This document shows positions 1 through 54,039 of a stretch of DNA of 54,039 bases, in pieces. Below the pieces are notes generated by a model. That model was given only the letters and a program-made list of their open reading frames with translations. It was not told where the DNA came from and ran no database searches. The DNA lies in contig JAJBAY010000004.1 in assembly GCA_020532515.1 (NCBI GenBank), positions 1 through 54,039 on the forward strand. The letters run 5' to 3'. Both the position numbers and the translations under genes were made by a program. Within the stretch, counting starts at the first letter, position 1, and each line of letters begins with the position of its first letter. Origin of the DNA: Candidatus Cloacimonadota bacterium (lineage in GTDB: Bacteria; Cloacimonadota; Cloacimonadia; Cloacimonadales; Cloacimonadaceae).

Positions 1-126
1 ACGGGAGTTCTATCTGATTACTATGTGTAGTCACAAAGATTATCAGGAGCCGTGTACGAGGCCCGTACGCACGGTTCTGTGAGAGGGATGATGTTAGGAT
101 CGCTTCCTAACATCTCCCTACTCGAT
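1..126 (+). mobile_element. Group II intron, 3' end (domains V and VI)
   Basis: Domain V is recognisable at about 47-81: GAGCCGTG pairs with CACGGTTC (one G-U), then TACG pairs with CGTA around a short loop, with a two-base CG bulge on the 3' strand. The AGC triad sits at 48-50. Domain VI follows as a hairpin at about 87-120 (GATGTTAGG with CCTAACATC). It ends in CCCTACTCGAT, typical of bacterial introns. The A at 120 is 7 nt from the inferred 3' splice site after T126, where the branch-point A is expected. The reverse transcriptase ORF, if the intron has one, lies outside the window. No clear RT tail can be read in the first 46 bases. Confidence 0.85.
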
Positions 127-403
127 TCTTGAAAAGACCTTTGCAGACATCACACCTCAAGGTGGCGGCTGTGTTTTTATCTGAAGATAGCCTGAAATAA
201 TTAAGACTGGTCTAAACTACACTCAAAATACCAGTTTGATACTCTAACTATTGTCTGAAAAGCAGATATACACCGCAGAAATCGTTTTCAGCACAGCGAT
301 CATAGCTGCCAGCAAATCCCTTTAGAATATTTTACTTGACGATATAATGCCTCTGAATATGGTTCAACCCAATACTATATTTAACGCAATGTAAAGGAGT
401 TGA
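127..403. other. Spacer between intron and FadL-type gene
   Basis: The spacer is the 3' exon of the intron plus the leader of the next gene. No ORF of note is seen. Two overlapping promoter readings exist: a perfect TATAAT at 343-348 with a weak TTTAGA 16 nt upstream (321-326), or TTGACG at 335-340 with TATGGT 17 nt later (358-363). The sequence alone does not decide between them. Confidence 0.4.
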
Positions 404-1750
404 ATGATGAAAAGATTTCGCACTATCATCTTTGTAATGTGTATGAGCTTGCTGGCCGGACAGCTTTTTGCTGGTGGCTTTGCTTTGACTGGAGTGGACT
501 CGCGTTCCACCTCCATGGCTGGTGCCTTTAGAGGCCTCGCCGATGACCCTTCCGCGATGTATTGGAATCCCGCTGGCTTAGGTTTTATGAATGAGAATTC
601 CATTTCTTTGGGAGGAACTTTCATCCTGCCGACTGTCAAATGGGACCCTACAGGAACCGCAGTGGTAGCTAATCCAGGGTACAGTGCCAAGGAATATAAA
701 GCAAACAAGAAATTAACCATGTTTCCCAGCGTTTTTGCGACCATGGCTGCTTCGCCACGTTTGAAATATGGCCTGGCTTTTTATGTACCTTATGGCTTGG
801 GCACCACTTGGGATGCTTACAAGCTCTACAGCCCTCCCCTTACTTTTGTTGCCGGTTTTCCGGAAGATGAGATGAAGAGCAGCATTGCGGTAATGGATCT
901 ACACCCCACTGTGGCCTATCAAATAATGCCAAACCTCTCTGTGGGCGCAGGTCTGAGCTTGATGTACGGTATGATCGATATCGATCAGATCAAATTCCCC
1001 GATCCCACTAAACCCTATATTCCCATTACTTCAGAGCTTTCTGGCACTGGCATCGGTTTTGGGGGAAATTTGGGTATGCTTTACAAAGCTACAGAGTGCC
1101 TGAGCATAGGTCTGTCTGGCAAATTGCCGGCAGGAATACCCTTAAAGGGCGATGCTTCAGTATATCTTTGGACTCCACGTAATGTCGATGCTACTGGCAA
1201 CGAACTCGCTCCAGAAATGAAGCTCGGTGAAAAATCTGATATCGAAGCCACCCTGAATATTCCCGCCGAACTCGCAATTGGCTTTGCCTATAAGGTATCT
1301 CCCATTTGGACCGTGAGCCTGGATTATGCTTATACCATGTGGGACCGCCTGGAAACAGTAACGGTAACCATGGACAAGCCCATAGTTATTACACCTGCCT
1401 TGTCCGTCAGCGAAAGTAAGCTGATCCTGAATTGGGAAAATACCTCTCGCATCAGCCTGGGTACAGAGTATGATCTGGGCCGCTGCAAGCTCAGAGCCGG
1501 TTTCTTCTTCGATCAAACCCCGATTCCGGAAGCTACTCAGATTCCCACCATCTCAGATGTGGGCAACAAATACAGCATGAATATGGGCTGGGGACGTGAG
1601 TTTGGCCAGTTCGGCGTGAATGCCAATGCGCAATACATTATGTTCGACAAGAGAGATATTGCTGATTCCGGCCAGACCGCAAATAACATGGCTGGCAGCT
1701 ACCATTCCCAATCCCTTTCTGGCAATATCGGTTTGAACTATAAATTCTGA
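404..1750 (+). CDS. OmpP1/FadL/TodX-type outer-membrane transporter
   Basis: The protein is a 448-residue outer-membrane beta-barrel of the FadL family, which moves hydrophobic compounds such as long-chain fatty acids or aromatics across the outer membrane. Residues 1-23 form a signal peptide ending LFA. The mature N-terminus has the family feature in which a GGFALT-like start leads to the NPAGL motif (55-59). The rest alternates polar and hydrophobic residues as barrel strands do and ends in Phe, the usual BAM recognition residue. An AAAGGAG site (393-399) precedes two adjacent ATGs (404 and 407); the second has the better spacing and gives MKRF. The gene stands alone between the intron and a strong terminator. 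The substrate cannot be told. Confidence 0.9.
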   Translation: MMKRFRTIIFVMCMSLLAGQLFAGGFALTGVDSRSTSMAGAFRGLADDPSAMYWNPAGLGFMNENSISLGGTFILPTVKWDPTGTAVVANPGYSAKEYKANKKLTMFPSVFATMAASPRLKYGLAFYVPYGLGTTWDAYKLYSPPLTFVAGFPEDEMKSSIAVMDLHPTVAYQIMPNLSVGAGLSLMYGMIDIDQIKFPDPTKPYIPITSELSGTGIGFGGNLGMLYKATECLSIGLSGKLPAGIPLKGDASVYLWTPRNVDATGNELAPEMKLGEKSDIEATLNIPAELAIGFAYKVSPIWTVSLDYAYTMWDRLETVTVTMDKPIVITPALSVSESKLILNWENTSRISLGTEYDLGRCKLRAGFFFDQTPIPEATQIPTISDVGNKYSMNMGWGREFGQFGVNANAQYIMFDKRDIADSGQTANNMAGSYHSQSLSGNIGLNYKF

Positions 1751-1785
1751 TTCTGAGACTGGAAAATAGTCCAGATTTAGTCATT

Positions 1786-1817
1786 CAAGGCGGAGTAATG
1801 AATCTCCGCCTTGTTTT
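1786..1817 (+). terminator. Rho-independent terminator after the FadL-type gene
   Basis: A perfect 10-bp stem CAAGGCGGAG/CTCCGCCTTG (1786-1795 with 1804-1813) around an 8-nt loop is followed directly by TTTT. It lies 35 nt after the stop codon. Confidence 0.92.
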
Positions 1818-2345
1818 ATATACGCGTATGAAAGATGCTTTGGGCAGTTTGTGAGCCTAAACAGATCAGCCAATTTGAGCACAACGATTCTGATCTTGAA
1901 CGAAGCCATCCAGCCCTGAATCCGGCTATTTTTATTAAATATACTTAAATCGTTAATCATATCCATTTCAGCTTACTAGAAGCCTGCTCCTAATTATTTG
2001 GGTTTCATTCGCAGCTTTACAAGCTACAGCTTCTATAAGCTCTTAGAGAATATTCGCTATTTGCAGTGCATATCTTCTTGTCTTTTCGAGGCTTGACAGA
2101 AAAGGCGCTTAGATATTTCCTTACTTTTGAGCCTGTGAAGAGCTCAAGATAATAGCCAAGCCTCTGATGGACATAAAGAAAGAGTTTTTTGTGGATAAGT
2201 GGTGGATAAGAACGAACAATGGCTTTTAAATATAGTTACTAAGGCACAGTTAAGGTTATATATAGCATACGATTGGAATTGCTCAACCTGACTGTTAATG
2301 GCTTTGTAGCTGATGTGGATAATATTTATTTTAAAGGATAAACAT
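1818..2345. other. Spacer upstream of dnaA
   Basis: AT-rich non-coding DNA. From 1818 to about 2180 no gene or structure is seen, apart from a TTGACA at 2093-2098 that may be a -35 box without a good -10. The part from 2190 on holds DnaA boxes, described separately. No tRNA-like fold and no rpmH/rnpA-type genes were found, although these often flank dnaA. Confidence 0.5.
2190..2322. promoter_or_regulatory. DnaA boxes upstream of dnaA
   Basis: Perfect DnaA boxes TGTGGATAA (reverse of TTATCCACA) lie at 2190-2198 and 2314-2322, with a one-mismatch box GGTGGATAA at 2201-2209. The second perfect box is 24 nt before the dnaA start, a place where DnaA commonly represses its own gene. Together with the cluster downstream of dnaA this suggests a bipartite origin. 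Confidence 0.8.
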
Positions 2346-3677
2346 ATGGATCAAGATATTTGGCAAAACATACTGGATAAACTCGAAGAAAATATCAATG
2401 AACAAAGTTTTAAGACCTGGTTTTATGAGACCAGGCTGGTAGATATGTCAGACAGACAGTTACTCATCCGGGTGCCTACTCAATTTAGTGCAAATTATTT
2501 GAATCAAAATTATAAGGAAGTTCTCTCGGAGATCTCCTTCACTCTTTATGCCCGGAAATATGACATCCAGTTCATCACCCATCCTTATAAAGCTGAAAAC
2601 AATAAGGGTGATATTCCGGATTATAGCGAGAAAAAGGTGAGCCTTAATGCCCGGCTGAACGACCGTTACAACTTTGAAGAATTTGTGGTGGGACACAATA
2701 ACAACTTCGCCTACTCCGCAGCCAAAGCGGTGGCGGAAAATCCCGGCTATACTTACAATCCCCTCTTTATCTATGGCGAAAGCGGCATGGGCAAGACGCA
2801 TCTCATGCAGGCGGTGGGCAATTTTGTGCTTAAAGAAGGGCGCAATTGCAGCATCTATTATACCACCAGTGAAGCTTTTACAAATGAGATGATTGAGAGT
2901 ATCCGTGGCAATAAAATGCCGGATTTTAGAGCCAAATTCCGCAAAGTAGATCTGTTGCTGGTGGATGATATCCATTTCCTCTCACGCAAGGAAGGAACTC
3001 AAGAAGAGTTTTTCCATACCTTTAACGCTTTGTTTGACAATAAAAAGCAGATTGTACTGACTTCAGACCGTCCTCCAAAAGACATTCCCGATCTGGAAAA
3101 AAGGCTGGTAACGCGCTTTGAAAGCGGACTTTTGGCAGATTTGAAGAATCCCGATTTTGAGACCCGTGTGGCCATCCTGCGTAAGAAAGCCGAGCCTGAG
3201 AACATCAGCCTTTCCGATGATGTGATCAATTTCATTGCAGACAAGATCAGCTCCTCTGTGCGCGCCCTGGAAGGCTCTCTGATCCGCATTTTGGCCTTCG
3301 CTTCTTACAATAAACTCAATCCCGAAGATATCGATGCTGAGATCGCGCAAAGCATCCTGGCCGATATGATCTCAGAAGTGAGCCGGGAAATCACCCTGGA
3401 TGCCATTACACACCAAGTTTGCCATACTTACCAGCTCAGTACCGAACAGATCATGGACAAGACCCGCAAACCGAACATAGCTTTTCCCAGACAGGTCTCT
3501 ATGTACCTGGCCAACCTCCTCATTCCGTCTTTGTCCCTGAAGGATATCGCCCAATATTACAACCGTAAAGATCATACCACCGTGATCCATGCCAAGCGCA
3601 TGATCGAAAACCAATTCCGGGACGACGACAAATTCCGTTCTCTGATGGAATTCATGATCAAAGAACTGAAAAAGTAG
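2346..3677 (+). CDS. dnaA: Chromosomal replication initiator DnaA
   Basis: The protein is the initiator ATPase that binds DnaA boxes and opens the origin. The 443-residue length is normal. Domain I is at the N-terminus (WQNILDKL...). The AAA+ core has Walker A GESGMGKT (144-151) and Walker B LLLVDDIH (203-210). Domain IV carries the DNA-binding signature KDHTTVIHAK (408-417). I chose the ATG at 2346 because AAAGGA (2333-2338) is 7 nt before it and the product starts MDQDIWQN, as family members do. An in-frame ATG at 2313 has no such site and overlaps a DnaA box. dnaN does not follow; the next 336 bases are origin-like. Confidence 0.97.
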   Translation: MDQDIWQNILDKLEENINEQSFKTWFYETRLVDMSDRQLLIRVPTQFSANYLNQNYKEVLSEISFTLYARKYDIQFITHPYKAENNKGDIPDYSEKKVSLNARLNDRYNFEEFVVGHNNNFAYSAAKAVAENPGYTYNPLFIYGESGMGKTHLMQAVGNFVLKEGRNCSIYYTTSEAFTNEMIESIRGNKMPDFRAKFRKVDLLLVDDIHFLSRKEGTQEEFFHTFNALFDNKKQIVLTSDRPPKDIPDLEKRLVTRFESGLLADLKNPDFETRVAILRKKAEPENISLSDDVINFIADKISSSVRALEGSLIRILAFASYNKLNPEDIDAEIAQSILADMISEVSREITLDAITHQVCHTYQLSTEQIMDKTRKPNIAFPRQVSMYLANLLIPSLSLKDIAQYYNRKDHTTVIHAKRMIENQFRDDDKFRSLMEFMIKELKK

Positions 3678-4013
3678 CAACTACCATGATGAATATATTG
3701 CTGCAACAAAGGGGCTTTAGAAAGCTGATGGATAGCGGATTCAAGCAGGCTTTTTCAGACTTATCCACACGTGTGCATGATTTGCTGTGGATAAGCGTGG
3801 ACAACATGCCAGTAAAAGCTTTAGGGCGTTTTTTGGTGGATAGCTGGTGGATAAACCCTGGTACTTGTGCACAAGTTATCCACACAAACTCGGGGCTCCT
3901 AAAGAACTGCAAAAACTACTATCAAAAGAAAAAGCTTGACCGATTATCTACATATCCACAAAGCCTACTAGAACTACTAAATTACAAAATCTCTTAAAAT
4001 AGGATAAGATTAT
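3678..4013. other. oriC: Probable chromosomal origin (oriC)
   Basis: Perfect DnaA boxes occur at 3761-3769 (TTATCCACA), 3786-3794 (TGTGGATAA) and 3876-3884 (TTATCCACA). Near-boxes occur at 3846-3854 (GGTGGATAA), 3865-3873 (TTGTGCACA), 3944-3952 (TTATCTACA) and 3952-3960 (ATATCCACA). The last two are followed after 4 nt by triplets CTA CTA GAA CTA CTA AAT TAC (3965-3985). On the other strand these read 3'-GAT-GAT-CTT-GAT-GAT, like the DnaA-trio that loads DnaA on single strands in Bacillus-type origins. AT-rich DNA follows to 4013. A 103-codon reading frame across this region is not credible as a gene. Confidence 0.88.
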
Positions 4014-5258
4014 ATGAATATGAAGTTTCAGATCATAGGGCTTTTGCTGGTGCTTATACTGGTGGGAGCTTGTACCAAAAAGAACAATCTTACCGGAACG
4101 AACTGGTCGGATATAAATGCTTTGAGCTTTCAGGACAATGCTGCTGTGGAATCTGGATACAGCTTTCCTGCAGATTCTCTGCTCAGCATCACAAATAACA
4201 AGAAGAATCTCTTGGTAGGAAATTGGGAAGGCTCTACTGCTATGAGCATCCTGCGCTTTACCGGTCTGCCTGAACAAAGTAAAATAGTACCAACAAGCGT
4301 TGACTCTGTAAGACTTCAGATAATCTTGCAAAGAAGAAATGCCTTGCAGCGCGAGCCTTTGACCCTGAATTTTTACAAGGTGAATAGCGGCTGGGCTGTA
4401 AATCCCGATACGCTCAGTGCAGATGATTATAGTCTGATTCCCGGCACAGCCAAATTGGTGCCGTCAGGGATTCTTAGCGGCGATACCTTGACTGTGTCTT
4501 TGCCCTATAGCCTGATCCAGAATTGGCAGGCGGATGCCGATTCCACCGGTTTGAATATCCTGATCAAAGCAGAAAACGCAGGCTTTGTGGAGCTCAAGCT
4601 CAGCACTGCCACTGTGGGCAGCAAGCTTAGCTTCAAATACAAAGAGACACCATCGGATGAAGTGTACAAGGATTTTGAACGCTATGCCAGCTTCAATTCC
4701 TATAGTTTTACTCATCCAGAGGTGGAGCCCAGCCCTGGAATCTGGAAATTGAGCAATTTTGCTCCGCAGCGTATGTATGTGGATTTGCAGCCGCATTTCA
4801 ATATGTTCAAGAACGACGCTGGTGCCACCCTGAGCGAAGAAGAGCTAAAAAGAGTGACTATAAACAAAGCAGAACTGGTGCTTTACATCAAAGACGAGCT
4901 GCCTAATTATAAGAATACCTCCAGCTACAGAGTTTCGGCTTTTCTGCTCAAAGAGCGGCCGGAAGACGGTGCCATCATCCCCACTTTAGATATGCAGACT
5001 CCACAGTTTATCAGCGTCTTGGAGAGTATCGTGAATACATCTTCAGATTCTATCTTGATCAATATCACTCCTATTATCCAGGCCTATATCTCCGAAAAAA
5101 CCTTTTCCGACGACACGGTAGTTACTCCCAAAGGCATTGTGATTATAAGCAATTACGAGCGTAAAGACTTTGGTGAGATCGAGTTTTATCATCCCAGTAC
5201 TGCTCCGGAAGACAAAGAACCTTATATCAGGGTAAAATATACACCCCCATTCTTATGA
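4014..5258 (+). CDS. Lipoprotein of unknown function
   Basis: The 414-residue protein has a lipoprotein signal peptide with lipobox LVGAC (Cys20, or Cys18 from the second ATG at 4020). The mature part reads as two beta-rich sections, about 75-210 and 215-412, each with a VDSVRLQI/INKAELVLYI-like strand. This resembles the DNRLRE/carbohydrate-binding style of repeat found in secreted proteins, but I cannot place it in a named family. The gene starts right after the origin and overlaps the next gene by 4 nt (ATGA), so it is probably co-translated with the PpiC/SurA chaperones downstream. An envelope role is inferred from that context. Confidence 0.8.
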   Translation: MNMKFQIIGLLLVLILVGACTKKNNLTGTNWSDINALSFQDNAAVESGYSFPADSLLSITNNKKNLLVGNWEGSTAMSILRFTGLPEQSKIVPTSVDSVRLQIILQRRNALQREPLTLNFYKVNSGWAVNPDTLSADDYSLIPGTAKLVPSGILSGDTLTVSLPYSLIQNWQADADSTGLNILIKAENAGFVELKLSTATVGSKLSFKYKETPSDEVYKDFERYASFNSYSFTHPEVEPSPGIWKLSNFAPQRMYVDLQPHFNMFKNDAGATLSEEELKRVTINKAELVLYIKDELPNYKNTSSYRVSAFLLKERPEDGAIIPTLDMQTPQFISVLESIVNTSSDSILINITPIIQAYISEKTFSDDTVVTPKGIVIISNYERKDFGEIEFYHPSTAPEDKEPYIRVKYTPPFL

Positions 5259-6061
5259 TCAAGTATCTATCATCTCTGTTGGTCCTGATGGTTTTACTGC
5301 TCCCGGGCTGTAAAGGCGGCAGTGCGCAAGGCGAAAAGCTGGCGGAAGTAAACGGAGAAGTGCTATATCTGGATGCTTTTGGATCTACCCTCGCCGAGGA
5401 TGGGCTTGCGAGCCTTTCACCAGAGCAAAAACGGCGTTACACAGAGGATTGGGTAAATCTCACGCTTTTGGCACAGGCTGCCGATGAACAGAAGCTGGAT
5501 CAAGATCCAGCGCTCAAAGAGCGCATCTCTTATGCCCAGAAAAAGGTGAAGGCCAATGCCCTCATCGCAAAACGCCTGCAGCAGACCAATATTTCCGAGG
5601 ATCAGCTCTTTTCCTATTTCCGGATACATCAGGCGGATTTTCAGCAGCCGATGCTGGCTTACCGCATCCAGCGCATTGCTTTGCCGGATAAACTGAGCGC
5701 GGAGAATGTTTTTCAGCAGATCAAGCAAGGGCTGGATTTCGTTCAGGCAGTCAGACGCTATTCTACCGAAGACCTGCGTGCTCAAAATGGCCTGATGGGC
5801 TTTGTCGAGCCCTTCTCTGCAGATTCGCTGTTTTGGAAGGCGGCTGAAGAGATTCCGATCAACGAAGCTGGTCTTGTTTCCCAAAATGACGCTTGGTATG
5901 TATTTCGCTATACAGAAACCCAAGAAAGCATTCATGAACCCAGTTTTGAAGACCATAGAGCCGAGATCAAGAGCAGAATTCTCAAAGAAAAACAAAACGA
6001 AATCTACCTGGAACTCTTACGTGAGATCAAATCTACAAACAAGCAAATCTATTATTACTAA
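5255..6061 (+). CDS. PpiC-type peptidyl-prolyl isomerase lipoprotein
   Basis: The 268-residue protein has lipobox LLPGC (Cys19). An N-terminal helical part (about 27-125, with the VNGEVLYLDAF-like motif of SurA/PrsA proteins) is followed by a single parvulin domain (about 125-215; IQRIALPD, NGLMGFVEPF). It probably assists folding of exported proteins while anchored to a membrane. Residues typical of active parvulins are poorly kept, so the chaperone role may matter more than isomerase activity. The start overlaps the preceding lipoprotein stop (ATGA), and surA follows 10 nt later, giving two parvulin chaperones in a row. Confidence 0.85.
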   Translation: MIKYLSSLLVLMVLLLPGCKGGSAQGEKLAEVNGEVLYLDAFGSTLAEDGLASLSPEQKRRYTEDWVNLTLLAQAADEQKLDQDPALKERISYAQKKVKANALIAKRLQQTNISEDQLFSYFRIHQADFQQPMLAYRIQRIALPDKLSAENVFQQIKQGLDFVQAVRRYSTEDLRAQNGLMGFVEPFSADSLFWKAAEEIPINEAGLVSQNDAWYVFRYTETQESIHEPSFEDHRAEIKSRILKEKQNEIYLELLREIKSTNKQIYYY

Positions 6062-6071
6062 AGGACTTTAC

Positions 6072-7328
6072 ATGAGAAAACTTTTCCTTATCATGCTAAT
6101 CATCGCCACGAGCCTCATCGCCAATGCAGAACTTTTGGACAAGGTCGTAGCCAAAGTGGGCTCCGATATCATCCTGATGTCTGAGCTTGAACAGCAGATC
6201 AATCAACTCAGCACTCAGGGAATAGCTCCAGAGATGCTGAATCCCCGTGCAGTATTGAACCAAATGGTGGATCAACGCTTGCTGATCCAAAAAGCCAAAG
6301 AATTAAATATAAAAATCGATGAACAAGCCATCAAAGACTACGCTGCACGCTATATTAAGAATATAAAATCTCAGTATCCCACTGAAGCGGATTTTCAGAT
6401 TGATCTGGCCAAAATGAAACTCACCCAAAACGAGCTACAAAAGCACTTTGAAGATCAAGTCAGGGAAAACGCGCTGAGCGAGCAGCTCATCGAAAAACAC
6501 ATTTCCAGCAGAGTGAGGGTGGAAGAAAACGAAATGCTGGCCTTTTATGAAACCAGCAAAGATACTCTGGCTGTAAAGCCTGTATCCTGGCAGCTCAGGA
6601 TGCTGGTTCGGGAAGTGATGCCCTCCAAGGAGTCCGAGCAAGCGGCCCGCGCTGCAATCGATAGCCTCTATCAGAGATTGCAGACCGGTGATAATTTTGC
6701 CCGCCTGGCCACTGAAAGCAGCGATTGTGCCAGTGCTCAGCAAGGGGGAGACCTCGGCTTTTTCAAACGCGGTATGATGGTAAAACCTTTTGAAGACGTG
6801 GCTTTTAAGATGTCTGTGGGAGAGATCAGTGAAGTGGTGGAAACCCAATTTGGCTATCACATCATCAAGCTCACCGAAAAGCAAGGAGATGAAGTCCGCG
6901 CCTCCCATATCCTCAAAACTGTGGATGCCACGCCGGAGGATGAAGAGCGCGAAATGGCTTTGATGAACACTCTGCGTAGCCGCATAGTGGCCGGAGAAGA
7001 TTTTGCTACCATAGCTGAAGAATTTTCCATGGACCCCCAGAGCAAAGAAGAAGGTGGACTATTGGGCGAATTTACCCAGAAGGACATCCCTGAGCTCTTT
7101 TCTGCACCGATCGTGAGCACGCCCGTGGGAATGGTGACTGAAGTGCTCAAAAACGAAGGCATGATGTATCTTTTTATCCGGGATGAGGAGTTTCCTCCCA
7201 GGGTACTTGCTTTTGATGAAGTAAAAGAGCAGCTCCGGGAATACCTGCTTCATACCAAACAGGTGAAAGCTTACCAAGATTGGATTGAAGCCGCCAAATT
7301 GAACTCATTTGTCGAAATAACCCTATGA
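6072..7328 (+). CDS. surA: Periplasmic chaperone SurA (two parvulin domains)
   Basis: The 418-residue protein has a signal peptide (1-19, ending ANA), a SurA N-terminal domain beginning LLDKVVAKVGSDIILMSELE (21-40), and two PpiC/parvulin domains at about 172-268 and 276-372. The first contains GGDLGFFKRGMMVKPFEDVAF and the second GGLLGEFTQKDIPELF. SurA escorts unfolded outer-membrane proteins to the BAM complex, which fits the barrels encoded here. The frame stays open upstream, but ATG 6072 has AAAGGA at 6060-6064 and starts the signal peptide. It overlaps pgpA by 4 nt. Confidence 0.93.
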   Translation: MRKLFLIMLIIATSLIANAELLDKVVAKVGSDIILMSELEQQINQLSTQGIAPEMLNPRAVLNQMVDQRLLIQKAKELNIKIDEQAIKDYAARYIKNIKSQYPTEADFQIDLAKMKLTQNELQKHFEDQVRENALSEQLIEKHISSRVRVEENEMLAFYETSKDTLAVKPVSWQLRMLVREVMPSKESEQAARAAIDSLYQRLQTGDNFARLATESSDCASAQQGGDLGFFKRGMMVKPFEDVAFKMSVGEISEVVETQFGYHIIKLTEKQGDEVRASHILKTVDATPEDEEREMALMNTLRSRIVAGEDFATIAEEFSMDPQSKEEGGLLGEFTQKDIPELFSAPIVSTPVGMVTEVLKNEGMMYLFIRDEEFPPRVLAFDEVKEQLREYLLHTKQVKAYQDWIEAAKLNSFVEITL

Positions 7329-7810
7329 ACAAAAAGCACAATTTAAGCACCTTTTTAGGAACCCTGTTTTTTATAGGCTTAGTTCCTTTTGCCCCGGGAA
7401 CCTTCGGTTCTCTTGCCAGCTATGGGATTTATTTACTTTTGCCTGGCTGGCTTTACGATGGCTCTTATCCATATCTTTTGCCCTTAATATTAGTAGCTTT
7501 GACTCTGGTGGCAGTGCGAATTTGCAAAAAAGCTGAAGAGATTCTGGGCGAGGATCACGGCTCTATCGTGCTGGATGAGCTGGTGGGCTACTTTGTGGCC
7601 ACCTTGTTTTTACCGCATAATTGGCTTATTGGCCTGTATGCGTTTATCTTATTTAGAGTATTTGATATTGCCAAGCCCTTCCCGATCTACCGCTCACAAA
7701 AGCTGCGTAACGGCTGGGGAGTGGTGATAGATGACGTTTTGGCTGGAGTCTATGCCAATGTAGTCTTACAGATACTCATCCTGATCTTTCCAAAATTCTT
7801 TAAAATATAG
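7325..7810 (+). CDS. pgpA: Phosphatidylglycerophosphatase A
   Basis: PgpA removes the phosphate from phosphatidylglycerophosphate to give phosphatidylglycerol, in the inner membrane. The 161-residue protein shows the family motifs PGTFGS (24-29), VLDELVG (82-88), FDIAKPFP (113-120) and IDDVLAG (135-141), with about four hydrophobic segments. The acidic DE and DD pairs in these motifs are the expected metal/phosphate site. The start overlaps surA (ATGA), and yajC follows after 9 nt. Confidence 0.93.
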   Translation: MNKKHNLSTFLGTLFFIGLVPFAPGTFGSLASYGIYLLLPGWLYDGSYPYLLPLILVALTLVAVRICKKAEEILGEDHGSIVLDELVGYFVATLFLPHNWLIGLYAFILFRVFDIAKPFPIYRSQKLRNGWGVVIDDVLAGVYANVVLQILILIFPKFFKI

Positions 7811-7819
7811 GAGAACAAT

Positions 7820-8161
7820 ATGCACAATATCTTATTACAAGCCGCAGCCCCTGCCGCAGGTGGTGGCGGACCCATGGCATCGTCGTTGATCTTTTTTGCC
7901 GCTCTGTTTGGAATCATGTATTTCCTCATGATCCGTCCACAGCAAAAACGCCAAAAAGAAATGCAAAAGATGCTGGACAGCCTGCAAGTAAATGACAAAG
8001 TAATCACTTCCAGCGGCATCTATGGCCGTGTGGTATCGCTCAAACCGGACAAAGACATCGTAGTCGTAGAAATCGATGACACCAACAAAATCAAAGTTGA
8101 TTTTCAGCGCTCGGCGATAGTTTCGATCCTGAATATCACACCCCCAGTAGTCACGAAGTAG
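7820..8161 (+). CDS. yajC: Preprotein translocase subunit YajC
   Basis: The 113-residue protein has a single transmembrane helix (21-38) preceded by an Ala/Gly/Pro stretch and followed by RPQQKRQKE, the hallmark of YajC, and then a small cytoplasmic domain (DSLQVNDKVITSSGIYGRVV). YajC joins the SecDF accessory part of the Sec translocon. secD and secF are not next to it here. It has an AGGAG site at 7809-7813 before ATG 7820. Confidence 0.93.
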   Translation: MHNILLQAAAPAAGGGGPMASSLIFFAALFGIMYFLMIRPQQKRQKEMQKMLDSLQVNDKVITSSGIYGRVVSLKPDKDIVVVEIDDTNKIKVDFQRSAIVSILNITPPVVTK

Positions 8162-8164
8162 AAC

Positions 8165-8722
8165 ATGGCCAAGATTCTTCCCATCCGGATTTATGGGGAT
8201 GAGGTTTTGCGCAAAAAGCTGAGGGAAGCGGATCTCAAAGATCCCTTCCTGCAAGAGTATTTGCCGGATCTCATTCACACCATGTATTTGCGTGATGGAG
8301 TAGGTCTGGCTTCCAGTCAGGTAGGAGTGGATCTGAGGATCTTCGTCATCGACCCCTGGTGGGCCAATGAAGAAGGTAAGAAAGAACCCCGTGTGATGAT
8401 CAATCCTGTGATTCACGAGCGCCTGGGTGAACAGATCGGCGAAGAGGGCTGCCTCAGTCTGCCGGAGATCTTTGCCAGTGTGAATCGCGCGTTGAAGATC
8501 AGCTATTCATATTACACTCCCGAAGGCGAACACATCCAGGCCGAGGCCGAAGGCTATGAAGCGGTGGTGATCCAGCATGAATACGACCATCTCAATGGCG
8601 TGCTCTTTACAGATCTGGTTTCGCCTCTGACCAAGCTGAAGCTGAAGTTTACGCTAAAGCACATGGCAGCTAAGGCCCAGGGCGGCGTGAACATCATGCA
8701 ATACCCAGACGACGAGCAATGA
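8165..8722 (+). CDS. def: Peptide deformylase
   Basis: Removes the formyl group from the N-terminal Met of new proteins, using a bound metal (usually Fe2+). All three motifs are intact in the 185-residue protein: GVGLASSQ (45-52), EGCLS (94-98, metal ligand Cys96) and QHEYDHLNG (137-145, ligands His138 and His142, catalytic Glu139). The gene overlaps fmt by 4 nt, so the enzymes that add and remove the formyl group are made together. Confidence 0.97.
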   Translation: MAKILPIRIYGDEVLRKKLREADLKDPFLQEYLPDLIHTMYLRDGVGLASSQVGVDLRIFVIDPWWANEEGKKEPRVMINPVIHERLGEQIGEEGCLSLPEIFASVNRALKISYSYYTPEGEHIQAEAEGYEAVVIQHEYDHLNGVLFTDLVSPLTKLKLKFTLKHMAAKAQGGVNIMQYPDDEQ

Positions 8723-9651
8723 AGATAGTTTTTGCCGGCAGCTCAGAATATGCTATTCCTGCTTTGAAAGCCTTGCTTTCTTCAGCAGAGCATAATCTGG
8801 CTCTGGTGCTCAGTCAGCCCGAGAGTCCCAAGGGCAGAAAGCAAAAGCTGGAAGATACTCCGCTCACTATCTACGCCCGAAAGCAGGGTCTGAAAGTCTT
8901 TTGTCCAGAGGATGTAAACAGTCAGGAGAGTGTGGATTATATTCTGGGTCACAAGGCAGATATCCTGATCACCGCATCTTATGGAGCTTATCTAATGCGC
9001 AGATTGCGTCAGGGCTTTACCCAGGGTGCGATCAACCTGCATCCCTCGCTTTTGCCGAGCTATCGGGGCGCCTCACCCATCCGCACAGCCCTCTTAAATG
9101 GTGAAAAACACAGCGGTAATACTATTTTCAGGATCGTAGCCAAGATGGATGCCGGTCCCATATTAAGTCAAGAAAGTCTCAAGATAAGTGATGGCGAAAA
9201 CTACAGCTCTCTGCATGACAGACTGGCGCTCCAGGCGGCTGATCTTTTGCTCAAACTGCTGCCGGTTTTGCCAGATCTTCAGCCGCAAGAGCAGGATCAT
9301 GCAGCTGCCACTTTTTCAAATAAGATCGATAAAGACGATCTGATCCTGGATTTTGACCGCCAGAGCAAGAGCTTGGAGAATCAGATCCGCGCTTACTCCC
9401 TGGTTCCCGGCGCTTTTGCAAAGTTCCGGGATACAAAACTGAAGATCCTATCTGCGGAGCCTGCAAGCTCTCTCTCGGATTTTCCTCCAGGACATATCAT
9501 TGAAATCATCAAAAATAACGGCTTTGCCATCTCCACAAAAGATGGCCAGCTCTTAGTTCACCAAGTTCAGGCTGCCGGTAAGAAAATAATGGATGCCTAT
9601 AGCTACCATCTGGGAGCCAGGCTCCAGGTGGGCGAGAGGATAGGAAGATGA
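8719..9651 (+). CDS. fmt: Methionyl-tRNA formyltransferase
   Basis: Transfers a formyl group from 10-formyl-THF to Met-tRNA(fMet). The 310-residue protein has the normal two-domain layout. The N-terminal formyltransferase fold carries NLHPSLLPSYRGASPI (106-121, catalytic Asn106 and His108) and Asp144 in KMDAGPIL. The C-terminal OB-fold-like tRNA-binding domain covers about 205-305. The start overlaps def (ATGA) and the stop overlaps the DUF116 gene (ATGA). Confidence 0.96.
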   Translation: MKIVFAGSSEYAIPALKALLSSAEHNLALVLSQPESPKGRKQKLEDTPLTIYARKQGLKVFCPEDVNSQESVDYILGHKADILITASYGAYLMRRLRQGFTQGAINLHPSLLPSYRGASPIRTALLNGEKHSGNTIFRIVAKMDAGPILSQESLKISDGENYSSLHDRLALQAADLLLKLLPVLPDLQPQEQDHAAATFSNKIDKDDLILDFDRQSKSLENQIRAYSLVPGAFAKFRDTKLKILSAEPASSLSDFPPGHIIEIIKNNGFAISTKDGQLLVHQVQAAGKKIMDAYSYHLGARLQVGERIGR

Positions 9652-10397
9652 AAGAAGATTATCTAAACGTTATCAAGTTTCCTTTGCTTGTGAGCCTTAG
9701 TTTGGCGGTCATAGCGGCTGCCTTTTTTGGCCTTGTCTTTGGAAGTTATTTCAAATTGGGTTTATCCGCGAGTGAGACGGTGATCTATATCGTGCTCTTT
9801 GCGATTTTAGCAATTCTGGTTGCTTCCTGGGTCTTGAATCTGTTCAGCACCCATAGCCGGATTCGTCCCCGCTGGCTGGAGATTTACGCAAAATGGATGC
9901 TGGTGCATATCTACTACAATCTGGCCAGCTTCTTAGGTTATATCACCTTCCAGAAAAGGCAACAGATGCAGGAAAGCTTTCTGAATTTTAACAACGAGAT
10001 CGTGCTATCTGCCGCCAAAAACATCAATCACACCAATATCCTGCTGCTCCTGCCGCACTGTCTGCAAAATTCCAAATGCAAGATTCGCGTCACTGCAAAT
10101 ATCAATGACTGCGCTTCCTGCGGCAAATGTGAAATAGCAGAGCTCAAGGCTTTGGCTGAAAAGCTGAGTGTGAAGGCCGCAGTGGCCACTGGTGGCTCTT
10201 TGGCGCGTAAGATCATACGGGATGTGATGCCGGATGTGATCGTGGCTGTAGCGTGTCATAGAGACCTTACCGATGGCGTGCGGGATGCCTGGAGATTCCC
10301 CACCTTTGGCGTTTTGAACGAACGTCCCAATGGCCCTTGCTTTGAAACCTGTGTCAGCCTGCACACCATAGAATTTGCCATCCGGAAGTTTCAGTGA
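9648..10397 (+). CDS. DUF116 membrane protein
   Basis: The 249-residue protein has two predicted N-terminal transmembrane helices (about 9-33 and 42-66) and a Cys-rich cytoplasmic domain of the DUF116 type (LLPHCLQNSKCKIR, then CASCGKC at 155-161, VACHRDL and GPCFETCVS). The Cys pattern suggests an iron-sulfur cluster or zinc site, which is an inference; no reaction is established for the family. It sits between fmt and the HtrA-like protease with 4-nt overlaps on both sides. Confidence 0.85.
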   Translation: MKEDYLNVIKFPLLVSLSLAVIAAAFFGLVFGSYFKLGLSASETVIYIVLFAILAILVASWVLNLFSTHSRIRPRWLEIYAKWMLVHIYYNLASFLGYITFQKRQQMQESFLNFNNEIVLSAAKNINHTNILLLLPHCLQNSKCKIRVTANINDCASCGKCEIAELKALAEKLSVKAAVATGGSLARKIIRDVMPDVIVAVACHRDLTDGVRDAWRFPTFGVLNERPNGPCFETCVSLHTIEFAIRKFQ

Positions 10398-11233
10398 AGA
10401 CTTCCCATATCCTTCTTCTGGGCCTGATTATCCTGATTCTCAATGCCGGCATCAGCCTGGTTTTGATCAATCAATTCCGCTCCCGTCCCACTCCCATTGC
10501 CACGATGTTCGGTGATCCCAGCATACCCTGTGACAGCATCGGCACCAGCCGGCAAAATGCCATTACCCATGCCGTGGCCGAAATCGCCCCTGCCGTGGTG
10601 AGTGTAAATGTGATCAAGACCCAGATCGTGCGCGGACGCATCCCTTCCAATTTCGGCTTCTTTGGCTTCTTTGATTTCTTTGGCCCTGTCCAACGCAAGG
10701 TGCAGTCCATCGGTAGCGGGGTGATTTATGATCCCCAAGGCTACATCATCACCAATGCCCATGTGGTAAATGGCGCCACCGAGATCAAGGTCGTGCTGCC
10801 GGATCAACGCGAATTTGCGGCAGAATTGATCGGCATCGATGCTGTGCATGATATCGCCAAGCTGCGCATCAAAAGCAATCAATTGCCCCATGCCCGTCTT
10901 GGAAATTCCGATAACCTCATGGTGGGTGAATGGAGCATCGCTTTGGGCAATCCTTACGGCTATCTGATGAACGATGCCAAGCCCAGCGTGACCGTGGGTG
11001 TGATCTCCGCTCTGGGACGCAACATCTCCCAGGATCAAGGCGGCAGTGAGTACTTAAATATGATTCAGACCGATACCGCCATCAATCAAGGCAATAGCGG
11101 CGGTCCCCTGGTCAATATCCATGGCGAAGTGATCGGCATCAATACCTTTATCTTTTCTGAGACCGGTGGCAGCATCGGTTTGGGCTTTGCCATTCCGATC
11201 AATACCGTCAAAGGCTTGATGGGTAATATCTAA
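10394..11233 (+). CDS. Membrane-anchored HtrA/DegS-type serine protease without a PDZ domain
   Basis: The 279-residue protein has an uncleaved N-terminal membrane anchor (about 6-27) followed by a trypsin-like protease domain. The catalytic triad is present: His123 (TNAHVV), Asp153 (VHDIAKL) and Ser235 (GNSGGPL). HtrA family members usually carry one or two PDZ domains after the protease; here the protein ends at the last protease strand (GFAIPINTVKGLM), so no PDZ is encoded. GTG is the start codon, within a GTGA overlap with the DUF116 gene, with GGAAG at 10384-10388. A periplasmic quality-control role is inferred from the family. Confidence 0.9.
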   Translation: MKTSHILLLGLIILILNAGISLVLINQFRSRPTPIATMFGDPSIPCDSIGTSRQNAITHAVAEIAPAVVSVNVIKTQIVRGRIPSNFGFFGFFDFFGPVQRKVQSIGSGVIYDPQGYIITNAHVVNGATEIKVVLPDQREFAAELIGIDAVHDIAKLRIKSNQLPHARLGNSDNLMVGEWSIALGNPYGYLMNDAKPSVTVGVISALGRNISQDQGGSEYLNMIQTDTAINQGNSGGPLVNIHGEVIGINTFIFSETGGSIGLGFAIPINTVKGLMGNI

Positions 11234-11234
11234 G

Positions 11235-12989
11235 ATGAAGATCAGAATGCCGTCTGTCCAGAGCCGTAGAATCCTCTTTCTGCTGGCCGTGTTTTGTCTG
11301 GTTTATGCCAGCCTTCCTGCTCTATCCGCCTGGAATGCCCCCGGCGACACTCTTACGGTGATTATGCGGCCGATTCTGAATATCCCCGCCATCCACATTC
11401 CTGGAGAGACGCTCTTGATCACGGCTTTGGCAGCGCAGAATACCACCGGCTTTGCTGCGGCGCTGCTGCATGGCTCAAAGCGCATTCCCTTACAGGTTAT
11501 TGCTCAGACTTTTAACCCCTTATTTGGCACCTGGGTATTGCAATGCCCTATCCCCGAAGTGGCAGTTTACGAGCTTTACGATCTGGAAGTAACAGCGAAT
11601 GGCGGCATTCACGATATCACCCAGCATGCTGTGAAGCTACTTCCCACCCGCAAAACGAATTACTACTTTATGCACATCACCGATCTGCATCTGCCGAATC
11701 GGTTGAATTATCCCAATTCCGGCTATGATACGGATTCCACCGAGGTGGTTAATTTCAGGGCTGTGATCGATGATATCAATCTCATCAACCCCGAATTTGT
11801 CTTGATCACCGGAGACCTCATCAATGAAGGCGAGCTGGAAGATCTGGCGGGACAGTATTGGTATGGCTGGACTCAGCGGCTTTTGGCTTTGATCGAAGTT
11901 CCCGTATATGTAGTGAGCGGAAATCACGACATCGGTGGCTGGAACTCTACTCCCGGCCCTCAGGGCTCTGCCCGGCGTCATTGGTGGCGCTATTTTGGCT
12001 GGCCTTGGCTGAATAACAGCAATTCAAACTGGGATTATCACACTCAGGATTACAGTTTTGACTATGGCGATGTGCAGTATATCGGCCTGGAAACCTATAT
12101 CAATTACGATCGCTGGCGCAACAATATCTATGGCAATAATTCCCTGATCAACCCCCAACGCCTTTGGTTGGAAAACGAGATTGCCACTTCCGAGGCCTCG
12201 GCCCGGGTGCTGTTCTATCATTACGATTTTGGCGAAGAGATCTATCAGGATGAGCTGAATGCGGATATGGTCCTCTGGGGACACACTCATCAAAATAGCG
12301 GTTACATCAATCAATATCCTTACAATCTCAGCACCAAAAGTCTTTGTAGATACAGAGCTTACCGCACCATCAAGGTAAATGGCACGAATTTCTCCCCCCA
12401 ATACACCGTGGATGCAGGCAGCAGCGGAACCTCGATCTACAATTACTTTCTGCCTTCAAACGAGGGCATCGCCGATAGCGTGAGCTGCACGATTATCAAC
12501 AATCAAAGCATCAGCTACGACGAAGGCTTGATCAAATTCATCATGCCCCCCGGAAACAATGATTATCAGGTCTATGGTGGCCTTTTGCAGCAGGTGGATC
12601 GTGGGGAACAGCACAACGTCTGTTATGTAAAAGTGCATATTTTACCCAATCTGACGCGCACCATCAGCATCGTAGCCAGTGCAGAAATAGGCAATGCAGA
12701 CGAGGTGGGCTCAGTCCCCTTTGAGCTGATCAGAAGCTGGCCGAATCCCTTCTCCGAAAGCGCGAATATCCATTTGAAATTCCCCAGCAGCGCGCCTTTA
12801 AGAGTCTCAATCTACAACCTCCGCGGTGCCAAAATCCGTGATTTATACGATGACATCACCAAAGCTGGAGATCTGAGCCTGGTTTGGGATGGCAAAGATC
12901 AGAAAGCCACAGCCCAAGCCGCCGGCATCTACTTTCTCAAAGCGGAATTCGCCGGGCAGAGCCAAGTCCATAAGTTGATTAAATATTAG
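11235..12989 (+). CDS. Secreted calcineurin-like phosphoesterase with C-terminal sorting domain
   Basis: The 584-residue protein has a signal peptide (1-32, ending LSA), a beta-rich N-terminal domain (about 35-140), a metallophosphoesterase domain (about 143-370) and a C-terminal FlgD-like/T9SS type A sorting domain (about 500-584: WPNPFSESANI ... AGIYFLKAEF ... HKLIKY). The two-metal motifs are complete: TDLH (149-152), GDL (193-195), GNHD (229-232), YH (328-329) and GHTH (349-352). It probably hydrolyses a phosphoester outside the cell or at its surface; the substrate is unknown. It follows the protease gene by 1 nt and is likely the last gene of this operon. Confidence 0.9.
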   Translation: MKIRMPSVQSRRILFLLAVFCLVYASLPALSAWNAPGDTLTVIMRPILNIPAIHIPGETLLITALAAQNTTGFAAALLHGSKRIPLQVIAQTFNPLFGTWVLQCPIPEVAVYELYDLEVTANGGIHDITQHAVKLLPTRKTNYYFMHITDLHLPNRLNYPNSGYDTDSTEVVNFRAVIDDINLINPEFVLITGDLINEGELEDLAGQYWYGWTQRLLALIEVPVYVVSGNHDIGGWNSTPGPQGSARRHWWRYFGWPWLNNSNSNWDYHTQDYSFDYGDVQYIGLETYINYDRWRNNIYGNNSLINPQRLWLENEIATSEASARVLFYHYDFGEEIYQDELNADMVLWGHTHQNSGYINQYPYNLSTKSLCRYRAYRTIKVNGTNFSPQYTVDAGSSGTSIYNYFLPSNEGIADSVSCTIINNQSISYDEGLIKFIMPPGNNDYQVYGGLLQQVDRGEQHNVCYVKVHILPNLTRTISIVASAEIGNADEVGSVPFELIRSWPNPFSESANIHLKFPSSAPLRVSIYNLRGAKIRDLYDDITKAGDLSLVWDGKDQKATAQAAGIYFLKAEFAGQSQVHKLIKY

Positions 12990-13017
12990 CCGTAACGCTG
13001 GATTCATCCGGCCGTAG

Positions 13018-13037
13018 CACTGTCTTCAGACGGTGCG
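13018..13037. repeat. Small hairpin in a CGTAG-type element
   Basis: GCACTGTC pairs with GACGGTGC (one T-G) around TTCA. It is preceded by CGTA and followed by GTGTAG, so it resembles the CGTAG...CTAC hairpins elsewhere in the window, though it is the most divergent member. It lacks a T-run and is not a standard terminator. Confidence 0.4.
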
Positions 13038-13051
13038 TGTAGTAAATTAAA

Positions 13052-13098
13052 AGAATAGTCACACGGATTTTGCGGATCAAACGGATTACCACGGATAA
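13052..13098. repeat. Dispersed CGGAT-periodic element, copy 1
   Basis: AGTCACACGGATT is followed by three more CGGAT/GGAT words about 10 bp apart. Nearly the same arrangement occurs at 39951-39996, and a degenerate relative lies at 34159-34190. All copies are intergenic. Confidence 0.7.
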
Positions 13099-13152
13099 TG
13101 AAGATCACGGGAATCCACTGGACGCGAAACGATCCAATCCATACGCCCCTCG

Positions 13153-13224
13153 CTAAATCGTTAAATCGTTAAATCGTTAAAACGTTAAATCGTTAAAACG
13201 CTAAAACCCCAAAACCCCAAAACC
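13153..13224. repeat. 8-bp tandem array (nine units)
   Basis: Nine consecutive 8-bp units change step by step from CTAAATCG/TTAAATCG through TTAAAACG and CTAAAACC to CCAAAACC. The constant 8-bp phase shows it is one array, not two unrelated runs. Confidence 0.85.
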
Positions 13225-13296
13225 CCACAAAAAGCTATTGACACAAATCCCCCCTCATCACAGCCTTACCTCATAGACTTAAAACATGGAGAAAAC

Positions 13297-14331
13297 ATGC
13301 GCATAAATGGCAAGCAGTACCGCTCAGTCTGGTTTGAACAAGGCCGGCTGATCATGATAGATCAAAACAAAATCCCTTATGAATTTGCACTAAAAGAATA
13401 TACTACTTACCTGGAGGTAGCCGCAGCGATCCGTGATATGACGGTTCGTGGCGCTCCTGCCATCGGCGCAGCAGGTGCCTTTGGCATGGCTTTGGCAGCA
13501 GTGGCGGCACCGGATCAGAAGTTCCGCGCCTATCTACGCAGCGCCCGGGATGAGCTGATTTCCACTCGCCCCACAGCCGTGGATCTTTCCATCGGAGTGG
13601 AGTATGTCTATGAATCTGCGCTGAAGTTTATCCCGGATTTGCCTCATGCCCGTCAGGTGGCCGTTTTAGCCGCCACTGAATTTGCCAATAAAAGCGCGGA
13701 TGATTGCCTGAAGCTGGGTAAGATCGGCGCGGAGCTGATCGAAGATGGTGCCCGCATCCTCACTCACTGCAATGCCGGAGCCCTGGCCACTGTGGATCAT
13801 GGCACCGCCCTTTCTGTGATCCGCCATGCGCATAAACAGGGTAAAAACATCTTCGTTTATGTCTCTGAGACCCGTCCCCGTTTCCAGGGTGCCCGGCTCA
13901 CAGCTTTTGAACTGGAGCAAGAGGGCATTCCTCACGCCATTATTGCCGATTCCGCTGCGGGTTTTTATTTCTGGAAAGAGCAGATCGATCTGGTGATCAC
14001 CGGTGCGGATAGAATCTGCCTGAATGGTGATATCGCCAATAAGATCGGCACTTATGAGAAGGCGGTGATGGCCCATGTGCACAAGGTGCCTTTTTATATA
14101 GCCGCTCCGGACAGCACCTTCGATCTGGCTTGCGCCCAAGGTGAAGATATTCCCATCGAAATCCGCGATGAAGACGAGATCAAACTTTTCAATGGCAGCT
14201 ATTTGGCAAACCCAGGCTCTCCTGCCCTGAACCCCGCTTTTGATATCACCCCTGCCAAATATATCACCGGCATCATCACCCCCAAAGGCGTATTTTCTCC
14301 CCAGGAAGCCGCGCAAAGGATGCAATCATGA
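13297..14331 (+). CDS. mtnA: S-methyl-5-thioribose-1-phosphate isomerase
   Basis: Converts 5-methylthioribose 1-phosphate to 5-methylthioribulose 1-phosphate in methylthioadenosine salvage. The 344-residue protein has RGAPAIG (51-57), the catalytic Cys158 in HCNAGALAT, ETRP (191-194), catalytic Asp238 in GADRI and NKIGT (248-252). These patterns separate it from the eIF2B-like ribose-1,5-bisphosphate isomerases, although some overlap in substrate cannot be excluded. The start has GGAG at 13288-13291 and the stop overlaps mtaD (ATGA). Confidence 0.95.
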   Translation: MRINGKQYRSVWFEQGRLIMIDQNKIPYEFALKEYTTYLEVAAAIRDMTVRGAPAIGAAGAFGMALAAVAAPDQKFRAYLRSARDELISTRPTAVDLSIGVEYVYESALKFIPDLPHARQVAVLAATEFANKSADDCLKLGKIGAELIEDGARILTHCNAGALATVDHGTALSVIRHAHKQGKNIFVYVSETRPRFQGARLTAFELEQEGIPHAIIADSAAGFYFWKEQIDLVITGADRICLNGDIANKIGTYEKAVMAHVHKVPFYIAAPDSTFDLACAQGEDIPIEIRDEDEIKLFNGSYLANPGSPALNPAFDITPAKYITGIITPKGVFSPQEAAQRMQS

Positions 14332-15644
14332 GCAAATGTGATATGATCATCACAGGTGGCAGCTTTATCACCATGGATCCGGAATTCCGCATTCTGAACG
14401 AGCATTTTATGGTCATCGATCAGGGGCGCATAGTGGATATATTGCCCCTGGACCAGCTCAAGCAGTACAAGGGCAAAAAAAACCGCGATGCCTCCGGCTG
14501 CCTCATCACTCCTGGCTTTATCAATGCCCACAGCCACATGCCCATGAGCTATTTCCGCGGGCTGGCAGATGATCTGCCTCTCTACACCTGGCTGAAGGAC
14601 TATATCTGGCCCCTGGAAGCCAAAATGATGACTCCGGAATTTGTCTATGATGCCTCTCTGCACTCTGCTGCGGAGATGATTCTGAATGGTATTACCCTCA
14701 CCAACGATATGTATTTTCAGAAAGAGCGCATCGCCGATGCCTGCATCAGAGCGGGACTGCGTGTGATCGTCAGTGAAGCCATCATTGCTCCCAAATACTC
14801 CGGTGATGGTCATGAATTTGCCGAAAAAGTGCAGGAATTTGAGAGCGCCTACCGGGATCAACCCTTGGTGGATTGCAGCATTGCCCCCCACGCCATCTAC
14901 ACCTGCTCCGGCGAGGTTTATTCCTCCTGTGCCCGTCTGGCTGCAGACAAGGGCTGGCTCTTGCACACCCATCTCAGTGAGACCCAGAAAGAGCTGGAAG
15001 ACTGCCTCAAAATCAACGGCAAGCGCCCCCTGGAATATCTGGCCTCTCTGGGCGTATTAGAGGCCAAATGTCTCTTTGCCCACGGCGTCTGGCTCTCTGG
15101 AAAGGAGCTGGAGCTGCTGGAAGCAAGCCATTCTGCCCTTGCTATCTGCACAGACAGCAATCTCAAGCTCGCCAGCGGCATTGCTCCGCTGGGTGATATG
15201 CTGAAGCGTCATCTGAGTGTAGCCATCGGCACAGACGGTGTGGCCAGCAACAATAACCTCGACATCCTCGAAGAGCTCAGCACCACCGCAAAACTGCACA
15301 AAGCTATCAATTCCGATCCGGAGTTTTTACCGGCCCGTGAGGCCTTTGCCCTCCTCACCATAGAAGGCGCCCGTGCCTTGGGCAAAGCTCAGGATCTGGG
15401 CTCCCTGCAGGCAGGGAAATGCGCCGATCTGCTGATCATTAATCTCCAAAATCTGCAAAGCCAACCGCTTTATCACCCTTATTCTCAGCTCGTCTATGCC
15501 TTGGGCGCAGAGCAGATCAGGGATGTAATGATCGCCGGAAACTTCGTGCTGAAAGACCACAAGCTCACCCATCTGGATGAAGCAGAATTGATCTCCACCG
15601 CCCAAGAATACCAAAGTAAAATTCTAAAAGAGTTAAAACCATGA
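14328..15644 (+). CDS. mtaD: 5-methylthioadenosine/S-adenosylhomocysteine deaminase-type amidohydrolase
   Basis: The 438-residue amidohydrolase has the full metal site: His68 and His70 (NAHSHM), His215 (HTHLSE), Glu218, His252 (AHGVW) and Asp303 (GTDGVASNN). The family includes MTA/SAH deaminases, guanine deaminase and TrzN/AtzA-like enzymes. The SNLKLASGIAP stretch and the neighbour mtnA favour deamination of methylthioadenosine and S-adenosylhomocysteine. Overlaps of 4 nt with both mtnA and smpB indicate co-translation. Confidence 0.85.
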   Translation: MSKCDMIITGGSFITMDPEFRILNEHFMVIDQGRIVDILPLDQLKQYKGKKNRDASGCLITPGFINAHSHMPMSYFRGLADDLPLYTWLKDYIWPLEAKMMTPEFVYDASLHSAAEMILNGITLTNDMYFQKERIADACIRAGLRVIVSEAIIAPKYSGDGHEFAEKVQEFESAYRDQPLVDCSIAPHAIYTCSGEVYSSCARLAADKGWLLHTHLSETQKELEDCLKINGKRPLEYLASLGVLEAKCLFAHGVWLSGKELELLEASHSALAICTDSNLKLASGIAPLGDMLKRHLSVAIGTDGVASNNNLDILEELSTTAKLHKAINSDPEFLPAREAFALLTIEGARALGKAQDLGSLQAGKCADLLIINLQNLQSQPLYHPYSQLVYALGAEQIRDVMIAGNFVLKDHKLTHLDEAELISTAQEYQSKILKELKP

Positions 15645-16090
15645 AAATCATCAAAAACCGCCGAGCCACCCACGAATACACTATTGAGCAAAAATACGAA
15701 GCCGGAATCGCCCTCAAAGGCAGTGAGATCAAGTCTATCCGCGATGGCATGGTGAACTTCAAGGACAGCTTTGCCCGCGTGAAAGACAACGAGTGCTGGC
15801 TGATGAATTTCCATATCTCGCCCTGGGAAAAAGCTTCCTTCTTCAATCATGATGCCACCCGCCCCCGCAGGTTACTCTTGCATAAACACGAAATCCGCCG
15901 TATGAAAGCCAAAGTGGATGAACAAGGCATGACTCTGATCCCTTTGGATATCTATATCAACGAACGTGGGCGCTGCAAACTCACCATCGCCGTGGCCAAA
16001 GGTAAGAAGTACTATGACAAACGCGAGGCCCTGCAACAGAAGGATCTGGAGCGGGAAAGAGCCCGTGACTTGAGTAATCCGGATCGATAG
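15641..16090 (+). CDS. smpB: SsrA-binding protein SmpB
   Basis: SmpB binds tmRNA and brings it to stalled ribosomes. The 149-residue protein has the beta-barrel core (NRRATHEYTIEQKYEAGIAL, KGSEIKSIRDGMVNFKDSFA) and a basic C-terminal tail. The usual start is IAKNKKA-like; here it is KIIKNRRA. It is co-translated with mtaD through an ATGA overlap. No tmRNA gene is seen beside it; the following 296 bases are too short and lack the tRNA-like ends. Confidence 0.96.
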   Translation: MKIIKNRRATHEYTIEQKYEAGIALKGSEIKSIRDGMVNFKDSFARVKDNECWLMNFHISPWEKASFFNHDATRPRRLLLHKHEIRRMKAKVDEQGMTLIPLDIYINERGRCKLTIAVAKGKKYYDKREALQQKDLERERARDLSNPDR

Positions 16091-16299
16091 GGGAGTTTTA
16101 GAGTTTTAAGGTTTTAACGTACAAGTGAACTTTTTTGGCCGGAATAGCTAGCAAAGCCGTGATTTTGGAAAAGAGGCGAAGCGAGACGAAAGCTTCCCAA
16201 GAGTCCAAATACAATGATTACTACTATTATATTAAACAATCTAATCGTCTCTCTCACATTTAGATAGATGATAGGAAAGATAGATATAAATAATATTCA

Positions 16300-16329
16300 T
16301 TGACAAGTCTAAGATATTCTAAAAATACT
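16300..16329 (+). promoter_or_regulatory. Putative sigma-70-type promoter of the FN3 lipoprotein gene
   Basis: A perfect TTGACA (16300-16305) is followed 18 nt later by AATACT (16324-16329, 4 of 6 to TATAAT). The site is 58 nt before the start codon. Confidence 0.5.
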
Positions 16330-16386
16330 GTGTCATGGGGTTTAGACTGAAGTTTTTCAGCAATAATGAGCCCCAGGAGGTTTGTT

Positions 16387-17823
16387 ATGAGAATCAGATG
16401 GATGATTCTTCTGTTTGTATCTGTGCTCATTGCGCTTAGCGGTTGTGAGCAAGACATTCTGAAACCGGCACTATATTCTCCCGGTAATGCCATTCAGAGG
16501 CCACTTTTTATCACTACGGATTTGCTTTCCGCAGATGGGAGCTTCACCACAGGTTATCGAAATTACAATATCAGAGCAGACCAAATCAATCTAAGCTGGA
16601 AAGCTGCCACTGATGATAATTTCCTCTGCTACAGGCTATTCCGTAATAATGTGGCACGACACACTTTTAATGATATCAATAGAACTACATTTACGGATGG
16701 ATCGGTGGTCAAGGATACACGTTATCTTTATACTATTGCCACGATATTGAAGAGTGGAATGAGCAAATCCGATACGCTCAGCATAAAAACTGCATCGCTC
16801 GCTGCTCCTGTGGTTTACAGCAGAGTAAATCAGGATAATAGCATCAAAATCATGTGGCAGGATAGGAGCGACATTCCCGGCAGCTTCGAGCTGTTTGTTG
16901 ATGGCACTTTGCTGGCCACCATTCCTGAATTTGCCGAATACTCTTATATTCATACCACTGCCCAGCACAATGTCCAATATACTTACACAGTGCAAAAGAA
17001 GGGCTTGTATTCGAACTCAGACGTCCAAACGCACAGTGTCTATAACAACTATGTTATGACCCCACCCCAACTGACTGGCCATCAAAATGGCAGTGAACTG
17101 TCTGTAAATCTATCCTGGACTGATGATTGTACATCACAGACCGGTTACAAAGTCTATCGCCGTGCTGTGGGTGTTGACGCGGATTTCGTGATGATCCGTT
17201 CAATCACTTCGCCCATTCAGACCACTTACACGGACAGCAATGATCTGCAGTTGGGCACCACCTACAAATATGCTGTCAAGGCTGTCGATACGGTAAATGA
17301 CCCAATCGTGGAAACTGGATACTCAAATACCGTAAGTATATTGCTGCGGGAACAAACCACGCTGAACTACAATTTTGACAATGGGCTGATGCCGGGCAAT
17401 TTTGATTCCTGGGGCGATGCTCCATGGTACATCACAACCAAGCCAGGGAGCAGAAACTATTGTATCCGTTCAGGGGTAATCTCTGATGACGAATATAGTG
17501 GAGTGGATATTGAGCTCTCAATTCCGAACTATGCAAGCGTTACAGTGGATTTCGATTATTACGTAAGTAGTGAAAGTTACTATGACTGCTTATATTTTTA
17601 CTGTAGCGATGGTTGGTATGGAGATTGGTCGGGCAATACAGGTTGGCAGCATTTCACGCATACCTATACATATAATACAGACTATGGATGGAATGGTATA
17701 GGTTTTGAATATGAAAAAGACGAGTCAGTTAGTTCCGGATTGGACTGCGCCATGATCGACAATCTGAGCATCAGCTATGTCGAGAATGGAGATAAGAAAT
17801 ATGTCACTTTGGGAGGTGAGTAA
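16387..17823 (+). CDS. FN3-containing surface lipoprotein
   Basis: The 478-residue lipoprotein has a lipobox ending ALSGC (Cys20). About three fibronectin type III-like repeats span roughly 45-320, each with an INLSWKAATDDN- or SVNLSWTDDCTS-like opening and a Y(R/K)Y(T/A)I/V strand. A C-terminal jelly-roll-like domain follows (about 325-470; FDNGLMPGNFDSW ... DNLSISY). I chose ATG 16387 because AGGAGG (16375-16380) lies 6 nt upstream and the signal peptide begins there; an ATG at 16366 adds seven residues with no site. The stop overlaps the start of the barrel gene (TAATG), so the two are probably co-translated. A surface binding role is inferred. Confidence 0.85.
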   Translation: MRIRWMILLFVSVLIALSGCEQDILKPALYSPGNAIQRPLFITTDLLSADGSFTTGYRNYNIRADQINLSWKAATDDNFLCYRLFRNNVARHTFNDINRTTFTDGSVVKDTRYLYTIATILKSGMSKSDTLSIKTASLAAPVVYSRVNQDNSIKIMWQDRSDIPGSFELFVDGTLLATIPEFAEYSYIHTTAQHNVQYTYTVQKKGLYSNSDVQTHSVYNNYVMTPPQLTGHQNGSELSVNLSWTDDCTSQTGYKVYRRAVGVDADFVMIRSITSPIQTTYTDSNDLQLGTTYKYAVKAVDTVNDPIVETGYSNTVSILLREQTTLNYNFDNGLMPGNFDSWGDAPWYITTKPGSRNYCIRSGVISDDEYSGVDIELSIPNYASVTVDFDYYVSSESYYDCLYFYCSDGWYGDWSGNTGWQHFTHTYTYNTDYGWNGIGFEYEKDESVSSGLDCAMIDNLSISYVENGDKKYVTLGGE

Positions 17824-19550
17824 TGAAACAGATCTTGATTATAATAGTTGTGGCAATCCTCTGTCTGCCGCTGTTTGGACAGGAGATCAATTCCTTCCGC
17901 AATCTCAGCACCGCTGGAGTTTTGGATGATGATGCCGATCTTGCCTTTGATACCATCGAACTAAACTATCTGAATGGCACACATATCTTTTCAAACCTCA
18001 GTAACTTCAGCGGGACCGACAAGATTCTGAGTAGCAGCGGTTCACAACACCTTTTACTGGGCATCGCCTCGGACAAGTGTTTTATAGACAACTTTAGGAG
18101 AGCTCTCCTGATTAAATATTACGATTACAAAACACCTGGATCGATCCAATATGATTCTGACCTCTGGGGAAGTATGGCGGATGCCATGGGAGAAGTGGAT
18201 TATACCTGGCAAGAGTACTCTAATACGAACGGTAACGGCTTGTACGACCAATATCGTATTCTTCAGCAGCACATCCAGAATATGGACTATTCCAAGGGGA
18301 TGGACATATATCTCAATCTTGCTTATGAGCTGAATAAAACCAATCGCTTAGGTTTCAAGCTCGGTATTTTGAAATCCGAGACTGGGCATACTCGCAATAG
18401 CACAGATCTCTTAGGTTTTGCTCAAGACAGCCCTAGCACCAATTATAGAAATATGTTACAAACCCTGCCTGAGAGCGATCCTTCGGTAATGGCCTATCTG
18501 GCTGAAGACAAGAAAATCGGTGATTTTAAGACCGAGCAGAGCTTTTCGAATACATTGGCGGAGCTTGCTTACGGTAGAACCATGAATACTTATGATCTGA
18601 GAGCAGCGCTTGAGTTTAGGTTAATTGACGACAAGACCACTCATGATGATACCGCCACAGAGATAGAAATAAGAACAAATCAACCCAATAGTATCGAGAT
18701 GGAATCATACCTGAATAAACTGGGTGAAAAGGGAATCCATGCCGCTTTTTCCCTGGGCGTTCGTAAGAATTTCAGCACTGCAGCAGAGCGCAAAAACAGC
18801 GCCTACATCGCCCTCGGAGCTGGGATGGGCTTCCAGAATTTGGATATTACCGATAATGAAACGATGACAATGGATTATAAGACCAGCGGTCAGTTCCATG
18901 AATATGGCAGCTTCTTGATGAAACAGGATGGGGAAAAAAGCGGCTTGGAAGCCAATGTGCATCTGCGCATAAACTACCCGTTGAACGACAAAACCTATTT
19001 TGGAACCGGATTGCGGTATCACTACTCGAATTCCAAACAAAAAGGGGATTTCGTATATAATATGGCTTCCACAGATTCCACATTTTCCTCACCTAATGGA
19101 GCCTGGTCTGCCACTGAGACATGCACAGCATTAATATCCGGTAAAACCGAGCACAATTACGACAGCACCACATTCTCAGTTCCAGTAGGATTAGAATACT
19201 GGTTTACAAATAACCAGCATTGGGCTTTCCGCCTTGGCTCCCTTTTTACTCAGAATATTAGCTCTGTTAATGAGCTCTACCAACCTAAAAATGTAGAACC
19301 ATATACCTGCGTCTTGGTCAATGCAAATGGTGCAGTACCATATATTACTTATGCAGACAATGATTATGTAATCGAAAGCAAGAATCAGGTTACCCGCTCT
19401 TCCAGCACCAGCTATTGCTATGGCATCGGCTACAAACCCAGCAGTAACCTTCAGATTGATATCATGGGAGTCTTTGATTCTTCCGATACAGATCTGTGGA
19501 ATACGGATTTCTTCCGAAATCTGCGTCTGGCTTTTTCGCTCAGATTGTAA
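17823..19550 (+). CDS. Predicted outer-membrane beta-barrel protein
   Basis: The 575-residue protein has a signal peptide (1-19, ending LFG). It is rich in alternating polar/apolar strands (for example DIYLNLAYELNKTNRLGFKL and IQTD-free barrel-like turns) and ends RLAFSLRL, which fits a barrel closing strand. I do not recognise a named family. It is coupled to the FN3 lipoprotein upstream; a lipoprotein-barrel pair suggests a surface assembly or a secretion/uptake role, but this is inference. A strong terminator follows. Confidence 0.75.
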   Translation: MKQILIIIVVAILCLPLFGQEINSFRNLSTAGVLDDDADLAFDTIELNYLNGTHIFSNLSNFSGTDKILSSSGSQHLLLGIASDKCFIDNFRRALLIKYYDYKTPGSIQYDSDLWGSMADAMGEVDYTWQEYSNTNGNGLYDQYRILQQHIQNMDYSKGMDIYLNLAYELNKTNRLGFKLGILKSETGHTRNSTDLLGFAQDSPSTNYRNMLQTLPESDPSVMAYLAEDKKIGDFKTEQSFSNTLAELAYGRTMNTYDLRAALEFRLIDDKTTHDDTATEIEIRTNQPNSIEMESYLNKLGEKGIHAAFSLGVRKNFSTAAERKNSAYIALGAGMGFQNLDITDNETMTMDYKTSGQFHEYGSFLMKQDGEKSGLEANVHLRINYPLNDKTYFGTGLRYHYSNSKQKGDFVYNMASTDSTFSSPNGAWSATETCTALISGKTEHNYDSTTFSVPVGLEYWFTNNQHWAFRLGSLFTQNISSVNELYQPKNVEPYTCVLVNANGAVPYITYADNDYVIESKNQVTRSSSTSYCYGIGYKPSSNLQIDIMGVFDSSDTDLWNTDFFRNLRLAFSLRL

Positions 19551-19583
19551 TCTGAAGACTTAGTCTTAGACCTATCACACATT

Positions 19584-19618
19584 GGATAGCCCCACAACCA
19601 CTGGGGCTGTCCTGTTTT
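19584..19618 (+). terminator. Rho-independent terminator after the barrel gene
   Basis: An 11-bp stem GGATAGCCCCA/TGGGGCTGTCC (one T-G pair) with loop CAACCAC is followed by TGTTTT. It is 34 nt after the stop codon. Confidence 0.88.
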
Positions 19619-19620
19619 AG

Positions 19621-19647
19621 CGTAGTGGCGGACTCCGTTCCGCCTAC
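19621..19647. repeat. CGTAG...CTAC hairpin element
   Basis: CGTAGTGGCGGA is followed by a short loop and TCCGCCTAC, so GGCGGA pairs with TCCGCC and GTA with TAC. A copy with one extra base in the loop is at 34114-34141, and related half-elements lie at 34207 and 41151. Confidence 0.75.
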
Positions 19648-19685
19648 CACAAACCTCACTCTTCCCCCGAACTTGTCTTTAATAT

Positions 19686-19735
19686 GTCTTCGCCTCGAAT
19701 TCACTCGAGCCCTCGAGTCATCTCGAGTTCAAGAC
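19686..19735. repeat. Long CTCGAG-rich inverted repeat
   Basis: GTCTT...CTCGAATTCACTCGAG faces CTCGAGTCATCTCGAG...AAGAC across a 2-nt centre. The 16-bp inner arms match at 13 positions and the outer 5 bp match fully. It lies between convergent genes. It lacks a T-run on either side, so it is not a standard terminator. Confidence 0.7.
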
Positions 19736-19767
19736 AGGTCGAAAGCGCGTCGGGCAAAAGGGCTTTG

Positions 19768-20619
19768 CTACGGCAAAGGCTCCGCTTCAAAAGCCGGTTT
19801 ATCTTTCTTTTTCCAAGGGGGATTAAATAGTGTTTTGAGTCCAATCACCGGCACTATCAGCCCTTTTTTATCGCTGAATTCAATCCCCACATCAAAGAAA
19901 GTTCGAGTCCGGTCGTTTTCCAATTGATGCGTGTAGATGATGGCGTATCGTGATATGTTCTGATCAGTTTGATCGTAATAATAGTTTTCATGAAATATAG
20001 ATTTGGACGCGCTTATCTCACTGCTTATTTTTAGTATGCTGTAACGGAAGGTGAGGCTGTTTGATCTTTTCTGGTCTATTGAGTGATTTGTTTTGGTGAT
20101 AGTCAGGGGAAATTCGCCACCGATGCTTTGGTGTTTGAGCGTGTAGTGGTATTCGCCAGGCATAGGAATTTTTGGGCCGATCTCCCAAATCTCATTGTGA
20201 AACAGTAGGCCAGGTGAAAAGCCAAGCCAATAGCTATCCCTAAGCGGATGTGAATATTGCAGATAGCCGCGGGAGGTGCTGGTGATGGACCAAACGGGGG
20301 TCTTTCCCGCTAAATTATCTCCAGGAGATAAGGATAGCTGGCCCCCCACCTGGAAGTTTCTGCCCAGGCCTATGTCCATTCCTGCCGGTAATTGAAAACC
20401 CAATTTTGAGTCCCTACTACGGCTGTTCAGGTCTATAAGGCTGTCTGGCTCGAAATTTAATCCCGGAGCGTAAGAATAGCTGGAAGAGACGCCAAAAGAA
20501 CCACGGGCTTCACCCTTTTCCAAAGGTTCGGCACTACGCATGAAGCCATTATCCATGTGTGCACAGGCACTCAGCATTAGAGCTGAGAGTAAAAGCAGAT
20601 AGATGGGCATCATTTTCAT
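19768..20619 (-). CDS. Lipoprotein of unknown function
   Basis: The 283-residue protein has lipobox LMLSAC (Cys19). The mature part is beta-rich with Gly/Ser turns (GEARGSFGVSSSYSYAPG, GMDIGLGRNFQVGGQLSLSPG), as in small outer-membrane barrel or barrel-like proteins, and ends in a charged tail (PPWKKKDKPAFEAEPLP). No family is recognised. The start has GAGGAG about 9 nt upstream on the minus strand. It is convergent with the barrel gene and appears to be a single-gene unit. Confidence 0.75.
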   Translation of the reverse strand: MKMMPIYLLLLSALMLSACAHMDNGFMRSAEPLEKGEARGSFGVSSSYSYAPGLNFEPDSLIDLNSRSRDSKLGFQLPAGMDIGLGRNFQVGGQLSLSPGDNLAGKTPVWSITSTSRGYLQYSHPLRDSYWLGFSPGLLFHNEIWEIGPKIPMPGEYHYTLKHQSIGGEFPLTITKTNHSIDQKRSNSLTFRYSILKISSEISASKSIFHENYYYDQTDQNISRYAIIYTHQLENDRTRTFFDVGIEFSDKKGLIVPVIGLKTLFNPPWKKKDKPAFEAEPLP

Positions 20620-20670
20620 CGTTTAACTCCTCTATAATTTGGAAATATTAAGGCAATAAACACTATTTAT

Positions 20671-20701
20671 ATTAGAATAATAACTGCGCTTAATTTGTCA
20701 A
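20671..20701 (-). promoter_or_regulatory. Putative promoter of the minus-strand lipoprotein gene
   Basis: On the minus strand TTGACA (20701-20696) is followed after 19 nt by TCTAAT (20676-20671, 5 of 6 to TATAAT). The spacer is 2 nt longer than usual. Confidence 0.4.
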
Positions 20702-20713
20702 GTAATAATGTTT

Positions 20714-21292
20714 CTATTTTTGTCCTGCAAGCTCCTGATAACGGAAACAGCCCAGCAAATGGTCGTTTACCATGCCTGCGGCTTGCATGAAGGCATAGCA
20801 GATGATGCTGCCCACAAACTTGAAGCCCCGGGCCTTTAGGTCTTTGCTCATGGCGTCGGATTCCGGACTGCTGGCAGGTACCTGGCTGAGCTCTTGCCAT
20901 TGGTTCACGATCGTCTTGCCATTTGTGAATTGCCAGATGTATTGGTCAAAAGAGCCAAATTCCTGCTGAAGCTTTAGGAACCTCTGCGCATTGGAAATGG
21001 TGCAGGTGATCTTGCTTTTGTTGCGAATGATGCCAGAGTCTTGCAAGAGCTGCTGAACTTTCTGCTCGTCATATTTGGCGATCTGGATGGCGTCGAAATT
21101 ATCAAAGGCAGCGCGGAAGTTTTCCCGTTTACCCAGGATGCCGGCCCAGCTCAATCCGGCTTGGAAGGCGTCCAGGGTGAGGAATTCAAAGAGTTTGCGA
21201 TCATCGTGCACAGGGACGCCCCATTCACTATCGTGATAGCGGATCATCAGCTTTGTATTTCCTTCCCAGCCACAGCGGGGTTTGTTCTTCAT
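20714..21292 (-). CDS. tag: DNA-3-methyladenine glycosylase I
   Basis: Tag removes 3-methyladenine from alkylated DNA. The 192-residue protein shows RCGW (6-9), YHDSEWGVPVHDD (19-31), AFQAGLSWAGILGKRENFR (42-60) and a C-terminal NDHLLGCFRY. The Zn-binding set equals E. coli Cys4/His17/His175/Cys179: here Cys7, His20 and the late His and Cys of DHLLGC. The usual LEG before QAGLSW reads LDA here, so the base-contacting Glu is an Asp. I chose the start at 21292 (MKNKPRC); it overlaps the TfoX-like gene stop by 4 nt. An upstream extension to 21370 would lie inside that gene. Confidence 0.93.
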   Translation of the reverse strand: MKNKPRCGWEGNTKLMIRYHDSEWGVPVHDDRKLFEFLTLDAFQAGLSWAGILGKRENFRAAFDNFDAIQIAKYDEQKVQQLLQDSGIIRNKSKITCTISNAQRFLKLQQEFGSFDQYIWQFTNGKTIVNQWQELSQVPASSPESDAMSKDLKARGFKFVGSIICYAFMQAAGMVNDHLLGCFRYQELAGQK

Positions 21293-21612
21293 GCTTTCTT
21301 CTTCTTCGGCAGAGGAAGTTCCTGCTCGGTGATGCGGATCAATTCCGTGAGCCAGGGCGCATCGTCCCATCTGTCTTCAGGGATGAGGAAGCAGGGTTTG
21401 GCGCCTGGGTAAGGAGGTGCTTCTTCAAGATCTTGCAAATAGGCTCTTCCTGCTGCCGTGGGTTTCACAAAGAGCTGATCGTCAGCGACTAAAGCCACGA
21501 CCTTGTCATTGCAATAGATGCTGTATTCTCCGAACAACTTGCTGCTGCGCACAGCTCCCGCTCCGCTGATTTGAGCGGTGATGTAATCTGCTATTTCCTG
21601 TCTGGATGCCAT
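21289..21612 (-). CDS. TfoX N-terminal domain protein
   Basis: The 107-residue protein is a stand-alone TfoX/Sxy N-terminal domain (GAVRSSKLFGEYSIYCNDKVVALVADDQLFVKPT). In gamma-proteobacteria TfoX/Sxy helps switch on competence genes, but short stand-alone versions are widespread and of unknown role. The ATG at 21612 is preferred over 21639 because AAGGAG lies 6 nt upstream. It is co-translated with tag, and this pairing with a DNA repair gene is the only hint of function. Confidence 0.85.
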   Translation of the reverse strand: MASRQEIADYITAQISGAGAVRSSKLFGEYSIYCNDKVVALVADDQLFVKPTAAGRAYLQDLEEAPPYPGAKPCFLIPEDRWDDAPWLTELIRITEQELPLPKKKKA

Positions 21613-21650
21613 GGTGACTCCTTGTAAATTATGCTTCATTCTTCATAATT

Positions 21651-21681
21651 ATCATAATCCAAAGGCAAGCGTAGATGTCAA
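21651..21681 (-). promoter_or_regulatory. Putative promoter of the tfoX-like/tag operon
   Basis: On the minus strand TTGACA (21681-21676) is followed after 19 nt by TATGAT (21656-21651, 5 of 6 to TATAAT). It lies about 40-70 nt before the start codon. The long spacer matches that of the promoter proposed at 20671-20701. Confidence 0.4.
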
Positions 21682-21854
21682 ATACTTTGTTCACCTGATT
21701 AAGCTCTGGAGGCTGGTTTTCTATCCGAGATACCGTCCCGCCGGGACTCAGGAGGTAAGTACATGCAGAATATCTGTAATCCCGAAAACGCTTGACATAT
21801 TGGGGTACTCTGCAATGCAGTAAATCTATGCTCTAATCTGTTGAGGAGATCACC

Positions 21855-22511
21855 ATGAAAAAGCTGTTGAATTGCGCCATCATAGTCTTAGTGTTTTGTC
21901 TGGCCTTTGCTGCTGACATCTCTGTGGATGCCAGGATCTGGCCGGATCAAGACACTTTTCCCAGCGAAGCTATGCCCGCGGTAAGGGCAAGTTTGTCGCA
22001 GTTCCTGGGCAAAATCCCTTCAAACGATATGGTTGTTTATGGCTTTTCCAATTCCGGGGAGATCTCCCAGGCCTATGCGGGAGTTCCACTAAAGCTGTAT
22101 GAGCTTGACGCTCAAAATGTGCTATCCTGCTGCAAGGGAAGCTCTTTGGGTGAACTGCTGAGGCCCACCCGGGAATGGTTTGTGCCGGTAGTGTTGGGCT
22201 CCCAGATCAAGGCCATGCTGAGGCTCCAAGAGGATGAAAACAGTGAGCCTCGCGGAGTGTCTTTTGGCTATATTCCCTTGGCGGGGCAGCTTCAGCAGGC
22301 TCTGGATCTGCCAGAGCTCCAAGGCCACGGCCAGCCTGCCTTGATCATCAGTTATCAGGCAAAAGAGTTCTTTCTGGCTTTTCCTCATCTGAAAGCTGAG
22401 TTTCTGTATCCTCTCAGCGCTATTGAGGCACAAGCCCAGGCTGCCGATCTTGATAGGCAGATAGAGAGGATCAAAGCTGTGATCAGCCGTAATCGGAAGC
22501 AGGGGTATTGA
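21855..22511 (+). CDS. Exported protein of unknown function
   Basis: The 218-residue protein has a signal peptide (1-19, ending AFA). The mature part includes a repeated hydrophobic/acidic pattern and ends in a basic helix (DLDRQIERIKAVISRNRKQGY). No family is recognised. TTGAGGAGATCACC gives a good ribosome site before ATG 21855, and a TTGACA lies at 21792-21797. The next gene, a papain-like protease, starts 2 nt after the stop. A role as inhibitor or partner of the protease is possible but is only inference from position. Confidence 0.75.
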   Translation: MKKLLNCAIIVLVFCLAFAADISVDARIWPDQDTFPSEAMPAVRASLSQFLGKIPSNDMVVYGFSNSGEISQAYAGVPLKLYELDAQNVLSCCKGSSLGELLRPTREWFVPVVLGSQIKAMLRLQEDENSEPRGVSFGYIPLAGQLQQALDLPELQGHGQPALIISYQAKEFFLAFPHLKAEFLYPLSAIEAQAQAADLDRQIERIKAVISRNRKQGY

Positions 22512-22513
22512 TT

Positions 22514-23341
22514 ATGAAACGCAGTATTTTGCTTTTTTTGCTGGTCTTCGTCCTGCTTGGCACAGCTCAGGGGATTATACTGGATGTCGATCAAATATAT
22601 CAAGAGGAATTAAACTGGTGTTGGGCCGCAGTTTCTCAGTCTGTGCTGCGCTATTATGGCTATGAATATACCCAAACCCAGATTGCCGAATACGGGACCG
22701 AGGGCTTGGATGAATGGAACTGGCTATGGGGCGAAAGCTGGAATCCTACCCGCCGTGGAATCGATATGATCCTGTATCATTTTGGGAGACTGGAGACAAA
22801 CGTCTATGAAACCAGCCTTGATTATGACCAGTCCAGCGACAATATTCACCAACGCAGACCCATCTTTATTCGGTGGGAATGGGGTTACGACGACGGCCAT
22901 TTTGTGGTGCTGAAAGGCCTGGAAGGTGATACCACTTACCTGATGGACCCCTGGTACGGCCCTACCATCAATACCTTTGCCTGGACCCAGAGTGGCGGGG
23001 GTCACATCTGGACACATTCCCTGGAAATAGTTAGTTCGCCCACCAGCACCGATGATGCCATAGCCAGGCCTGGGGCCCTGAGCATTTACCCAAATCCCTT
23101 CCACGAATCGGTAAGGATTGTGTCCAGCCTCAAGGCAGATCCACAGGCTCGAATCAGGATCTTCAACGTCAAGGGACAATTGGTGAGGGAAATAGGCTCC
23201 ATGCCCGAACAAAATGGCAGTCCGGCCTTTACCTGGGATGGCAGAGATATGCAGGGCAAAAAAGCCGCGGCTGGGATCTATCTGGGGTTCATCAAAGGCG
23301 AATCTGCCACAAAGCCAGTGAAAATCGTTAAATTGCCGTAA
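22514..23341 (+). CDS. Secreted papain-like cysteine protease with sorting domain
   Basis: The 275-residue protein has a signal peptide (1-20), a small papain-like domain (about 22-165) and a C-terminal FlgD-like/T9SS-type sorting domain (about 188-275: YPNPFHESVRI ... AGIYLGFIKG ... VKIVKLP). The active-site signature ELNWCWAAV places Cys36 as the nucleophile, with His129 (DDGHFVVL) and Asp145 (LMDPWYG) as partners, as in AvrRpt2/C70- and C39-like enzymes. Extracellular peptide cleavage is likely. I prefer ATG 22514; a TTG at 22508 overlaps the previous stop. Confidence 0.88.
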   Translation: MKRSILLFLLVFVLLGTAQGIILDVDQIYQEELNWCWAAVSQSVLRYYGYEYTQTQIAEYGTEGLDEWNWLWGESWNPTRRGIDMILYHFGRLETNVYETSLDYDQSSDNIHQRRPIFIRWEWGYDDGHFVVLKGLEGDTTYLMDPWYGPTINTFAWTQSGGGHIWTHSLEIVSSPTSTDDAIARPGALSIYPNPFHESVRIVSSLKADPQARIRIFNVKGQLVREIGSMPEQNGSPAFTWDGRDMQGKKAAAGIYLGFIKGESATKPVKIVKLP

Positions 23342-23485
23342 AACCTGCATCAGAGACTGAGAGCAGACCATATTTGTAGTTTTGAGTGATCCTGTGCAGC
23401 CAGTCTGCAATCTGCCAACCGTCAAAACACTTGACATCCACAGCCTTGCTCTGAAAATGGTAAAAAGAGAATTAGGTGGAGGATT

Positions 23486-24361
23486 ATGTTCCAGAAGATA
23501 CTATATGCGCTGCTTCTGCTCATGATGCCGCTGATGATCCTGGCTAAAGATATGGATCCTGGTTCAGCCTATCTTCAGGATTATCTGCGCACGCGGGCAG
23601 ATCTCTCTGGCAATGAAACTGTGTTTCATTTTACCGGAGGGGTTTATAGCCTGATTCCAGGGCAAAAGAGCATGCAGCTTTTTGCTGTGGATGGCTATAA
23701 TATTTCCCGTTTGCAGAAGGCAGAGGTGGGGTATCAGTTGCTCGGCAAAGAAGTGATGCTGCTGCTGGACCATCGCACCAAAGAGATCCTGGGTACCTGG
23801 CGCAATCCCTTTACCGGCGAGAGCACACCGGTGCTCCATATTCTGAACGATCCCACGAATCAAAGCTTTGTCTATGAGCCGGAGATGCTGCCCTATATCT
23901 CTTCGATGCTGCCCAGTATAAAACTGGACGAAAGCACGATCTATCATAGCGAAATCTTTCCCTTTTATCCTCATGTACTGCCCCGCCGTGAATACAATGC
24001 CTATGTGCAGAGCGACTCTTTTCAGGCTGCCGAAATCACGGAATACAGAGTCCGTAACGAGGCTTTGGTGGATAGAAGCATCCTCTGTGTGCCGGCAGAA
24101 TACAATATGAGCTATATCTCGCCCTGGCTGCCTTTTATGCGCATGTCCGATCGCGCCGGACAATTGCTCTTTGTGGTTCGGGGAGAGAAGCTGGAAGGCG
24201 GCTTTGCGGCTTTGCCCCCGGCTCTCAAGGGCTATATTTTTACACACCACACAGATTTCTCACAGGCTCCCACCATCTGGACGGAGCCCAATCAAGATCC
24301 CTGGTCTTATTTCAAAGAACTGACTGAGCAGGAAATCTCAGACGAAGAAGGCTTAAAATGA
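23486..24361 (+). CDS. Exported DUF1838-like protein
   Basis: The 291-residue protein has a signal peptide (1-20, ending ILA). The body has the marks I associate with DUF1838: GGVYSLIPGQ, a mid-protein WRNPFTGESTPVLHILNDP stretch (about 111-129), and a late FTHHTDFSQAPTIW ... WSYF ending. The function of DUF1838 is not established. AGGTGGAGG lies 6-14 nt before ATG 23486, and a TTGACA is at 23431-23436. The stop overlaps the next gene (ATGA), so it is co-translated with a secreted protein carrying a sorting domain. Confidence 0.75.
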   Translation: MFQKILYALLLLMMPLMILAKDMDPGSAYLQDYLRTRADLSGNETVFHFTGGVYSLIPGQKSMQLFAVDGYNISRLQKAEVGYQLLGKEVMLLLDHRTKEILGTWRNPFTGESTPVLHILNDPTNQSFVYEPEMLPYISSMLPSIKLDESTIYHSEIFPFYPHVLPRREYNAYVQSDSFQAAEITEYRVRNEALVDRSILCVPAEYNMSYISPWLPFMRMSDRAGQLLFVVRGEKLEGGFAALPPALKGYIFTHHTDFSQAPTIWTEPNQDPWSYFKELTEQEISDEEGLK

Positions 24362-25839
24362 AACAACTTTTAATAGTAATTTTACTGGTATTTACGGCGG
24401 TTATGGGTGCTCAAACTCTGAGCCCCTTTCAAAATATCCGGCACAGTTCTGTGGACCCCGATGGCAATATCCATCTGCGTTACGACCTGATAGGATCGAG
24501 CGTGGTGGATCAACAGCTTTTTTACAGCAGCACTGGAGTGTGGCAAGCGGCGACGATCAATGCCCTGGACAGCGGTGGTTATGAAGCTCTGCTGCCCTAC
24601 AGCTTTGGAAATAAGCTTTATTACAGATTTCAGACCTCGGTGGAGGCCATGGGGCAGCCTGCTTCCTACCTGAATGCGGCCTGGCTGGAAAATGATGCTT
24701 TCCCGCCGCCAATCTCTGCCATGGCACTGATCGGGGAAGATCCCATCGGTGATCCCTGGCAAACCGATGCACCCAATTTTGATCTCACAGCATCTTATGT
24801 GGCCTGCAGCACAAACAAGCTGCATCGCGCTGTGAGCAATGTCTCCGGTACGTTTCCGGTCATGCAGAGCTTAACCACTTACAACCTCTATGGCACCATG
24901 ATCATGAACCCTGAAACGGTTCTGGATTCCATGGCTTACGCTATGATCTATACCTTCAATATCCCTGGCTTGATTTCTCCCGGGTTGTACAAAATAGGGG
25001 TGGATCTGGAGCTTACTCCCAGCTTTGAGCGCATAGGAAACGTGCAAAGCACAGTCTCTGGTGGCAAGCTCTTCCTGAGCTGCAATTTTGCTGATCTGAC
25101 CTCTGATCCGGCCTTCGGGCCTTGGCCAAACAGCACAAACACACTTTTGACCACAGATCTCACCGCCCAGATCTCGGTTGATTTTCAGACCCAAACGCCC
25201 GAGTTCGCCATCGGAGATTACAGCACTCCGGGGCTGATCGATTTTACCCCTCTCTATTATGAGGTGATGCAAAATACGCTGCCGGTGCTGGAGCTGGTCT
25301 CTTATGATGAGCTAAGCGGTAGAGTGGAGCTGCTTTATACCGATGTGGATGGGGATTTCCCGCTGGTGGCTACCATGGGTATCAATGATGAATTTTCAAA
25401 ACTGAACCTGGTGGAGATGATCCCTATTTACAACGAGGATGGCAGCATCAGCTTCATCGAACACACATTCGCAGATGCCAGCTTCAGGGTGAGCGACAAT
25501 CTCATAGATTATGTAGGGCTGGAGCTTCCGGTCTCCAATGCCGGGGCAAATGCGCCTGCAGTTCCAGCGCTGGCTTGCCGTCTGCCCAATCCCTTGCACA
25601 AAGCTAATGCCTCCTCCCAGATCGAGATCAGCGGACTGAAAAGAGAGCCTCTGCAGATCGGCCTCTACAATACTCGCGGGCAGAAGATCAGGGATTTTGA
25701 TACTTTTACACCGATGGATCCTGTAGCCAGGCTGATCTGGAGTAGCGATTCTTACCAGGGGCTCCCTCAGGGGATCTACTTCCTTAAGGTGAGCCAGGGA
25801 AGCCGCAGCCTTAGCCACAAATTCACCATATTACACTAA
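24358..25839 (+). CDS. Secreted protein with C-terminal sorting domain
   Basis: The 493-residue protein has a signal peptide (1-18, ending VMG-A), a beta-rich body of unknown family and a FlgD-like/T9SS-type sorting domain (about 405-493: RLPNPLHKANAS ... LYNTRGQKIRDF ... GIYFLKVSQGS ... HKFTILH). The body contains an Ig-like strand set around 295-360 (LELVSYDELSGRVELLYTDV). It is coupled to the DUF1838-like gene. It is probably displayed or released at the cell surface; no substrate is evident. Confidence 0.8.
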   Translation: MKQLLIVILLVFTAVMGAQTLSPFQNIRHSSVDPDGNIHLRYDLIGSSVVDQQLFYSSTGVWQAATINALDSGGYEALLPYSFGNKLYYRFQTSVEAMGQPASYLNAAWLENDAFPPPISAMALIGEDPIGDPWQTDAPNFDLTASYVACSTNKLHRAVSNVSGTFPVMQSLTTYNLYGTMIMNPETVLDSMAYAMIYTFNIPGLISPGLYKIGVDLELTPSFERIGNVQSTVSGGKLFLSCNFADLTSDPAFGPWPNSTNTLLTTDLTAQISVDFQTQTPEFAIGDYSTPGLIDFTPLYYEVMQNTLPVLELVSYDELSGRVELLYTDVDGDFPLVATMGINDEFSKLNLVEMIPIYNEDGSISFIEHTFADASFRVSDNLIDYVGLELPVSNAGANAPAVPALACRLPNPLHKANASSQIEISGLKREPLQIGLYNTRGQKIRDFDTFTPMDPVARLIWSSDSYQGLPQGIYFLKVSQGSRSLSHKFTILH

Positions 25840-25855
25840 AGAAAAGAGGTAATGT

Positions 25856-26869
25856 TTGTTTATAGATTATGCTAAAATAAAGATCAGAGCCGGACATGGC
25901 GGAGACGGAGTAGTCAGCTTCCGCCGGGAGAAGTTTGCCCCCAAAGGCGGTCCAGACGGTGGAGATGGCGGCCGGGGTGGAAGCATCATAGCCCAGGGCG
26001 ATATCAATGCCAATACCTTGCTCAGCTATCGCTATAATAAGCTGTTTAAAGCAGAAAGCGGAGTCGCCGGATCCGGTTCCCGCAAAACCGGACGTTCTGG
26101 CGTGGACACGATACTGACTCTGCCTTTGGGCACCGAAATCTTTGAGCTCAAAGAAGATGGCAGCAAGGTAAAACTGGCTGACGTCACCGATCACGGGGAA
26201 CAGGTAGTTCTGGCCAAAGGGGGCAGAGGAGGCAAGGGCAATAGCAATTATGCCACGCCTACGAATCAGGCTCCCAGGCATGCCACACCGGGGCGCAGAA
26301 CCCAGGAGATTGAGCTGGAACTGGTGCTGAAACTGATGGCAGACGTGGGCCTCGTGGGCTTTCCCAATGCGGGTAAATCCACCTTACTCTCGGTGCTTTC
26401 TGCAGCCACTCCCAAGATCGCGGATTATGAATTTACCACCTTGGAACCCATGCTGGGAGTGGTGAGAGTCTCGGACTATGAAACCTTTGTGATGGCGGAT
26501 ATTCCCGGCATCATCGAAGGTGCTCACATGGGTAAGGGGCTGGGACATCAGTTTTTGCGCCATATTCAGCGCACCAGCATCCTTTTGTATCTCATCGATA
26601 TCGCCAGCGAAACCCCCCTGGAAGACTATCAGACCCTGCGCAGTGAACTCTATCTATACGATAGCTTTATGGATAAAAAGCCCTTCAATATCGTGCTCAG
26701 CAAAATCGATACTATTCCCGAAGAGGAGCGTGAGGACAGAATCGCCGAAGTGGCCAAGATCTTCAAAGAGACTACTTCGCAAAAGGTCATAGCGATCTCC
26801 TCGGTGAGCAATGTGGGGCTGGATGCCCTGAAGTTTCAGCTGTACAAGCAGATTCAGGAAAGCTTGTGA
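25856..26869 (+). CDS. obgE: GTPase Obg
   Basis: Obg is an essential ribosome-associated GTPase. The 337-residue protein has the Gly-rich Obg fold (1-158), then the G domain with G1 GFPNAGKST (168-176), G3 DIPGII (215-220) and SKID as G4. The C-terminal OCT domain is absent, as in many phyla. The start codon is TTG at 25856, giving MFIDYAKIKIRAGHGGDG, which matches the family N-terminus; AAAAGAGG ends 6 nt upstream. An ATG 4 nt earlier (25852) is out of frame and stops after seven codons. The stop overlaps dprA (GTGA). Confidence 0.95.
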   Translation: MFIDYAKIKIRAGHGGDGVVSFRREKFAPKGGPDGGDGGRGGSIIAQGDINANTLLSYRYNKLFKAESGVAGSGSRKTGRSGVDTILTLPLGTEIFELKEDGSKVKLADVTDHGEQVVLAKGGRGGKGNSNYATPTNQAPRHATPGRRTQEIELELVLKLMADVGLVGFPNAGKSTLLSVLSAATPKIADYEFTTLEPMLGVVRVSDYETFVMADIPGIIEGAHMGKGLGHQFLRHIQRTSILLYLIDIASETPLEDYQTLRSELYLYDSFMDKKPFNIVLSKIDTIPEEEREDRIAEVAKIFKETTSQKVIAISSVSNVGLDALKFQLYKQIQESL

Positions 26870-27954
26870 CCACAGAGCAGTATCCATCCTGGCTCTGCCT
26901 TAAAACCGCTCCGGAACTGCCACTGAGGGCCTGTTTGGAGCTTTTGTCCGTCTATCCTCAGCCTGAGGAATTTGTCGGTGTGGCCCAGCATCCCATCTAT
27001 CATAGCGGGCTGCTCAAAGCCAACACGGCAGAGCATCTCAAAAAAGCTGTGCTGCCGGGGAATATGCCTCAGATCCAGCAGCTTATGCGGCATCATGAGA
27101 TCAAGTGTTTGTCCTATCATGAATATCCGGCACGGCTGAGAGAGATCTTTGCTCCGCCTTTGCTGCTTTATGTGCGTGGCGAGATCGAGCCTGCTTTGAA
27201 GCAGAAAGCCCTGGCTGTGGTGGGCACCCGCAAACCCACTGCCTATGGTCGGGAAATGTGCCGCAAGCTGCTCGTTCCGCTTTGCGAGAAACAGGTGAGC
27301 ATCATCAGTGGTCTGGCTTTGGGCATAGATACCGTGGCGCATACCACGGCAGTGCAAAATGGGGCTCTCACCCTGGGAGTTCTGGCCAGCGGCCTGGACA
27401 TCATCTACCCTGCCCAAAATCTGGAGCTCTCCCGCAAGATTATTAGTAGTGGCGCTTTAATCAGTGAATTTGAACCGGGGGCAAAGCCTGATCGCTGGAA
27501 TTTCCCAGCCCGCAATCGCATCATCAGCGCTTTATCCGATGCCGTGTTCATCGTGGAAGGTCCCATCACTAGCGGGGCTCTGCTCACAGCCAAAAACGCC
27601 ATTGAGCAAAACAAGGAGATCTGCGCTTTGCCGGGAAACATCAACAACATCAATGCCGAAGGGCCGAATCATCTGCTCAAAAACGGCGCTGCCTTGATCT
27701 CCAAAGCCGAAGACCTGATGTATGTTTTGGGCATAGATCACGAACAGGGCGAGCAGCTGGAGATCAGAGCCCTGCTCAGTGAAGATGAACAAACGCTCTG
27801 CGACCTCCTGAAAACAGAGCAGAGACCGCTCAGTTTTGATGAAATCCTGCTCAAAACCGCCTTCCCCATCGGCAGATTATCCACTGTGCTGACCAATCTG
27901 GAGCTCAAGGGCTTGATCGCCAAAGAAGGCGGGAATAGCTTTTTCCTGATCTAA
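26866..27954 (+). CDS. dprA: DNA processing protein DprA/Smf
   Basis: DprA loads RecA on incoming single-stranded DNA during natural transformation. The 362-residue protein has an N-terminal helical part, the Rossmann-like core (about 110-285: VVGTRKPTAYG, SGLALGIDTVAH, LASGLDIIYPAQN, FPARNRIISALS, GALLTAKNAIEQ) and a C-terminal winged-helix domain (about 300-360). The start is GTG within the obgE stop. With the TfoX-like gene 5 kb away it hints at DNA uptake, although no uptake machinery is in the window. Its stop interlocks with that of the convergent gene. Confidence 0.95.
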   Translation: MTTEQYPSWLCLKTAPELPLRACLELLSVYPQPEEFVGVAQHPIYHSGLLKANTAEHLKKAVLPGNMPQIQQLMRHHEIKCLSYHEYPARLREIFAPPLLLYVRGEIEPALKQKALAVVGTRKPTAYGREMCRKLLVPLCEKQVSIISGLALGIDTVAHTTAVQNGALTLGVLASGLDIIYPAQNLELSRKIISSGALISEFEPGAKPDRWNFPARNRIISALSDAVFIVEGPITSGALLTAKNAIEQNKEICALPGNINNINAEGPNHLLKNGAALISKAEDLMYVLGIDHEQGEQLEIRALLSEDEQTLCDLLKTEQRPLSFDEILLKTAFPIGRLSTVLTNLELKGLIAKEGGNSFFLI

Positions 27955-29006
27955 TCGCTGAGGCGCACTGCTTTGACCCGATACATCATGTGCGAGGCGC
28001 TGAGGCCTACTCCTGTGTGGGTGTATGTGGTTTGGTGATGAGGAACCCGGACCAGAAGAGAAAAATCATCAGAAGCTGTAGAGCAATCATTGCAATACAG
28101 GTCATAATATTCTGGAATAAAGCCATTCTCATCCGTATTGATGGGATCCCATGAAATCACAGCGTCATTCCCCTGCATCTGAATATAGATATTCGGCCCT
28201 GGAACCGCCATTACTGGAGTCCAAGTGAAGGTTGCCCCGGGTTCGGGATAGTTTTCATCGGTTAATGATGCGCTTTTACTGGCTGTAGTACCTGCCTCAG
28301 AGTTTGCCCATCCCGCCAAAGTAGTACGATTGGCAAAATTAGATGCAGTAGTTGCAGGAGCTGCTCTGAGTCCGATTTGCCCCGTACAAGGAGAACTGGG
28401 CTGCATCAATTGATAGCGCGTACAGACCTGCATACCCTGCTCTTTCAGACAAACCTGGAAATTGAAAGAATCTTCAGTGTTACCTAATCGGCGATAGTTT
28501 TTCCACTGTACGATAAATTCACGGTGGGGCGCAGTGCCCTGCTGCTTCATTCGGATTGATGAGCCCGCTTGAGCCTGAAGGTTTCTGGTAAATCCAGCAA
28601 TTCTGGCAACAAGCACTTCGTCGGGAATAATGGCTATCACAGAAGACAGAGGAGAATGATTACCAGGATTAGTTGACTTCATGTTTATAGCATTTGGCCC
28701 CGTACTTGAATCTCCCAAAGAAATCCAGCCATTGGCGTTGATGCCCACTTTATCAAAGTTGTGCCCGGCAAACTGAAAATCAAAACCGATGGGGAAACCA
28801 AGACCAACGGTGGTAGGTCCTCCGCTAGTGTTTCCTGGATTGACAAAGTACTCGTCGTCGGTAGTTTCCGAGCCCAAGGAAATACCATCAGTGATTTCCA
28901 GATATGTGTTCACGCTATAGCTAAAGCTATATTCAGAAAGGCTGTTTTGTCCCCATAGCAAGAACACACACAGCGACAAAGCCAGTAGAATGACGTTTTT
29001 CTTCAT
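27951..29006 (-). CDS. Secreted protein with FN3-like C-terminal domain
   Basis: The 351-residue protein has a signal peptide (1-19, ending LLWG). Residues about 50-230 form a lectin-like beta domain typical of secreted proteins in this kind of genome (LGFPIGFDFQFAGHNFDKVGINANGWISLG). About 258-348 form an FN3-like domain (NIYIQMQGNDAVISWDPI ... MMYRVKAVRLSD). No sorting domain follows, so it may be periplasmic or released. It is transcribed alone from 29006, with GAGGTG 4 nt before the ATG. Its stop shares bases with the dprA stop. Confidence 0.8.
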   Translation of the reverse strand: MKKNVILLALSLCVFLLWGQNSLSEYSFSYSVNTYLEITDGISLGSETTDDEYFVNPGNTSGGPTTVGLGFPIGFDFQFAGHNFDKVGINANGWISLGDSSTGPNAINMKSTNPGNHSPLSSVIAIIPDEVLVARIAGFTRNLQAQAGSSIRMKQQGTAPHREFIVQWKNYRRLGNTEDSFNFQVCLKEQGMQVCTRYQLMQPSSPCTGQIGLRAAPATTASNFANRTTLAGWANSEAGTTASKSASLTDENYPEPGATFTWTPVMAVPGPNIYIQMQGNDAVISWDPINTDENGFIPEYYDLYCNDCSTASDDFSLLVRVPHHQTTYTHTGVGLSASHMMYRVKAVRLSD

Positions 29007-29077
29007 GATTCACCTCTTATAGATGTATTTTTGGGATTTATATTTAAGCATGTCTCAAAGCACTAAAGAACATGCCG

Positions 29078-30427
29078 TTATTTCAGTCCCAGTTCACTGA
29101 TCTTGCGGGAAAGATTGCTTTGTTGCAGGCCCAAAGCTGCGGCCGTTTGGCTGATATTACCGCCAAAGCGTTCCAACTGCCGGCTCAGATAGCGAATCTC
29201 AAACTCACGTTTCTTATCCTGATAATTGGCGGTTTCTTCCCAAAAGTGGACACCATCTTTCGAGCGCGCAGAATCCGGCAGCAGAGCTTGAATATCTTCT
29301 GCCTCCAGCATCTCCTTATCACAGAGCAGGTAGATGCGCTCCATGATGTTTTTCAATTCACGTACATTGCCGGGGTAGCTTTGCTGCTGCATTTTTTGCA
29401 GGGCGGAGGGCCTGAAGACCTTGATGTGGGTGCCCAATTCCAGAGCCAGATCATAGGCAAAGTGATTGATTAAAAGCGGGATATCGCTGGTCCTTTCTCT
29501 TAAGGGTGGGCTTTGGATAGGCACCACGTTCAGCCGGTAGTAAAGGTCTTCGCGGAAAGTGCCCTTTTGCACCATTTCCGGCAGGTTCTGATTGGTAGCG
29601 GCGATGATGCGTGCATCGATCCTGTGAGTCTGATTGCTGCCTATGCGCTCAAATTCCCCTTCCTGGATCACGCGCAGGATTTTGGCCTGCGAAGCCAACT
29701 CCATATCGCCTATTTCATCCAGAAACAGGGTGCCGCCATCTGCTTCTTCCAGCTTGCCTTTCTTGCGGGCGATAGCCCCCGTAAAAGCTCCTTTTTCAAA
29801 GCCAAAGAGTTCGCTTTCCACCAACTCGCGGGGAATGGCAGCGCTATTGAACTTCACAAAAGTCTTGTCACTCCGGCTACTGCGGGTGTGGATGAGGCGC
29901 GCGATCAATTCTTTGCCGGTCCCGCTTTCGCCGTAGATCAGGATTTTGGCGTTACTGGGGGCGACCTTGGTGATCAGAGCGTTGAGTTCATGCATCACCG
30001 GGCTTTGGCCTATCATCCTCCAGGCGCGTTCACTATCGGCCTGCATGCGCATCAGTTTCATGGTGAGCGCATGAAAATCCAGGGCTTTCTTCACCGTTAT
30101 CTTGATCTTGGGCAGGGACAGCGGTTTCTCCAAAAAGTCAAAAGCACCCAGCTTGATTGCCTTTACAGCGCTGGAGATATTGCTATTTCCGGAGATCATG
30201 ATAATGGGGATCTGCGGCATGGTCTTTTTGATCTCTTCCAAGGCTTCAATGCCATTGCCATCGGGCAGAATCACGTCCAGCAGGATAAGGTCCGGATCGC
30301 CGTCTTCCAGAGACTCCAGGCCGCTTTTGATATTGGCGAAACTCTGCACTTCATAGCCTTCATCTTCCAGAATATTGCCCAGGCTGATGCGGATGTTTTT
30401 CTCGTCGTCTATGATGAATATCTTCAT
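29078..30427 (-). CDS. NtrC-family sigma-54-dependent response regulator
   Basis: The 449-residue regulator has a receiver domain (1-115; Asp51 in LLDVILPDG, Lys100 in FLEKP), an AAA+ sigma-54 activation domain (about 135-370) with Walker A GESGTGK (165-171), GAFTGA (212-217) and LFLDEIGD (233-240), and a C-terminal Fis-type helix-turn-helix (about 405-449). It should activate sigma-54 promoters when phosphorylated. Its start overlaps the kinase stop by 4 nt, so the two form a cognate pair of the NtrX/NtrY kind. The target genes are unknown. Confidence 0.95.
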   Translation of the reverse strand: MKIFIIDDEKNIRISLGNILEDEGYEVQSFANIKSGLESLEDGDPDLILLDVILPDGNGIEALEEIKKTMPQIPIIMISGNSNISSAVKAIKLGAFDFLEKPLSLPKIKITVKKALDFHALTMKLMRMQADSERAWRMIGQSPVMHELNALITKVAPSNAKILIYGESGTGKELIARLIHTRSSRSDKTFVKFNSAAIPRELVESELFGFEKGAFTGAIARKKGKLEEADGGTLFLDEIGDMELASQAKILRVIQEGEFERIGSNQTHRIDARIIAATNQNLPEMVQKGTFREDLYYRLNVVPIQSPPLRERTSDIPLLINHFAYDLALELGTHIKVFRPSALQKMQQQSYPGNVRELKNIMERIYLLCDKEMLEAEDIQALLPDSARSKDGVHFWEETANYQDKKREFEIRYLSRQLERFGGNISQTAAALGLQQSNLSRKISELGLK

Positions 30428-31578
30428 TTCTCCACGTCTTCCATAATCAAAGTAAATTCGCTGCCTTCGGCAGGTTTGCTTTTCACGCGGATGATGGCGC
30501 CATTGGCCTCACAGAGCCTTTTTACCAGAGCCAGACCCAGGCCGGTGCCCTTGGACTTTTTGGAGAAATAGGGCTCAAAGATGCGGGGCAGGTCTTTGCT
30601 TTCGATGCCTTTGCCCAGGTCTTTGATGCTGAGCACCGCATAGCTGCGCTCTTTATACAGACGGATGTCTATGGCTTTATCAGGCTCTGAGGCGTCTATG
30701 GCATTTTGCAGGATATTGGTAATCACCTGATAGAAATGGGTTTTATCAAACCTGATGGTGAGTGTATCGGAAAGATCGAGATTGATTTGATAATTCTGGA
30801 CGTATGATTTCACAATCTCGCGTATGGACAGAGCGGGACTCAGCTCTTCCGTATTGGGCTGATTCACTTTGGCATAATTTGAAAAGTCCTGAGCCAAAAG
30901 CTGCAGATTATCCACTTCCTGGCTGATGATGGAAATGGATTCGGGCAAGAGTTCCTTGATCGTATCGCAGTCCGCTTCCAGACGCTCTTCCAGGCGCTGA
31001 ACCACAAGCTGGATGGGGGTGAGGGGGTTCTTGATCTCATGGGCGAGGATGCGGGAGAGGTCTTTCCAGATCATCTCTTTTTCCGCCACCAGCAGCCGGG
31101 TTTGAGTGGTTTCGAGCTCACGGGACATCACATTAAAGGAGTTTTTTAGCTCCTTCATCTCCGGAATGCCGGTCTCGGGCAGATGCACCGAAAAGTCCCC
31201 CTGTCTGATCTGCTCTGTAGCGCGTTTCAGCTCTTTGAGCGGTTTGCTGAGGCGGCAAATAACGAAGATAAAGATGGTGCTGGAGATTACGATAATCAGG
31301 AATAAAACCACCGAAGTGGCGATCCTCGAATCTCCCAAAGATGTAATCAATACAGCTTTGGTAGAATTGAAATCCTTCATCAAAGACTCAGCTTTGAGGG
31401 AATCCTCCCTGCTATGCAGCTTGAGCTCTCTAAGCCGGCTGGAGAGCTCCATTTTTCCCAGACTGTTGTGAATAATCTCATGTTTGCTCTGAAATACGTT
31501 GTTCAGCAGGACGAGGCCTCCGATGGATACGATGATAAAGAGCAGGATGATCCGGGTTCGCATACCGAGCTTGGGCAT
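30424..31578 (-). CDS. NtrY-like sensor histidine kinase
   Basis: The 384-residue kinase has transmembrane helices at about 8-26 and 88-108 around a small external domain. A HAMP domain (about 109-160) follows, then the phosphoacceptor His180 in LAHEIKNPLTPIQ and an ATPase domain with N-box NILQNAIDAS, G1 DLGKGI and G2 GTGLGLALV. The HEIKNPLTPIQL sequence is the NtrY signature. The external part is only about 60 residues and helical, so the signal is probably relayed by a partner protein or the membrane. It is co-translated with the regulator gene. Confidence 0.94.
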   Translation of the reverse strand: MPKLGMRTRIILLFIIVSIGGLVLLNNVFQSKHEIIHNSLGKMELSSRLRELKLHSREDSLKAESLMKDFNSTKAVLITSLGDSRIATSVVLFLIIVISSTIFIFVICRLSKPLKELKRATEQIRQGDFSVHLPETGIPEMKELKNSFNVMSRELETTQTRLLVAEKEMIWKDLSRILAHEIKNPLTPIQLVVQRLEERLEADCDTIKELLPESISIISQEVDNLQLLAQDFSNYAKVNQPNTEELSPALSIREIVKSYVQNYQINLDLSDTLTIRFDKTHFYQVITNILQNAIDASEPDKAIDIRLYKERSYAVLSIKDLGKGIESKDLPRIFEPYFSKKSKGTGLGLALVKRLCEANGAIIRVKSKPAEGSEFTLIMEDVEK

Positions 31579-31590
31579 ATTATCTCCTTT

Positions 31591-32139
31591 TTATTGAGCT
31601 TTGCGTAGATCGATCAGGATTTTGGCAGCGGGCTTTTTATACTTCCAGAGTACCATCAGGTCCATCTCTTTTCCCCCTTCCTCAAGGCGCACCAACGGCA
31701 TTTCCGCTTGGATATTGATGTTGATCAGCCCCCAGGAGCTCTCATAGGGTATATTGAATCTGTACTTTGAGACCTCTTTGATAATCTGCTCTACAGAGGA
31801 AGTGCGCAGTACCTCCGGTTCCCCGTCTTTGCGCAGCACATAGATGCCGGTGGCGGGATTGAAGCTGACCAGATGTGTAAGCTGCTGGCTCAGCACTGTG
31901 CGGCTTCCGCTTTTGATATTCAGCTTAAAATACACCGGGATGGGTGCCGAAGAGGCAAAGATGGTGCTAAAGTCGTTATCAAAAGCAGAGAGCAGCTCTC
32001 CGCTGAGGTACAGCGTACTGCTGCTGCTGTAATGCTTTATATGGCTGAGCTGGGGGTCATTGCCCTGAAATGAAGAAAACAGTAGCATGGAGAGTGCTAC
32101 CACTCCCGCCATCACTTTCGAGCCCAGCAGTTCAAACAT
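31591..32139 (-). CDS. DUF4390-like exported protein
   Basis: The 182-residue protein begins with a hydrophobic segment (about 8-24) that is a signal peptide or anchor. The rest is beta-rich with STLYLSGELLSAFDNDF, SAPIPVYFKLNIKSGSRTVLSQQL and FNPATGIYVLRKDGE, which resembles DUF4390 as I know it. In proteobacteria DUF4390 genes often sit next to ntrY-ntrX, as this gene does (11 nt before the kinase), which supports the call. It could be the sensing partner of the kinase; this is inference. Confidence 0.7.
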   Translation of the reverse strand: MFELLGSKVMAGVVALSMLLFSSFQGNDPQLSHIKHYSSSSTLYLSGELLSAFDNDFSTIFASSAPIPVYFKLNIKSGSRTVLSQQLTHLVSFNPATGIYVLRKDGEPEVLRTSSVEQIIKEVSKYRFNIPYESSWGLININIQAEMPLVRLEEGGKEMDLMVLWKYKKPAAKILIDLRKAQ

Positions 32140-32147
32140 TTATCGTC

Positions 32148-32588
32148 CTATGAAATGGGTATGATCCTCTCCACCACAGGCGCCAGAGTGAAGGCAATCC
32201 TGAGCATTCCATTAATATAGCTCACTTTGGGGTTTTCTTTGTCCAAGGGCAGCTCGGGGAAGAAGATTTTGCGCTCAAAGTGTCCCGTTTCGATCTCCAT
32301 GTTGTAATAGCTTAGAGGGCAGCTAGAGGCTAGGAAGTTCCGAACCCCGCTGATGCGCAGGTATTCAGGCCCTAGCGAGATGGCGATCTCTTCCTTTTCC
32401 ACTCCCGCCAATTCCGCCACCACTACCCACTGAGTATCTGTCTGAAAAACATCACATTTGGGATGCCAGGAATCATCGATGGCATTCTCCATGGCCAAAG
32501 GGCTTACATTCAAAGCCTGTACTTCGCCGATCAATTTCAGCATCTCACGTTGGATGCCCACCAGGTTGCTAAACAGCTTTTCTTGCAT
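32148..32588 (-). CDS. Hsp20/alpha-crystallin family small heat-shock protein
   Basis: The 146-residue protein has an alpha-crystallin domain (about 40-135): WHPKCDVFQTDTQWVVVAELAGVEKEEI, LRISGVR, and FERKIFFP before a GMLRIAFTL strand. It is a holdase that keeps unfolded proteins soluble. The usual C-terminal I-x-I/V anchor is present as IIPIS. It lies 8 nt before the DUF4390-like gene and 20 nt after the DUF4139 gene, inside the kinase/regulator operon. This suggests the system deals with protein or envelope stress. Confidence 0.92.
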   Translation of the reverse strand: MQEKLFSNLVGIQREMLKLIGEVQALNVSPLAMENAIDDSWHPKCDVFQTDTQWVVVAELAGVEKEEIAISLGPEYLRISGVRNFLASSCPLSYYNMEIETGHFERKIFFPELPLDKENPKVSYINGMLRIAFTLAPVVERIIPIS

Positions 32589-32608
32589 AAAATACTCCTA
32601 AGTGCATA

Positions 32609-33952
32609 TTACCATTCAGTTAGCTCACGGAAAAAGAAGCTTTGCTCCTTACCCGGATCGAGACTCACGGTGAAGGTAACTGTGTTTTTCAGTTCATCAA
32701 AGCCATAGCGCAATTCCGCAAAAGAGACCTTGGTATTGCCGGAAAGCTGATGTACCACGTTTATCTCTTTGCGCTCCAGGGAGTTATTCTTTACGTTCAC
32801 ATGGATTTCGCGGGAAGAAGAGCGTTGGGAGATGGTCTTTTGATTGCGCACCTGCGAGCTGGCCACCAGGTCAAAGGCCTTGCCGGTAGTGATGCTGATC
32901 TCTTCATTGCGGCTGGTGTGATTGATGCTGTCTTCACCGATAAATTCCAGATTTCCGTCCGTATCGGCTTTATAGACCTTGATCACGCCTTTGGGCAGGG
33001 GTTTGCCCAAGCCCTGAGCCTCGGTATTCATAAACTTGATGAGGCTTTGCACGCCACTTCCAAAAGTCCTGAATTCATAGACCGCAAATGCCGTAACTGC
33101 TTGTGTGGGATAAAGCTCGAGCTGCTTGGTCTGCTTGTTTGCAAAGGAGACCTTCTGATCCAGAGTGTACATGTGAAAATCGTGGAAAGCCTTTTCCTCA
33201 AAGGAGGGAGCTGATCCGGCCATCGAATCCATCATCATGGCATCCTCATAGGCTCCGCCTCTGCCCATGTATTTGTTTCTGATCTGATTGATCTCACCGG
33301 CGATCAGCTTTAGATTCACGTCTTCAAAGGCTTTACCGCTCTGGTTGTTGATGGTGACCCAGGAATTCAGATCCAGTTTTTTCCCATCCCAGACCGCATT
33401 GTAGGTAACGTCCCAGGAAAAGCCACCACTGAGATAAGTCATCATCACAGGATGCTTTCCACCCTTTTCTGCGATCAGGCTCCAGGCCAGGGTAGGCTTG
33501 GTGTAAAAGTTTGTGGGCAGCGAGGCCAATTGGAGCCATTGCACTTCACTATCGGCTATCACCAATAGCCGCTTCGTGCTGCTTTCGATAATCCCCACAT
33601 TGGAGCCGTCAAAGAACTTCAGCGTGCCTTCCAAACGGGATTGATCCTTCATCACAGCCATCACTTCTTTATCCAGATACTTGGCCATGATCTGGTATTT
33701 TCCCGCCAGATCGTATTCATAATTCTGTTCTGCCACCCTCAGGCCGGTGCCTTTCACGATCACCGAGCTGGGCATGATGCGGGAGGTGATGTCATCATAA
33801 TTGTAATTTTGTCGCCCTTGTTTCAGATCCAGGCTAAAGCTCGAGCGAATCAGGGATAAATCATCGTTGTAAATAGTAATCCAGTCTTCCGCCAAAAGTG
33901 GCAGAACCAGCGAGAGCAGTAATACTGCGGTAAGTATATGCCTTAGTTTCAT
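32609..33952 (-). CDS. Exported DUF4139 protein
   Basis: The 447-residue protein has a signal peptide (1-21, ending LLA). It carries the DUF4139 layout: an N-terminal beta-sandwich with TIYNDDLSLIR, a central WDVTYNAVWDGKKLDLNSWVTINN-type region (about 200-225), and a C-terminal SREIHVNVKNNSLERKEINV ... FFFRELTEW part. The function is unknown; relatives are secreted or surface proteins. It is the first gene of the five-gene operon ending in the sigma-54 activator. A possible promoter lies at 34016-34043. Confidence 0.88.
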   Translation of the reverse strand: MKLRHILTAVLLLSLVLPLLAEDWITIYNDDLSLIRSSFSLDLKQGRQNYNYDDITSRIMPSSVIVKGTGLRVAEQNYEYDLAGKYQIMAKYLDKEVMAVMKDQSRLEGTLKFFDGSNVGIIESSTKRLLVIADSEVQWLQLASLPTNFYTKPTLAWSLIAEKGGKHPVMMTYLSGGFSWDVTYNAVWDGKKLDLNSWVTINNQSGKAFEDVNLKLIAGEINQIRNKYMGRGGAYEDAMMMDSMAGSAPSFEEKAFHDFHMYTLDQKVSFANKQTKQLELYPTQAVTAFAVYEFRTFGSGVQSLIKFMNTEAQGLGKPLPKGVIKVYKADTDGNLEFIGEDSINHTSRNEEISITTGKAFDLVASSQVRNQKTISQRSSSREIHVNVKNNSLERKEINVVHQLSGNTKVSFAELRYGFDELKNTVTFTVSLDPGKEQSFFFRELTEW

Positions 33953-34015
33953 GTTAGGCTCCTTATTGTCGGCTTTGTTTATTAGGATTTATTGTAGTAA
34001 TTTCAGAATAAAAAC

Positions 34016-34043
34016 AGTCTATTTTGGTGGGGTAGAATGTCAA
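34016..34043 (-). promoter_or_regulatory. Putative promoter of the DUF4139-NtrYX operon
   Basis: On the minus strand TTGACA (34043-34038) is followed after 16 nt by TAGACT (34021-34016, 4 of 6 to TATAAT), about 64 nt before the start codon. No clear sigma-54 site was found here. Confidence 0.35.
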
Positions 34044-34049
34044 GGATTA

Positions 34050-34084
34050 ATTGAGAATGGAGAATTGAAAATGGGGAATTTGGG
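34050..34084. repeat. 7-bp tandem array (five units)
   Basis: Five units in constant phase: ATTGAGA, ATGGAGA, ATTGAAA, ATGGGGA, ATTTGGG. Similar GAGAATT-type arrays are common in bacterial spacers. Confidence 0.7.
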
Positions 34085-34113
34085 GGCTACAGCACAGCCT
34101 GGATAGCTTTTAT

Positions 34114-34141
34114 CGTAGTGGCGGACTCCTGTTCCGCCTAC
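34114..34141. repeat. CGTAG...CTAC hairpin element
   Basis: This matches the element at 19621-19647 except for one extra T in the loop. GGCGGA pairs with TCCGCC and GTA with TAC. Confidence 0.75.
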
Positions 34142-34158
34142 ATCCTAATCATAGAACA

Positions 34159-34190
34159 CAGATCGAGCGGATTGGGTGGATTTATTGGAT
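34159..34190. repeat. Degenerate CGGAT-periodic element
   Basis: CACAGATCGAGCGGATTGGG is followed by TGGATT and TTGGATT words at a spacing of about 9-10 bp. It resembles the copies at 13052 and 39951 but is more divergent. Confidence 0.4.
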
Positions 34191-34206
34191 TAAAAGAGGT
34201 TTCAAA

Positions 34207-34326
34207 GTAGCGCAAGACGCCGTTCTTGCTGAAGGATAATTGTATAAATACCGATTTGTTTTAAAAATAGCGTAAGATCAAATAATATATACATTACGGT
34301 TCCACAGGAACGTCGTCCCACGCTAC
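34207..34326. repeat. Imperfect inverted-repeat element (MITE-like), copy 1
   Basis: The first 62 bases (34207-34268) match 41151-41212 with five differences, all transitions. The end (34298-34326, GGTTCCACAGGAACGTCGTC...) is an imperfect reverse complement of the start. The element is therefore two inverted CGTAG-type half-elements flanking an AT-rich middle. No ORF is inside. Confidence 0.8.
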
Positions 34327-34537
34327 GGGGCGGTTACTTTTCACTTTGGCTCATATATTGCATAATAATATAAGCACAGGCGCAGAACTCCCTGCACAAA
34401 ACAGAAGCTGCTCTTTTTAATGGAATTGAATGCGAATATTTTATACGTCTAAATAGATATTTAAAACTTAAGCCATCGCTTTTTGGCGATTGGAACCAAT
34501 GACATTAAGACAAGCCAGACCGATAGGAGTGTCTGCC

Positions 34538-37500
34538 ATGAAAAAGATTATGCTGTATGCCCTGCTCCTGGCCTTAGCCTTGGGAGCTATCTCAAAGCTC
34601 GGTGCCCAAGTAACTGTGACTATTGGTGAAGGTAGTTCTACAAACCTTTCGACCCAGTCGCCCACCCCTTATGGGACCTATGATAAAAACTTCCGCCAGC
34701 AATATTTGTACCACGCCAACGAAATCCAGGATGCGGGTGGTGGCTCTGGAAATATCAATTCACTTGCTTTCGAGGTAGAGGGCCTCTACACTTGTCCTCC
34801 GATGACGAGCTTCAAGCTGCGCCTCAAACACACGGACCAGACAGAACTGAATCCGGATTTTGAAGCAGGCGACTATCAGGAGGTATTCCTAAGGAACCAC
34901 TACATCCCAGCTCCCGGCTGGAATGTCCACACTTTCAGCACGCCCTTTGTGTGGAATGGCAACCAGAATATCCTCGTGGAGGTGGTGACCGATCTCAGCA
35001 CCGAAAACTATGCTCACAATGCCTCTGTGTACTATACTGCTACCACATATAACAGTGCATTGCGCTTTGGTGACGACCTTATCCCCGCGCTCCAGGCCAG
35101 CTCTGGTGTTGTGTCCCCGAACCGCGCCAATATCCGCTTTAATATGGCCGAATTCCCCCTTACTGCCCCTCCTTATGCTGCACAGCTCATATCCCCTCCT
35201 GATGGAGCCACGCTGCTGAGGCCCACCACTTCTTTTTCGTGGATATCAGGAGGAGGTGCCACCGTGGGCTACAAGCTGAATTTTGGCACAAACAATCCGC
35301 CCAGCAATATCGAATACATGCTGGATCTGGCAGACGCTAGCAGCTATACTCCCCCTTCTGGCCTGGCCTTTGATACTACTTATTACTGGCAGATCGTTCC
35401 TTACAATAGCGTAGGCAATAGCGCAAACTGTCCGGTATGGAGTTTTAGCACTCATGGCGATACCACTATCTACGAATTGCCTTATACCCAGAATTGGGAT
35501 GCGGTCACAGTGCCTGAACTGCCCTTTGGTTGGACTGCGCTTGCAAGTACTACATCTGCCTGGGCTACGGTAGAGACTACAGATTCCTTCTCATATAGCC
35601 CCCCTAATTGTGTGAGAATATTCAAAGGCACCAATACCTTCGATCAACTGCTTTTGGTCTCTCCAAAAATCAGCCCTCTGATTCCCATGAATTCTATCAG
35701 GATAAAAGCTCGGATCAAAAATGCCTACTCCCTGCAGGTGGGAGTGATCACAAACCCGGCTGATCTTTCGAGCTTTGAACCAGTTAAGACCATTTTCAGA
35801 AGCGGCTCAGAATTCGCAGAATGCGAGATTCCGCTGAGAACTTATACCGGTGCAGGACGCCATATTGCTTTCCGGCATTCCGGAGATAATCCTAACCGAA
35901 GGTACTATATAGATGATCTCATCCTGGAAGAAATCGCAGAGCACGATCTGGCTGCCACAGCCATCCGGGGGAACTTTACGCCCAGTGTAAATGCGACCAC
36001 ATATTGCAGTGTGGATATCCTGAATTATGGAGCCGCTGCCCAGAATAGCTACACTGTAAAGCTAGTTGACAGCGAAGGCCTGGAGCTTGGCTCTGCGGCC
36101 GGACCTACGATACCAGCCGGAGAAACTATCACAGTAAGCATTCCCTGGACTCCCACCCAAGAGGGTGAAATGAGCATTTATGCCAAAGTAATTCTGGCCT
36201 CAGACATGAATACTCTCAACGATGAAACGCCCCCGCAAAGTGTATCTGTAAGGCCGGAAGGTACATACAGCGTCACTATAGGAGACGGAGATCAAACTCA
36301 ACTCGTGCCTTGGAATTTCAATGCCTATTACAGTCTATTCCAGTGCCTGTATCTTCAGGATGAGATTGGCACCTCGGGCAAGATTACGGCTTTAAGTTTT
36401 TACAATAACTTCCATGATGCCGTAATGGATACTCCGATCAAGATCTGGCTGCGCAGCACTATCGTACAAGACCTTTCCTCAGGCTTGCTGGATCCCCACA
36501 GCCTGACCCTGGTATATGATGGCACCGTGGATTTTCCGGCTGGAGAGAATACTATTACCATTCCGCTGCAGGTTCCATATAGCTATGCAGGTTACAATCT
36601 GGTGCTATACACCAATCGTCCCTTGGATACGAATAGATACACTAATCTCAATCGCTTTAAAGCCCAGACTGTGGGAACAAACCGTGCCCGTTATTCGATA
36701 TCTTCAGACTTCAATTATGATCCCATGGCTCCCTCTGGCCATGGAATGCTGGGCGGCATCTTCCCCAAAATCACTCTCATCATGGAGCCCCTGGCTGATG
36801 AAGCTACTTATGTAGTCACACCAGCCGCGCACAATTTTGGTGATGTGTCTGTATCTGAGACTGCGCAGCAGGATATCACCATCTCCAATGCCGGCGGGGC
36901 AGCTCTGGGCATCAATAATATTTCCATTTCAGGAAACCCGGCTTTTACTTTGACTGGCCTCCCGGCTCTGCCGGCAAGTATCAATACCGGAGGAAGCCTG
37001 GCTTTTGGCGTGAACTACAGCCCTGGCAGCGCGGGAGTGCACAGTGCTCAAATCTTGATTACCGATAATCTGAGCCGCGAACTGCATAGGATAAACGTGC
37101 AAGGCATTGGATACGACGCCACTATCTATAGCTTGCCATTTACGCAAAACTGGGATACCGCGACTGTGCCGGATCTCCCGCTGGGCTGGTCTGCTATGAG
37201 ACTTAGTAATGAAGCATCGTACACCTCAATAAATACCAGCACAGAAAGCCCTTACAGCGCGCCAAACTGTATGAAGATGTGGTATAGCCATAATGTCACT
37301 GAACAATTGTATCTTATTTCACCGCTTATTGACGACGCCATCGACATCAGCAAGATCCGCATAAGGGCCATGATGAAAGACTGGGGAGCTCTCAGGACGC
37401 AGATCGGAACTATGGTGGACCCCACAAATCCCCATAGCTTTGAGCTGGCTGGAACCTTTACTATAGTAGGGGATTGGACTTATGGCAATTGGTCTGAATA

Positions 37501-39901
37501 TATTGTGTCTCTTACCCACCACACCGGAGTGGGACGATACATTGCTTTCCGGCCAGATCCTACGGTCAGCGGTTTCTCTATGTGCATGGATGACCTTGTC
37601 TTTGAAGAGATTGTGCCAAACGATCTGGCGGCGATTTCCCTGAGGGGAAGCACGACCTGCCCCCTTGGCCTTGCGACAGATTATACGGTAAGAATATTCA
37701 ACAATGGCTATAGCACCCAATCTAACTATCAGGTTCAGCTTGTGAATGCTCAGGGCAATGTCCTGGCCGTCACAGCCAGAGAAAATATCGCTGCCGGTGA
37801 AACTGCAGATGTCATCCTGAGCTATATCCCCAACACTACTGGCTTTGGTGAAATAATGGGCAAAGTGGTCCTGGCAGGAGATAGTAATAGCGTGAATAAC
37901 AAGACTCCGCCCTTGGGCATCCTGGTCCCGCCAGTAAACATGTTCTCTGTCACCATTGGAGATGGAGACGAGTATCTGCACGCTCCCTGGGATTTTTCTA
38001 ATAAAAACAGCCTGTTTCAGGCTTTGTACTACCGTAGTGACATCGGCAGTTTTGGTAAGATCGTCGGTATATCTTTTTACAACAGCTTTGAGGCTGAGAT
38101 ACCCGATACCCCCATCCAGCTCTGGCTGGGCAACAGCTATCTATCTGATCTCAGTGCCGGCTGGATAGACCCCACTACTTTGACCAAGGTCTATGATGGC
38201 ATGATGCACTTTCCTGCCGGGGAAAACACTATCACCATCCCCCTCAGTAGGCCCTACAACTATGTTACCGGCAATCTGGTGCTCTACGCACATCGCCCCA
38301 TGGACAAAAGGTATTACCGTCCTGAGTACAATTTTCAGGGCCAGACTGGGAGCGCAAACTGCGCCCGTAGGATCTCTCGGGACTATGACGCATTCAATCC
38401 GATGCAGCCACCGATCTATGAGACAGAGCTGTCCGGCAGCCTCCCCAAAACTACCTTTCTTATCACTTCCAATGACCTGGGATCACTCTCCGGGCTTGTA
38501 ACTGCTTCAGGCAGTCCGCTGCCCGATGTGGAGCTCAATATAGACTATGCCGCCGGCCTCCAGACTGTTAGCTCTGCTTCTGGGGAATACTGCTTTCCTT
38601 TCCTGCTGCAGGGAGATTACACCCTCTTCGCACATAAGGCGGGATATGAAGATCAGTCTATAGCTTTCACTATTGTAGAAAGACAAAACACCCCCCTTGA
38701 TCTGCAAATGATAGCATCTATTCCAGTAAGCGTAAGCGGAACCATCCTGGGCAGCGACAACCCTGCAACAGGCCTGGCTGAGGCCACGGTAACTATACAT
38801 GGTATAATAAATTACACTGCAAGCACCAATGCCGCAGGGCAGTTTGTAGTAGAAAATATTCCTTCCGGTAATAGCTATGATTATACCATCAGTAAAGCCG
38901 GATATCAGAGAGAAACCGGAACTATCACGGTGGGCTCTACTAATCTCGATTTGGGCACCATCATTTTATTGGAAGACGCTTACCTCCCGCGCAACGTGGT
39001 GGCAGAGATGAATAATATGTACACCGCTGTTCTACTGCAATGGGAAGCTCCTGATGCACTTAGCAGTGCGCACCTGGCTTTGAGAGCCAGGAATATGCCT
39101 GCTGCGGCCCAGCCCAATAGCTGTGCTGGCAGAGCCCTGGTGGGATACGAGATCTACCGTATCGCCTCCGGTCAGGAAGATAATGAGGCCAGTTGGACCC
39201 TGCTCAATGAAAATCCGATCAACACTCTTGCCTATGAAGACCATGACTGGTTTGATACTATCGGCGGCATCTGCCGTTGGGGTGTAAAGGCGATATACAC
39301 CGGCGGTGTCAGCTCTCCCGCCGCTTTGTCCAACCTTCTGGTAGGTCCCTCTACCGGCAAGATCGTCGGCTTTGTTTATGATGAAGAAGGTCAGGGAATC
39401 TCAGGTGCCACCGTAACTACTGGTTATTATAGTTCTAACACGAGTTCCACCGGTGCTTATGCTCTGGAGCTGCTCATGGGAGTTTACTCTGTTACCGCCT
39501 GGGCAAATGGCTATTACGGCGTCACCGTCGACAACGTAGAGGTTTTCCCATTGCATGAGACCAGCTTAAACTTCACTCTCAGTATAGAGTGGGTTGCCAA
39601 CCAGAACGAAGTGAACCTTGTGACAGCTACTGCGCTGAAAGGCAACAATCCCAACCCCTTCAATCCTAGCACCACCATCCACTACGATATTCTGGAGCCC
39701 TGCAATGTGCGCCTGGATATCTATAATATCAAAGGTCAGAAGGTGCGCAGCCTGCTGAATGAAGCAAAGAGCAGTGGAAGCCACAGCATCGTCTTTGATG
39801 CTCGTGACGAGAGTGGTAGAGCCCTGAGCAGCGGCGTATATTTCTACCGCTTTACCGCCGGTAAATACACTGCTACACGCAAGATGCTGCTCATGGAATA
39901 G
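34538..39901 (+). CDS. Large secreted multidomain protein with sorting domain
   Basis: The 1787-residue protein has a signal peptide (1-23, ending LGA). A unit of about 440 residues occurs twice (about 312-750 and 865-1309): a cleaved-adhesin-like domain opening PYTQNWD/PFTQNWD, a CARDB-like domain opening HDLAATAIRG/NDLAAISLRG, and a domain opening SVTIGDGD. An ASPM/Hydin-type Ig domain lies between them (about 762-862, HNFGDVSVSE). Three carboxypeptidase-regulatory-like domains follow (about 1315-1390, 1398-1475, 1607-1685), with an FN3-like stretch before the third. A FlgD-like sorting domain ends the protein (about 1698-1787, NPNPFNPSTTIHYDI). AGGAG (34525-34529) is 8 nt before ATG 34538. 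It is probably a surface adhesin or scaffold. Confidence 0.88.
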   Translation: MKKIMLYALLLALALGAISKLGAQVTVTIGEGSSTNLSTQSPTPYGTYDKNFRQQYLYHANEIQDAGGGSGNINSLAFEVEGLYTCPPMTSFKLRLKHTDQTELNPDFEAGDYQEVFLRNHYIPAPGWNVHTFSTPFVWNGNQNILVEVVTDLSTENYAHNASVYYTATTYNSALRFGDDLIPALQASSGVVSPNRANIRFNMAEFPLTAPPYAAQLISPPDGATLLRPTTSFSWISGGGATVGYKLNFGTNNPPSNIEYMLDLADASSYTPPSGLAFDTTYYWQIVPYNSVGNSANCPVWSFSTHGDTTIYELPYTQNWDAVTVPELPFGWTALASTTSAWATVETTDSFSYSPPNCVRIFKGTNTFDQLLLVSPKISPLIPMNSIRIKARIKNAYSLQVGVITNPADLSSFEPVKTIFRSGSEFAECEIPLRTYTGAGRHIAFRHSGDNPNRRYYIDDLILEEIAEHDLAATAIRGNFTPSVNATTYCSVDILNYGAAAQNSYTVKLVDSEGLELGSAAGPTIPAGETITVSIPWTPTQEGEMSIYAKVILASDMNTLNDETPPQSVSVRPEGTYSVTIGDGDQTQLVPWNFNAYYSLFQCLYLQDEIGTSGKITALSFYNNFHDAVMDTPIKIWLRSTIVQDLSSGLLDPHSLTLVYDGTVDFPAGENTITIPLQVPYSYAGYNLVLYTNRPLDTNRYTNLNRFKAQTVGTNRARYSISSDFNYDPMAPSGHGMLGGIFPKITLIMEPLADEATYVVTPAAHNFGDVSVSETAQQDITISNAGGAALGINNISISGNPAFTLTGLPALPASINTGGSLAFGVNYSPGSAGVHSAQILITDNLSRELHRINVQGIGYDATIYSLPFTQNWDTATVPDLPLGWSAMRLSNEASYTSINTSTESPYSAPNCMKMWYSHNVTEQLYLISPLIDDAIDISKIRIRAMMKDWGALRTQIGTMVDPTNPHSFELAGTFTIVGDWTYGNWSEYIVSLTHHTGVGRYIAFRPDPTVSGFSMCMDDLVFEEIVPNDLAAISLRGSTTCPLGLATDYTVRIFNNGYSTQSNYQVQLVNAQGNVLAVTARENIAAGETADVILSYIPNTTGFGEIMGKVVLAGDSNSVNNKTPPLGILVPPVNMFSVTIGDGDEYLHAPWDFSNKNSLFQALYYRSDIGSFGKIVGISFYNSFEAEIPDTPIQLWLGNSYLSDLSAGWIDPTTLTKVYDGMMHFPAGENTITIPLSRPYNYVTGNLVLYAHRPMDKRYYRPEYNFQGQTGSANCARRISRDYDAFNPMQPPIYETELSGSLPKTTFLITSNDLGSLSGLVTASGSPLPDVELNIDYAAGLQTVSSASGEYCFPFLLQGDYTLFAHKAGYEDQSIAFTIVERQNTPLDLQMIASIPVSVSGTILGSDNPATGLAEATVTIHGIINYTASTNAAGQFVVENIPSGNSYDYTISKAGYQRETGTITVGSTNLDLGTIILLEDAYLPRNVVAEMNNMYTAVLLQWEAPDALSSAHLALRARNMPAAAQPNSCAGRALVGYEIYRIASGQEDNEASWTLLNENPINTLAYEDHDWFDTIGGICRWGVKAIYTGGVSSPAALSNLLVGPSTGKIVGFVYDEEGQGISGATVTTGYYSSNTSSTGAYALELLMGVYSVTAWANGYYGVTVDNVEVFPLHETSLNFTLSIEWVANQNEVNLVTATALKGNNPNPFNPSTTIHYDILEPCNVRLDIYNIKGQKVRSLLNEAKSSGSHSIVFDARDESGRALSSGVYFYRFTAGKYTATRKMLLME

Positions 39902-39950
39902 CTTGTGCCGGACGCTGTTTCTGCTTTAGCTGGTGCGAGCCTCAACGAAA

Positions 39951-39996
39951 AGAAAAGTCACACGGATTGTACGGATCAAAGGGATTGTACGGATAA
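39951..39996. repeat. Dispersed CGGAT-periodic element, copy 2
   Basis: AGTCACACGGATTGTACGGA and two further GGAT words match the copy at 13052-13098 closely, including the 10-bp rhythm. Confidence 0.7.
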
Positions 39997-40125
39997 AGAG
40001 GCAGTTGTCACCTGCTGGGCTATTGGCATTCGCCTGGCGTCCTACCGGACTGGTTTGATTCATAGTATTGGAAGCTCAAAACAAGCACCCTGATTGGCTG
40101 TTCAGATTCCCCTCGCCCATGCGAT

Positions 40126-40188
40126 GTCGTGGAGATGACGTGGAGATAGCAGGAAAAAATCCTCTTATCTCCACATCATCTTCACCAC
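40126..40188. repeat. Long hairpin with 29-bp arms
   Basis: Arms 40126-40154 and 40160-40188 are complementary at 24 of 29 positions, or 26 counting two G-U pairs, around an AAAAA loop. The left arm itself contains two copies of GTGGAGAT. No T-run follows, so it is not a standard terminator. It lies 225 nt after the large secreted protein gene. Confidence 0.8.
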
Positions 40189-40476
40189 AGGCTATGCAGG
40201 AAGAGCACTATGCTTCAAGCTTCTGGGCAGGCTGAAAAAAGCAAAAAGATTGGCTGATAAGCAAGAAAAGCTGCAGGCCGGCAACCAGCAACAGCCCTTC
40301 CCCCAAAGTATCCATATATCATAGTTATAATAGTTATGAAGATAGCCTGTTAGCTCTCATTCATGTCATAAAGGCTTATAATTTCGGTTCAATACCTTAT
40401 CAAAATGAGTCCTGTAGAAATGATATATTAGATAGCAAACGAATGTAAAACAAGGGATTGAGCCCAGTAAAGATGA

Positions 40477-41131
40477 TATTTTGGAGAGCAACCTGGATCA
40501 GTTCATAATCAGACTTTAGCAAAAAATGGGGAACTGCCTACTCACAGCGTGACCCTGAGTTCTTTCTATCTGGGTAAATATCAGGTGACACAAGCGGAAT
40601 ATCTGGCGGTTATGGGCTTCAATCCAGCCTACGCTTATGGAGTTGGGGATAATTATCCAGTTTACTACGTGACCTGGTCTTCAGCCCTGAAATACTGCAA
40701 TCTGCGTAGTATGAATGAGGGTTTGACGCCTGTTTACAGTATCAGCGGCTCTACCAATCCCGCTGACTGGGGAGCGACAAATGATCCTGATTTCTTGTAT
40801 AGCGGTTCAGATGATCTGAGTGCTGTGGGCTGGCATACTGGAAATAATACCCCCCTATGGCTCAAAACCAGTTGGAACTAAAGAGCCGAATGCCCTCGGT
40901 CTTTACGACCTGAGCGGGAATGTATGGGAATGGTGTTGGAATTGGTTTGACCAATACAGCAGCAGTCCCAGCAACAATCCTACATGCCCCAATAGCGGCT
41001 CGGTCTGTATGCTTCGGGGCGGAAGCTGGAACAATGACGTCTATTACTGCCGGATTGCGTATCGAACCAGCAACACGCCGTCAAGCAGATTATTCTACTT
41101 CGGCTTCCGGCTCTGCAGGTCAGGTTTGTAG
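40477..41131 (+). pseudogene. Decayed FGE-sulfatase (SUMF1) domain gene
   Basis: Two reading frames together cover most of a formylglycine-generating-enzyme-like (SUMF1, C-type-lectin fold) domain. Frame one reads PTHSVTLSSFYLGKYQVTQA ... YSGSDDLSAVGWHTGNN. Frame two reads KPVGTKEPNALGLYDLSGNV ... GGSWNNDVYYCRIAYRT ... GFRLCRSGL. Three lesions are visible. The N-terminal part before the first motif is missing. The usual GYRLPTEAEWEYAARG segment is absent between NPADWGA and TNDPDF. A run of six C (40850-40855) shifts the frame, and five C would restore it. The last third has the spread of NNC/NNT codons seen in variable regions of diversity-generating retroelements. A sequencing error could explain the C run but not the other two losses. 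Confidence 0.8.
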
Positions 41132-41150
41132 TCTTTTATCAGATGCTATC

Positions 41151-41245
41151 GTAGTGCAAGACGCTGTTCCTGCTGAAGAATAATCGTATAAATACCGATT
41201 TGTTTTAAAAATCATGGTTCCGCAGAAGCGGCGTCCTGCTCTAGA
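41151..41245. repeat. Imperfect inverted-repeat element (MITE-like), copy 2
   Basis: Bases 41151-41212 match 34207-34268 with five transitions. The end (41216-41245, GGTTCCGCAGAAGCGGCGTC...) is an imperfect reverse complement of the start. It begins 20 nt after the FGE remnant. The middle is shorter than in copy 1. Confidence 0.8.
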
Positions 41246-41282
41246 GCAGTTTATGCTTGACAAATAGAGGCTTTACAGCCAA

Positions 41283-41858
41283 ATGCACCTTGTGAAAAAA
41301 GTCAGACTTTTTACCTGCGAAATCAAACGACACCGACAGATAGCCCCTGAGCTATGTGCAGTATGTCCGCGTGTGGCAAAATGCAAGGCATTCAGGGTCT
41401 GGCACCAAACTCACCATCAGGAATATCTGGATTTTGTACTGGATATTATCAATAGATTCCCCGAAAAATATCAAATGGAGGTTCAGTTCATGAACGAGAA
41501 ACAACACTTCGTACAAATTGTGGACATGGAAACTGGCAAGATTGAGCGCATTGCGAACTTAAAAGAAATCGATGCCATGAGCCCGGAAGAAAAGCTGGCG
41601 CTCTCCAAGAACAAAAGTCTCTTTGTGGTAACCCATCGCCTGCAGCCCATTGTGAAAGTGACTCTAAAGAGATCGGTGATTACCAAGCCCATGCAATTTG
41701 GAGTAGTCCCGGAAGAGCTGCCGGAGCCGGAGCCCACGCCCACACCCGCACCCAAGGCCAAAGAAAAGAAAGCGGAACCAAAGGCTGCACCCAAGGCTAA
41801 GGAAACTAAACCGGAGCCGGAGCCAGCGCCGAAGAGCAAGCCCCGGAAAAAGGCTTAA
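41283..41858 (+). CDS. Hypothetical protein with Cys cluster and Pro/Ala/Lys tail
   Basis: The 191-residue protein starts with a basic part holding four Cys (12, 26, 29, 34: LCAVCPRVAKC), perhaps a metal site. A middle domain follows (about 67-142), then a low-complexity tail of EPTPTPAPKAKEKK-type repeats (about 143-191). I do not recognise a family. The start is uncertain: 41283 has only AGAGG 12 nt upstream, and a TTGACA at 41257-41262 would place a transcript start inside the gene. A second candidate is ATG 41490 with GGAG 9 nt upstream. It shares the Cys-motif style with the next small gene. Confidence 0.65.
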   Translation: MHLVKKVRLFTCEIKRHRQIAPELCAVCPRVAKCKAFRVWHQTHHQEYLDFVLDIINRFPEKYQMEVQFMNEKQHFVQIVDMETGKIERIANLKEIDAMSPEEKLALSKNKSLFVVTHRLQPIVKVTLKRSVITKPMQFGVVPEELPEPEPTPTPAPKAKEKKAEPKAAPKAKETKPEPEPAPKSKPRKKA

Positions 41859-41995
41859 GGGTCAATAAACGCAAGCCCCCTAAAAAAAAGCTTTTACAAA
41901 ATTGCGCTATCTAGAATACTGGCACATAGTAAAAGATTGCACGCCCAAGACAGCTTGTAAGGCAGAAAATGCTCTGCCCAAAAAAGGAGAAATGT

Positions 41996-42361
41996 ATGTT
42001 TAATTTAGATGAAAAACATTTGGAAGCAGCTAAGAAAATAGCTCTGGAAAATCGCAAGAAAAAACGTTGTGACGAATGTTATGACCGCGGTTGGATAGGC
42101 GTATCCGAGCAAAATCTGCTGGTGCTGTGCACCCGTTGTGTGGATATGGATGCCGCCATGGAAGACTGGAAGAAATATGTGGGCGAACATGAAGAGCTGA
42201 AAGAGCACTTTGCTGAGCTCTTTGAAGAAGCGCCCGAAGAAGCGGTGGAAGGCGAAGAGCACCCCGCTCAACAGGAATATGAACACAAAAAGTCCCACCC
42301 AGTGGGAAAAATGGCCTATGTACCCGGCCCCAAACGAACAGGAAGAGCAAAGAAGATCTAA
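41996..42361 (+). CDS. Small zinc-ribbon-like protein
   Basis: The 121-residue protein has two CxxC pairs, Cys25/Cys28 (RCDECYDRGW) and Cys45/Cys48 (LCTRCVD), spaced as in a zinc ribbon, then an acidic helix rich in Glu and a basic C-terminus (GPKRTGRAKKI). AGGAG (41985-41989) is 6 nt before ATG 41996. An in-frame start at 41969 has no site, and the ATG at 41992 is out of frame. ileS starts 8 nt after the stop, so the two are probably co-transcribed. A nucleic-acid- or ribosome-linked role is a guess from the ribbon and basic tail. Confidence 0.75.
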   Translation: MFNLDEKHLEAAKKIALENRKKKRCDECYDRGWIGVSEQNLLVLCTRCVDMDAAMEDWKKYVGEHEELKEHFAELFEEAPEEAVEGEEHPAQQEYEHKKSHPVGKMAYVPGPKRTGRAKKI

Positions 42362-42369
42362 ATAAAGCT

Positions 42370-45300
42370 ATGTATAAAACTACCGATCCAAAAGAAAATC
42401 CTCGGGATTTCGAGGCCCGCATCCGTGCATATTGGGAAAAGCACGCCTTAGCCCAAAAAAGCGTCGATTTCAGGGAAGGAAATCCGCAATTTATATTTTA
42501 CGAAGGCCCGCCCACGGCAAACGGCAAGCCCGGTATTCACCATGTACTGGCTCGCACCTTGAAAGATACAGTCTGCCGCTACAAGACCATGACCGGTTTT
42601 CAGGTAAAACGCAAAGCCGGCTGGGATACCCACGGACTTCCTGTGGAGATCGAAGTGGAAAAAGCTCTCGGTCTGGAAGACAAGCGCGGTATCGAAGAAT
42701 ATGGCGTGGAAGAATTTTGTGCCAAATGCCGGGCTTCAGTATTTTCTTATGAAAAGCTCTGGCGTGAAATGACCGAGCTCATGGCCTATTGGATCGATCT
42801 GGACAATCCCTATATCACTTTGGACAATGACTATATAGAAAGCGTTTGGTGGATTTTAAACGACTTTTTCCAGCGCGATCTGATCTATAAAGCGCATAAG
42901 ATCGTGCCTTATTGCCCCTCTTGCGGCACACCTCTTTCTTCCCACGAAGTGGCTCAAGGCTATCGTGATGTGGAAGACCCCTCCGTCTATGTGCGTTTCA
43001 AAGCCTTGGGCGAGGAGAATACCTGGTATCTGGCCTGGACCACTACGCCCTGGACTTTGATCTCCAATGTGGCGCTGGCGGTGCATCCAGATAAGACTTA
43101 TGTGAAAGTACTGCATCACGGGCAGAATCTCATCCTGGCCAAAGCGCGTCTGGAGGTTCTGGACGGCGACTATGAGATCCTCGCCGAAATGAAAGGCTCC
43201 GCTCTGGAGCGCCGCTCTTATGAGCCGCTCTTTAGCTATGTGCCAGTGGATAAACCGGCCTGGTTCATCGGCCTCGCAGATTATGTATCCATGAGTGATG
43301 GCACAGGGATCGTGCACACAGCTCCGGCTTTTGGCGCTGATGACTACAGTCTGGGCACGAAATACGATCTGCCTTTTGTCAATCCGGTGGATGCAGAGGG
43401 GAAATTCGAAGCAGCGGTTACCCCTTGGGCCGGCATCTTCGTAAAAACTGCGGATAAAGAGATTATTCGCCACCTGAAAGACAGCGGCAAGCTCTATCGC
43501 CGCGAGCAGATCAAGCACAATTATCCTTTCTGCTGGCGTTGCAGCAGCCCCCTGATCTATTATGCCCGCGAGAGCTGGTATATCCGCACCACGCAGTTCA
43601 AAGACCAACTGATCGAGAACAACAAAAAGATAGATTGGTATCCCTCCTTTGTGGGAGAAAAACGCTTTGGCGAATGGCTGGAAAACAACGTGGATTGGGC
43701 GCTTTCCCGCGACCGCTTTTGGGGAACTCCGCTCAATATCTGGGTCTGTGAAGACTGCGGACACAAGAGCTCAGTAGGCTCTCGTGCCGAACTGGCCCAA
43801 AAAGGCAAAATGGAATCCGGCGCAGCAGTGAGTGAAGATATCGAGCTGCACAGACCTTATATCGATGAAGTAAAGCTGGCTTGTGAGAAATGCGGATCTG
43901 TAATGCATCGCACCCCGGAAGTGATTGACTGCTGGTTTGATAGCGGAGCCATGCCCTTTGCGCAGTGGCACTATCCTTTTGAAAATAAAGAGCGCTTTGA
44001 GACCGAGCTGTTCCCGGCGGATTTTATCTCGGAAGGGATAGATCAGACCCGGGGCTGGTTTTACAGCATGCTCACCATCTCCACCCTCTTTAAGGGGGTA
44101 TCTTCCTACAAAAGCTGTCTGGTAAACGACATGGTTTTGGATAAAAAGGGTCAAAAGATGAGCAAAACCAAGGGTAACAGCGTGGATCCCATCGAGCTAA
44201 TGCACGATTATGGCGCCGATGCCATCCGCTGGTATCTTCTGGAAGTGAGCCCGCCTTGGGTACCCACCCGCTTTGACGTGGACGGTGTGCGCGAGACCAT
44301 CAGCAAGTTCATTGGAACCCTGAAAAACGTTTATGCCTTTTACGCAACCTATGCGAATATAGATAATTTTGATGCCGGTAGCTATCCCACAGACTGGGAA
44401 AGAGATGCCGAGATCGATCGTTGGATCATCTCACGTCTGCAGAGCCTCATCAAAGATGTACGCGAATATACTGAGATCTACGAATTTACCCGCAGTGTAC
44501 GGGCTATCCAGGACTTTGTGATCGATGAACTCTCAAATTGGTATGTACGCCGCAGTCGCCGCAGATTCTGGTCTTTTGAACTGAGTGAAGACAAGATCCA
44601 GGCCTATCGCACCTTGTATATGGTGCTGCTTGAGATCAGTAAACTCATTGCCCCCTTTGTGCCCTATCTGGCTGAAGAGCTTTTCCAAAACCTCAAAGGT
44701 GGGGAAAGCGTGCATCTGGCGGATTACCCGGTGAGTGAAGCGCAGTACATAGATGCAGAGCTTCAGCGTGATATGCAGGCTGTGATCGACGTGGTATCGT
44801 TGGGACGCACAGCCCGGGGCGAGAGTAATCTCAAGATTCGCCAGCCTTTGGGCGTGATGTATGTGCCGGGCAAATTGCGCGAGTCTTTGGACAAGATGCT
44901 CGATTTGATCAAGGAAGAAGTGAATATCCAGCAGATCAGGTATGTAGAAACAGACAGCGACTTTGTGCAGTATGAGCTGAAACCAGATTTTAAGGTGATG
45001 GGCCCCAAGTATGGCAAGCAGATGAAGGCTATCGCAGCCTATTTGCAGAAGGCAGATTCCGCTCAGGCTCTGCGTGATTTTGCCGCAAAAGGCTCTTTTG
45101 AATTTGATTTAAATGGCGAGCACGTCACCCTCTTGCCGGAAGACTTGCAGGTGCAGATTCTCCCGCGGGAAGGCTATGTCTTTGCCAGCATGAAAGATAT
45201 ATTTATCGCTCTGGATACTGAGCTCAATGAAGAGCTGATCCTGGAAGGTTATGCCCGCGAACTGATCAATAAGATCCAGTTTTCCCGTAAGGAGCAAGGC

Positions 45301-45495
45301 TTTGAGATCATGGACCACATCAGTATTTCCTACTGTGGGGATGAGCAGATCGATAAAGCCATTGCCAATCACAAAGACTATATCATGAGCGAGACTTTGG
45401 CCGAGGAAATGGTAAAACAGGACGATCCCTGTCTGCCTCAGATAGATATTAACGGCAAAGAGATCGGCTTGAAGGTGACCAAGAATCATGCCTAA
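42370..45495 (+). CDS. ileS: Isoleucyl-tRNA synthetase, IleRS2 type with GxHH motif
   Basis: The 1041-residue enzyme charges tRNA(Ile). In the HIGH position the sequence is PGIHHV, i.e. Gly55-Ile-His57-His58 (bases 42532-42543): the first and third residues of HIGH are exchanged. KMSKT is at 596-600. An editing domain (WTTTPWTL near 222; GTGIVHTAPAFGADD), Cys pairs in CPSCG, CWRC and CEDCG/CEKCG, and a long C-terminal region with a late I-rich domain give the eukaryote-like IleRS2 layout. IleRS2 enzymes generally resist mupirocin. No T-box leader is seen. The frame overlaps a possible upstream start of the next gene. Confidence 0.96.
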   Translation: MYKTTDPKENPRDFEARIRAYWEKHALAQKSVDFREGNPQFIFYEGPPTANGKPGIHHVLARTLKDTVCRYKTMTGFQVKRKAGWDTHGLPVEIEVEKALGLEDKRGIEEYGVEEFCAKCRASVFSYEKLWREMTELMAYWIDLDNPYITLDNDYIESVWWILNDFFQRDLIYKAHKIVPYCPSCGTPLSSHEVAQGYRDVEDPSVYVRFKALGEENTWYLAWTTTPWTLISNVALAVHPDKTYVKVLHHGQNLILAKARLEVLDGDYEILAEMKGSALERRSYEPLFSYVPVDKPAWFIGLADYVSMSDGTGIVHTAPAFGADDYSLGTKYDLPFVNPVDAEGKFEAAVTPWAGIFVKTADKEIIRHLKDSGKLYRREQIKHNYPFCWRCSSPLIYYARESWYIRTTQFKDQLIENNKKIDWYPSFVGEKRFGEWLENNVDWALSRDRFWGTPLNIWVCEDCGHKSSVGSRAELAQKGKMESGAAVSEDIELHRPYIDEVKLACEKCGSVMHRTPEVIDCWFDSGAMPFAQWHYPFENKERFETELFPADFISEGIDQTRGWFYSMLTISTLFKGVSSYKSCLVNDMVLDKKGQKMSKTKGNSVDPIELMHDYGADAIRWYLLEVSPPWVPTRFDVDGVRETISKFIGTLKNVYAFYATYANIDNFDAGSYPTDWERDAEIDRWIISRLQSLIKDVREYTEIYEFTRSVRAIQDFVIDELSNWYVRRSRRRFWSFELSEDKIQAYRTLYMVLLEISKLIAPFVPYLAEELFQNLKGGESVHLADYPVSEAQYIDAELQRDMQAVIDVVSLGRTARGESNLKIRQPLGVMYVPGKLRESLDKMLDLIKEEVNIQQIRYVETDSDFVQYELKPDFKVMGPKYGKQMKAIAAYLQKADSAQALRDFAAKGSFEFDLNGEHVTLLPEDLQVQILPREGYVFASMKDIFIALDTELNEELILEGYARELINKIQFSRKEQGFEIMDHISISYCGDEQIDKAIANHKDYIMSETLAEEMVKQDDPCLPQIDINGKEIGLKVTKNHA

Positions 45496-45514
45496 GAACC
45501 CGGAGGCTACCACG

Positions 45515-47536
45515 ATGCAGTACTGCTTGAATTGTGGGGAAAAGATCCCCGAAAAGGCGAAATTCTGTCCTTTTTGCGGAGAGAATGTGGTGTTGGATGA
45601 ACTGCACAAGCCAGCAGTAGAAAAGGAAGCTGCCCAGGAAATTAAGCCGAAAGCAGAGGCCCCGGTCTCCAGCCCGGAAACTGACAAAAACATCACCTTG
45701 CTGAATCCCGGTGATAGCTTTGAGGGCTACAAGATCCTACGCATGATGAATAAAGACAAGGAAGGCATCAAGTACATAGCCGAGAAAAACGGCAAAGAAC
45801 ATGTACTCAAGATCTTCTTCAAATCCAGCTTCCACAATATGGACAGCCTCTTTGGCATCCAGATGAGGCTGAACAGACTGAACCATATCCAAGATGCCCA
45901 CATCGCCAAAGTGACCGAGGTAAATCAAAGCCACTCCCCGGCTTTCATGGCTGTGGAATATGTGCATGGGGTTTCTCTGGCTGAAATCAAGCAATACAAT
46001 CCCGAACGTCTAACTGAAGAGCTGGTGAGGGAAATTGCCAAAAAACTGATTAAAACTGTGATGCAGGTACGCAAACATGGCCTCAGCATCTCAGATCTGC
46101 AGCTCAGCAGCATCATGATAAAAGACAATTCAGAGCCCGTAATCCTTTCCAGTGGCATTGGCTACAATGAAGAGGATGAGCGGGAGGATATATTTATTAT
46201 AGGCACCGTCATCGCACAGCTACTTGCCACCAACCCTCTGTACCGGAATATATATAACCCGGATCGCCTTAGACTCAATAAATTTACGAAGATAGTAGGC
46301 GTGACCATGGCTCTGAATAAAATCCTGGCCGAAAGCCTGCATCGCAATGTCTCGCAGCGCTTTGGGAGCTTGGATAAATTCTATACGGCAATCGACAAAC
46401 TGGGCCCTGTGGAGGGTGCGGAAATATGCACCGTGCAAGATACCAGCTTCCTGGATCCCGATAAAAAGCAAGAAGATATCATGCCCAAATCCAGAATCGA
46501 GATTGGTTTCTGGATTCTGATCGGCGTGGTGGTAGTGCTGATGATCCTGCTTTTTACCACAAACATCTATAAGGTAATCTTTGGTGCAGATGAAGATAAG
46601 CTGCAATTCACCGGATTTGTCTGGGGAAAAGACTCTGTAGAAGACAGCCTCGCCCAGCGCATCGAAGATGCCCAGGGGACAGTAAACAGCTCGGAACCGG
46701 TTTTGACTACCTATGGTCAATTAAAGGGCAGCACGCTGGACGAGAGACAGGATCCCAGACGTCTGCCCGCTGTGCCCCAAAGCAAAGACGCCAGCTCTGC
46801 ACCGGTGATCAAGCCATCACAACCGGGAAGGAACTTCGTAAGAATCGAGCCTTCCACTTTTGGTTTTGGCAGATTGGGCGAAAACCTGGCGCATAACGTA
46901 TCTATATCTGCATTTTACATCAGCAAATACGAGGTGACCCAAGGCGAGTGGAGCCGTTTTATGAAGCCTGCCAATGCCACCAATTTTGGAGAAGATCTTC
47001 CTGTGGATAATGTGAGTTGGTTCGACATCGCCATATACTGCAATGGGCTCAGTGAAGCGGAGGGACTTACTCCCGCCTATCGCATCCGGGGGCTGGGTGC
47101 TTCCCGGGTGGTGAGTTGCGATTTTAACGTCAATGGTTACCGTTTGCCCACCGAAGCCGAATGGGAAGTGGCTGCAAAAGCCGGGAAGCTATATAATTAC
47201 AGTGGTTCAAATGACCCTGCCGATGTCGCCTGGTATCGGGATAACTCCGCCGGCAAATTGCGTAAACCAGGTGGCAAAAGCCCCAACGATTTTGGCATCT
47301 ATGATATGAGCGGAAACGTCTCAGAATGGGTCTGGGACTGGCTGGATGCAAACTACCCAAATTCTTTGACCACATTTATCAACCCCACCGGACCGGAGAC
47401 CGGAACTCAAAAGACCATCCGCGGCGGCAATGTGATGAACAGCGAAGGCCGCAATCTGAATATTCTCTGGCGCGAGCGGGGTGACCCTAATAAGGGATAT
47501 CAATTCGTGGGGTTCAGGCTGGCAAGAAGTAAGTAA
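45515..47536 (+). CDS. Zinc-ribbon / pseudokinase / transmembrane / FGE-sulfatase fusion protein
   Basis: The 673-residue protein has four parts. A double-CxxC zinc ribbon (Cys4, 7, 18, 21: YCLNCGEK, FCPFCGEN) comes first. A Ser/Thr-kinase-like domain spans about 65-300. A transmembrane helix (about 331-350) and a FGE-sulfatase/SUMF1 domain (about 435-673: YISKYEVTQGEW, NGYRLPTEAEWEVAA, YDMSGNVSEWVWDW, GFRLARSK) follow. The kinase part keeps the beta-3 Lys (Lys99, HVLKIFF) and the catalytic-loop Asp194, but HRDLKxxN reads ISDLQLSS and DFG reads SSG, so it is a pseudokinase. I chose ATG 45515 with GGAGG 8 nt upstream; ATG 45488 lies inside ileS. The kinase part would be cytoplasmic and the FGE part external. 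Confidence 0.9.
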   Translation: MQYCLNCGEKIPEKAKFCPFCGENVVLDELHKPAVEKEAAQEIKPKAEAPVSSPETDKNITLLNPGDSFEGYKILRMMNKDKEGIKYIAEKNGKEHVLKIFFKSSFHNMDSLFGIQMRLNRLNHIQDAHIAKVTEVNQSHSPAFMAVEYVHGVSLAEIKQYNPERLTEELVREIAKKLIKTVMQVRKHGLSISDLQLSSIMIKDNSEPVILSSGIGYNEEDEREDIFIIGTVIAQLLATNPLYRNIYNPDRLRLNKFTKIVGVTMALNKILAESLHRNVSQRFGSLDKFYTAIDKLGPVEGAEICTVQDTSFLDPDKKQEDIMPKSRIEIGFWILIGVVVVLMILLFTTNIYKVIFGADEDKLQFTGFVWGKDSVEDSLAQRIEDAQGTVNSSEPVLTTYGQLKGSTLDERQDPRRLPAVPQSKDASSAPVIKPSQPGRNFVRIEPSTFGFGRLGENLAHNVSISAFYISKYEVTQGEWSRFMKPANATNFGEDLPVDNVSWFDIAIYCNGLSEAEGLTPAYRIRGLGASRVVSCDFNVNGYRLPTEAEWEVAAKAGKLYNYSGSNDPADVAWYRDNSAGKLRKPGGKSPNDFGIYDMSGNVSEWVWDWLDANYPNSLTTFINPTGPETGTQKTIRGGNVMNSEGRNLNILWRERGDPNKGYQFVGFRLARSK

Positions 47537-47816
47537 TTGTGCTGTCAGCTTTTGACACCAGGGACCAAGCCGCTGGATCGAACTTGCTTCCGGCATAGTT
47601 AGAGCTGTATTAGAACCGGATTAAATGGAAAAGGAAGAGTTGAGTTTTCTGCAAGCGCATGATCTGGCGGCCGCGGAAAAAGAAAGATTAGATGTTTTTT
47701 GCTTTGAAAAAGAGCCGGAATAAAAGGATAGAGTCCCCACACTGTGGGAAAACTGGCAAAATAAAGCGACATTGCTTATTTTGTCTATATAAACAAAGAT
47801 ATAGGATGAAGTTTTA
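47537..47816. other. Spacer before the GNAT gene
   Basis: No convincing gene is seen. A 32-codon frame at 47625-47723 (MEKEELSFLQAHD...) lacks a ribosome site. A small perfect palindrome CCCACA-C-TGTGGG occurs at 47736-47748, and TATATA at 47786-47791 could be a -10 box for the next gene. Confidence 0.4.
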
Positions 47817-48242
47817 ATGAAAGAAGTAAGATATAAGATAGTGAAGAATGCGGATAGCTCCCGCATTTTGCACTTATACAGGGCTGCAGGTTGGTGGCAA
47901 CAGGAAGATCGGCCCGAGGACATAAAAACCATCGACGCTATTATTGCCAATAGTTTCTGCTTTGTAGTAGCCATCTATGAGGGTGAAATTATCGGTATGG
48001 GCAGAGCGATTTCAGACGGAGTGAGCGATGCCTATATCCAGGATGTAACTGTTTTGGAAGAGTATCGGGGCCAGGGCTATGGCAAGGGCATCGTGCACAA
48101 GTTAGTGGAGTATCTGCGGGAGCAAAAGCTGCAGTGGATCGGCCTCATCTCAGAGCCAGGCTATGAGAGCTTTTACACAGCTCTGGGCTTTGGTGTGATG
48201 AAGGATTATACTCCCTTTCTGTTTTCAAACGAGGAAATATGA
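47817..48242 (+). CDS. GNAT family N-acetyltransferase
   Basis: The 141-residue protein has the GNAT fold: GWWQQEDRPED near the N-terminus, a central FVVAIYEGEIIGMGRAISDG strand pair, acetyl-CoA-binding motif A VTVLEEYRGQGYGKGIV (77-93), and a late ESFYTALGFGVMKDYTPF. It should transfer an acetyl group from acetyl-CoA to an amine; the substrate is unknown. It is co-translated with the DUF2156 gene (ATGA overlap), which has a related acyltransferase fold. Confidence 0.9.
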   Translation: MKEVRYKIVKNADSSRILHLYRAAGWWQQEDRPEDIKTIDAIIANSFCFVVAIYEGEIIGMGRAISDGVSDAYIQDVTVLEEYRGQGYGKGIVHKLVEYLREQKLQWIGLISEPGYESFYTALGFGVMKDYTPFLFSNEEI

Positions 48243-49156
48243 CAGAGCAAACAGTGATGCCGGGGCTCAATCGGTTGGAAATCTCACACACTCTGATGCT
48301 CCGCGAATACCTGAGCAAATACCCCCGGGAAAACTGCGATTATACGATCACAAACCTCATCACCTGGGGCGAAATCTATGATAACCACTTTCTTCTGTGC
48401 AAAGAGCGGCTGGTGATCTTCAATCCCCAGTATCAGTATGTCTATTTTCCGGTAGGAGAATACCTGACGCCCCTGGAGCTCAAGGACATGGTTACATGCT
48501 TTCAGAAGTACTACCCCGAAGCCAAAATGATCCTGATTCCCAAAGAGTACATCGATGAATACCCCGATTTGCAAGACTATTTCGACATCAATGAAGACAG
48601 GGATTGGGCAGATTACATCTACAGCGCCGAAGATATGGTGGAAATGCGGGGCAAGAAGCTGGCCAAGAAAAAGAACCTGATCTCACAATTCCGGCGGGCT
48701 TATCCGAACTATAAAGTGATGAAAATCACCGAAGACAGACTACCGGTAATCATGAGTTTTACCCACAAATGGCGGCGGGACCGCGATGCCGAAGGCGCTT
48801 ATCTGATGACGGAATTGCAGGCGATCGAGAACACTATCAAACACTGGAATCAGCTTCCCGTGGATGGGATTATCATCTGTCTGAATAACAGGATTGCGGC
48901 TTACTCTATCTTCAGTCCGCAGACCCTGGATATGGCGACAGTGCATTTTGAGAAGTTTGACCCTTACAAAAAAGGCTCTGCTCAAGTGGTGACCTGGGAG
49001 ACGGCGCGCTATTTATTGGACAATTATCAATGGATCAATCGCGAGCAAGATATCGGTCTGGCGGGGCTGAGACACGCTAAGATGAGCTATATTCCGGATC
49101 GTCTGGCTCCTTTCTTTGGGTCGATACTAAAAGCAGATAGCACACCAGCCACATAA
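48239..49156 (+). CDS. DUF2156 (GNAT-fold) protein
   Basis: The 305-residue protein belongs to the DUF2156 group, related to the C-terminal part of lysylphosphatidylglycerol synthase (MprF). It has NCDYTITNLITWGEIY (33-48), GKKLAKKKNLISQFRRAYPNYKV (about 139-161) and a late QDIGLAGLRHAKMSYIPD. No membrane helices are present, unlike MprF. A tRNA- or acyl-dependent transfer reaction is possible but unproven. Its 3' end overlaps the convergent gene by 80 bases. Confidence 0.85.
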   Translation: MTEQTVMPGLNRLEISHTLMLREYLSKYPRENCDYTITNLITWGEIYDNHFLLCKERLVIFNPQYQYVYFPVGEYLTPLELKDMVTCFQKYYPEAKMILIPKEYIDEYPDLQDYFDINEDRDWADYIYSAEDMVEMRGKKLAKKKNLISQFRRAYPNYKVMKITEDRLPVIMSFTHKWRRDRDAEGAYLMTELQAIENTIKHWNQLPVDGIIICLNNRIAAYSIFSPQTLDMATVHFEKFDPYKKGSAQVVTWETARYLLDNYQWINREQDIGLAGLRHAKMSYIPDRLAPFFGSILKADSTPAT

Positions 49157-50075
49157 GGAAAAGGGCCACCCCAAAGGTCAAGATCCGCGAGGGTTGCGGG
49201 ATAACAACCATCTGCCAGAATACGGGATAGCTATCGGCTTTTTGCCAGCGGTTGCGCATCTGCAGAATCTGGCTATCCTCTTGGAATTCCAACAGCTTAG
49301 TGAGTTGTTTGATATGGCTTTGATGCTCTGCCCGGCTGGCTTTGTGGCCTTTCAAATCATAGTAGCTGTAGCCATGATAATCAAATTCGGGCAGTTTTTC
49401 TTTGAGCGCATTCAGCCCCTTGTAATACAAGCTTTTGGCAAAAGGATCGCGGGTCTGTTCATAATAGGACTGCAGCTCAATGAGCACGCCCATCATGCCG
49501 CTCAGCGTATAATAGGGCTGCGGCGAGGGATATTGCATATACCAATAGCTGCTATCGGAGAGCGCATGCGTAAGGCCCGCAGCCTGGGGGCTGAGGCTAT
49601 TTAGGGTGCGCTGGGCTTTGCTATAGATCTTTAGATCCCGCTGCATGCCGGCCCGGGCGACCAGGACGTTCATCAGCACCGCTTGGCTGAGGGCAGATTG
49701 CCAGGGTGCTTTTTGTGCGTATTTTGGTAAATCATAGCTGTAATCGATGAAGCTGGTGGAATCAGTCTCGTTAAGCTGGGCAAGCAGCCAATCTGTGAGG
49801 AGGATAAAGTCTGCCTCATTGCCGCTGAGGCGGCGCTTTAGATCGGCCTCCTGAGCGGCACGAGCTACTATCAAGGGATCGTAATGCCGCTCCTGTTTGC
49901 CGGTTTCCTGCATCGGAATGCCATCCTCGTCATAAGTGCTGAAAGATCTGCCCAAGAGTTTAGCACTGCCTTGTCCGAGCAGGCTAAGGATCTGCGTTTC
50001 TGCTACTTGCCAGATTACGCTGACAAAGAGCAGGGAGATCAACGCGCTAAAGAGGGCTATATTTTTTCTGCTCAT
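49077..50075 (-). CDS. Membrane-anchored glucuronyl C5-epimerase-like protein
   Basis: The 332-residue protein has transmembrane segments at the N-terminus (about 6-28) and C-terminus (about 300-320). The region between resembles the C-terminal domain of D-glucuronyl C5-epimerase: ETGKQERHYDPLIVARAAQE, APWQSALSQAVLMNVLVARA, and YSYYDLKGHKASRAEHQSHI with QLTKLL after it. Such enzymes flip uronic acid residues in polysaccharides. Conserved Tyr and His of the family are kept, but the epimerase call rests on motif reading. It starts within the stop of the znuB-like gene (4-nt overlap) and is probably the last gene of that operon. Confidence 0.7.
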   Translation of the reverse strand: MSRKNIALFSALISLLFVSVIWQVAETQILSLLGQGSAKLLGRSFSTYDEDGIPMQETGKQERHYDPLIVARAAQEADLKRRLSGNEADFILLTDWLLAQLNETDSTSFIDYSYDLPKYAQKAPWQSALSQAVLMNVLVARAGMQRDLKIYSKAQRTLNSLSPQAAGLTHALSDSSYWYMQYPSPQPYYTLSGMMGVLIELQSYYEQTRDPFAKSLYYKGLNALKEKLPEFDYHGYSYYDLKGHKASRAEHQSHIKQLTKLLEFQEDSQILQMRNRWQKADSYPVFWQMVVIPQPSRILTFGVALFLMWLVCYLLLVSTQRKEPDDPEYSSS

Positions 50076-50860
50076 CTTCTCCCCTTTTTGAAGATAAAGC
50101 TCAAGGTGTAAAGCAGGGCCTGGCAGACCACGATGGTGGCTCCGGTGGGTAGATTCAAAGCGAAAGATACGGCAAAACCTGCCAAGGCAGAAATAATGGC
50201 CACAATCACAGAGATAAAGATGGCTTTATAGAGTTTGCAGGTGAGATTGAAGGCCGTCACAGCGGGCAGGATGAGCTGGGCTGTAACCAATATAATCCCT
50301 GCACTTTTGAGGTTGAAGACTATATTGGCTGCCAAAAGCAGGTAAAAGATCTTGTCCACGGCCTGGGTGCGAATGCGAAAGACCTTGGACATCTCCGGGT
50401 TGTAGCTCAGGTAAAACAGCTCTTTGTAAAAGAAGAGCACATAGGCGATATTCAGCACATTGAGCAGGCCCAAAGCCCAGAGCTCGGAAGCTGAGATCAG
50501 CAGTACATTACCAAAGAGGTAGCTGGCCAGATCGAAGGTATAGTCTTGCTTCAGCGAGATCAGGATGATGCCCAGAGCCATGGACAGCGACAGGAAGATG
50601 GTGATGGTATTGGCTTCCTGAATCTTGTATTTCTGGGAGAGCCAGGATATGCCCAAGGCTACTATGCTCACAAACATCCAGGCGCCAAAGGTGAGATTGA
50701 GCCCGGAAATCATGGCCAGCGCGATGCCGGCAAAGGCAATATGGGAAAGCGCTTCACCCATGTAAGAGATGCGCCTCAGCGTTACATAGGGCGCAAAGAT
50801 GGCCAGAGAAATCCCGCTCAATACGGCTCCGACCAGGGCAGAGATCAGAAAAAGTGGCAT
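50072..50860 (-). CDS. znuB: Metal ABC transporter permease (ZnuB/MntB type)
   Basis: The 262-residue protein has about eight hydrophobic helices and the family sequences RRISYMGEALSHIAFAGIALA (29-49), GAWMFVSIVALGISWLSQKY and SAGIILVTAQLILPAVTAF. It forms the membrane channel for Zn2+ or Mn2+ import. Its start shares one base with the stop of the ATPase gene (TGATG). The metal cannot be told from the permease. Confidence 0.92.
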   Translation of the reverse strand: MPLFLISALVGAVLSGISLAIFAPYVTLRRISYMGEALSHIAFAGIALAMISGLNLTFGAWMFVSIVALGISWLSQKYKIQEANTITIFLSLSMALGIILISLKQDYTFDLASYLFGNVLLISASELWALGLLNVLNIAYVLFFYKELFYLSYNPEMSKVFRIRTQAVDKIFYLLLAANIVFNLKSAGIILVTAQLILPAVTAFNLTCKLYKAIFISVIVAIISALAGFAVSFALNLPTGATIVVCQALLYTLSFIFKKGRR

Positions 50861-51588
50861 CAGTATTCCTTTTCGATGAGGCGTACACTATCGCCAAAAG
50901 TATTGCGAATGACTTCGGCATTGATGAGTTCGGCGTTGTTATGGCAGTGCAAACGCCGGTTCAGACAGATCAGGAAAGTGCAGTATTTGGACAGGGTGTG
51001 CAGGTCGTGGGAGACTGTGATGATGGTCTTGCCGGCTTCATTGAACTTCTTGAGCAGCTTGAAGAAACTGGTGACCCCGGGGCGATCGATACCGGCCTCA
51101 GGTTCGTCCAAAATCAGGTATTTGCTGTCTGTGAGGATGGCGCGGGCCAGGAGTACACGTTGATATTCTCCTCCGGAAAGGCTGCCAATCTGAGCTCCCG
51201 CCTTTTCCCCGATTCCACACATGTGCATCACTTCCACGGCTTTGGTTTCGTGCTCCTTATTGAAGCGCCGGCCCCAAGGCAGAGTACCAGCCATGCCCAT
51301 CAATACTATGTCCCGTGCCGTAGCGGGAAAGCTGCGGTCAAATTCTTCTCTTTGGGGCAGATAGCCAAAGCTGTTCGCCTTCAGCCATTTCTTCTGGGGA
51401 ATGCCGTCTATTATAACGCTGCCTTCCTGCATCTCGATCAGCCCCAAGAGCAGCTTGATCAGGGTGGATTTGCCCGCTCCATTGGGCCCGATGATGGCGG
51501 CAAACACACCATCCGGGATCTCGAGATTGATATCCTCGAGGATGGTTTTATTGGCAATCTGGTACTGCAGGTCCTTGAAACTGATCAT
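50860..51588 (-). CDS. znuC: Metal ABC transporter ATP-binding protein (ZnuC/MntA type)
   Basis: The 242-residue ATPase has Walker A GPNGAGKS (about 34-41), the signature LSGGEYQR, Walker B LILDEPEAGID and the switch His in VSHDLHTL. It drives uptake through the permease. I chose the ATG at 51588 (MISFKDLQ); a longer frame starting at 51615 lies within znuA. It overlaps znuA by one base (TAATG). Confidence 0.94.
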   Translation of the reverse strand: MISFKDLQYQIANKTILEDINLEIPDGVFAAIIGPNGAGKSTLIKLLLGLIEMQEGSVIIDGIPQKKWLKANSFGYLPQREEFDRSFPATARDIVLMGMAGTLPWGRRFNKEHETKAVEVMHMCGIGEKAGAQIGSLSGGEYQRVLLARAILTDSKYLILDEPEAGIDRPGVTSFFKLLKKFNEAGKTIITVSHDLHTLSKYCTFLICLNRRLHCHNNAELINAEVIRNTFGDSVRLIEKEY

Positions 51589-52517
51589 TAAAAAGCCTGT
51601 TTCATGGCAGCCCAATTTGCCAGGATCAGTTCTGCAATGGTGTTCACCTTCAAAGTGGAGCCGATGGGGTCCAGGGTATAGAGCTTGAGGCCATATTCTT
51701 TGGCCAGGACCTGGGCGGATTTGGGGTTTTGTTGCGGCTCGATGAAGATGGCTTTGACACCGTGGCTGCGGATTTTGCTGCCCAACTCAGTGAGCTCACG
51801 GGCACTGGGCTCTTTCCCTGGGGAGCTTTGCACCCAGCCCAGATAATCGATATCATAATCCCGGGTAAAGTAATGAAAGCTATTGTGATAGGTCACCAAA
51901 GCGGGCTGCTGCAGTTCGGCGCGCTCGCGCTTAATCTGTTCATCTGCCTGCCTTAATTCTGCTTGCAGCAGCTCATAATTGTGGTTGATCAAAGGCGCAT
52001 AATCCGTAAAGCGTTCGACCAATTCATTCTTGATCTTGGTGCTCAGCTTGCTCATCATCTGAATGGAAGTCCACAGATGCGGGTCTGCGCCTGCGTGCTC
52101 GAGATGATCCTCTTCGTCTTCATGCTGATGGATGAGTAGATCCCGCACCTGGTTCAAGGAATCCAGGGCAATGCTGTCGTACAAAAGCAAAGCACAGATC
52201 AGATGCTTGTCTTTCAGGGTGCTGAGGTTTTGCTCGATCATGGCTTCCAGGCCCAGACCATTGGTGATGATCAGATCGGCCTTGTGCAGGTCGCTGAGAT
52301 CAGAGGGTTGCGGGCTATAGCTATGCACGGAGGCTGTGGGCGGGATGAGGCTGCGCACCTGAATGGCATCTCCCACCAGCTGTTTAACCAAAAGCTCATA
52401 GGGATAGATAGAGGTGAGGATGAGGGGCTTTTGCTCTTTTTCCTGCTGCTTGGGCGCTTGCTTGCAGCCAATCCCAAAGAGGATAAACAGAGTAACGAGT
52501 AAGCTGATTTTCTTCAT
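51588..52517 (-). CDS. znuA: Metal ABC transporter substrate-binding lipoprotein (ZnuA type)
   Basis: The 309-residue lipoprotein has lipobox LFGIGC (Cys18). The metal-binding His residues of the cluster A-I family are visible: His65 (SVHSYSPQPSD), His147 (DPHLW) and His211 (TYHNSFHYF), with a later acidic ligand expected. An acidic His-rich loop (HQHEDEEDHLEHAGAD, 130-145) just before DPHLW is typical of Zn2+ binders and favours zinc over manganese. AGGAG lies 8 nt before ATG 52517. It is the first gene of the znuACB-epimerase operon. Confidence 0.94.
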   Translation of the reverse strand: MKKISLLVTLFILFGIGCKQAPKQQEKEQKPLILTSIYPYELLVKQLVGDAIQVRSLIPPTASVHSYSPQPSDLSDLHKADLIITNGLGLEAMIEQNLSTLKDKHLICALLLYDSIALDSLNQVRDLLIHQHEDEEDHLEHAGADPHLWTSIQMMSKLSTKIKNELVERFTDYAPLINHNYELLQAELRQADEQIKRERAELQQPALVTYHNSFHYFTRDYDIDYLGWVQSSPGKEPSARELTELGSKIRSHGVKAIFIEPQQNPKSAQVLAKEYGLKLYTLDPIGSTLKVNTIAELILANWAAMKQAF

Positions 52518-52540
52518 ATTGTTTTCTCCTGAAAGCAGCA

Positions 52541-52560
52541 TCCGGCAGGGCTCTGCCGGA
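52541..52560. repeat. Perfect 8-bp hairpin upstream of znuA
   Basis: TCCGGCAG pairs perfectly with CTGCCGGA around GGCT. It lies between the pepA stop and the znuA ribosome site. No T-run follows on the minus strand, so it may be a weak attenuator, an mRNA processing or stability element, or part of a repeat. I see no clear Zur-type palindrome. Confidence 0.6.
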
Positions 52561-52581
52561 CAGCGCTCTCAAATAAGTTTA

Positions 52582-54039
52582 CTATTCCATGCTGCGCAAG
52601 AGATTCACGAGCAGGCGCACACCCACTCCTGTAGCTCCCAGGCTATCGATACCGTTCACCTTATCGCGCATAGAGCTTCCGGCTATATCGAGATGAATCC
52701 AGGGTTTATCCTGCACAAATTCCCGGATAAAGAGCGCGGCAGTGATGCATCCGGCCAAGGGTCCACCGGAGTTTTTAAGATCTGCCACTTCGGATTTGAT
52801 GAGTTCCAGGTAAGGCTCGTGCAGAGGCATTCTCCAGAGCTTTTCCCCGCAGACTTTGGAAGCTTCACTCAGCTTGGCGAGCCAGGCATCGTCATTGCTC
52901 AGGACGGCGGAGTAATCTTTGCCCAAAGCTGCCACAGCGGCACCGGTGAGGGTGGCGATATCCAGGACCCGGTCTGCCTTTTCTTTTTCAATAGCATAAT
53001 GCACGGCATCCACCAAAGTCAGCCGGCCTTCGGCATCGGTATTTACTACTTCGATGGTCTTGCCGGACATGGAGGTGAGTATATCTCCAGGGCGATAGGC
53101 TGCACCGCTGATCATGTTTTCGGCAGCAGCGATTACGCCGATCACATTTACCTTGAGTTTCAGGGTGGCGATGGCGCTAAAAGCACCGATCACGGCAGCC
53201 GCTCCGCCCATATCGCTTTTCATGGTTAACATGCCATTCGTGGGCTTGATGCTATAGCCTCCGGTATCAAAGGTGAGGCCTTTGCCGACCAGGGCGGTAA
53301 GCTTGCTCTTCTTATCCGGATTGCCGTTGTAACGCATGATAATCAGTTTGGGTTCGCTGGCAGAGCCTTTGCCCACTGCCAAAAACGCTTCCATCTTCAG
53401 GCGTCTGATCTTGTCCATGGAGTAGATATCGATGGCGAAACCATATTGCAAAGCTGCCTTTTTGGCATGCTCTGCCAAAGCTTCAGGATTGATCATATTG
53501 GCTGGTTCATTTACCAGATCACGCGCCAGATTCACGGCATCAGCAAAAATACGGCCTTCCAAAATGCCACGATTCAGATGGCGATTGGTCTTGGCAGAAT
53601 AGATCAGATGCAGGGTTTCGATCTCATGCGTTTTGTCTGCACTGAGGTATTTATTGAATTTATAGGCGGTTAAAAGGGCGGATTCTGCCAGCAGATGGCC
53701 CAATTGCACTTCCGGGATACCTGTATCAAAATCAAACATGAGAAATACTGTGCGGGCTTTGCAGCGTGCGGCTTCACGCAGGCTGTTGGCTATGTGATTA
53801 CGCAGCTTGTAGGTTTCCTTTTTCTTGTGTTCGCCCACTCCGCAGAGGATGATAAGCTGTTTCTTTTTGTGCACCAGCCGGGTAAAGCTTTTGATGGCTC
53901 CATCTTTGAAGCTAAACTCTTCCAGAGTGCAAAAGTCATTTATGGTTTCTGCCAATTCCTCGCTGAGGACCTCGGTACTCTTGATTTCGGCATTTTCTTC
54001 CTGTAATAAGACCAGGGTTTCGAGGTGCTCCGGCAATTT
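52582..54039 (-). CDS. pepA: Leucyl aminopeptidase (PepA/M17), 5' end at window edge
   Basis: M17 metallopeptidase that removes N-terminal residues from peptides, using two metal ions. The core motifs are intact: VGKGLTFDTGG (catalytic Lys and metal Asp), KSDMGGAAAV, AAENMISGAAYRPGD and the family signature NTDAEGRL. The N-terminal domain is at least 150 residues. The frame is open to the window edge. A TTG at 54036 could be a start, but the family usually has more residues before this point, so I treat the gene as cut by the edge. About 485 residues are visible. It is transcribed toward znuA. Confidence 0.94.
   Translation of the reverse strand, partial: KLPEHLETLVLLQEENAEIKSTEVLSEELAETINDFCTLEEFSFKDGAIKSFTRLVHKKKQLIILCGVGEHKKKETYKLRNHIANSLREAARCKARTVFLMFDFDTGIPEVQLGHLLAESALLTAYKFNKYLSADKTHEIETLHLIYSAKTNRHLNRGILEGRIFADAVNLARDLVNEPANMINPEALAEHAKKAALQYGFAIDIYSMDKIRRLKMEAFLAVGKGSASEPKLIIMRYNGNPDKKSKLTALVGKGLTFDTGGYSIKPTNGMLTMKSDMGGAAAVIGAFSAIATLKLKVNVIGVIAAAENMISGAAYRPGDILTSMSGKTIEVVNTDAEGRLTLVDAVHYAIEKEKADRVLDIATLTGAAVAALGKDYSAVLSNDDAWLAKLSEASKVCGEKLWRMPLHEPYLELIKSEVADLKNSGGPLAGCITAALFIREFVQDKPWIHLDIAGSSMRDKVNGIDSLGATGVGVRLLVNLLRSME

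Follow-up and report, generated by a model that had tools for sequence, protein, structure and literature searches.

A probable origin-opening site with a broken third DnaA-trio downstream of dnaA in Cloacimonadota

Results

The dnaA locus and its DnaA boxes

The window analyzed here is a 54,039-nt stretch from a Candidatus Cloacimonadota bacterium whose genome is assembled as 2.33 Mb in 150 contigs. The initiator gene dnaA occupies 2346-3677 on the plus strand; its product has the Pfam domains DnaA_N, Bac_DnaA and Bac_DnaA_C, and by phmmer it aligns along its length with the Bacillus subtilis DnaA in 8btg, a structure of the basal origin unwinding system (BUS). The following open reading frame starts at 4014, is lipoprotein-like and has no Pfam match. 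The intervening 336 bp hold four DnaA boxes, an overlapping box pair, a spacer and a trio tract. The 3’ part of a group II intron was detected at 45-126 (Rfam RF00029, 45.6 bits), by the edge of the contig and 2.2 kb from dnaA.

DnaA boxes with at most one mismatch were found 30 times in the window against 11.7 expected, a count that none of 100 shuffles reached. Clusters of them lie at 2190-2322 and 3761-3960. The upstream cluster consists of minus-strand boxes, TTATCCACA at 2190-2198 (-156 relative to dnaA, with the same position and orientation in relatives), TTATCCACC at 2201-2209 (-145) and TTATCCACA at 2314-2322 (-32). The downstream array begins distally with TTATCCACA on the plus strand at 3761-3769, continues on the minus strand with TTATCCACA at 3786-3794 and TTATCCACC at 3846-3854, and returns to the plus strand with TTATCCACA at 3876-3884. 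Across the phylum, boxes favor certain places and orientations, namely about -179, -155, -145, -105, -77, -66, 0 and +8 relative to position 3944. The first three boxes of the array occupy the conserved places near -179, -155 and -105 (the last on the minus strand), and a counterpart of the fourth is present at -66 to -68 in 70 of 87 loci.

A box pair, a spacer and an interrupted trio tract

Two further boxes lie next to the trios, both on the plus strand and both oriented toward them: TTATCTACA at 3944-3952, whose columns are nearly invariant in the phylum, and ATATCCACA at 3952-3960, which overlaps the first by one base and so gives the pair (3944-3960) an 8-bp period. Each differs from TTATCCACA at one position, where BUS boxes are allowed two. 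The spacer AAGC (3961-3964, plus strand) places trio 1 at 4 bp from box 2, within the 16 bp allowed for a BUS; its length is 4 nt in the ungapped model described below (88 loci), with the consensus nnGC.

Trios 1 and 2 read CTA CTA on the plus strand (3965-3970), which is 3’-GAT-GAT-5’ on the strand to be bound. Trio 1 is CTA in 86 of 87 loci, and trio 2 has the middle T in 76 of 87. The same sequence, CTA CTA, recurs as trios 4 and 5 (3974-3979, plus strand), where the middle T is kept in 79/87 and 85/87 loci, respectively. Between them stands GAA (3971-3973, plus strand), a degenerate third trio whose middle T is found in only 55 of 87 loci; as the trio strand here has a T where an A is required, GAA does not qualify as a DnaA-trio. 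After trio 5 come AAT TAC and then AT-rich DNA that reaches the start codon (4014). The candidate unwinding element at 3975-4015, AT-rich DNA on the 3’ side of the trios as in a BUS, is the fourth least stable 41-bp window of the 54 kb by nearest-neighbor energy.

The initial annotation had named the boxes at 3944-3960, the 4-nt spacer, CTA CTA GAA CTA CTA, AAT TAC and the AT-rich DNA, and every letter and coordinate proved right. Its description of the tract as DnaA-trio-like was accurate for trios 1, 2, 4 and 5, all CTA, but the third triplet breaks the tract, which is not contiguous. The BUS search rule requires at least three contiguous 3’-NAN-5’ trios (PMC8287927). Applied to this region of the window, that rule returned no match: trios 1-2 and 4-5 fit it, and it failed because trio 3 lacks the middle adenine.

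Immediately 5’ of the box pair, TTGACC (3936-3941, within AAGCTTGACCGA) is kept in most of the window species’ family and not in other families; it is perhaps a promoter element or the site of an additional protein.

The block is conserved downstream of dnaA across the phylum

dnaA was found in 107 of 125 genomes of the phylum, from which 91 dnaA loci were collected. Since the three-trio rule gave scattered spurious sites in several of them, we used instead a model fitted to the block itself, an ungapped 38-column description of box pair, spacer and trios. With this phylum-wide model, the block was recovered at fixed spacing 3’ of dnaA in 88/91 loci (19.8-57.5 bits), whereas dinucleotide-shuffled downstream regions yielded at most 3.6 bits. 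Conservation in relatives, which the initial annotation had proposed as a check, is thus found at nearly all of the loci collected.

Because any fit to these loci is bound to recover them, the model was refitted without the window species’ family, on 46 loci outside it. Scanned over both strands of the 54-kb window, this independent model scored 45.1 bits at 3944 and -4.3 bits at the next best place. In the complete chromosome of a relative from the same family (G001; 2,246,820 bp) it found a single match, at 1684, just 3’ of dnaA, with 36.5 bits against 10.1 for the runner-up.

The block is absent 3’ of dnaA at three loci, two from one genus (L065 and L066, in genomes G030 and G031) and L073, where the downstream sequence read was ~1.47 kb, 279 bp and ~580 bp long, respectively. 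L065 and L066 have a common dnaA-downstream sequence without the block, and other species of the genus carry it. The shared sequence makes a rearrangement in this genus likely, and this half of the origin may have moved there.

Trio positions differ in constraint

To see which bases are held, inferred changes were mapped on the DnaA protein tree of the 88 loci. Trio 1 is frozen, with 0/1/0 changes at its three bases; trio 2 has 4/6/5, trio 3 29/19/14, trio 4 11/8/3 and trio 5 1/3/29, and flanking positions mostly have 15-35. The third base of trio 5 and all DNA beyond it are unconstrained, conservation falling to the flank level straight after that trio. The tract therefore comprises five triplets, since a sixth and those beyond resemble the flank. 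The middle adenine of the bound strand is present, after weighting, in 98, 86, 65, 90 and 96% of loci for trios 1 to 5.

Trio 3 is thus nearly free in this phylum, mutating almost like flanking DNA, and all of trios 1-3 fit 3’-NAN-5’ in only 49/88 loci. In B. subtilis the middle base of a trio may be A or C, and G or T is not tolerated (PMC10721633). At trio 3 the middle base is neither A nor C in 23 of the 88 loci, through about 15 inferred changes, compared with two loci each at trios 4 and 5. In the sister class the pattern is CTA TAA ATA CTA CTR, so that trio 2 is broken as well. Judged from this conservation, the protomer lying over trio 3 appears to need no specific base.

DnaA contact residues and a possible co-change

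The B. subtilis DnaA residues reported to bind the trios or their captured bases are Asn187, Ile190, Ile193, Arg202 and Glu228 (PMC10721633). All have identical equivalents in the window DnaA (N180, I183, I186, R195 and E221), as does the arginine finger (R257 for R264), so the protein has the nucleobase-capture residues expected of a BUS initiator. The equivalents of N187, I190, I193, R202, E228 and R264 are kept in nearly all 91 DnaA proteins of the phylum.

In one genus, two of the three species (G046, locus L069, and G048, locus L071) have Ile as the equivalent of Asn187. In G048, trios 2, 4 and 5 read CAA, CAA and CAT, so that the first C is kept and the middle T is replaced by A; this is the sole locus among the 88 in which more than one of trios 1, 2, 4 and 5 is broken. 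Co-change of Asn187 and the trio DNA in G048 is possible, a lead from one genome. The idea that Ile187 alone forces a trio change is ruled out, because G046 and a Eubacterium locus (L223) have Ile at this place and keep CTA trios. Saccharibacteria loci with Ser at the 187 place keep CTA trios as well.

What the weak third trio may mean

One account of trio 3, which we regard as a real contender, is that it is not special: the position would be less constrained everywhere, and a broken triplet here would be drift without mechanistic meaning. The B. subtilis trio 3 is alone in having 3’-AA-5’ rather than 3’-GA-5’, and its replacement had no significant effect (PMC10721633); among the matches listed, a few loci from other phyla likewise have broken third trios (CAA, CAG, TAA and CCA). 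Against this account, where trios 1, 2, 4 and 5 are all CTA, the middle A of trio 3 is kept in 10/23 loci of the Cloacimonadota and in 69/80 outside loci among the matches listed (Fisher P about 8e-5, uncorrected for kinship). We hold a lineage-specific weakness only moderately, because kinship is uncorrected and the outside sample was whatever came first. When trio columns were compiled from 30 dnaA loci each of Acidobacteriota, Clostridia and Gemmatimonadota (assigned by locus titles), the clear blocks numbered 5-11 per column, a small sample for judging trio 3 in those groups.

Another proposal, which we put forward as speculation and consider rather doubtful, is that the DnaA filament of this phylum grips a split tract, with specific contacts at trios 1-2 and 4-5 and a sequence-blind stretch over trio 3 (over trios 2-3 in the sister class), and that the base read is open to rewiring. 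G048 would be an example, with Ile in place of Asn187 and with trios 2, 4 and 5 reading 3’-GTT/GTT/GTA-5’ rather than 3’-GAT-5’.

The region as the probable chromosome origin

We asked whether the locus lies where the chromosome origin is expected. A sample of GC skew from 40 windows of the G001 chromosome was noisy, and its best fit did not outperform permutations; the whole chromosome was then read. Cumulative GC skew reaches its minimum at 2,228,310, on the circle 18.5 kb ahead of dnaA and the trio block, and its maximum nearly opposite, at 1,097,457; for a random site, the probability of lying as near to the minimum is about 1.6%. The skew minimum that the initial annotation had expected at the origin is thus found near the corresponding site of a same-family relative. 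Because the skew of G001 is weak and noisy, this support is good but not overwhelming.

Taking skew, conservation and anatomy together, we consider it very probable, on sequence evidence, that 3761-4015 is the origin-opening site, the unwinding side of oriC, working by the box and trio (BUS) mechanism. The region could be the origin and yet be opened elsewhere, for example at the boxes of 2190-2322, with the CTA tract merely part of an AT-rich flank. Three conserved boxes do lie 5’ of dnaA, and unstable 41-bp windows start at 2224 and 2319, but in 89 loci no second box-spacer-trio block was found 5’ of dnaA (8.0 at best), and the trio columns are constrained like DnaA boxes while the remaining flank is free; we therefore regard opening elsewhere as improbable. 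DnaA also acts as a transcription factor. That the block is instead a DnaA-regulated promoter or leader of the lipoprotein gene starting at 4014, whose start codon lies ~34 nt beyond the block and which in the window species’ family has TTGACC at 3936-3941, is very hard to credit, as other families lose TTGACC and keep box and trios, conservation falls to the flank level right past trio 5, and the same block stands at dnaA in unrelated phyla.

Discussion

A model for opening and helicase loading

For an origin opened at 3761-4015, the order of elements suggests how unwinding would proceed. By homology, DnaA would bind the array at 3761-3884 and the overlapping pair at 3944-3960. The distal boxes, whose places are roughly constant (-66, -77, -105, -145, -155 and -179), would probably deliver more DnaA by looping, as distal boxes do in B. 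subtilis (PMC6669920). From the box pair, a DnaA filament would cross the 4-nt spacer and continue along the bottom strand of 3965-3979; there, protomer after protomer would capture the G and A of the 3’-GAT-5’ triplets and stretch that strand. Trios 1-2 and 4-5 would carry the filament, with a base-unspecific protomer at trio 3, and stretching is predicted, again by homology, to open the adjoining AT-rich DNA at 3975-4015.

The replicative helicase would then be loaded, by analogy with homologous systems probably with DciA, which is present in 12/12 genomes of the genus. A search for loaders of the DnaD/DnaB and DnaC types found none, and it is because no DnaD/DnaB-type protein turned up that DciA is the probable loader. 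IstB matches, considered as candidate helicase loaders, were DnaA itself or, by inference, IS21-type proteins.

Comparison with known origins

The locus closely resembles the incC BUS of B. subtilis (DnaA-boxes 6/7, GC-rich spacer, DnaA-trios). Both lie 3’ of dnaA and have a box pair facing the trios, a 4-nt spacer, 3’-GAT-5’ triplets on the same strand, an AT-rich flank, conserved DnaA contact residues, distal boxes 5’ of the pair and boxes 5’ of dnaA. They differ in that the box pair here overlaps by one base, the tract has five trios rather than six, the third trio is broken in the window species and many relatives, and helicase loading is probably by DciA. In B. subtilis, trios 1-3 are reported to be essential (PMC10721633), whereas the window species does not have three contiguous trios. 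The oriC1-dnaA-oriC2 arrangement of Helicobacter pylori, with its ts boxes and DnaA-trios, is also similar, with boxes flanking dnaA on both sides and trios and an AT-rich region downstream; its boxes follow the consensus TYATTCACN and the trio-proximal ones are topology-sensitive (PMC8235120), while Cloacimonadota boxes follow TTATCCACA.

As only the rule of three contiguous trios fails, the origin is by sequence a BUS variant, and it most likely works like a BUS. The initial annotation had suggested the same opening mechanism in a little-studied phylum; skew and conservation support it, and it is less surprising than was supposed. BUS motifs are predicted for 85% of the 2070 bacterial species surveyed (PMC8287927), which makes a BUS in another phylum an expected finding, and the same paper reports the system in vitro for six further species from several phyla, Gram-positive and Gram-negative. 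We also scanned public genomes with the query box-N4-CTACTANNNCTACTA. Among the matches listed, dnaA was on the same stretch in 65/80 loci, and by their titles the loci belong to Clostridia, Acidobacteria, Poribacteria, Actinomycetota, Spirochaetes and others.

The origin is therefore ordinary in kind, with a modest twist in its third trio. What is new is the broken, nearly free trio 3, together with the G048 locus, in which DnaA has Ile for Asn187 and trios 2, 4 and 5 lack the middle adenine. The open literature searched, which covers few subscription journals, yielded no description of a Cloacimonadota origin; the analysis now gives the phylum a very probable origin-opening site, and its anatomy is unusually uniform (88/91 loci). 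The phylum also provides a natural data set on which trio positions matter, with trio 1 frozen, trios 2, 4 and 5 constrained and trio 3 nearly free, and this bears on how many protomers must grip specific bases for DNA to open. Searches that require three contiguous trios miss real origins like that of the window.

A second cluster of DnaA boxes

In G001, the densest clusters of perfect boxes are the dnaA region and one other place, at 447 kb; trios are found at the dnaA region only. The second cluster (447170-447278 of the chromosome, G001:C1) contains four perfect DnaA boxes, and a counterpart in another genus (L420, G000:C70 20747-20854) has them in identical order and spacing (11, 73 and 15 bp). 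It could be a site of DnaA titration or regulation, comparable to datA, to DARS or to the box clusters of B. subtilis. The cluster is intergenic, directly 5’ of a SpoU-type rRNA methylase gene, and without trios.

Follow-up and report, generated by a model that had tools for sequence, protein, structure and literature searches.

The window analysed here, a stretch of 54,039 nucleotides from a Candidatus Cloacimonadota genome, carries a gene for isoleucyl-tRNA synthetase (IleRS) whose class I signature motif reads Gly-Ile-His-His; this raises the question of what type of enzyme it encodes, how that enzyme would respond to mupirocin, and whether the motif was inherited or acquired. The gene, ileS, extends on the + strand from its ATG start codon at 42370 to the end of its stop codon at 45495, and encodes 1041 residues without internal stops. 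Bases 42532-42543 on the same strand, GGTATTCACCAT, read in frame as GGT ATT CAC CAT, i.e. Gly55-Ile-His-His58. These four residues occupy the class I signature position and align unambiguously with the HVGH motif of wild-type Priestia megaterium IleRS2 (PmIleRS2; PDB 8c8u/8c8v type), and likewise with the ...LPGVHHALG... segment of the engineered GVHH mutant (8c8w). The initial annotation had read GIHH here in place of His-x-Gly-His, and this is confirmed in both position and register, with an intact reading frame and agreement among the aligned full-length relatives. The ValRS (LHMGH), LeuRS (LHIGH), and MetRS (LHVGH) of the same genome carry canonical motifs; among the class I synthetases checked there, the swap is specific to IleRS.

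The type of the enzyme is indicated by profile scores, domain content, and phylogeny. The TIGR00392 (ileS) profile scores 959.8 bits against a cut-off of 621.4. In phmmer comparisons with PDB chains, sorted into the IleRS types to which we take them to belong from PMC10485003 and general knowledge, P. megaterium IleRS2 variants score 1094-1107 bits over residues 5-1014 and the Thermus thermophilus IleRS 926 bits; the longer cytoplasmic-type set follows with 615-723 bits, and the IleRS1-like set (P. megaterium IleRS1, 8c9e/8c9f, and 1ffy) with 279-370 bits, P. megaterium IleRS1 itself scoring 361-370 bits. Domain matches on the + strand place the tRNA-synt_1 catalytic and CP1 region (PF00133) at 42427-44247, the Anticodon_1 domain (PF08264) at 44416-44856, and the DUF5915 domain (PF19302), an IleRS2-type C-terminal region, at 44902-45483. 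The last is also found in two other IleRS2 proteins and is absent from E. coli IleRS1, the C-terminus of which has a zf-FPG_IleRS zinc finger (PF06827) that the window enzyme lacks. Alignment further locates the KMSKS loop at residues 596-600 (44155-44169, +), here in the form KMSKT, which some close relatives share, and two motifs of the editing domain, by comparison with the editing sites of IleRS enzymes generally: WTTTPWTL at residues 223-230 (43036-43059, +) and HTAPAFGADDY at residues 316-326. Judged by score, C-terminal domain, and tree, the window enzyme is an intact IleRS2; the layout proposed from the sequence alone is borne out, and the suggested phylogenetic check places the enzyme with IleRS2, not IleRS1.

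For such enzymes, the consequences of the swap have been described in detail (Brkic et al., 2023; PMC10485003). The G/AXHH motif occurs in 86 of 379 prokaryotic IleRS sequences, all of them IleRS2, with Ile, Val, Leu, Met, or Tyr named at the X position; it forms two clades with two or more origins, and environmental antibiotics are proposed as the selection behind it. The IleRS2 of Deinococcus radiodurans (DrIleRS2), which has ALHH, shows a mupirocin Ki of 6.6 mM, which drops 823-fold when ALHH is changed to HVGH. The canonical HVGH enzymes have a Ki of about 1 µM in P. megaterium IleRS2 and 0.2 µM in T. thermophilus IleRS; introducing GVHH yields 460 µM and 35 µM, respectively, with effects of at most about ten-fold on kcat or KM. 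Motif swaps shift the Ki about 200- to 823-fold in enzymes that are still active, whereas IleRS1 does not tolerate GXHH and loses its activity (PMC10485003). The literature to which the initial annotation had referred on extreme mupirocin resistance in GxHH IleRS2 exists and says as much; the lead is correct but not new, as both the motif and its hyper-resistance are already published. The main text of PMC10485003 makes no mention of Cloacimonadota, and a literature search naming both Cloacimonadota and mupirocin returned only unrelated work.

By analogy with these published enzymes, His57, in the third position of the motif, would most likely replace the missing first histidine in the transition state of isoleucyl-adenylate formation, and its sidechain would clash with bound mupirocin, so that the Ki would approach high micromolar to millimolar values. 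Mupirocin hyper-resistance of the window enzyme is on this analogy probable, with a predicted Ki between about 30 µM and several mM; because the T. thermophilus enzyme with GVHH reaches only 35 µM, the motif alone is no guarantee of a millimolar value.

The genome is a MAG of 2.33 Mb in 150 contigs, 93% complete and 4% contaminated, and its closest named relatives are Candidatus Cloacimonadota MAGs that are at most 82% identical. Searches with the protein and with TIGR00392 return one IleRS over the family cut-off, the remaining matches being ValRS, LeuRS, MetRS, and more distant class I synthetases; each of seven other IleRS2 genomes also has one IleRS. That the gene is the only copy, and hence the housekeeping one, is supported on the scale of the genome: no second ileS was found by these searches in the MAG, whose 93% completeness and 4% contamination leave room for one. 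Upstream of ileS, at a distance of about 8 bases, lies an ORF of 130 residues, preceded by one of 191 residues, and both are kept in many related loci. The ORF at 45488-47536 overlaps the end of ileS and combines zinc-ribbon, protein-kinase-like, and FGE-sulfatase domains in one protein, which close relatives also have after ileS. An Rfam scan of 40000-46000 gave no T-box or other RNA element at gathering thresholds. Elsewhere in the window, 34490-39901 encodes a protein of 1803 residues with carboxypeptidase-regulatory repeats and HYDIN/ASH-like Ig domains, which ends in a Por_Secre_tail C-terminus, a type IX-like secretion signal.

The swap is the standard state of Cloacimonadota. A degenerate DNA pattern that allows either GxHH or HxGH gives 105 matches in 104 of 125 Cloacimonadota genomes, all of them GIHH and none HxGH; in most other genomes without a match, the N-terminus of IleRS is missing or fragmentary. 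One genome of the same family as the window (G047) has a complete ileS that escapes the pattern and reads GTHH; its Thr falls outside the set of residues named for the X position in PMC10485003. The motif is equally uniform in the sampled Ignavibacteria-type and Bacteroidota genomes, with GIHH in 36 of 36 matches from the class around a Stygiobacter genome, and GIHH or GVHH in all 71 from the wider phylum around it (Ignavibacteria, Bacteroidota-type). To control for bias of the pattern, an almost identical one was applied to the phylum around Caldicoprobacter, which contains the Clostridia; it yields 10 GxHH and 51 HxGH matches, counted by eye and with IleRS1-type sequences included in the 51. 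No intermediates of the form HxHH or GxGH were seen, by eye, among the matches of the four pattern searches. Two contig-edge IleRS fragments (L159, G075:C79, and L160, G055:C21), 42% and 46% identical to the window enzyme, sit in Cloacimonadota MAGs that have an ileS of their own, and represent either contamination or a second IleRS; in a further Cloacimonadota MAG (L161, G002:C248:1000-4500), ileS is split over several frames, probably by assembly frameshifts.

In a maximum-likelihood tree of 24 IleRS2 proteins, calculated with the four motif columns removed, all GxHH sequences fall on one side of a single branch with a support of 98/99. This side comprises Cloacimonadota, with the window enzyme among them, Tissierellia/Peptoniphilus-type Firmicutes, Zixibacteria, Ignavibacteria, and Bacteroidales; a single change of the motif is retained in 96% of the bootstrap trees, and a tree of 63 rows agrees. 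Since the window motif lies on one deep GxHH branch, it is therefore inherited, and nothing suggests a recent acquisition. The clade is probably the published GXHH subclade inside the major clade. When the Rhodococcus opacus enzyme (GTHH) is added, a second motif change is needed; a separate origin there, in line with the two or more origins published, is likely but not firm, Rhodococcus being the only independent GxHH row and its long branch meeting that of the E. coli outgroup. This IleRS2 (L208) is borne on a 691-kb linear plasmid (NZ_CP095404.2, 3357-6512), downstream of genes whose annotation names condensation-domain and phosphopantetheine-binding proteins of NRPS type, and could be a self-resistance copy for a natural product that targets IleRS. 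Within the Cloacimonadota, the tree of 63 rows also contains the ileS of a MAG titled Armatimonadota (L017), which points to a mislabelled or misbinned contig.

Taken jointly, these observations make it very probable that the window encodes the sole, housekeeping IleRS2 of a Cloacimonadota bacterium in the published GXHH form, in which His57 would take over catalysis and obstruct mupirocin, with vertical inheritance of the motif within the phylum. That the GIHH reading might stem from a sequencing or assembly error, or from a decayed gene, is an idea to which the genome's being a MAG lends its only support; it is refuted by 104 independently assembled genomes that show the same motif and by a full ORF without stops, and its probability is negligible. 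A recently acquired, mobile mupirocin-resistance gene of the MupA/MupB kind would be suggested by the high raw scores with the corresponding NCBIfam models (1016.5 and 1021.3 bits), but these fall well short of 1900, the curated cut-off of both models, and stem from the IleRS2 ancestry that the proteins have in common; with a single ileS that nests vertically among those of the Cloacimonadota, next to upstream neighbors that are conserved in many loci of the phylum, this origin is refuted as well, and we consider it extremely improbable.

The alternative with real weight, which we place somewhat short of an even chance, accepts a working motif and questions its connection to mupirocin: the swap would be a neutral, ancient rearrangement of the active site, kept by descent, with resistance as a by-product. 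Its uniformity across whole sampled groups and its position on one deep branch are as expected for an old and (nearly) neutral change, and no context of mupirocin-like biosynthesis or resistance was seen beside the gene, where the neighbors are conserved small ORFs and the kinase/FGE protein. Against this, PMC10485003 names environmental antibiotics as the selecting agent and demonstrates that the motif directly affects the Ki, and the apparently separate origin in R. opacus hints at recurrent selection. The neutral account bears on the origin of the motif and leaves its effect on mupirocin binding untouched.

A second difference lies before the KMSKS loop, where the residues aligned with Gly581-His582 of PmIleRS2 are Asp587-Met588 (44128-44133, +); in IleRS1, the residue corresponding to His582 is the Phe that contacts mupirocin (PMC10485003). 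In a comparison of 44 GxHH with 18 canonical IleRS2 sequences, from which the Bacteroidales and Rhodococcus enzymes are set apart, position 587 is Asp or Glu in every GxHH sequence (44/44) and Gly in every canonical one (18/18), and the position aligned with His582 is Leu or Met in the former and His or Leu in the latter. An acidic residue as an obligatory partner of GxHH is rejected, because Gly is retained both in the GxHH enzymes of Bacteroidales (Asn-Gly-Leu or Thr-Gly-Leu) and in that of Rhodococcus (Leu-Gly-His); the acid is a trait of the clade that the swap can do without. With the swap mapping to a single branch, its co-occurrence with Asp/Glu587 is not separable from common descent. 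The main text of PMC10485003 was not found to describe an acidic residue at this position. The changes from Gly to Asp/Glu and from the His582 position to Leu/Met accompany the swap in Cloacimonadota, Ignavibacteria-type bacteria, Zixibacteria, and Tissierellia/Peptoniphilus-type Firmicutes; a pairing of this acid with His57 that adjusts the adenine pocket, and with it a second version of the swapped site unlike that of the characterized enzymes, is conceivable but rather unlikely.

These considerations extend the published distribution of GXHH to an uncultured phylum, where the swap occurs throughout and is no isolated oddity; in several groups, the only IleRS seems to have a rearranged class I signature motif. 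A GXHH motif in metagenomic data from such groups would then be an inherited taxonomic trait that predicts intrinsic insensitivity to mupirocin, not an acquired resistance gene.

Among known systems, the closest are the G/AXHH IleRS2 enzymes of Deinococcus radiodurans (ALHH) and Streptomyces griseus (PMC10485003), which have the same first and third motif positions swapped and are likewise housekeeping. The window enzyme, with Gly in the first and His in the third and fourth positions, groups with GXHH IleRS2; it differs in coming from Cloacimonadota and in having Asp587-Met588 where PmIleRS2 and the Rhodococcus GxHH enzyme have Gly-His. The canonical IleRS2 of P. megaterium (8c8u/8c8v/8c9d) and T. 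thermophilus (1ile) share its domain layout over a long alignment, but have HVGH in place of GIHH. Staphylococcal MupA and MupB also belong to the IleRS2 family, and MupA is about 45% identical to the window enzyme; they are, however, plasmid-borne copies, whereas the window gene is the only ileS found in its genome. IleRS1 (E. coli IleS, S. aureus IleRS1) has the class I IleRS catalytic core in common with it, but combines a HIGH motif with, in E. coli, the zf-FPG_IleRS C-terminus, where the window enzyme has GIHH and PF19302.
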